DNA of 25,264 bases, taken from positions 1-25,264 of the IMG/VR virus record IMGVR_UViG_3300049893_001348; one strand, written 5' to 3'. Position 1 is the stretch's first letter. Each line of letters begins with the position of its first letter. The stretch is from a virus. Shown one piece after another: positions 1 through 25,264 of this stretch. Position numbers and translations under genes: made by a program. The notes below the pieces were generated by a model. That model was not told the DNA's origin, ran no database searches, and was given only the letters and a program-made list of their open reading frames with translations.

Positions 1-1
1 C

Positions 2-922
2 ACGGTGGACTTCCCCGGCATCCTGGCGAACGTGGCGTCGAAGTCGCTGCTCGCCGGCTGGGAAGAGGCGCAGACGACGTGGCGGCAGTGGACCCGCGTG
101 GGCAGCGTGCCGGACTTCAAGCGCGCGAACCGCACCGGCCTTTCGGGTGCTGATCTTCTGGATCAGGTGCCTGAGAACATGGAGTACAAGCGCGGCGATA
201 TGACCGACCGCACGGAGTACATGACCGCGTACACGTATGGGAAGCTCTTCGCCTTCACGCGCCAGGCGATCATCAACGACGACCTCCAGGCACTGTCGGC
301 CGCTCCGCGTAAGCTCGGCCGTGCTGCCGACCTGACGGTCAACAAGACGGTGATCGACTCGCTGTGTTCGGCGGCTGGCGTTGGGCCGACGTTGAACCAG
401 GACTCCACCGCGCTGTTCCACACGAACCACAACAACTACGTCACATCCGGCGCAGGCCCGAGCGTGGCGACGCTGGATGTGGGTCGCAAGAACATGGCCC
501 GGCAGACCGACCCGAACAACTCCATGCCGCTCAACATCAAGCCGAAGTACCTGATGGTGCCGGCGGCGCTGGAGACGGTGGCGAAGGTGCTGATCGCGTC
601 GGAGAAAGACCCGATTGGTACGTTCGTCGGCTCGCCGAGCGCCGGCGCGACGACGCCCAATCCGTTCTACAACGCGCTCACCGTGATCGGCGAACCCTAC
701 CTCGACGACTCGTCGCACACGAAGGGCACGACCGGCTGGTATCTGATGGCCGACCAGAACATGCACGACACCTACGAGGTGGCGTTCGTGAACGGTCAGT
801 CCTCGCCGTACCTCGAAAGCCGGGACGGCTGGAACATCGACGGTACGGAGTGGAAGGTGCGCCTGGACTTCGGCGTGACCTGCCTCGACTACCGTGGCCT
901 GTTCAGGAACGACGGCGATTGA
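2..922 (+). CDS. Major capsid protein, C-terminal part (Mu gpT-like / protease-capsid fusion type), 5' truncated
   Basis: This is the shell-forming protein of the phage head. The frame is open from the window edge, so the gene starts upstream and only about 306 residues are present. The opening DFPGILANVASKSLLAGWEEA-like stretch and the following TW.QW...GSVPDFK segment are typical of the capsid half of prohead protease/major capsid fusions and of Mu-like major head subunits. The C-terminus (WKVRLDFGVTCLDYRG) is the conserved end of that family. A protease domain would be expected upstream of the window. The DUF2190-type decoration gene follows 77 bases later, the normal order. The start at 5 (GTG) is only the first possible start codon in the window, not a supported one. 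Family recognition is by eye from motifs; I am fairly confident of the role and less so of the exact subfamily. Confidence 0.82.
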   Translation, partial: TVDFPGILANVASKSLLAGWEEAQTTWRQWTRVGSVPDFKRANRTGLSGADLLDQVPENMEYKRGDMTDRTEYMTAYTYGKLFAFTRQAIINDDLQALSAAPRKLGRAADLTVNKTVIDSLCSAAGVGPTLNQDSTALFHTNHNNYVTSGAGPSVATLDVGRKNMARQTDPNNSMPLNIKPKYLMVPAALETVAKVLIASEKDPIGTFVGSPSAGATTPNPFYNALTVIGEPYLDDSSHTKGTTGWYLMADQNMHDTYEVAFVNGQSSPYLESRDGWNIDGTEWKVRLDFGVTCLDYRGLFRNDGD

Positions 923-999
923 TCGCGGCTGATGTGAAACAGGTAGCCGGGCGCTAACCCGCCCGGCGACTTTCAGGAAAAGACAGAGGAGACAAGGCA

Positions 1000-1350
1000 A
1001 TGCCTTTGCAGATTCAGGATGGAGATGTGATCGGCGTCAGCGCCACGGGCGGCTGCACGGCCGGCACCATTGCGGCACTCAACGAGATCGCCGGCGTGTA
1101 TCTGGACACCTACGCCGCAGCCAGCACGAACACTAACGTGCCGGTGGCGCTCGAGGGCGTGTTCAGCGTCACGAAGAAGGCCGGTGCGAACCTCGACTTC
1201 GCCGTGGGCGAGAAGGTGTATGCGCTGTCCACGGGCGGCGCCTACAAGGCCGTGATGACGGCCACGGGCGGCACGCTGCCGCTCGGCATCGCGGTGGAAG
1301 CGGCCGTGACCGGCGCGACCACGGTCAAGGTGAAGCTCTGCACCGTCTGA
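1000..1350 (+). CDS. Capsid decoration (cement) protein, DUF2190-like
   Basis: A 116-residue protein, rich in Gly, Ala, Thr and Val, predicted to be all-beta. Features such as QDGDVIGV near the N-terminus, GVFSVTKKAG in the middle and PLGIAVEAA near the C-terminus match the DUF2190 family. Those proteins sit just after major capsid genes and bind the outside of the shell as a cement protein; they are sometimes misannotated as RecA/RadA-like recombinases. The ATG is preceded by a strong ribosome site (AGAGGAGA, about 9 bases upstream). It is followed 10 bases later by the head-tail joining gene. The size is normal for the family. The decoration role is inferred from family and position. Confidence 0.75.
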   Translation: MPLQIQDGDVIGVSATGGCTAGTIAALNEIAGVYLDTYAAASTNTNVPVALEGVFSVTKKAGANLDFAVGEKVYALSTGGAYKAVMTATGGTLPLGIAVEAAVTGATTVKVKLCTV

Positions 1351-1360
1351 TGATGCGCGC

Positions 1361-1750
1361 ATGGCTGCGAGCTTGCGGGAAATCATCGACGCAGACCTGA
1401 CGTGGAAATACAGCACCACGCACGGGTTTGCGGAGACAGTGACCGGGCCGTCGGGCGCGGTAGTGGGGATTTTCTCAAAACCCTATTACCAGGCTGGCGA
1501 CGGCTCGGTCATTGCGTCCAGCTCGCAGCCAGAGTTGCGCACCAAGGACGCCGATGCGATGGAGCAAGGCGACACCGTGACTATTCGTTCGGTCAACTAC
1601 CTCGTGAGCGAGGTCATGCCCAATGGGTTCGGCGAGACGATCCATCGGTTGCGACTCTCGGCGGGCGGGCTGCCCGACACGGAAACCGGGATCGATGGCG
1701 GTCAGCCGGACTCGCTCTACGACGACGGGCTGGATGGCGGGGGCGCCTGA
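1361..1750 (+). CDS. Head-tail joining protein, lambda FII-like
   Basis: A 129-residue protein. Its pattern F.ETVTGPSGAVVGIF, then P.L.TKDADAMEQGDTVTI....YLV.EV.PNGFGET.HRL.L, matches the small head-tail adaptor family that includes lambda gpFII and Gifsy-2-type proteins. These form a ring at the head vertex to which the finished tail docks. The Gly/Asp-rich tail after residue 108 looks disordered. The stop codon overlaps the next start by one base (TGATG at 1748-1752), suggesting coupled translation. The position between decoration and tail-terminator genes supports the call. Confidence 0.65.
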   Translation: MAASLREIIDADLTWKYSTTHGFAETVTGPSGAVVGIFSKPYYQAGDGSVIASSSQPELRTKDADAMEQGDTVTIRSVNYLVSEVMPNGFGETIHRLRLSAGGLPDTETGIDGGQPDSLYDDGLDGGGA

Positions 1751-2568
1751 TGCCGACTCGCATACAGTTGCGTCGCGGCCTGGCGGCGGATTGGACATCT
1801 AACGATCCGATCCTCGCGGCTGGCGAGATGGGCGTGGAGACCGATACCGGCCTGGTCAAGGTAGGCGACGGCGCGACGGTGTGGACGAGCCTCGACTACC
1901 TGACGACCGACGTGGCGGCCGATGTGACGACGCTACAAGGGCAGATGTCCACGGCGCAGTCCGACATCAATGCCATCGAGTCCGGCATGACGGACATCAG
2001 AAACTCGCTCTACGTGAGCGACGCGGTGCCGGCCACGCTGTACAACGATTACCTCGTGCCTGGCTATGCGCTGAAGCCGGGAGCGACGGCGCCGCAGTTC
2101 CTGGCCTTTCGCGGCAACATTTTTGCTTACGCGTTCGGCGGTACTGGCTCGACGGTGGACGAGGCATTTTTCGCGGTTCACATCGTCCACGACATCAAGC
2201 CGGGCACGACGCCGACCTTTCATGTGCATTGGTCGCACATCATCGGGGCGCCGACCGGCAACGTGAAGTGGAACGTCGAATACACGATTGCCAAGGGTTA
2301 CGGCACAACGGCGTTCCCGACGACGAACACGGTGTCCACAGTCCAGGCGGCCGGGGCGCAGTATCTGCATCACATCACGCCGGACGACGATATGCCGATG
2401 ACTGCAGCCTTTGAGCCGGACAGCCTGCTGCTCGGGCGCATCTTTCGTAACCCGGCGGATGGTTCGGACACGTTCGCCAACGATGCATACCTGCTCCAGC
2501 TCGACCTGCACTACCAGATCGGGCAGATAGGGACGGTCGAGCGTAATCGGCCGTTTACCGGGTTCTGA
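1750..2568 (+). CDS. Virion protein with Major-tropism-determinant-like N-terminal domain
   Basis: A 272-residue protein. Residues 1-46 (TRIQLRRGLAADWTS..P.LAAGEMGVETDTGLVKVGDG) closely follow the short N-terminal domain found in phage fibres and in the Bordetella phage Mtd tropism determinant. Residues 55-80 look like a short helical or coiled-coil linker. From about residue 95 there is a beta-rich domain with a His/Trp-rich stretch (FHVHWSH) and a conserved-looking LLLGRIFRNP.DGSDTF..DAYLLQLDLHYQI end, a pattern I have seen in phage structural proteins but cannot name. It starts in TGATG with the upstream gene and ends in TGATG with the downstream one. It could be a head fibre, neck whisker or small receptor-binding protein. 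No reverse transcriptase or template repeat for diversity generation is present. Confidence 0.6.
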   Translation: MPTRIQLRRGLAADWTSNDPILAAGEMGVETDTGLVKVGDGATVWTSLDYLTTDVAADVTTLQGQMSTAQSDINAIESGMTDIRNSLYVSDAVPATLYNDYLVPGYALKPGATAPQFLAFRGNIFAYAFGGTGSTVDEAFFAVHIVHDIKPGTTPTFHVHWSHIIGAPTGNVKWNVEYTIAKGYGTTAFPTTNTVSTVQAAGAQYLHHITPDDDMPMTAAFEPDSLLLGRIFRNPADGSDTFANDAYLLQLDLHYQIGQIGTVERNRPFTGF

Positions 2569-3008
2569 TGGCACATGTACGCGAACAGCTCAGGAGCGCA
2601 GCGGTGTCGGCCGTGACGGGACTGTCAACGACCAGCACGCGCGTTTACGAGAACCGCGTGCTGCCGCTCGGCTCGGGGCTGTTGCCGGCGCTGTGTGTCT
2701 ACACGCGCACGGATTCGCCGACCTACGCGGGCGGGTATGCGATGAACACACCGATGCGCACGGTCGAACTGCACATCGAGGGCTACTGCTCGGGCGATGA
2801 CCAGAGCGTGCTGGATGATATCGCGAAAGAAGTGGAGACGGCAATTTTCGGGTCTGGTGGCTCATCGCTGCGCGCGCTCGCGCGGGTGTGGCTGGGCGAC
2901 CAGACGATGAGTGTGGATGGCGAGGGCGAGAAGGTTATCAGCGTCATCGACATGGTTTTTCGTTGTGACTACGCCACGGTAGAGGGCGCGCCCTCGGTGG
3001 CTGTTTAA
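2568..3008 (+). CDS. Tail terminator / minor tail protein U-like
   Basis: A 146-residue protein with the alpha/beta pattern of tail terminator proteins of the lambda gpU type: an N-terminal helix (VREQLRSAAVSAVTGL), a strand with V.ENRVLPL, a LPALCVYTR strand, a TVELHIEGY strand, then helix VLDDIAKEVETAI and a closing strand V.VIDMVFRCDY. Such proteins cap the growing tail tube and make the joint with the head. The start codon overlaps the previous stop by one base, and the tail tube gene follows 12 bases after its stop, the standard order. No enzymatic motif is present. Confidence 0.7.
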   Translation: MAHVREQLRSAAVSAVTGLSTTSTRVYENRVLPLGSGLLPALCVYTRTDSPTYAGGYAMNTPMRTVELHIEGYCSGDDQSVLDDIAKEVETAIFGSGGSSLRALARVWLGDQTMSVDGEGEKVISVIDMVFRCDYATVEGAPSVAV

Positions 3009-3020
3009 AGGAGAGGAAAC

Positions 3021-3434
3021 ATGGCTTCGCCGTATCGTGGGTGTTCTGGGGTTATCAAGGTCGGCACTACTGCCACGGGAACGCATAACACCGTGGCAAA
3101 GATGAGTGACTGGCAGTTCGAGGAGAACAGCGAGCAGATCGAGGCGTCCTCGATGGGCTCCTGCACGAAGTCATTCGTGGCCGGCGCCAAGGCGACGACG
3201 GGCACGATCACTTGCTGGTGGGACAACGATGACACCAACGGCCAGGGTGTGCTGATTGTCGGTAACACGGTGTACCTGAAGATCTACCCGGCAGGCACCG
3301 GCGAGACGATGTACAAGACCGGCAGCGCGGGCGCGGTCATCACCTCCGTATCCCGGCAGGGCGGCGGCACCGATGGCGTGGTTGGCTCCACGTTCGGCTT
3401 CGCGGTCAACGGGCAGCTCACGGCGACAGGCTAA
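3021..3434 (+). CDS. Major tail (tube) protein
   Basis: A 137-residue, Gly/Thr-rich beta protein typical of siphovirus tail tube subunits. It has SGVIKVGTTATG, a W.FEE..E.IEASSMGSCTKSFVAGAK segment that matches the tube-protein loop region, TGTITCWWD, and a closing TFGFAVNGQLT strand. It polymerises around the tape measure to form the tail tube. A strong ribosome site (AAAGGAGAGGAAAC) precedes the ATG, stronger than most others in the operon, as expected for a protein needed in many copies. It lies directly before the frameshifting chaperone gene, the conserved order in long-tailed phages. Confidence 0.75.
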   Translation: MASPYRGCSGVIKVGTTATGTHNTVAKMSDWQFEENSEQIEASSMGSCTKSFVAGAKATTGTITCWWDNDDTNGQGVLIVGNTVYLKIYPAGTGETMYKTGSAGAVITSVSRQGGGTDGVVGSTFGFAVNGQLTATG

Positions 3435-3437
3435 CCC

Positions 3438-3770
3438 ATGCCCAGCCTCATAGAACAAATCGACGCAGCGTGGGAGCGGCGCGAGCGGCGTGAGGTGGAT
3501 GTGCCAGAGTGGGGCGTTAAGTTCTGCGTCTGGCCCATCACGCTCAAGCAGTTGTCGTTGATCCAGGGGGAGGCCGATCCGTTTCTCCGTGCCCTGCGCA
3601 TCATCCAGGTGCGGGGCAAGACGGAATCCGGCTTGCAGATGATCGATCAGGCCACGTACGACAAACTCGCGCAGCGCGGCGTCGGGCCATTCGGGCCTGA
3701 TGTCGTGGTGCGCGTGGCCGGGCAAATCATGGCCGACACGCCGAGCGCGGAGGACGTGGCAAAAAACTGA
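3438..3770 (+). CDS. Tail assembly chaperone, short form (gpG-like)
   Basis: A 110-residue protein that starts MPSLIEQIDAAWERRERREVDVPEWGVKF and continues with a WPITLKQLSLIQGEADPFLRALRIIQVR helical core. It sits between tail tube and tape measure genes, where long-tailed phages encode the G/GT chaperone pair that wraps the tape measure protein before tube assembly. The last codons are GCA AAA AAC TGA, which contain a canonical -1 slippery heptamer (see 3761-3767), so some ribosomes should continue into the downstream frame. The assignment rests on position, size and this frameshift arrangement rather than on sequence similarity I can name. Confidence 0.75.
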   Translation: MPSLIEQIDAAWERRERREVDVPEWGVKFCVWPITLKQLSLIQGEADPFLRALRIIQVRGKTESGLQMIDQATYDKLAQRGVGPFGPDVVVRVAGQIMADTPSAEDVAKN

Positions 3771-3916
3771 AGGCGGACCCTGACCGGATGGCGCTCTTCG
3801 GGCTGGCCGCCATGTTGCACAAGACTGTGGCGGAGGTTGAGCAGATGACGGTCGAAGAGTTCTACGGCTGGTGTGAATGGGTGAGGGTCCGCGACAGTGG
3901 CCGATCCACGCGTTAA
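3438..3916 (+). CDS. Tail assembly chaperone, -1 frameshift fusion (gpGT-like)
   Basis: This is the extended product predicted when ribosomes slip back one base at 3761-3767. After Asn110 the -1 frame reads Leu-Lys-Ala-Asp-Pro-Asp-Arg and continues through MALFGLAAMLHKTVAEVEQM and TVEEFYGWCEWV before TAA at 3914-3916, giving about 159 residues. The added 49 residues have the two-helix, Trp-containing look of gpT-type extensions, and this stretch has no ribosome site or start of its own. The end overlaps the tape-measure start (GTG 3897) by 20 bases. In lambda the T domain binds the tube subunit while the G domain coats the tape measure. That role is transferred from the family; the frame arrangement is seen directly. 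Confidence 0.72.
3761..3767 (+). promoter_or_regulatory. Programmed -1 ribosomal frameshift slippery site A AAA AAC
   Basis: The heptamer is in the correct phase relative to the zero frame (gcA AAA AAC TGA) and lies immediately before the zero-frame stop. Slippage joins the chaperone frame to the downstream open frame that ends at 3916. A stop codon directly after the heptamer is common in such sites and may promote pausing. I did not identify a convincing pseudoknot downstream; a G/C-rich stretch follows. Confidence 0.75.
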
Positions 3917-6692
3917 CTACCGCATAACGGCGACCGATCAGGTCAGCCGCACGCTGGGGCAGATCGACAGCCGATTGGGGCGGCTGTCGGGTTCCTTCAA
4001 GAAGTTCGCCAGCATCGGCGCTACCGCAATTGGTGGCGTGGCCGTGATCCGTGGATTGCAGCAGGTTACGGCGGCTGCCTTACGCTGGGGCGATCAGCTC
4101 GACGATCTGTCAAAACGCACGGGCGTGTCGTCGCGCACATTGCAGGAATTCCAGTACGTTGCCGAGCAGTCAGGCACCAGCCTCGATGCGCTGACGAACG
4201 CGATGACGCGGCTCGCACGGGCGAATGACGACGCCATCAATGGATCGAAGCAAGTCGCCGAAGCGTTCCAGCGGCTCGGTATCGATGCCGCACAACTCGC
4301 CTCGTTGCCGCTCGACCGTCGTCTCGAGGTCGTGGCTGATGCGCTGGCCGATGTAGCGAACATCGGCGAGCGCACGGCGCTGGCGACGCGGATTCTCGGC
4401 AGGGGCGCGGCGGAACTGTTACCGTTGTTCGCCAACGGGGCGGAAGGCATTCGCCGATTCCGCAACGAGGTGGAAAGCACGGGGACGGTGCTGACCGATC
4501 AGCAGATTCGCGCCCTCGGCGACGCCAATGATGCCTGGGCAAAGTTCACGACGACGGTTGCCAACCTTGGCCGCCTGCTGGTGGCAGAGGTGGCGCCTGC
4601 GCTGACGGACATCGCCAACGACCTGACTTCGCGCGTGGGGCCGGCGACCAATGCCATCGTCACGGAATTCGACGCGCTGACGGATCACCTGAGCAGGCTC
4701 CAGAAGGTGTTGACGGTCAATATCGGCCTGCCGGACTGGCTCACGGCGTTGCCGTCCATTGGCTGGCAGGCGCTGAAGGATGGCATCGGCGGCGTATCTG
4801 ATGCGCTGGTGATACTGGCCGGTGTGTTTGCGACCGTGGCGCAGGTAGCTGGAACCTTCATTACCCGGCAGAAACCGCTGACGGCCGGGTTCGAAGAGGA
4901 AAAGGCGGTCATTGACCGTTACATCCAGTCCGTGCGCGACCTGCTCGGCATTGACAAGCAACTGGCCAAGGGGCCGCCGACGCGCGGGCGCATACGCGGC
5001 ACCAAGGTCGTTGCCGAGCCGCCCATCGTCGACAAGGGCGCGGCCGAGAAGGCGGCGAAGGCGCTGACGGCAGAAATCAGCAAGGTCATCGAGGCGAACG
5101 AGACGCCGCTGGAGTCCTACCGCCGGCAGGTAGAGCGCATCCAGCAACTGCTGAAGAGCGGTCTTTCGACTGAGCAGGCAACGCGGGAACTGCGCCGTCT
5201 CGGCGAGGAGCTGGGCAAGCAGACGCAGGCGTGGGTCGATGCCACGGACGCGGGCCGGCGCTGGCGGCAGGATCTCGACGACATTGCCAGCATCAGCGAG
5301 GAGGCGCAGACGCCGCTGGAGCGGCTGGAAGAGCAGATGGCTCGCCTTGCCCGCCTGCGCCCGCCGACGATCCGTGCGGTCGGCACAGGCGAGCAGGGAG
5401 CGGCTGCGGCGAGCTATCACCAGGCGGGCGTCGATATCCGGCAGGCGATCCGTGAGCTGAACGCCTTGCCGGTGCCGGTGCTGCCGGCCGTGGCGGCGGA
5501 CCCGGAGGGCGAGATCGCGCTGGCCCGTTACAAGCAGGCCACCGATGGCGCCGTGGCAGAGTTCCGGCGGATCGAGCGGCTGAATCCGCCCGTCCTGCCA
5601 GCCATCGAGATCGAGGCGGGCAACACGGAAGTCGTGCGCGAGTACGGCAACCTCGTCGGCCGGGCTGTGGCGGGCGCTGCGGCCGACTTGCAGAAGATCG
5701 ACGATCTGCCCGCCCCGCGACTGCCTGACATCATCGTGCCGCCCATTGGCGACGTGACGGCGCCTTACGAGCTGGCAGCCGAGCAGGTAGCGGAGCAGAT
5801 CGAGCGCATCAACGACATCCCGGCGGGTTATCTGCCTGACATCATTTTCGATCGCTCGCAGCTCAAGGCGCTGGACGAGTACGGCGAGGCCATCGACCTC
5901 ACCACGGAACGGTACGACAAGCTGGCGGTGACGCTCGGCCGGCTGGCGGAACTGGAAAAAGCCGGGGTGCTGGATTCCGATATTGCCGCCACCGCACGGC
6001 GCAAGGCGTTTGACGAGATGACGCGTTCGGCGGATCAGACCAACGACGCGTTTGAACAGTTGGCCCGCCGGTATGCGGATCTCGAAAAACGGTTCCAGGG
6101 CGGGCGGATCACGGGCGAAGTGATGGAGCGCGCCAAGCTGGACGCGTGGGACGATTATCTCGAAAAAGCGCGCACCGTGAGCGAGGAGACGCAGGGGCTG
6201 ACGAATAGCCTTCTCTCGTCGATTCGTGACGCTGTAGACGGCTACGCGCGCGAGATTACGGACATCTTCTTCGACACCACGAAGTCCATCGGCGACATGT
6301 TCAGGGACTTGCTCGAACAGATCGCCCGCATGATGGTGCAGCGCACGATTGTCGAGCCGTTTCTGAACGCCATTACGGCTGGCATCGGCACGCTGGGCGG
6401 CGGTTTGAAAGAAATCGACATGTCGAAGCTGCCGAAGCGGCGCGCGATGGGCGGGCCGGTGTTCGGTGGCGAACCTTATCTGGTCGGCGAGCAGGGGCCA
6501 GAGCTGTTCATGCCACGTTCTGGTGGCACCATCATTCCGAACGCTGGCGCAGCGGGCACGCTCGCCATCACCTTCAACGTCAACTCGCTCGATCCGCGCA
6601 CCGCCGCTGCGGTGATTGCTGACAACGAGAAGGTGATCACCAACGTGATCCGCCGGGCGCAGGTCAAGGCAGGGTTCAGGCCGACGTTATGA
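3897..6692 (+). CDS. Tape measure protein
   Basis: A 931-residue protein that sets tail length and later helps deliver DNA. The start is GTG at 3897, overlapping the frameshift product. Residues 1-60 (VNYRITATDQVSRTLGQIDSRLGRL, then a hydrophobic AIGGVAVIRGLQQVTAAALRWGD) and residues 65-90 (LDDLSKRTGVSSRTLQEFQYVAEQSG) are the standard opening of phage tape measures. A hydrophobic stretch (VILAGVFATVAQVAGTFI) near residues 300-320 could insert into membrane. Residues about 485-680 carry five proline-hinged repeats of about 40 residues (see repeat entry). The C-terminus has the conserved MGGPVFGGEPYLVGEQGPELF motif. By the roughly 1.5 angstrom per residue rule the tail would be near 140 nm. No lytic enzyme domain is visible. 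Long open frames on the other strand inside it are shadows. Confidence 0.9.
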   Translation: MADPRVNYRITATDQVSRTLGQIDSRLGRLSGSFKKFASIGATAIGGVAVIRGLQQVTAAALRWGDQLDDLSKRTGVSSRTLQEFQYVAEQSGTSLDALTNAMTRLARANDDAINGSKQVAEAFQRLGIDAAQLASLPLDRRLEVVADALADVANIGERTALATRILGRGAAELLPLFANGAEGIRRFRNEVESTGTVLTDQQIRALGDANDAWAKFTTTVANLGRLLVAEVAPALTDIANDLTSRVGPATNAIVTEFDALTDHLSRLQKVLTVNIGLPDWLTALPSIGWQALKDGIGGVSDALVILAGVFATVAQVAGTFITRQKPLTAGFEEEKAVIDRYIQSVRDLLGIDKQLAKGPPTRGRIRGTKVVAEPPIVDKGAAEKAAKALTAEISKVIEANETPLESYRRQVERIQQLLKSGLSTEQATRELRRLGEELGKQTQAWVDATDAGRRWRQDLDDIASISEEAQTPLERLEEQMARLARLRPPTIRAVGTGEQGAAAASYHQAGVDIRQAIRELNALPVPVLPAVAADPEGEIALARYKQATDGAVAEFRRIERLNPPVLPAIEIEAGNTEVVREYGNLVGRAVAGAAADLQKIDDLPAPRLPDIIVPPIGDVTAPYELAAEQVAEQIERINDIPAGYLPDIIFDRSQLKALDEYGEAIDLTTERYDKLAVTLGRLAELEKAGVLDSDIAATARRKAFDEMTRSADQTNDAFEQLARRYADLEKRFQGGRITGEVMERAKLDAWDDYLEKARTVSEETQGLTNSLLSSIRDAVDGYAREITDIFFDTTKSIGDMFRDLLEQIARMMVQRTIVEPFLNAITAGIGTLGGGLKEIDMSKLPKRRAMGGPVFGGEPYLVGEQGPELFMPRSGGTIIPNAGAAGTLAITFNVNSLDPRTAAAVIADNEKVITNVIRRAQVKAGFRPTL
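5355..5934 (+). repeat. Five degenerate ~40-codon repeats with proline hinge in the tape measure gene
   Basis: The protein pattern is a hinge of the form (D/N)-(L/I/A)-P-x-P-x-(L/Y)-P-x-(I/V) followed by an amphipathic helix of about 25-30 residues. Hinges occur at about residues 487-492 (LRPPTI), 524-530 (LPVPVLP), 562-568 (LNPPVLP), 604-610 (LPAPRLP) and 641-647 (IPAGYLP), a spacing of 37-42 residues. The helices share the pattern Y..A...AVAE..RI. Copies have diverged strongly, so this is an old protein-level duplication rather than a recent DNA repeat. Confidence 0.7.
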
Positions 6693-7372
6693 CGAAGCTC
6701 TACCTCAACACGGACGGCGACTGGCTGAAGCTCAACACGGGTGACGACTGGCTGCTGCTCGACGACGGCAGCGGGACGGTCACTTACCCGACTGCCGTGA
6801 CCTGGCAGACGGCCTCGATCACCTCTTACTCGCCGACGTGGATCAGCACCACGCACGGGCTGGTGCGCCAGGCACGCAGCCGGGGCGGGCACCTGTGGCA
6901 GATCGATCTGAATTACGGCGTGATGACGCGCGCGCAGTTCGGCAGCATCTGGGCGTTTTTCAACAAGCAGGCCGGGCAGTACGGCGTGTTTGATCTCGAT
7001 CTCAACACGCAGTTTCCGTGCCGGGGTTCAGGTGGTGGCACGCCGCTGGTGAAGGGCGCGAGCCAGACCGGCACCAGCATGACGACGGACGGCTGGACGA
7101 ACAGCCTCACGCAGATGAAGGCCGGTGATTTTTTCTCCGTGGCGGGCGACGTGAAGGTGTACCAGCTCACCGACGACGTGGTGAGCGACGGTAGCGGCAA
7201 CGCGACGATGACCTTCTTCCCGCCCCTGCGCCGTTCGCCTGCTGATAATGCGGTGATCGACATCACGCCGGTGTTCCGCTGCGCCTTGACGGCCGACACG
7301 CTGGCGACTGACTGGTCGCAGTGCGTGTACGCGGTCGGGTTCACGGTTTCTGTGGTGGAGGTCATCACATGA
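6689..7372 (+). CDS. Minor tail protein, probable distal tail component
   Basis: A 227-residue beta-rich protein lying directly after the tape measure, where lambda-like phages encode the tail-tip ring proteins (Dit or gpM/gpL). Residues 1-30 contain a short duplicated motif (LYLNTDGDWLKLNTGDDWLLLDDG). The core has a WQ.DL.YG.MTRAQFGSIWAFFNKQAGQYGVFDLDL segment, in which the helix with the aromatic cluster resembles those of distal tail proteins. The C-terminus (VYAVGFTVSVVEVI) is a terminal beta strand. It begins in an ATGA overlap with the tape measure stop and ends in ATGA with the next gene. The exact family is not certain. Confidence 0.6.
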   Translation: MTKLYLNTDGDWLKLNTGDDWLLLDDGSGTVTYPTAVTWQTASITSYSPTWISTTHGLVRQARSRGGHLWQIDLNYGVMTRAQFGSIWAFFNKQAGQYGVFDLDLNTQFPCRGSGGGTPLVKGASQTGTSMTTDGWTNSLTQMKAGDFFSVAGDVKVYQLTDDVVSDGSGNATMTFFPPLRRSPADNAVIDITPVFRCALTADTLATDWSQCVYAVGFTVSVVEVIT

Positions 7373-8034
7373 ACCGCAACATGACCGGCGGCGTGATTGC
7401 CGCCCTCTCGCAGCCATCGCTCAAAGTCTGTCACCTTCTCGATCTTGACCTGTCCGAGCCGGCGTATCTCACCGACGCGCCGTCCGGTTTTACGTGGGCG
7501 GGCAAGGCGTATGCACCGAGCCACCTCCTGCGGTTTGGGGAGATCACCGAGTCGCTCGATCTCGCGCTGCACCGCACGTCGGTGACGATCAGCGGCGTGG
7601 ATCAGTCGGGGATCGCCTACTTGCTGCTCTATGAGTACCTGAACCGCTCGGCGCGCATTTACAAGGCGCTGATGACCGATGCGCTGGAGATCATTGCCGA
7701 CCCGGTGCTGCTCGTCTCAGGCCGTCTCGACGGGCCTGTGGTGGCGACCGATCCCGAGCAGGGACTGTGCGAGATCAGCATGGACATCGTGTCGCGCGAG
7801 ACGCCGCTCGGCCGCTCGCGGGCGAGGTACACGAACCCGGCGAGCCAGGCGCTGCTCTTTCCCGACGACCAGGGATTCGAGCATGTGAGCGAGGTCGAGC
7901 AAACGCTGGTGTGGGGCGGCAAGGGACACTTCACCGGCACCAGCATTCCGCGCGGTGCGGGGCCGCGCAATACGGACGGCAGCGCGCCGTTCTCATTGCG
8001 GCGAAATAACACCTATTTCGGCGGCGGCGGGTGA
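7369..8034 (+). CDS. Tail tip hub protein, DUF2163 / gpL-like
   Basis: A 221-residue protein. The motif FTWAGKAYAPSHLLRFGEITESLDLALHRTSVTISGV, followed by RSARIYKALM and a GRLDGPVV strand, matches the pattern of DUF2163-like baseplate or hub proteins that sit between the distal tail protein and the J-like tip. The C-terminal region has RARYTNPASQALLFPDD.GFEHV, also seen in this class. The start is set by the ATGA overlap at 7369-7372; a longer open frame to 7321 lacks a reason to be used. It ends in a GTGA overlap with the J-like gene. Function is inferred from position and fold pattern. Confidence 0.6.
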   Translation: MNRNMTGGVIAALSQPSLKVCHLLDLDLSEPAYLTDAPSGFTWAGKAYAPSHLLRFGEITESLDLALHRTSVTISGVDQSGIAYLLLYEYLNRSARIYKALMTDALEIIADPVLLVSGRLDGPVVATDPEQGLCEISMDIVSRETPLGRSRARYTNPASQALLFPDDQGFEHVSEVEQTLVWGGKGHFTGTSIPRGAGPRNTDGSAPFSLRRNNTYFGGGG

Positions 8035-10307
8035 GCTTCTTCAAGGACATCGTCGGCTCGGTCGTGCAGATCGGCGGGGCGATTGTCGGGTTCACGCTCG
8101 GCGGCCCGGCGGGGTTCGCTGTGGCGTTCGGCTCCGCGCTCGCCGGCACCAAGCTGAACGAGCGGGCAGCCGCCTCGCAGTTGCGCAAGATGCGCGACCA
8201 GGGCGAGCGGTTCAACGTGCGCAACAACGTCGAGCCGGTGCCGATCATCTACGGCAACATCCAGCAGGCGCCCGGCGCCATTGTTTTCATGGTGACGCAT
8301 GGCGACCCGAATCTGCCGACTGTTGTCGATTCGACCGAGTACCTGTCGATGGTCATCGTATGGAGCGAGGGCCAGATTGCCAGTGTTGACGGGTACTACA
8401 TCAACGATATCTGGTATCAGGATGCCCGTCTCAGCGGACTGATGTCTGAAGGCACGTACTACGGATCAGACACGGCGACAGCCGATCCTGGGCTGATCAC
8501 GATTTGCAGCTCGCCCGCCAATCCGTCACTGGCCGGGAAATGGACGGTTGACCATAGGTTGCAGGGACTGGCCTATACGCGCATCACGCTCAAGTATTCG
8601 CCCGGCGCGTATGGCGCGGATGGCATCCCGACGATCACCGCGAAGATACAGGGCAAGGTGTGTTACGACCCGCGATCTGGCCTGACGGGCGCTACGCGCA
8701 ACCCGATCCTGCACGCGCTCGACTACCTGCGTAACACCCGCTACGGCATGGCGATACCGGACGCGGAGATTGACTTCACCTCGTTTTCGACGGCGGCCGC
8801 CTACTGCGACGAGAAGGTAATCGGGCTGGCGAACCGCGATGCGCGCTGGCAGAACGATTGCATCATCGACCCGACCGAAGACCCGCAGGAGGTGCTGGCA
8901 CAAATCCTGTCCAGTTGCCGGGGCGCCGTGGTGCGTTCGTCGGGTACGTACAAGGCGCTGGTGGACCGCGACCAGTGGCCGGGCTTCGTGCTGCACGAGG
9001 ACAACCTGACGGGGCCGTGGTCGCTGCAGATGGATCAGCTCGGGATGCGGGTCAACCGGGTGCGGGCGCGGTTCATCAATATCGCCAAGGACAGCCAGCC
9101 CGACTTCGTGATCGTGGACGACGCTGCCTACCGCGTCACCGATGGAGACGAGCTGCTCGAGCGCGAGATCGACCTGTCGGGTGTGACGAACGACGGACAG
9201 GCGACGGACCTCGCGACGTGGGAGCTGCGCGCCAGCCGCTACAGCCTGATCGTCGAGGTGACGGGCCTGCTCGAGACGATGGTCTGCGAAGTGGGCGATC
9301 TCGTGGAGCTGACGCACTCCGTCCCCGGCTGGACCTCGAAACTGTTCCGCGTCATTGGCGTGACGCTGATGCCGAACGACGAGGTAAAGCTGCGGCTGAA
9401 GGAATACAACGCGACGGTGTACTCGGCGCAGACCGCCAACGCCGACATTCCGCCCGGCACCTCGTTGCCCAACCCGATGGACGTGGCGGCGCCTACTGGG
9501 TTGACGCTGACGGCGACGCGGGCGACGCAACAGGCTGGCGGCTATCTTTACGGCATCGACGCTGCCTGGTCGATCTCGGCAGCGGCGTACATCGTCGGTT
9601 ATCACCTCGAATGGCAGCCGACCGGGGCAGCGAATTGGGTTGCGGCAGCTATTGCCCGCAACGATCTCACGCAGTACGCGATTCGGGGATTGGAGGATGT
9701 AACCAATTACACGGTGCGGGTGCGTGCCTACAGCAGCATCGGCGCGGTGTCGGCGTGGACGACGGCAACGGTGACGACGCTGTCGGATGGCAGCATCGAG
9801 GTGCCGCCAGAGCAGGAACTGATCGTCGATCCGGGCATGACCGACGAATCAATGTGGAACATCGTGGGTGGTCAGTGGCTGGATGGCGGGGGGCCGGATG
9901 GCGGTGGTGCTATTCGCCTGACTGACTACTTGTCGTATGCCAATAATTCAAGGACAAGGGTTCCGTTCACCAGGTGCTGGACGATTACGGCAACGGACAA
10001 CGAGTTCCAGATATGGCTAACCGTGCGGAGACGAGTGGCACCAACGCCGGCATATATCTCGGTGTCGGCAAGCATTAATTCGAGCAGCACGGCGATGACC
10101 GAATCAACGGGCCTGATCAATCTGTCATCAATCCCACAGAACGAATGGCGAACGATTGGCCCGTACACCATAGGGCCATTTAGCGATCCGTTTGGTAACG
10201 ATGGCAACATTCATCGAATCAATTTTGCTATTCAGAACCAGGGCGACGCGATAGGTACGCCGCGCGTCGTGGAAGTAGCGGATATTCGTATTTTGAGGGT
10301 GGTCTAA
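8031..10307 (+). CDS. Tail tip attachment protein, J-like, with FN3 domain
   Basis: A 758-residue central tip protein that probably contacts the host receptor. It starts at GTG 8031 in a GTGA overlap. Residues 1-45 contain a hydrophobic Gly-rich segment (VQIGGAIVGFTLGGPAGFAVAFGSALAG). Residues about 65-470 carry the phage tail-tip core, with VEPVPIIYGNIQ, AKIQGKVCYDP, NPILHALDYLRNTRYGM, CIIDPTEDPQEVLAQILSSCRG and RVNRVRARFINI, typical of J-like proteins. Residues about 488-585 form a fibronectin type III domain (PTGLTLTATRA ... YAIRGLEDVTNYTVRVRAY). Residues about 597-758 look like a beta-sandwich carbohydrate-binding or jelly-roll domain. That last part (from about 9930) is visibly more AT-rich than the rest, suggesting the receptor-specific end was swapped in. 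It ends in TAATG with the next fibre gene. Confidence 0.8.
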   Translation: MSFFKDIVGSVVQIGGAIVGFTLGGPAGFAVAFGSALAGTKLNERAAASQLRKMRDQGERFNVRNNVEPVPIIYGNIQQAPGAIVFMVTHGDPNLPTVVDSTEYLSMVIVWSEGQIASVDGYYINDIWYQDARLSGLMSEGTYYGSDTATADPGLITICSSPANPSLAGKWTVDHRLQGLAYTRITLKYSPGAYGADGIPTITAKIQGKVCYDPRSGLTGATRNPILHALDYLRNTRYGMAIPDAEIDFTSFSTAAAYCDEKVIGLANRDARWQNDCIIDPTEDPQEVLAQILSSCRGAVVRSSGTYKALVDRDQWPGFVLHEDNLTGPWSLQMDQLGMRVNRVRARFINIAKDSQPDFVIVDDAAYRVTDGDELLEREIDLSGVTNDGQATDLATWELRASRYSLIVEVTGLLETMVCEVGDLVELTHSVPGWTSKLFRVIGVTLMPNDEVKLRLKEYNATVYSAQTANADIPPGTSLPNPMDVAAPTGLTLTATRATQQAGGYLYGIDAAWSISAAAYIVGYHLEWQPTGAANWVAAAIARNDLTQYAIRGLEDVTNYTVRVRAYSSIGAVSAWTTATVTTLSDGSIEVPPEQELIVDPGMTDESMWNIVGGQWLDGGGPDGGGAIRLTDYLSYANNSRTRVPFTRCWTITATDNEFQIWLTVRRRVAPTPAYISVSASINSSSTAMTESTGLINLSSIPQNEWRTIGPYTIGPFSDPFGNDGNIHRINFAIQNQGDAIGTPRVVEVADIRILRVV

Positions 10308-11392
10308 TGAAACCAGCACTGAACTACATGATGCTCCATCACGACGACCTCGCCGACGAGTTCGAGGCGATCTTAGGCTACCGCACCTCGCACGCCGCGC
10401 TGGTGGCGGTGGACGTGCTGGACCCGACCGACCTCGCCGCGACGGCGGTGTCGGCCTCGCAGATCGATCTGACGTGGACCGATAATAGCGACAACGAGAG
10501 CGGGTTCGTCATCGACTACTCGACCGACGGCGGCAACTGGACGCGCGCCGGTACGGCGGCAGAGGACGCAACGAGCTACAGCATCACAGGACTGGACGAC
10601 GATACGCTCTACTACGTGCGCGTCGGCGCCTATAACGCGACAGGTATCAGCGGCTATACGACGGACTCGGCGACGACGATGGCGAGCTACGCCGGCCACA
10701 ACATGGTGCGCTTCGACGGCACGAGCGACTACCTCGTGCGCGGCGCTACACCAACCGGGTTCATCACTGCGCGGTATTTCACGATGGCGTTCAAGTTCAC
10801 GCCGAACAAGGTGGCCGGCACAATACAGAACATCATTCACTTCAATGCGGCTAATGCGCGAGTGCTTCTGACAGCCGCAAACAAAGTCAATGTTGTCTTT
10901 TCCATTGCCGCATTCCCATCGGCGTTGACCGGTACTAATGGCATGGAAACGGCGCTGACGACTGGCAACACCTACACGGTTCACATTGCGGCGGATTTTG
11001 TCGGTGGCCCTCCTGTTGCGTTTCTGAATGGCGTGAGCGACATAGGAGATTTGAACATTCCCTCCCCCGGCACCTCTGCCGATTGGGGCACGTTGACGAA
11101 TGCGGCAATCGGCGCCAACCCCACTGGCACCGGCAAGCTGGAGGCGGATGTTGGGTTCTTCTGGTTCACCGTGGGCAACACGGCAGCCGACCACTACATC
11201 ACCGACCCGACAAAGTTCTACAACGGCGGCGACGTGGATCTCGGCGGCGATGGCACCGGCAGCGGCCTTGCGCAACCCGTGATCTTCTTCGGCGGCGACG
11301 AGAACTTCGCGGCGGACTGGAACGCGGGCGACAACGACGGCAGCGGTGCCGATACGTGGACGATGGCAGCGCCAGGCGTGAACGACGTTTAG
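10307..11392 (+). CDS. Tail fibre protein with FN3 and lectin-like (LamG-type) domains
   Basis: A 361-residue protein. After a short N-terminal helix (MLHHDDLADEFEAILGYRTSH), residues about 39-124 form an FN3 domain with the ID.TWTDNSDNESGFVIDYSTDGGNW and YSITGLDDDTLYYVRVGAYN motifs, independent in sequence from the FN3 in the J-like protein. Residues about 128-340 resemble a concanavalin/LamG beta-sandwich: FDGTSDYLVRG, FTMAFKFTPN, VAFLNGVSD and AIGANPTGTGKLEADVGFFWFT. Such domains bind surface glycans. It overlaps the tip gene by one base (TAATG), implying co-translation and assembly at the tail tip. The receptor is unknown. Confidence 0.65.
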   Translation: MKPALNYMMLHHDDLADEFEAILGYRTSHAALVAVDVLDPTDLAATAVSASQIDLTWTDNSDNESGFVIDYSTDGGNWTRAGTAAEDATSYSITGLDDDTLYYVRVGAYNATGISGYTTDSATTMASYAGHNMVRFDGTSDYLVRGATPTGFITARYFTMAFKFTPNKVAGTIQNIIHFNAANARVLLTAANKVNVVFSIAAFPSALTGTNGMETALTTGNTYTVHIAADFVGGPPVAFLNGVSDIGDLNIPSPGTSADWGTLTNAAIGANPTGTGKLEADVGFFWFTVGNTAADHYITDPTKFYNGGDVDLGGDGTGSGLAQPVIFFGGDENFAADWNAGDNDGSGADTWTMAAPGVNDV

Positions 11393-11394
11393 TC

Positions 11395-12768
11395 ATGGGA
11401 GTGCAGGATATCAATGCGACGGCCAGCAACGTCGTCTACGTCTACAACTCCGACGTGGCGGACTCGGTGACGTTCGCTGGGAAATACTGCAACGAGTACA
11501 TGATTCCCAACAACGCCAACAATCGGCTCGCGCTCGCGCTCGGCACCGCCGCCAACCAGCGTGCCTACGATGCCGAGGCGACGATCTACGGGTTGATCGA
11601 GGACATTGCCGACGCCGCCATCGCGGTGGATGCCAATGGCGTCATCGTCGGCGCGGGCTGCCCGGCGGCGCTGAAGCTCCTGACCGACGACGGCACGGCG
11701 GACGGCAGCAACGATGGCGGCGCGTTTGACTTCGTGCACCTGGCAGGGGCCGCGAAGTACATCAAGACGCTCGGCTATGCGCCGCGCGTTGTGGCTGATG
11801 GAATAGGCGGCTACAACTTGCGCAAGAAGCAGGCTGGCGCATGGACGGCCGGGGCTAACCTGTTCACGCCCATGCAGACGCTCGACTACAACCCGACAAA
11901 CTTCTCGGCGGCGTTCGAGGCCGTCGCAAACAGCGATTACCAGGCCGCTGTGGATGCCAACGGCGGCGATGCAGTGTACGGCTCGTACAACTCATGGACG
12001 CAGTACAAGGCCGGATGGGATGGCAACTTCTCGCAGTACAACTTCCTGCCCTGCGGCTGGGCGGGATACTGGTCATTCGAGGAGGCCACACATCCGGTCA
12101 CGCTGCTGGCCGACTCACTGGCTATCGTGAGACGAGCGCGTGCCAGTGCCGGCCGGCGCGACAACCTGCTCACGCGCAAGGTTCTCTGTGGGCTGAGTTT
12201 TTATAGCGGCGGGGTGGAACTCGGCAACGCGCCCCGGTGGGCAACGGTCGCCAAGCGATTCATAGACCTTGGGTTCGACGTTGACTACTTCTACACGGAT
12301 GCCACAGACCCGGCCGGTGAGGATTTGGTGCCGGTGGCTGGCTCCTACGGCAGTCCGGTGCAATGGAATGGCGACACGCTCAACGACGGCACCGCATCGG
12401 GCAGCGTGTCCTACGCGATCGCGTTCGGCCCGGTATTCCAGAATAACAGCCAGGCGGGCGGCTCGGGCACGATCTGGCACGGTGCGGCGGATCATATTCG
12501 CACGACGGCCAACGGCCTGTGGATCGGCGGCAAGTCGAACAACGCCCGGTGGGTGAAGGCAAACCAGACCGAGGGCGGGCACAGCGGGTTCGCGATGCAG
12601 TACGAGGTTGGCGGACAACATGCTGTCAATGCGAATTGCCTGGCACGGCTCACCGACGCAACGATGGCGCTGCTGGACGGCTACACGCTGATCGAGGCCG
12701 GGTTCGTCGGCTATCGCGGTTCATTCTACCCCGTGGGCGATCCGCTCCTGCGACCGCTGCGGGTGTGA
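11395..12768 (+). CDS. TIGR03790-like protein encoded with tail fibre genes
   Basis: A 457-residue protein starting at ATG 11395, three bases after the fibre gene stop. The start VVYVYNSDVADSVTFAGKYC..YMIP and the C-terminal LDGYTLIEAGFVG...YPVGDPLLRPL resemble bacterial proteins of the TIGR03790 family, which open with 'vvyN...pdS..iA.yYa..R.IP' and end with 'GyTlaEA......vGDPLyrP'. The middle has a CGWAGYWSFEEATHP stretch and an isolated RWATVAKRFIDLGFDVDYFY segment. I see no signal peptide. The function of TIGR03790 proteins is not established; a hydrolase-like fold is possible. In a phage the position argues for a virion-associated fibre or host-surface enzyme. The family match is from memory of the pattern. 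Confidence 0.55.
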   Translation: MGVQDINATASNVVYVYNSDVADSVTFAGKYCNEYMIPNNANNRLALALGTAANQRAYDAEATIYGLIEDIADAAIAVDANGVIVGAGCPAALKLLTDDGTADGSNDGGAFDFVHLAGAAKYIKTLGYAPRVVADGIGGYNLRKKQAGAWTAGANLFTPMQTLDYNPTNFSAAFEAVANSDYQAAVDANGGDAVYGSYNSWTQYKAGWDGNFSQYNFLPCGWAGYWSFEEATHPVTLLADSLAIVRRARASAGRRDNLLTRKVLCGLSFYSGGVELGNAPRWATVAKRFIDLGFDVDYFYTDATDPAGEDLVPVAGSYGSPVQWNGDTLNDGTASGSVSYAIAFGPVFQNNSQAGGSGTIWHGAADHIRTTANGLWIGGKSNNARWVKANQTEGGHSGFAMQYEVGGQHAVNANCLARLTDATMALLDGYTLIEAGFVGYRGSFYPVGDPLLRPLRV

Positions 12769-12786
12769 CGACGATGGAGGGAGGGA

Positions 12787-13302
12787 ATGGGCAATGGCAA
12801 CATTGATAAGGTCGAGGCCAAACTCGAAGCACTCAACGCCGACATCGCTCGTAACCGCGAGGTACGCGATGGGCAGTTCGCCGCGTGGCGAGAAGATCAC
12901 CAGCGCGATATCGCAGAAATCAGCAACCTCCTCAGCGAGCTTGCGACTAAAGTTGCTGCGGCAGAAAAACAAAGCGAACGCGCACCGACATGGCTCCAGA
13001 TCGTCATCGCCGCCGGGACGCTCGCGTCCATCCTGGCGGGACTGGCTACGTTCACTCTGGAAATGACTGTCGCCCCGATTGAGAAAGAGGAGGGGCGGCA
13101 TCAGCGGGTGCATGAAACTCTACGCTCAGACCTTGCGCACTATCAGGCCGACGTTACCGGCATGGTGAAAGTGGTGCAGGACCGGCAGGACGATGTGCGC
13201 ACGAGGCTGGCGCGCATCGAGGGACAGCTCCCGCTCATAGAGCGGCGGCTGGATGACGTTGACAAACTAGGCTCACGCAAGTGGGTAAAGCAAGGAGAGT
13301 GA
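12787..13302 (+). CDS. Coiled-coil membrane protein of the lysis region
   Basis: A 171-residue protein with an N-terminal helical segment (IDKVEAKLEALNADIARNREV ... ISNLLSELATKVAAAEKQ), one membrane span at about residues 69-91 (WLQIVIAAGTLASILAGLATFTL), and a C-terminal helical region rich in Arg and Asp with heptad-like spacing (VVQDRQDDVRTRLARIEGQLPLIERRLDDV). A strong ribosome site (GGAGGGAGGG) precedes the ATG. It sits just before the holin-like gene and endolysin. It could be a holin accessory, antiholin or inner-membrane spanin component, but it lacks a lipoprotein partner nearby. Membrane location is inferred from the sequence; the role is not known. Confidence 0.6.
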   Translation: MGNGNIDKVEAKLEALNADIARNREVRDGQFAAWREDHQRDIAEISNLLSELATKVAAAEKQSERAPTWLQIVIAAGTLASILAGLATFTLEMTVAPIEKEEGRHQRVHETLRSDLAHYQADVTGMVKVVQDRQDDVRTRLARIEGQLPLIERRLDDVDKLGSRKWVKQGE

Positions 13303-13305
13303 TCC

Positions 13306-13491
13306 ATGGATATTCTGACCAAGGTAAACGGCTACAAGACCTACATCGTCGCCATCGCCCTGATGGTCTGGAAGGTGATGAACAACGACGTGGCAGGCGT
13401 CATCGAACAGGTGCAGGCACTGGTGCCAGAGATCGTGATGATCGTCATGCGACTCATCACCAAGGCGACCACGGAAGCCGCAAAGAAGTGA
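13306..13491 (+). CDS. Holin-like small membrane protein
   Basis: A 61-residue protein, MDILTKVNGYKTYIVAIALMVWKVM followed by a second hydrophobic stretch, LVPEIVMIVMRLI, and a Lys-rich end (AAKK). The 'KVNGYKTYIV' opening is common in small phage membrane proteins lying next to endolysins. Two short hydrophobic segments and a basic tail fit a class II-like holin that lets the endolysin reach the wall. A good ribosome site (AAGGAGAG) lies 7 bases upstream. A longer frame on the same strand (13281-13547) is a shadow. Confidence 0.6.
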   Translation: MDILTKVNGYKTYIVAIALMVWKVMNNDVAGVIEQVQALVPEIVMIVMRLITKATTEAAKK

Positions 13492-13505
13492 GCCGTGTGC
13501 TGGTG

Positions 13506-13530
13506 CCGGACGTGTCAGCGATGCGTCCGG
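13506..13530 (+). promoter_or_regulatory. Intercistronic hairpin before the endolysin start
   Basis: A perfect 7-bp inverted repeat, CCGGACG at 13506-13512 and CGTCCGG at 13524-13530, with an 11-base loop, lies between the holin-like stop and the endolysin GTG (13551), 20 bases before it. No T-run follows, so it is not a simple terminator. It may act on mRNA stability or on access to the weak endolysin ribosome site. Confidence 0.35.
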
Positions 13531-13550
13531 TGCCAGCTACGGGGTAGCCT

Positions 13551-14009
13551 GTGCCTTACAAGCTCGGCATCCGCTCCAGGCGCAACCTGCTCGGCGTCCA
13601 TCACGACCTCGCGGCGATTGCCGAGGGCGCGATCGGGCGCAGCACCGTGGACTTTGCGATCACCGAGGGACTGCGCACACCAGCCCGCCAGGCCGTTCTC
13701 TACGCCGCCGGGGCCAGCAAGACCATGAACAGCCGCCACCTGACCGGCCATGCCATCGACGTGGTGGCGTTTGTCGGCAGCGAGGTGCGCTGGGAGTTTG
13801 ACCTGTACCGGCGCATCGCCGAGGCGTTCAGGGATGCGGCAGACGCATTGAAACTGCGCGTGGAGTGGGGCGCCTGCTGGATGTGTATCTGCGGCGCCCC
13901 CGACCTGTCAGCGTGTGTGCGCGACTACGTGAACCGCTGCGATGCGCAGGACCGCCGCCCGCTGATCGACGGCCCGCACTTTCAGCTCAGTCGCGAGGAC
14001 TACCCGTGA
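13551..14009 (+). CDS. Endolysin, M15-family zinc peptidase
   Basis: A 152-residue peptidoglycan endopeptidase that probably cuts the peptide stem (L-Ala-D-Glu type) to release progeny. The start YKLGIRSRRNLLGVHHDLAAI and the zinc motif S61-R-H63-L-T-G-H-A-I-D70 plus D140-G-P-H143-F match M15 phage endolysins; H63, D70 and H143 are the expected zinc ligands. The GTG at 13551 is the first start after an in-frame TAG (13545-13547). No signal peptide or wall-binding domain is visible, so it needs the holin. Between W106-G-A-C and DGPH there is a Cys-rich insertion (C109, C112, C114, C122, C130), seen in some family members. Confidence 0.85.
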   Translation: MPYKLGIRSRRNLLGVHHDLAAIAEGAIGRSTVDFAITEGLRTPARQAVLYAAGASKTMNSRHLTGHAIDVVAFVGSEVRWEFDLYRRIAEAFRDAADALKLRVEWGACWMCICGAPDLSACVRDYVNRCDAQDRRPLIDGPHFQLSREDYP

Positions 14010-14041
14010 CGCCAGGCTGGATCTGACCGGGCAACACGCCG

Positions 14042-14272
14042 ATGCCGATCTACTATCGGCTGGGGCGCGTTTACCTTGGCGTCAAGCGGTTCCCGCTGCG
14101 GCAGAAGTGGTGGAAAGAGTGGAATGATATGCTCACCGACGATTCGGTGAAGCTCACCGCCGAGGATGCCGAGCGCATTACCCGCAAGGTTCAGACAAGT
14201 AAACGCAAAACTAACCCCAGGCGGCCTATCCCGCCCGGATCACTCCGAGGCAAAAAAGCGCCCACAGAATGA
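14042..14272 (+). CDS. Small basic protein, unknown
   Basis: A 76-residue protein with an N-terminal beta-like YYRLGRVYLGVKRF segment, a WWKEWNDML helix and a Lys/Arg/Pro-rich C-terminus (RKTNPRRPIPPGSLRGKK). I do not recognise a family. It follows the endolysin by 32 bases on the same strand and is the last rightward gene before the convergent leftward operon. Its 3' end overlaps the proposed 38-residue gene on the other strand (14226-14342). No clear ribosome site was seen, so it could be a chance frame. Confidence 0.45.
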   Translation: MPIYYRLGRVYLGVKRFPLRQKWWKEWNDMLTDDSVKLTAEDAERITRKVQTSKRKTNPRRPIPPGSLRGKKAPTE

Positions 14273-14342
14273 TGAGGACCTCGCGGACGTAGACCCAGAG
14301 GAGGGTTTTCATTTCCCATCCAGCAAACGTACTTTTACCCAT
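14226..14342 (-). CDS. Very small single-span membrane protein, unknown
   Basis: A 38-residue protein at the end of the leftward operon: MGKSTFAGWEMKTLLWVYVR followed by a hydrophobic helix, EVLIILWALFCLGVI. The ATG lies two bases after the TAA of the upstream gene, and an AGGGA ribosome site lies inside that gene's last codons, 8 bases before the start. It overlaps the 3' end of the convergent gene at 14042-14272. The combination of start position, ribosome site and membrane segment makes it credible, but it is short. A holin-like or superinfection-related role is possible and cannot be decided. Confidence 0.45.
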   Translation of the reverse strand: MGKSTFAGWEMKTLLWVYVREVLIILWALFCLGVIRAG

Positions 14343-14344
14343 GA

Positions 14345-14740
14345 TTAATCCCTTAAGTTCACTGAGCCGAACAAGCGGGGGCCAGCAAGAATCCCGTGCT
14401 TCGCGCCGGGGAATATCCAGTTGAGCAGGCGAGTCATCAATCGGGCGAAGGCGTGCGCGTCCCGGCGATCCGCCCACGCCCGGCTGAGACTGACGACTCC
14501 GTAGCCTGCCAGCGTGCCGGCGAGGTACGTCGTGAGATACACAGGCAAAAACTTCCACGGCCCCCAGCCTGGTTTGTAGGTGATCAGGTCATCATAGTCG
14601 AAGGTTTTGCCCCCCGGCCCGACGTAGATCACGCGCCGGCCTTGGGAGTCTGGCATGAGAGCGTAACGGCTGGCGTCTCGCGTCCATAGCCAGCGAATGC
14701 CACGCGCCCACAGCCACAGATTGCTGAAATACTGCCTCAC
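14345..14740 (-). CDS. Small membrane protein, unknown
   Basis: A 131-residue protein. The start is GTG at 14740 in a GTGA overlap with the upstream gene; the longer open frame to 15184 is a shadow of the neighbour. The N-terminus is aromatic and basic (YFSNLWLWARGIRWLWTRDASRY), followed by a region with VIYVGPGGKTFDYDDLITYKPGWG and one hydrophobic span at about residues 64-85 (FLPVYLTTYLAGTLAGYGVVSL). The C-terminus is basic. I do not recognise a family. It is co-translated with the DUF1367-like gene at the promoter-distal end of the early leftward operon. Confidence 0.6.
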   Translation of the reverse strand: MRQYFSNLWLWARGIRWLWTRDASRYALMPDSQGRRVIYVGPGGKTFDYDDLITYKPGWGPWKFLPVYLTTYLAGTLAGYGVVSLSRAWADRRDAHAFARLMTRLLNWIFPGAKHGILAGPRLFGSVNLRD

Positions 14741-15180
14741 TTGCGCCCTCCCGCCAGCCCGACGATCTGCATGATCTCGGCCTCGATCTCGTGATCGGTC
14801 ACGCCGGGCAGCACATGCTCGATCACGGCGCGCACGGCCCGCTGCCACACGTCCTGAAACGCGGTCTCGTCCAGGCGGCTGAAGGCGATGCTGTCGGCCA
14901 CGAGATACACCTCGCCCGTCGTCTGGCTCACGATCTGCTGTGCGTGTCCGGCCATGAGCTTCAGCCACTGGTGCGCGATCTCGGCCGACTTGAACTGATC
15001 GGTCTGGTGGCAGATCAGATGCACCAGCGCCCACCAGCGGCGGAGCGAGGTCAGGTTGCGCGGCCGGTAGAATTCCACGCGCACCACATCGCCCACACGC
15101 AGCCGGCGCAGAGCGTCCTTCGCCATATCGTCGGCGGGCGTGAGTCCGGCAAGCGTGCGCTCCATGAAGATGGCGGTCAC
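14737..15180 (-). CDS. DUF1367-like phage protein
   Basis: A 147-residue protein. The pattern RTLAGLTPADDMAKDALRRLRVGDVVRVEFYRPRNLTSLRRWWALVHLI closely follows DUF1367, a phage family of unknown biochemical function found in early recombination/replication regions of lambdoid phages, near Nin-type genes. The start is GTG at 15180 overlapping the nuclease stop (GTGA); an upstream extension to 15354 is a shadow. It sits next to the exonuclease and SSB, so a role in recombination or replication is likely but unproven. Confidence 0.65.
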   Translation of the reverse strand: MTAIFMERTLAGLTPADDMAKDALRRLRVGDVVRVEFYRPRNLTSLRRWWALVHLICHQTDQFKSAEIAHQWLKLMAGHAQQIVSQTTGEVYLVADSIAFSRLDETAFQDVWQRAVRAVIEHVLPGVTDHEIEAEIMQIVGLAGGRK

Positions 15181-15848
15181 GCACGTTTCTCGATCTGCTT
15201 CATGGCCGAATAGACGCCACGCAGTTGCAGGAAGGTTTCCGTCTCGACGGAGAGGTCGCCGTACTTGTGCCAGGCGAAGTCGGCCGTGTCCTTCGACATG
15301 CGCAGCAGGTAGGCATCCGGCGCCAGCGGACGATCCGGGTGATTCTCGTTCCATAGCAACTGGTAAGCGGCGAGCTGGAGCAGCATTTCCGGGTACACGC
15401 TGCCCGAAGTCTTGAAGTCACCGAGACACAGCCGCCCGCCGATCTCGCAGATGAAGTCCAGCGTGCCGCCGAACTGGTGCCGCTCGGACACCAGCGGTTC
15501 CTCCGTGGTGATGAACTTGACGCCCGTCTGCGCCTGCCAGTCGAGGAACGATTGCACGGCCCGTTCCACGCGCTCCTTGCAGTCCTCAGGGATGGTCGGC
15601 CACTCGAAGCCACGGATCAGCGCCTCGCAGCAGTCGTGCGCCAACGTGCCGATCTCGGCGGCCTTGTCCACCACGTCGTACAGGTGGGCAGGGGCGGGCT
15701 TGCCCTGCGAGTGCAGGCGTTCATGCTCGCGGCCCTGCTTGTACGCCCAGCCGACGAGCGCCGGCTTGTTTAGCAAGCTGCAGATCGTGGTGACGCCCGG
15801 CACCGGATCTCCGGCCTTGTTGCGGTAGCCTGATTTAGGTCTGCCCAT
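15177..15848 (-). CDS. PD-(D/E)XK exonuclease (RecB-like / phage recombination nuclease)
   Basis: A 223-residue nuclease. Motifs in order: G68-T-L-A-H71-D-C-C-E75 (motif I helix), F-G-G-T-L-D131 (motif II Asp), L-G-D144-F-K146-T (motif III D.K), and Q158-L-A-A-Y162 (motif IV), the set found in RecB- and Cas4-like nucleases used by phages to resect DNA ends. The N-terminal PVPGVTTICSLLNKPALVGWAYKQG is also typical of this phage group. It should make single strands from linear DNA ends for the annealing protein and SSB encoded in the same operon. The ATG lies 3 bases after the SSB stop codon. Confidence 0.82.
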   Translation of the reverse strand: MGRPKSGYRNKAGDPVPGVTTICSLLNKPALVGWAYKQGREHERLHSQGKPAPAHLYDVVDKAAEIGTLAHDCCEALIRGFEWPTIPEDCKERVERAVQSFLDWQAQTGVKFITTEEPLVSERHQFGGTLDFICEIGGRLCLGDFKTSGSVYPEMLLQLAAYQLLWNENHPDRPLAPDAYLLRMSKDTADFAWHKYGDLSVETETFLQLRGVYSAMKQIEKRA

Positions 15849-15851
15849 ACG

Positions 15852-16475
15852 TCACCACGGAATGTCGTCATTAAACGGCTCGCCCGCATTGACAGGCTCT
15901 TTGCTGTCGCCGGGCGCGAGGCCGGGATCGTGCTGAATGCGTTTCTCGATCTTCTCCTTGAGCCAGCCGGGCAGCGCGTCGAACGCCGCCGCGTCGGGTG
16001 CGGTGAGATCGTAGAACAGCGAGGCGTTCGCCTGCTGGAACGCCGCCTGCATTCCCTTCGGCACCGGCGTGGCGGCCGTCACGTTGGCGTATGTCTTGCC
16101 GTCGCGCTCGGTGTGCGTGATGTTGAGCAGGCACTTCTGTCCGAGCAGTTTCTTGAAGTCGAAGTCGGCGGCCTGCGCGTCGGTGAACTGCGCGCCGCGC
16201 CAGCTCTCGACGAACTTGCGCAAGTTGGCCTTGCCGGACATGGACGCCGTGAACGTGCGCCCGATACTCATCGGGCCGTCCACCTCCACGCCGTCCTTGC
16301 TGTACTTCACGCGCTCCTGCGGCAGCTCGAAGCGCAGGTAGACCTGGTGCTTGGGCTCCGGATACATGCGCGAGCCGGGTTGTAGCCCGAGATCGACGAC
16401 CGCGTTGCAGATCGCCAGGTGATTGCCGGCGGGTGCAACCTCAAAATCACCGCCGCCTTTCGCTGGGAATTTCAT
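15852..16475 (-). CDS. Single-stranded DNA-binding protein (phage type)
   Basis: A 207-residue protein beginning MKFPAKGGGDFEVAPAGNHLAICNAVVDLG, with QVYLRFELPQERV, SIGRTFTASMSGKANLRKFVESWRG and LLGQKCLLNITHTERDGKTYANVTAATPVPKG, an OB-fold-like pattern seen in phage proteins next to recombination nucleases. The last residues, EPFNDDIPW, are an acidic hydrophobic tip like the D-D-D-I-P-F tail of bacterial SSB, through which SSB binds partners. The chosen ATG (16475) has an AGGAGA ribosome site. The frame stays open far upstream into the pentamer array, but that extension is low-complexity and unlikely to be translated. It covers DNA made single-stranded by the exonuclease. Confidence 0.72.
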   Translation of the reverse strand: MKFPAKGGGDFEVAPAGNHLAICNAVVDLGLQPGSRMYPEPKHQVYLRFELPQERVKYSKDGVEVDGPMSIGRTFTASMSGKANLRKFVESWRGAQFTDAQAADFDFKKLLGQKCLLNITHTERDGKTYANVTAATPVPKGMQAAFQQANASLFYDLTAPDAAAFDALPGWLKEKIEKRIQHDPGLAPGDSKEPVNAGEPFNDDIPW

Positions 16476-16507
16476 TCGTTGGTTCTCCTGTTCGTTGTGA
16501 TGGTGTC

Positions 16508-17098
16508 CATGCCTGCCATTCCACTCCTCTTCGCGCCCATCCGGTCCAGTCCAGTCCGCTCCTGCCAGTCCTCTCCTGTACACTCCGTTCCGGTCCGCGC
16601 CATTCCTGTCCTCTCCTTTCCATTCCTGCCGTTCCCTTCCCGTCCATTCCACTACTTGCCGATCCGATCCGCTCCGCTCCTGCCACTCCGCTCCGCTCCG
16701 CTCCAGTCCGTTCCGGGCCCCGCCGTTCCTGTCCCTTCCTTTCCTGCCGTTCCGTTCCCGTCCGCTCCATTCCGCTCCGCTCCGTTCCGCTCCGGACCTG
16801 TCCCTTCCTGCCAGTCCTCTCCGGTCCACTCCTTTCCGGTCCAATCCTTTCCGGTCCAATCCTGCCGTTCCCTTCCTGTCCGCTCCTCCCCTGTCCCGTC
16901 CAAACCGTTCCGCCCAGGCCGTTCCTGCCGCTCCCCTCCGCTCCTCTCCGCTCCGCTCCAGACCTCTCCTCTCCTGCCATTCCTGTCCCGTCCCATCCTC
17001 CCCTGTCCGCTCCAGGCCTATCCTTCCCGCCCATTCCTGCCTATCCACTCCGCTCCGGTCCGCGTCGTTCCCATCCCATCCCTTCCTGCCATGCCAAC
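16508..17098 (-). repeat. Degenerate GGANN pentamer array with GGCA spacers (~0.6 kb, non-coding)
   Basis: On the leftward (mRNA-like) strand GG recurs every five bases for nearly 600 bases. Over a hundred units are mostly GGANN (GGAGC, GGAAC, GGACA, GGAAT, GGACC and similar). About a dozen four-base GGCA units interrupt the series, usually every 9-12 pentamers, giving an irregular 45-65 base higher-order period. Some local copies are near-exact, such as a 15-base unit GGATTGGACCGGAAA repeated in tandem near 16840-16870. Because the period is not a multiple of three and lacks most stop trinucleotides, several frames on both strands stay open and none looks like a protein. The array fills the gap between the 259-residue gene and ssb. 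Confidence 0.9.
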
Positions 17099-17103
17099 AG
17101 ACA

Positions 17104-17123
17104 CGCCGGGCCGAAGCCCGGCG
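17104..17123 (-). terminator. Stable C(UUCG)G hairpin after the 17136-17915 gene
   Basis: On the leftward strand, CGCCGGGC, loop TTCG, GCCCGGCG form a perfect 8-bp stem closed by the extra-stable cUUCGg tetraloop, 12 bases after the stop codon of the 259-residue gene and just before the pentamer array. Only a weak T-rich stretch (TGTCTGTTGG) follows, so it may be a partial terminator or an RNA processing and stability element that separates that gene from ssb. Confidence 0.55.
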
Positions 17124-17135
17124 CGCTGATCTCTC

Positions 17136-17915
17136 TCAGGCCACGCGCAACTTGCGCGCCGGCTTTTTCTCCTGCGGCTCATCGAGCGAAGCGCGCCACG
17201 CCTCGACATCGGGCAGGCGCGGCTCGAGCTGCTTGCCCGTCAGCCAGCCGGCGCATCGCTTGGCTTCCGCTGCGTTCGCCACGGCGAAGCCACCGTACTG
17301 CCCGTCCTTTTCCATGCGCCACTCGCACAGCCCGACCGCAAAGCCCGCCGTGTTGAGCAGGTTGATGATCTGCTCGGGCGACATGACGTTGCGGTTGTGC
17401 TCGACACGGATCTTCATGCACCACGGGAAAAACTCTGCCCGATAGCGCAGGTCTGCCGTGCCCATGCCGACGCGCACGCTGTCCTCGCGCATCCGGGGCG
17501 GCTCAGGCGTGCCGATCCGCACGAGGTCAGTCGGCGACATGATGTCGCAGAAGGCGCCCGTCGAGGTGCCGCGCTCGCCGATCACACGGAACGCCTGCCG
17601 GGCAGCGACCTTGGTCACGCCGCTGATGCTGGTGCAGGCAGTCACCATCGCGTTCTTTACGCCCACGGCGGGGATGCCGAAGTGGCCGTCATCGGTGCGG
17701 TAGAGGCTATTGAGGAAGTCCTCGATGGGGTCCTTAGCCTCCTTGGCGCCGACCGGGATCTTCATCTGCTTCGCCAGCATTTCCCGCTTCGCCTTCTGCG
17801 ACCAGGCGTGAACGATCAGCGGCGTGGTGCCGACGATCATCACGTCGATGGTGTTCAGCACCAGCGGGGCGAGGTTGATCTGCATCGTATTGCTTGTCGT
17901 TTTTGCGGTTGCCAT
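17136..17915 (-). CDS. Conserved phage protein, candidate single-strand annealing protein
   Basis: A 259-residue protein of a type I have seen in phage recombination regions but cannot name. Visible features: VMIVGTTPLIVHAWSQKAK at residues 25-43, a DPIEDFLNSLYRTDDGHFGIPAVGVKNAM stretch at 62-90, ARQAFRVIGERG at 105-116, and a basic C-terminus (EKKPARKLRVA). It shares an operon with an SSB and a PD-(D/E)XK exonuclease, the set that normally includes a RecT/Erf/Red-beta annealing protein, and no other candidate is present. The TPLIVH and IPAVGVKNA segments also faintly recall the hydrophobic and glycine-loop motifs of RAMP proteins; this is weak. The ATG has a GGAG ribosome site. The function is an inference from context. 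Confidence 0.6.
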   Translation of the reverse strand: MATAKTTSNTMQINLAPLVLNTIDVMIVGTTPLIVHAWSQKAKREMLAKQMKIPVGAKEAKDPIEDFLNSLYRTDDGHFGIPAVGVKNAMVTACTSISGVTKVAARQAFRVIGERGTSTGAFCDIMSPTDLVRIGTPEPPRMREDSVRVGMGTADLRYRAEFFPWCMKIRVEHNRNVMSPEQIINLLNTAGFAVGLCEWRMEKDGQYGGFAVANAAEAKRCAGWLTGKQLEPRLPDVEAWRASLDEPQEKKPARKLRVA

Positions 17916-17960
17916 TGGTTATAATCTCCGTTGAGTGATGTTGATACTTCAGGCCGCTTG

Positions 17961-18410
17961 TCAGGCGGCCTTCTTTTTCCGCGCACTGGCCCGCACCTTT
18001 GCCGCTGCCTCGAACACGGCAGCCAGCTCGGTCAGGGTCCGGTACTTGGATTCGTAGTACGCCAGCTCGGCGAGCGCGTCCTCCAGCATCTGCGCCCGCA
18101 GTGCCGCCGTGGATAGCACGTCGGACACGCGCCGGTAGCCGCCCCCGTGCTTGCGCTCGCTGCGCAGGCTGACGATGGCACGGCTGCGCACCGGCTTGTC
18201 GTCGATCATGGTGATTTCCCAATACTGGCAGAGCAGTATGCGGGCCTCGCTTTCGAGGTTCTTCTGCCAGCCCTTCACCTTGTCCCAGGTGAATGCGCTG
18301 TGCAGCGGGCTGCGTGAATTACGGGCAGCACTGATGACATGAGTCGCGTTGATGCGCTTGCCGTGCTTTTCGAACAGCGCATCGATAGCGGCCTTTTGAT
18401 TGACGTTCAC
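17961..18410 (-). CDS. Conserved phage early protein, unknown
   Basis: A 149-residue protein with start GTG 18410 (GGGAGGG ribosome site, directly after the previous stop). The segment AARNSRSPLHSAFTWD..KGWQKNLESEARILLC is a recurrent phage motif (S.SPLH..F.WD....) found in early regions, of unknown function. The rest is helical (LRAQMLEDALAELAYYESKYRTL) with a Lys/Ala-rich basic tail (KVRASARKKKAA) that could bind nucleic acid. It is encoded upstream of the candidate annealing protein in the same operon, with 45 bases between. Confidence 0.6.
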   Translation of the reverse strand: MNVNQKAAIDALFEKHGKRINATHVISAARNSRSPLHSAFTWDKVKGWQKNLESEARILLCQYWEITMIDDKPVRSRAIVSLRSERKHGGGYRRVSDVLSTAALRAQMLEDALAELAYYESKYRTLTELAAVFEAAAKVRASARKKKAA

Positions 18411-18548
18411 TTATATCCCTCCCATTGCATACAACAATCCGAGAATGACAGCCGTCGCCCACGCGCTCCCAATCGCGAACCAGCGGCCCTCGATGTCTGG
18501 ACGCGGGCGTGGGCGGGGCTTGAAGTCCTGGCGGCTGTACGTCGTCAC
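18411..18548 (-). CDS. Small single-span membrane protein
   Basis: A 45-residue protein, start GTG 18548 overlapping the upstream stop (GTGA). It has an N-terminal polar, Arg/Pro-rich part (SRQDFKPRPRPRPDIEGRW) and a C-terminal hydrophobic helix (AIGSAWATAVILGLLYAMGGI). The next gene starts right after its TAA. The topology suggests an inner-membrane peptide. I cannot assign a function; superinfection or host-membrane roles are typical for such genes but not shown. Confidence 0.55.
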   Translation of the reverse strand: MTTYSRQDFKPRPRPRPDIEGRWFAIGSAWATAVILGLLYAMGGI

Positions 18549-18907
18549 AGCGCCTTGCCCTTGATCACGCGCAGGTACGTGCTTTCGCCCTGCTGGCGGA
18601 TCGCCTGGTAGGGACCGCACACACCATCGTCCTCGTCGAGCAGCAGCGCAACGTCCGGCTCCACGGCAGCACGGGGAGGCGCTGCCGGGGCCGGCTTCTT
18701 GTTGGCCGTGCTGCCCGCGTAGGTGGTTTCGGGTTGCGGCGTGCAGGCAGCGCGGATCTTGCGTTCGGCCGTGAGCAGCAGCTCGTAGCGGGTGCGGGCT
18801 TCGGCCTTCAAGTCAACACGGGACTCGTGCAGGTAGTTGTCGCGGGCGGCGAGCGCCGCGTCGATCAACAGGCACGACACCTCGATCTGCTCTTCTTTTG
18901 TCAGCAT
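18545..18907 (-). CDS. Early protein, unknown
   Basis: A 120-residue protein from ATG 18907, preceded by AGAGGAGCG. The N-terminal half is helical (MLTKEEQIEVSCLLIDAALAARDNYLHES...EARTRYELLLTAERKIRAA), then an Ala/Pro/Lys-rich linker (NKKPAPAAPPRAAVEPD) and an acidic C-terminal part (LLLDEDDGVCGPYQAIRQQGESTYLRVIKG). No family recognised. It overlaps the zinc-ribbon gene at its start and ends in GTGA with the small membrane protein. A longer frame to 18958 is less likely because the internal ATG has the ribosome site. Confidence 0.55.
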   Translation of the reverse strand: MLTKEEQIEVSCLLIDAALAARDNYLHESRVDLKAEARTRYELLLTAERKIRAACTPQPETTYAGSTANKKPAPAAPPRAAVEPDVALLLDEDDGVCGPYQAIRQQGESTYLRVIKGKAL

Positions 18908-19080
18908 GGCTCGCGCTCCTCTGACGTGGGAAATTCGATCTCCCGGCATTCCCGGCACAGCCCGCCGCGCGTCAGCACCAGGCGCTGGCAGGACTCGCAG
19001 CGGATCTCCTCGTCGTCCTCGGCGAGCGTCGGGTCATTGGGGACGATCTCGTCGGTGATGTGGCAGGGCATGCGGTTCAC
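18901..19080 (-). CDS. Small zinc-ribbon protein
   Basis: A 59-residue protein. Its start GTG 19080 overlaps the stop of the upstream gene (GTGA), and its stop overlaps the next ATG by seven bases, so it fills the gap exactly. It has an acidic N-terminal part and two cysteine pairs, C28-E-S-C31 and C42-R-E-C45, separated by ten residues (QRLVLTRGGL), a classic zinc-ribbon spacing. Phage zinc ribbons of this size often bind host transcription or replication proteins or nucleic acid. The frame choice is supported by coupling on both sides and by the paired cysteines. Confidence 0.65.
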   Translation of the reverse strand: MNRMPCHITDEIVPNDPTLAEDDEEIRCESCQRLVLTRGGLCRECREIEFPTSEEREPC

Positions 19081-19337
19081 GGGCGGCCCTCCGCCTTGGC
19101 GATGGCGTCCTCGAGCGCGTCCACGTCGTTCTCGTCGAGCGTCACGATGATCTGCCCGCCGTTAACGTGATCGCCCCACAGGTTCGGCAGCGAGGCGCGG
19201 ATCGCGCGGGCGACAGCCAGCAGCTCGTCGCGCTCGGCGCGCAGGCGCTCGACTTCCGCCTGGCGGGCGTCGTACCCGGCTCGCATGGACTCCATGTGGG
19301 AGCGCGCGAATTCGGTGATCAGGTCTGCGTCGTTCAT
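19077..19337 (-). CDS. Small coiled-coil protein, first gene of leftward operon
   Basis: An 86-residue, mostly helical protein: MNDADLITEFARSHMESMRAGYDARQAEVERLRAERDELLAVARAIRASL, a heptad-rich coiled coil, then GGQIIVTLDENDVDALEDAIAKAEGR. The ATG has an AGGAG ribosome site 8 bases upstream, and the promoter at 19391-19418 lies about 50 bases before it. Proteins of this look (coiled coil plus short alpha/beta end) are frequent in phage early regions without known function. It is coupled by GTGA to the zinc-ribbon gene. Confidence 0.65.
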   Translation of the reverse strand: MNDADLITEFARSHMESMRAGYDARQAEVERLRAERDELLAVARAIRASLPNLWGDHVNGGQIIVTLDENDVDALEDAIAKAEGRP

Positions 19338-19390
19338 TGTCGTCTCCTGTTCGTTTCGGTTCGTGGGTGCCGGCGTCCGGCATGGGTGCT

Positions 19391-19418
19391 AGAATAAACA
19401 TTCTGTTTGCATTGTCAA
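19391..19418 (-). promoter_or_regulatory. Leftward early promoter
   Basis: Reading leftward, a perfect -35 TTGACA (19418-19413), a 16-base spacer and a -10 TATTCT (19396-19391; four of six consensus bases) lie upstream of the first leftward gene. This is the only good sigma-70-like pair I found in the window. It would drive the whole recombination operon down to about 14226. The spacer holds an inverted repeat, so repression by the adjacent Cro-like protein is likely. Confidence 0.6.
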
Positions 19419-19421
19419 CAA
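19391..19421. promoter_or_regulatory. Cluster of inverted repeats, probable operators
   Basis: Three overlapping or adjacent inverted repeats lie in 31 bases: AGAAT-AAAC-ATTCT (19391-19404), AAACA-TTC-TGTTT (19396-19408) and TTGT-CA-ACAA (19412-19421). The stretch is AT-rich in a GC-rich genome and overlaps the -35, spacer and -10 of the leftward promoter. On the rightward strand TAGAAT (19390-19395) could serve as a -10 for the Cro-like gene. The layout fits an operator region controlling divergent early transcription. Confidence 0.5.
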
Positions 19422-19442
19422 AAAGTTTATAGGATGCGACCT

Positions 19443-19673
19443 ATGCCAACCACTAGCCCCGTTCTACGCGCCCTCGCCTGTCGCCCGCCTTCGGCCATTG
19501 CGGCCGCACTGGGCGTCAGTCGCCAGGTGGTGAGCAACTGGCGCTCGCGGCTCACCGTGCCGGCACAGTACGTGCAGGCGCTCTCGATCCTGTCCGGCGT
19601 GCCGCCCCATGAGCTGCGGCCGGACGTGTTTTCGCCGCCTAGCGGCAAGAAATCTGCCAAGAGGAAAGCATGA
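19443..19673 (+). CDS. Cro/YdaS-like helix-turn-helix regulator
   Basis: A 76-residue DNA-binding protein. The core PPSAIAAALGVSRQVVSNWRSRLTVPAQYVQALSILSGVPPHELRPDVF matches the YdaS/Cro-type family, with helix-turn-helix at about residues 16-35 and the conserved P.HELRPD ending. The tail is basic (SGKKSAKRKA). ATG 19443 is chosen because an AGGA ribosome site lies 8 bases upstream; ATG 19434 in the same frame overlaps that site. It is divergent from the recombination operon, with the operator cluster between, so it probably represses one or both early promoters. No CI-like partner is seen in the window. Confidence 0.75.
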   Translation: MPTTSPVLRALACRPPSAIAAALGVSRQVVSNWRSRLTVPAQYVQALSILSGVPPHELRPDVFSPPSGKKSAKRKA

Positions 19674-19975
19674 CGACCACAATCGCCCGCCAGCATCGCG
19701 CCAGAGGCGCCTGTAATCGCCTGTGGGGCGACTTCTGGCCGCCCCGCTACCTGACAGAGGGTCAGGCGAGCGCGAGTAAAGCGGCCGAGCTGCCGCCTTG
19801 GTATTGTGCGGCGCAAAATAAATCCCATCTCCACCCCGCCGGCAAACGGGGTTACGTGCGCACCCCGGTAGACCCGGATCGATGCGTGGTGCTGGCGCCG
19901 TGGGTTGACTTTCGGGGGCCGGCACTCCGGTCGGGCATCATCACAACCATCAGGAGGGCGTGGCGTGGCAGGTAG
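19670..19975 (+). CDS. Early protein, unknown
   Basis: A 101-residue protein beginning in an ATGA overlap with the regulator stop, with a GAGGAAAGC ribosome site. It is Arg- and Trp-rich: ARQHRARGACNRLWGDFWPPRYLTEGQ, then LPPWYCAAQNKSHLHPAGKRGYVRTPVDPDRC. The composition is unusual and I recognise no family. Its last bases overlap the ribosome site and start of the next gene (GTG 19965). It probably is real because of the coupled start; I cannot assign a function. Confidence 0.5.
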   Translation: MTTTIARQHRARGACNRLWGDFWPPRYLTEGQASASKAAELPPWYCAAQNKSHLHPAGKRGYVRTPVDPDRCVVLAPWVDFRGPALRSGIITTIRRAWRGR

Positions 19976-20576
19976 GCCCTATGGCAACAGCTTGACCGTT
20001 GATGTAAACGCCAAAGGCGTATTAGACGTTGATGTTGTCAAGGGCTGTACGGCAGGGATCGCGGCACACGGCAGCAAGGGGTGCTACCAGGCATGTTATG
20101 CGGCCAGCATAGCGTTATTTCGTGGAATTGATTTTTCTCGCGCTGTCGTGCGCCACGTCCATACGAAAGCACAGGCCGCACTCATAGAGCGCGCAGTCAA
20201 GTCGTCGCCGTATGGATTTTTCCGCATCGGCACAATGGGCGATCCATGTCATGCGTGGGAAGAGACTGTGCGCACTGTTGAGTGGCTGGCACCGTACGCT
20301 ATACCAGTCATTTTTGTCGTCATGACCGGCGACAGCAGAGATAAAAACGGTGCGTATTATTGTTCGGAAGCCGAGACCGAGTTGTTCATGCGCGACCAGG
20401 GTCTTAGCGTGTACAACAGAATTGTCTATCTGGAATCTGAATTCACTCGGCTTGCACACGCAAAAAGAACCTTGAATACGAGAAAATTTCCCAAACGAGA
20501 GCAAAAAATTATTGTTGCCTACAAAGGGAAAATTAAAAACATCGACAAAGAATTTCAAAAAATTGGCCGCTTATAA
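19965..20576 (+). CDS. Cysteine-motif protein, possible radical-SAM-related or GP88-like
   Basis: A 203-residue protein from GTG 19965 (AGGAGG ribosome site 7 bases upstream). The N-terminal half has K-G-C28-T-A-G-I-A...G-C40-Y-Q-A-C44-Y-A-A-S-I-A, then F.RIGTMGDP-C-HAWE (residues 87-99) and an IPVIFVVMTGD strand. The motif CY..CYA with a following GDP..AWE strand resembles environmental and phage proteins related to GP88 or to unusual radical-SAM barrels. However, the cysteine spacing (C-x11-C-x3-C) is not the standard radical-SAM CxxxCxxC. The C-terminal part is Lys-rich (KFPKREQKIIVAYKGKIKN). The gene is clearly more AT-rich than its surroundings, particularly after 20330, which points to recent acquisition. 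Confidence 0.55.
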   Translation: MAGRPYGNSLTVDVNAKGVLDVDVVKGCTAGIAAHGSKGCYQACYAASIALFRGIDFSRAVVRHVHTKAQAALIERAVKSSPYGFFRIGTMGDPCHAWEETVRTVEWLAPYAIPVIFVVMTGDSRDKNGAYYCSEAETELFMRDQGLSVYNRIVYLESEFTRLAHAKRTLNTRKFPKREQKIIVAYKGKIKNIDKEFQKIGRL

Positions 20577-20577
20577 G

Positions 20578-20778
20578 ATGTACACCACTGTGGATATCTT
20601 CCCGACCTACAAGGGCAAGCCACGGCGCTGGCACAAGACCGTCACGCCGGAAATGGCACGGGCTATACAGGACACCCATCGTACCGAGCGGTTGCGCTAT
20701 CGCGAGCTGGCCGAACGCTACGGCGTATCCGTGGCAACCGTGCATCGGATGGTGTCGCTGCGGTGGCCGCAGCCATGA
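20578..20778 (+). CDS. Small helix-turn-helix protein
   Basis: A 66-residue protein: MYTTVDIFPTYKGKPRRWHKTVTPEMARAIQDTHRTERLRYRELAERYGVSVATVHRMVSLRWPQP. Residues 41-61 (YRELAERYGVSVATVHRMVS) form a canonical resolvase/sigma-type helix-turn-helix. The GC content returns to the phage norm here after the AT-rich gene upstream. The ATG follows the previous stop by one base. It ends in an ATGA overlap with the next gene. A DNA-binding regulator of the right early operon is the likely role. Confidence 0.65.
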   Translation: MYTTVDIFPTYKGKPRRWHKTVTPEMARAIQDTHRTERLRYRELAERYGVSVATVHRMVSLRWPQP

Positions 20779-21122
20779 CGCCGCACCAGTTCGACCTGCT
20801 CGCCGACACGCCCCGCGCCCGCACCAGCGACCCGGCAACGAGTCACACCGCCGCCAGGCGCATCAAAGACAGCGGGACGCTCGGCCGGCAACAGCGTGCC
20901 GTGCTGGCGCTTGTGCAGGCCTGGCCGGGCCACACGTCGGGCGAGCTGGCGATGAAGTACGCCGTGCAGGACATGAGCACACGCGGCTGGCAGCACTACC
21001 GCCCGATGGTCGCCCGCCGCCTGCCTGAGCTGGAACCCGTGCATGTGCGCAAGGGTGCGGCCAGGACGTGTGCGATCACGGGGTCAAGTTGTGTGACGTG
21101 GTGGCCGAGACAGGCCCCATAA
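20775..21122 (+). CDS. Winged-helix-like phage protein
   Basis: A 115-residue protein whose ATG 20775 overlaps the preceding stop (ATGA). The motif T-S-D-P-A-T-S-H-T-A-A-R-R-I, followed by GTLGRQQRAVLALVQAWPGHTSGELAMKY, is a recurrent phage pattern (DP.TS..AA..I ... Q...L..V...PG.T..EL) in which the second part forms a winged helix-turn-helix. The rest is basic (RRLPELEPVHVRKGAAR). Such proteins occur in early regions of many proteobacterial phages without assigned function. A probable terminator hairpin follows 7 bases after its stop. Confidence 0.6.
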   Translation: MTPHQFDLLADTPRARTSDPATSHTAARRIKDSGTLGRQQRAVLALVQAWPGHTSGELAMKYAVQDMSTRGWQHYRPMVARRLPELEPVHVRKGAARTCAITGSSCVTWWPRQAP

Positions 21123-21510
21123 AGCCAAAACCCCCTGTCCTGGCGGAACCGGGGGTCTTGACTGGAATGCCATTGCGGCATTACCTTGTGCTTGCTTACG
21201 GCACGGATATCATTGTGCATACCTGCACCAGTCTCCGCAACCATAAGCCTGCTGCAAGCAGTCATATGCGGTCGCCAAGGGGTGCCGTCTTGCAGGAAAG
21301 CGCCTGAGGCACTGGCCGGGAAGAAACCAACCGATAAACGCTCGCTGAACCCTTTGTAAGGCGAAGACCGCCGGGGAGCCGACTGGTCCACGTTACGGAC
21401 GAGCGTAATAGCCAGATCGTTCACGCCACCGACCCCGCCATCGAGCGGCAGTCTCCACGCCCAAGCGGGAGGGGAGGCAACGGTTTATTGTGTTCAGGAG
21501 TGTTTACAAC
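21123..21510 (+). ncRNA. Gene-free structured stretch, candidate RNA element or leader of the replication gene operon
   Basis: There are 388 bases without a convincing gene in an otherwise gapless early region. Inverted repeats in order: ACCCCC/GGGGGT (21130-21156); AATGCC-attgc-GGCATT (21166-21182); GGTGCC with GGCACT (21281-21313) enclosing CAGG-aaagcg-CCTG; and a nested element at 21381-21418 with CGACTGG paired to CCAG-a-TCG and inner TTACG-gacgag-CGTAA, itself enclosed by CGGGG (21372-21376) and CCCCG (21433-21437). GTGCCGT (21282-21288) is also fully complementary to ACGGCAC (21198-21204), an alternative to the local stem. Candidate frames here (21068-21307 forward, 20996-21424 reverse) lack family patterns. 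It could be a small RNA, a long leader, or a replication origin. Confidence 0.45.
21130..21156. terminator. Terminator-like hairpin
   Basis: A perfect 6-bp stem, ACCCCC (21130-21135) with GGGGGT (21151-21156), lies just after the stop at 21122. It is preceded by AAAA and followed by TCTTG; on the other strand TTTT follows the stem. It could end early rightward transcripts or form the first helix of the structured region that follows. Confidence 0.4.
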
Positions 21511-21732
21511 ATGACAAAACAACATCTTCCGACAGCCAACCTAAAAGTCATCAAGAGGCGGCGGATTATTGATTATTGGGTGCTTCAGCCAGATGGCGTT
21601 AGTGTGACTGTCACGCCTGACTTTGGTTTGCCGTATCAACTTGGTCGTAAAAAGGCGGTTGCCAAATGCTCTGACATGGGAGGTGTTCGGAGCGTTTGTC
21701 GGGCTTATGGCTGGGAGTGTCCCGAGCTATGA
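21511..21732 (+). CDS. Small protein, unknown
   Basis: A 73-residue basic protein: MTKQHLPTANLKVIKRRRIIDYWVLQPDGVSVTVTPDFGLPYQLGRKKAVAKCSDMGGVRSVCRAYGWECPEL. It looks like a compact alpha/beta protein with a beta hairpin (WVLQPDGVSVTV) and a short basic helix; three cysteines lie near the C-terminus. The ATG has a clear CAGGAG site 9 bases upstream, so I prefer it to an earlier GTG (21490). It begins right after the structured stretch and is coupled to the replication-type gene by ATGA. Confidence 0.55.
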   Translation: MTKQHLPTANLKVIKRRRIIDYWVLQPDGVSVTVTPDFGLPYQLGRKKAVAKCSDMGGVRSVCRAYGWECPEL

Positions 21733-22217
21733 GTTTCGACCAATTCTGGGCGCTGTTTCCTCGCAAGGTCGCCAAGCTCGCCGCACAAAAAGCCTGGGAA
21801 AAAAACGGCTGCGACACCATCGCCGACAAGATCCTCGCCTCCTTGCGCAAGCAGGTTCAGCACTGGACCGATCCGAAGTTCATCCCTCACCCGGCCACCT
21901 GGCTCAACGCCGGACGATGGGACGACGAACCCATGCAGGAGTTACGCCCCGGCCCTGCTCGCCCCACGCAGAACACATACAACCCGCCACCGCAACAGGA
22001 TGGGTGGAAAGCTAATCTAAACAGGGTATTATTGGCGCTGATTTACGAAGCGCATGGCGTACCCGACGACGTGATGGCGCGATTGCTCAAAGGCCGCGAC
22101 TACTACGCCCACCAGTTCCGCGAGATGTGGGGCGAATCCGCTCCCCGCGACGAATTCGGCCCGATCATGGAAAACGTCGTCACCGCCTTTCGCAAGGTGA
22201 TCCGGGGGCAGGCGTGA
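21729..22217 (+). CDS. Replication initiator / helicase-loader-like protein (C-terminal type domain)
   Basis: A 162-residue protein starting at ATG 21729 (ATGA overlap). Residues 1-70, F.QFWALFPRKVAKLAAQKAWEKNG, then ILASLRKQVQHWTDPKFIPHPATWLNAGRWDDE, are the conserved C-terminal domain seen in many phage replisome organisers and DnaC/O-like proteins. The usual N-terminal winged-helix DNA-binding domain is absent, so this is a stand-alone version. The second half (residues 95-160) is helical and may bind the helicase. A position just after the structured stretch is compatible with an origin there. It ends in GTGA with the VRR nuclease gene. Confidence 0.65.
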   Translation: MSFDQFWALFPRKVAKLAAQKAWEKNGCDTIADKILASLRKQVQHWTDPKFIPHPATWLNAGRWDDEPMQELRPGPARPTQNTYNPPPQQDGWKANLNRVLLALIYEAHGVPDDVMARLLKGRDYYAHQFREMWGESAPRDEFGPIMENVVTAFRKVIRGQA

Positions 22218-22489
22218 CCCTCGCCCGCCGTAACCCCAAGCGCGACGCCAACGAGGCCGATATCGTCATGGCGCTCGAGTCTCTCGGCTTTCACGTCACG
22301 CGGCTGTCCGGTGACGGCGTGCCTGACTTGTTGCTATCCCGCAACTACGCCTGGAGCGTCGCGGAGGTGAAGTCCGACAAGGGCCGGCTCACCGTCGCGC
22401 AGCGCCGATTCCACGAGATGGCGAAGGCGTCGGTGCCCGTGTTCCGCAGCATCAGCGATGCGGTGATCTGGTCGGGGACGCGGCCGTGA
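22214..22489 (+). CDS. VRR-NUC / Holliday-junction-resolvase-like PD-(D/E)XK nuclease
   Basis: A 91-residue protein from GTG 22214 (GTGA overlap). Motifs: N13-E14 in the first helix, G-V-P37-D38-L-L, then V-A-E51-V-K53-S..G-R-L-T-V-A-Q63-R-R-F-H. This is the full minimal PD-(D/E)XK set with the conserved Q, as in stand-alone VRR-NUC domains of phages, which cut branched or flap DNA. Its place beside a replication protein fits a role in resolving replication or recombination junctions. A longer frame starting at 22127 is rejected because the coupled GTG matches the operon's pattern. Confidence 0.8.
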   Translation: MTLARRNPKRDANEADIVMALESLGFHVTRLSGDGVPDLLLSRNYAWSVAEVKSDKGRLTVAQRRFHEMAKASVPVFRSISDAVIWSGTRP

Positions 22490-22644
22490 TCGTGCGCGTG
22501 AAGATCCGCAAGGAGCGCGTCAACGAGCTTGAGCGCCGGGTGCTCGTCATGTGGATCGGCAATCGGGCGTTCTCCTGGCGCCTGCCACGGGTGCAGAGCC
22601 TGTTCGGCGGGCTGGCTGCGCTCGGGCAGCGGGAGCGTAAGTGA
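22486..22644 (+). CDS. Very small basic protein, unknown
   Basis: A 52-residue protein fitting exactly between two genes, with GTGA overlaps on both sides (GTG 22486; stop 22642-22644). The sequence begins VIVRVKIRKERVNELERRVLVMWIGNRAFSW and ends GGLAALGQRERK. It is basic, with no family recognised. The evidence that it is real is the double coupling and the absence of any alternative gene in the interval. Confidence 0.5.
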   Translation: MIVRVKIRKERVNELERRVLVMWIGNRAFSWRLPRVQSLFGGLAALGQRERK

Positions 22645-23115
22645 CGATGAGAGTCCTGGTTGCCTGTGAGTTTTCCGGCGTCGTCAGGGATGCGTTCACC
22701 GCAGCGGGCCACGACGCCTGGAGTTGTGATCTGCTGCCGACCGAAAGTCCGGGGCAGCATATTCAGGGCGATGCCCTGGACGTGATTGGTAAGTGCGGGC
22801 CTTGGGATCTGATGATTGCGCACCCGCCCTGCACATATCTGGCCGTTTCCGGGGCGCGCTGGGTCAAGGAAAGGCACAGGGAGCAGTCACCAGCCCTGGC
22901 AGTTCGGGCACCCGGAAACCAAGGCAACCTGCCTCTGGCTGAAGGGTCTGCCGAAACTTGTTCCGACCCGTATCGTTGCGGGCAGGCACGGGAGAGTCCA
23001 CCGGGAGCCGCCCGGCCCTGATCGCTGGAAACGTCGCAGCCGGACCTATCCCGGTATTGCGCAGGCTATGGCCGATCAGTGGGGGCGGACGGAACAGATG
23101 GAGCTGACCGCGTGA
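22641..23115 (+). pseudogene. Broken DNA cytosine methyltransferase-like gene (internal deletion with frame change)
   Basis: The first frame, from GTG 22641, gives TMRVLVACEFSGVVRDAFTAAGHDAWSCDLLPTE and W-D-L-M-I-A-H-P62-P-C64-T-Y-L-A-V-S-G-A-R-W, the cofactor and PPC catalytic regions of a phage cytosine-type methyltransferase. At about 22880-22892 similarity jumps to the +1 frame, which continues PWQFGHPETKATCLWLKGLP, RVHREPPGPDRWKRRSRTYPGIAQAMADQWG, the normal C-terminus of the same family, ending at 23115. The middle section of about 50 residues, which in relatives carries the ENP motif, is missing. The first frame alone ends at 23021 after a nonsense tail. The next gene starts in a GTGA overlap with the second-frame stop, so the original gene clearly ended at 23115. 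Confidence 0.75.
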
Positions 23116-23333
23116 CACCACGCGAGAAACAACTGACCTATCAGGTGGCGCAGCTCACCGACATGCTCATGGTGGCGGGCGATGCCCTGCGGTTTCTTGA
23201 TTGCCCGTACTGTCGCACTACCCTGGAACGCATTCGAAAGGGGCTGACCGATGGTGGACTGGCGTATCTCGTCCCGAAGCTCGGAACGCTTTCGGGCACT
23301 GGTGATGGCGGCTGCGAGGCGAGCAGGCGCTGA
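23112..23333 (+). CDS. Small early protein, unknown
   Basis: A 73-residue protein from GTG 23112 (GTGA overlap with the methyltransferase remnant). The first 50 residues are helical, with a CPYC pair (VTPREKQLTYQVAQLTDMLMVAGDALRFLDCPYCRTTLERIRKGL); the end is Gly-rich. Two cysteines alone do not make a zinc site. It ends in TGATG with the DUF1508-like gene. No family recognised. Confidence 0.5.
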   Translation: MTPREKQLTYQVAQLTDMLMVAGDALRFLDCPYCRTTLERIRKGLTDGGLAYLVPKLGTLSGTGDGGCEASRR

Positions 23334-23530
23334 TGGGCAGGACAAGGTTCCGGGCAATTCTCTATCGCAAGAAGGGCCAGTGGCGCTGGCGAATCGTGAG
23401 CGCCGCAAACGGCCGGCGCATCGCCAACGGCGGGGAGTCGTACCGCCGGCGGATTGATGCGGTGCGGATGCTGGAACTGGCGATGGATGGATTCGGCTGT
23501 CAGGAATACGAGGTGCAGGGCAATGTATGA
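23333..23530 (+). CDS. DUF1508 / YegP-like protein
   Basis: A 65-residue protein. The pattern FRAILYRKKGQWRWRIVSAANGRRIANGGESYRRRIDAVRMLELAMDG is the single-repeat form of DUF1508 (YegP): an F...G.WRWR...NG..IA..GE.Y..R..A stretch that folds as a small beta-beta-beta-alpha unit. Bacterial YegP has two such repeats; phage versions often have one. Function unknown. It starts in TGATG and overlaps the next gene start by eight bases. Confidence 0.65.
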   Translation: MGRTRFRAILYRKKGQWRWRIVSAANGRRIANGGESYRRRIDAVRMLELAMDGFGCQEYEVQGNV

Positions 23531-23756
23531 CGATTTTCGATCCCGGCTGGCTGCCGTACGCACGCCGAAGCCGGGCCGTTACGAGAAAACCTCGACCACG
23601 CCCTACATGCTCGGCCGCCGTGCGTGGACACAATGCGTGCCGCCGGTGCCGCCCGTGAACTATTCAGCCGAGCAGGCGCGTGAGTTCAGGCGCGGTTACG
23701 ATGACGGCCGCCGCTGGGCACTGCGCCGAATGCTGGTCAATGTACAGACACGGTGA
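23523..23756 (+). CDS. Small early protein, unknown
   Basis: A 77-residue basic protein: MYDDFRSRLAAVRTPKPGRYEKTSTTPYMLGRRAWTQCVPPVPPVNY, then a helix FRRGYDDGRRWALRRML. The C-terminal 'RRGYDDGRRWALRR' motif is echoed by 'CEGYDSERERLARK' in the next small gene, hinting that the two genes are distant relatives or belong to one family of helical phage peptides. The start at ATG 23523 overlaps the previous gene by eight bases. It ends in GTGA. Confidence 0.5.
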   Translation: MYDDFRSRLAAVRTPKPGRYEKTSTTPYMLGRRAWTQCVPPVPPVNYSAEQAREFRRGYDDGRRWALRRMLVNVQTR

Positions 23757-23932
23757 GGACAGGCTGCGATGACTGTGACCAGCTCCGTGCCCGACTCTTC
23801 GGCAAGCTCGCCGCCTTCCGCGACCAGGAAAGGTCGCCGCCAGAGGAATACGATGAAGAACAACGACAATGGTGGTGCGAAGGCTACGACAGCGAGCGCG
23901 AACGACTGGCACGTAAGCGGGCGCGCACCTGA
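23753..23932 (+). CDS. Small acidic-basic helical protein, unknown
   Basis: A 59-residue protein from GTG 23753, in a GTGA overlap with the preceding gene: VRTGCDDCDQLRARLFGKLAAF, then EEYDEEQRQWWCEGYDSERERLARKRA. It has a CDDC pair and a charged helical second half with WWCEGYD. The frame looks protein-like, whereas the overlapping frame of the next gene is low-complexity here (MTVTSSVPDSSASSPPSATRK), so this is probably the true reading of 23753-23850. It overlaps the preferred start of the next gene by 80 bases. Confidence 0.55.
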   Translation: MRTGCDDCDQLRARLFGKLAAFRDQERSPPEEYDEEQRQWWCEGYDSERERLARKRART

Positions 23933-24617
23933 ACGGGTCGCCATCGTAGCCTGCGGGCCAACCTCTCTCGACTGGCACGCGGCAAATTTCCTCTACGATC
24001 CAGCCGTCGATTACGACGAGATATGGGTTGTGAACAAGGGCATTCGCACCCTGCGCTGTGACGTGGCGTTCGTCATGGACGACCTCGTGGGCGAGGCGCG
24101 CCGCTCGAGACGCTACCAGGCCGACATCGATGCCCTGCAAGTGCCGATCATTACCAGCACGGTGGATGATTCGGTGCGTGGCCTGTTCCCCAACGCCAAC
24201 CTCACGGCATACCCGATCAATTACGTGCTGGCATGGTGTGCGCTGAAGATATGGAAGGCGCGCAAGTGTGAGCCAACCGAGGCGCAACTCGGCGCCACGA
24301 TGAGCGGGCTGGCTAACTACATCCACAACTCCATTCCCTACCTGCTGGCCTACGCGGGATTCATCGGCGTGAAAACCGTGCTGCTGTTCGGTGCCGACTA
24401 CACGTTCCCCGGATCGCCCGCCCGTGAGGACGATCAGGCGAACTGCGAATACTGGGTCGGGCTGATGCGCGGGCTGGGCGTGGATGTCAGCGTACCCGAT
24501 ACGACAACGCTGCTGGCAACACGCTACCGCAAGCCGATGTATGGATTCGGCGCCCGTCCACCGCAGTTGATGATCCCACGCGAACACATACTGCAACGAC
24601 TAAGGGAGCGCACCTGA
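23853..24617 (+). CDS. DUF115-like phage protein (Rossmann-type fold)
   Basis: A 254-residue protein from ATG 23853, with an AGAGGA ribosome site 5 bases upstream. An earlier in-frame ATG (23769) would add 28 low-complexity residues that overlap another gene. Core motifs: RVAIVACGPTSLDW (nucleotide-fold first strand and turn), EIWVVNKGIRTLRCDVAFVMDD, VPIITSTVDD, NYIHNSIPYLLAYAGFIGVKTVLLFGADYTFPG and NCEYWVGLMRGLGVDV. This matches a conserved phage family related to DUF115/MptE-like proteins, sometimes labelled 'norphogenetic protein'. The bacterial relatives include glycan-modifying enzymes; the phage role is unknown and could be virion or host-surface modification. It lies just before a minor tail gene. 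Confidence 0.6.
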   Translation: MKNNDNGGAKATTASANDWHVSGRAPERVAIVACGPTSLDWHAANFLYDPAVDYDEIWVVNKGIRTLRCDVAFVMDDLVGEARRSRRYQADIDALQVPIITSTVDDSVRGLFPNANLTAYPINYVLAWCALKIWKARKCEPTEAQLGATMSGLANYIHNSIPYLLAYAGFIGVKTVLLFGADYTFPGSPAREDDQANCEYWVGLMRGLGVDVSVPDTTTLLATRYRKPMYGFGARPPQLMIPREHILQRLRERT

Positions 24618-24618
24618 T

Positions 24619-25227
24619 ATGCCTACCCTGTCGGTCAAGGTGGAATACAACCAGGCAGCGAAGTTGTTTCCACAGATGGCAAAAAAACTGCCCTCGATTA
24701 CTGCCCGTGCCATCAACAAGACAGCCAACGCAGCCAAGGAAAAGATGATTGACAAGCTCAAGACTGAGCTGCGTCTGCCGCGCAAGATCGTTGCCAATCG
24801 TCTCAGCCGCAACGGTGGCGTGAAGGAAAGCCGGTTCAAGCTGCGTCGTGCATCGCCAAGTTATCTCGCCGCAGAGTTGAGTATCTACGCGCGCGGCATT
24901 CCGGTGTACCAGGTGGCAGGCATGGCGGTCAATCCGTACAACGTGCCCGGCCGTACCCGCAAGCGTAAGGGCGGGGGCGTGAAGGCGAAAGGACCGCGCT
25001 TCTACGAGGGTGCGTTCAAAGTACCGAGCGGGCAGTACGCGGGCATGGTGTTCAAGCGTCGCACGGCTGCGCGTGATTCGTTGATGATGCCGAAGATAGG
25101 CGAGCGCAAGAAGATCAACGAGGGCGGCAACCAGTACATCGTCAGCACCGAGGGGCACCGCATCTTCAAGCGCATCTACAACGAGATGATCCGTGCGGAG
25201 TTGAGCAGGTATGGTGTGCGGGTGTGA
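24619..25227 (+). CDS. Minor tail protein Z-like (gpZ family)
   Basis: A 202-residue basic protein: LPSITARAINKTANAAKEKMIDKLKTELRLPRKIVANRLS, a KESRFKLRRASPSYLAAELSIYARGIPVYQV segment, GPRFYEGAFKVPSGQYAGMVFKR, and a final helix IFKRIYNEMIRAELSRYGV. This is the pattern of the prophage minor tail protein Z family (lambda gpZ), which acts at the tail-head joining end. It is encoded away from the main tail cluster, next to early genes. The ATG is two bases after the previous TGA. It ends in a GTGA overlap with the truncated last gene. Confidence 0.72.
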   Translation: MPTLSVKVEYNQAAKLFPQMAKKLPSITARAINKTANAAKEKMIDKLKTELRLPRKIVANRLSRNGGVKESRFKLRRASPSYLAAELSIYARGIPVYQVAGMAVNPYNVPGRTRKRKGGGVKAKGPRFYEGAFKVPSGQYAGMVFKRRTAARDSLMMPKIGERKKINEGGNQYIVSTEGHRIFKRIYNEMIRAELSRYGVRV

Positions 25228-25264
25228 AGGCAAAAGGTACTCCCGGCCGCTTCCCCTGCGGGTC
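25224..25264 (+). CDS. Start of a further gene, truncated at the window edge
   Basis: GTG 25224 overlaps the stop of the Z-like gene (GTGA), the junction type used throughout this phage, and the frame continues open to the edge (VKAKGTPGRFPCG). Only 13 residues are visible, too few to assign a family. Packaging genes would be expected somewhere beyond this point. Confidence 0.4.
   Translation, partial: MKAKGTPGRFPCG

What the first reader, a model, noticed from the sequence alone, without database searches (positions are those of the whole stretch)
16508..17098. A 0.6-kb array of degenerate GGANN pentamers with GGCA spacers inside a phage recombination operon
GG recurs every five bases for nearly 600 bases on the transcribed-sense strand, with third base mostly A and two free bases, interrupted by four-base GGCA units about every 9-12 pentamers. 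This two-level order is not coding, since the period is incompatible with one frame and several frames on both strands are open without protein character. It is not a CRISPR and is too long for a normal operator. It lies between a candidate annealing gene and ssb. A purine-rich, G-pair-rich nascent RNA would favour R-loops. GGA repeats can form G-tetrad structures or G-A paired hairpins (as in satellite GGAAT repeats). Plausible roles are a replication origin or primer site, a recombination entry point, a control element for SSB, or a decoy for host nucleases.
Basis: seen in the sequence. Interest (0 to 1): 0.82.

Follow-up and report, generated by a model that had tools for sequence, protein, structure and literature searches.

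The report
Phage VIPR guide-RNA array, GGA variant
The odd five-base repeat is most likely a bank of about ten guide-RNA segments of a VIPR system, a recently described CRISPR-like weapon that phages appear to use against rival phages, but with GGA as the fixed triplet where the published system mostly has GGC or GGT.

Summary
The array is real: on the minus strand, 17090 to about 16514, it reads as ~108 GGANN pentamers punctuated by GGCA 4-mers every 9-12 units, far beyond shuffles. It is not an isolated oddity. Arrays of the same kind lie beside Vipr homologues in phages of many hosts, always on the vipr strand; a phrog_15946 gene (likely vap) lies near vipr in 41 of 48 loci. VIPR was described in a 2026 preprint (PMC13142463): the NN pairs are guides that read double-stranded DNA with a 1-base skip. 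The window array therefore most likely encodes about ten vrRNA guides. Two things differ from the published main text: the fixed triplet is GGA, not GGY, and guides run head to tail with a conserved GGCA mark. GGA use is scattered over the Vipr tree. One guide (S8) matches a conserved terminase motif in five phages with the skip at the codon wobble; this is suggestive, not proof. No transcript, binding or activity was tested.

The parts
16508..17098 (-). VIPR guide-RNA (vrRNA) array: ~108 GGANN pentamers with GGCA punctuation, read 5'->3' on the minus strand
   Evidence: parse and shuffle test; same element beside Vipr homologues in other phages
17038..17086 (-). guide segment S1 (9 pentamers + GGCA); NN: AG TG TG AC GC CC GC GT TA
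16975..17023 (-). guide segment S2 (9 pentamers + GGCA); NN: TA CT GC CA GA TG CG CA AT; the 14 bases before it (GGAATGGGCGGGAA) parse ambiguously
16926..16974 (-). guide segment S3 (9 pentamers + GGCA); NN: GA GA CT GC GC GA GC GG GC
16863..16911 (-). guide segment S4 (9 pentamers + GGCA); NN: AC TT CG CA GA GC CA AG AC
16809..16862 (-). guide segment S5 (10 pentamers + GGCA); NN: TT CC AA TT CC AA GT CC GA CT
16745..16808 (-). guide segment S6 (12 pentamers + GGCA); NN: AG CA CC GC AC GC GC AT GC CG AC AC
16681..16744 (-). guide segment S7 (12 pentamers + GGCA); NN: AA AG CA AC GG CC AC CT GC GC GC GT
16627..16680 (-). guide segment S8 (10 pentamers + GGCA); NN: GC GC TC TC AA GT AT CG AG AC; candidate target: terminase large subunit motif VLRITFDDA
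16563..16626 (-). guide segment S9 (12 pentamers + GGCA); NN: AT AA GA CA AT GC CC AC GT CA GA CT
16514..16562 (-). guide segment S10 (9 pentamers + GGCA); NN: GC CT CT CC TG GC GA GT AT
17105..17122 (-). very stable GCCGGGC-UUCG-GCCCGGC hairpin directly 5' of the array; possible 5' cap or processing signal (inference)
   Evidence: sequence and fold; a comparable hairpin precedes some but not most other arrays
17136..17915 (-). vipr: Vipr/RAMP protein (phrog_4652), 259 aa
   Evidence: phrog_4652 E=8e-28; family profile vs PDB 36pp_D SUSP1 Vipr E=3.3e-23; predicted model vs Csm3/Cas7 by Foldseek E~1e-5 and VIA-align Z 10.8
17961..18410 (-). phrog_15946 gene, likely VIPR accessory (vap)
   Evidence: homologue near vipr in 41 of 48 loci; phrog_15946 E=7e-9

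Best explanation
The window carries a VIPR system: vap-like gene, vipr gene, then an array of about ten vrRNA guides with the consensus GGA-NN. The array is most likely transcribed with the operon. Vipr subunits would coat each 9-12-unit segment, one subunit per pentamer, holding GGA and exposing NN. Concatenated NN pairs would then pair with double-stranded DNA of a rival phage or prophage as NNxNNxNN, the skipped base usually being the codon wobble, and the complex would block transcription. GGCA would mark guide boundaries. Shown here: the array, its association with a Vipr-family gene, the RAMP fold prediction, the conserved neighbour gene, and NN composition closest to codon positions 1-2. 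Known from the preprint for GGY systems: RNP formation, the 1-nt skip rule, silencing. Inferred: that the GGA variant works the same way, that GGCA is the boundary and how it is processed, and what the targets are.
For: Family profile hits solved SUSP1 Vipr, E=3.3e-23; predicted fold is Csm3/Cas7-like. Ten other loci found by the array pattern alone have a homologue of this gene beside the array, on the same strand. Conversely, of 37 loci found by the Vipr protein, about 23 have a strong GG-pentamer array within 4.5 kb and several more have weaker ones; every array is on the vipr strand; none in 323 kb of control DNA. SUSP1's own locus shows the same kind of layout. Guide lengths of mostly 9-13 pentamers fit the published 9-16. 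In 182 of 229 guides the NN pairs fit codon positions 1-2 (sense or antisense) best of six registers. GGCA keeps C at position 3 even inside GGA arrays (62 of 67 four-mers). Mechanism: PMC13142463.
Against: The published main text gives GGY, not GGA. By single-sequence search the window Vipr is a weak match to SUSP1 Vipr (21% identity, blastp E=6e-6; phmmer E=0.05); the link rests on the family profile and fold. No structured 3' tail like SUSP1's was identified. Five of the six guides searched gave no convincing target in viral contigs, and S8 and S9 none in ~350-400 genomes of the probable host order. Ten of the 48 loci had no array detected by the scanner, although three of them (L032, L036, L042) show degenerate ones.
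Confidence: 0.92

Rival explanations
1. A TRAP-like regulatory RNA: a protein ring of about 11 subunits binds the GGA triplets and controls expression of downstream ssb and nuclease genes.
For: 5-base period with a fixed triplet and 2 free bases, 9-13 units per block, resembles TRAP's (G/U)AG-NN x 11 (own knowledge); the array lies inside an operon.
Against: The neighbour is a RAMP-fold Vipr protein; NN pairs follow codon positions 1-2; arrays occur in different operon positions and in several relatives are followed by a terminator-like hairpin.
Confidence: 0.03
2. A DNA-level element (replication origin, primer site, recombination entry) bound by the neighbouring protein.
For: Sits among recombination genes in this window.
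Against: The recombination setting is not shared: several relatives lie beside integrase, repressor or excisionase genes; strand always matches vipr; published vrRNAs are RNA that copurifies with Vipr (PMC13142463).
Confidence: 0.03
3. A decayed or non-functional remnant of a VIPR array.
For: Some units depart from GGA (16 of 108 third bases, 5 second bases); S2 and S4 have ambiguous registers.
Against: Vipr frame is intact with conserved glycine-rich loop residues; GG kept in 103 of 108 units across 590 bases while NN vary freely.
Confidence: 0.04

Closest known systems
VIPR (Viral Interference Programmable Repeat), PMC13142463; SUSP1 VIPR, PDB 36pp
   Same: Phage-encoded RAMP protein next to sense-strand pentamer arrays with fixed GG+1 and hypervariable NN; guides mostly of 9-13 units; accessory gene
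   Different: Fixed triplet GGA instead of GGY; about ten guides head to tail with GGCA marks rather than separate ~100-nt vrRNAs with structured tails; accessory gene is phrog_15946, with no blastp match to SUSP1 vap1
Class 1 CRISPR RAMP proteins (Csm3, Cas7)
   Same: Predicted fold; periodic binding along a guide RNA
   Different: No CRISPR repeats and no recognised cas genes here; guide read in pairs with gaps, 5- not 6-base period
TRAP ((G/U)AG-NN repeats)
   Same: 5-base period with triplet plus two free bases
   Different: Different protein fold (own knowledge); in TRAP sites the NN carry no target information

Membership tests
VIPR | Vipr protein homologue (RAMP: RRM core, G-loop, thumb) | tested here: met
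   profile hit to SUSP1 Vipr E=3.3e-23; Csm3/Cas7 fold, Z 10.8; G-rich loop conserved; thumb not examined separately
VIPR | tandem pentamer RNA with fixed GG and hypervariable NN next to vipr | tested here: met
VIPR | third base of the fixed triplet a pyrimidine (GGY) or 'a related consensus' | tested here: inconclusive
   85% A here, so GGY is not met; whether GGA is among the 'related' consensus forms is in a supplement (fig. S17) that could not be read
VIPR | 9-16 repeats per vrRNA | tested here: met
   9, 10 or 12 pentamers between marks in the window; two 2-unit fragments
VIPR | vap accessory gene | tested here: inconclusive
   phrog_15946 gene near vipr in 41 of 48 loci; that this is one of the published vap1-6 was not verified
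VIPR | conserved structured 3' tail on vrRNA (stated for the SUSP1 clade) | tested here: inconclusive
   none identified; GGCA mark only; flanks folded
VIPR | 1-nt-skip targeting of DNA of competing elements | tested here: inconclusive
   codon-like NN pairs and S8 match to terminase genes; other guides without convincing target
VIPR | vrRNA expressed and bound by Vipr | not testable with these tools
   needs RNA sequencing and pull-down
CRISPR-Cas Class 1 | CRISPR repeats with spacers plus cas genes | tested here: not met
   no repeat-spacer structure in the array; of the window proteins scanned with Pfam/PHROGs, none is a named Cas protein

The most novel reading that the evidence does not exclude
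A purine-code (GGA) form of VIPR that arose more than once among GGY systems, with many guides packed head to tail and separated only by a conserved GGCA mark that itself keeps C at position 3. A single helix residue (window M90: M or L in all 11 GGA or mixed loci, A or T in 23 of 27 GGY loci) may help set the third-base preference.
Probability: 0.45. Interest if true: 0.62.

Novelty: new variant of a known kind. Interest (0 to 1): 0.55.

Why it matters
It extends a newly described class of RNA-guided systems, proposed as ancestral to CRISPR, to a different fixed triplet and a compact multi-guide array, and ties an unannotated phage protein family (phrog_4652, with relatives in well-known mycobacterial, Gordonia, Pseudomonas and coli phages) to it. 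If GGA and GGY systems use matching proteins and RNAs they could be orthogonal programmable tools, and the loci give natural pairs for finding what sets the code.

Tried and rejected
Rfam search: no family. Direct structure of the array RNA: no better than shuffles. Target searches with the 1-nt skip: S9, S7 no viral match; S6, S5 and S1 gave one or two gene families each, at the level expected by chance, some not in the wobble register; S9 with up to 3 mismatches in 347 genomes gave one 3-mismatch match; S8 with up to 2 mismatches in 397 genomes gave 13 matching genomes against 5 matches of the reversed-pattern control, none of the 13 in a terminase. The other nine guides do not match the five terminase-bearing phages better than shuffled guides. 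No window guide matches the rest of the window closely. Guides of all loci against the loci fetched by then: no better than shuffles. Profile alignments of the family were too diverse for the search for related loci.

Full report
Observation. On the minus strand the stretch 17090-16514 parses as 108 five-base units, GG in 103, A third in 92, last two bases free, with GGCA four-mers every 9-12 units. The score is 137.9 against a maximum of 10.5 in 200 dinucleotide shuffles, and lag-5 self-match 0.61 against 0.35. Openness of frames is a by-product of the unit: GGANN can make a stop only through TAG and its complement can make none.

Neighbours. The gene 5' of the array (17136-17915, minus) is phrog_4652, unknown function; no Pfam match. 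Gene 17961-18410 is phrog_15946. The window is a 25 kb virus record.

The element recurs. A pattern scan of viral contigs for one GGCA and five GGANN units gave 15 loci; most hold long arrays of different sequence with the same two-level order. In ten of them a homologue of the phrog_4652 gene lies beside the array on the same strand. Starting from the protein instead, phages of Mycobacterium, Gordonia, Pseudomonas and a cyanobacterium, 29 viral contigs and 6 bacterial contigs were fetched. Most have GG-pentamer arrays in the gaps around the gene, but with C or T at the third base. With the window and the ten array-selected loci set aside, 23 of 37 loci pass a strict score (34 of 48, less 11); some others are degenerate (L032, L036, L042) or near a contig end (L050). 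All arrays lie on the gene's strand, and none was found in 323 kb of control DNA.

Identity. A profile of the family finds one real match in the PDB: 36pp_D, SUSP1 Vipr protein, E=3.3e-23. The AlphaFold model (pLDDT 79) matches CRISPR Csm, Cmr and type VII RAMP chains (Foldseek E about 1e-5; VIA-align Z 10.8 over about 150 residues). PMC13142463 (2026 preprint) describes VIPR: Vipr, an ancestral RAMP protein, binds vrRNAs of 9-16 YNNGG repeats; NN pairs read double-stranded DNA with a 1-base skip, usually the codon wobble; natural targets are rival phages, satellites and prophages; silencing and phage defence were shown. The SUSP1 locus fetched here has the same kind of layout with GGT units.

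What is different here. The fixed triplet is GGA (85%) in the window and at least 73% A in eight other loci; two more are mixed. The closest Vipr relatives of the window (55-60% identical, including Mesorhizobium and Xanthobacteraceae bins) use GGY. On the Vipr tree the GGA label needs 5 changes, at least 2 forced by well-supported branches; L011 (GGA) pairs with the cyanophage (GGC) at full support. Long branches make the exact number unsure. Within GGA arrays the four-mer is still GGCA in 62 of 67 cases, so C in the four-mer looks like a signal rather than a dropped base. Guides between four-mers are 9-13 units in most cases. Alignment column 219 (window M90) is M or L in all 9 GGA and both mixed loci, and A or T in 23 of 27 GGY loci. 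This was picked as one of the best of some 200 columns without correction for relatedness, so it is a lead.

Do the NN pairs carry targets? In 182 of 229 guides from all loci the NN pairs fit codon positions 1-2, sense or antisense, better than the other four registers. Part of this reflects the extreme third-position GC of the codon table used, taken from the window. For the window the base make-up of NN (G-rich, T-poor first; C-rich second) is close to that of codon positions 1 and 2. Searching six guides of the window with the 1-base skip, S8 gave five exact 18-of-18 matches (units 2-10), all in one gene family, terminase large subunit (phrog_2 for the two tested), 37-76% identical to one another, all at the motif VLRITFDDA or its close form, antisense, skip at the wobble. 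Unit 1 does not match. Because one chance match in a conserved motif brings its homologues along, and each scan returned about one family by chance, this is suggestive only; I put it near one in two. Nothing else in those phages is matched by the other guides.

Mechanism, with status. Shown by computation: array, gene association, fold prediction, conserved neighbour. Taken from the preprint for GGY systems: RNA binding, skip rule, silencing. Inferred for this locus: transcription with the operon, cutting at or near GGCA, one Vipr per pentamer, silencing of rival phage genes. The stable UUCG hairpin at 17105-17122 just before the array may protect or delimit the 5' end; strong hairpins precede a few other arrays but not most, and several relatives have a terminator-like hairpin after the array instead.

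Verdict. A VIPR system with high confidence; new variant of a known kind because of the GGA triplet and GGCA-marked multi-guide array, with the caveat that the supplement of the preprint (related consensus, fig. S17; staggered arrays, fig. S18) could not be read and may already include either feature.

Noticed in passing
L022 3594-3898; L023 4629-4790; L024 3623-3874; L025 4584-5523; L026 4617-4936: Named phages LESphi2, Gordonia ODay and UmaThurman, Mycobacterium BobaPhett and cyanophage Cy-LDV1 carry unannotated GGC/GGT pentamer arrays beside 'hypothetical protein' Vipr genes.
   Followed up: yes
phages collection: 134 phage records, mostly Felixounavirus-like coli and Salmonella phages, hold a homologue of the LESphi2 Vipr; the rows listed call it hypothetical protein or leave it unannotated.
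   Followed up: no
L014 3840-5191: A divergent Vipr-like gene flanked by GGANN arrays without any GGCA marks; guide boundaries unclear.
   Followed up: partly
L031 7227-8352: 229-unit GGY array whose four-mers are mostly GGCC rather than GGCA.
   Followed up: no
L043-L045, L048, L053: Vipr homologues with a phrog_15946 neighbour but no detectable pentamer array nearby; the array may be elsewhere, lost, or of another consensus.
   Followed up: partly
window 19905-20778: Local GC drop (about 50%) with a partial methyltransferase-like match (phrog_498) and an HTH protein; possible recent insertion.
   Followed up: no
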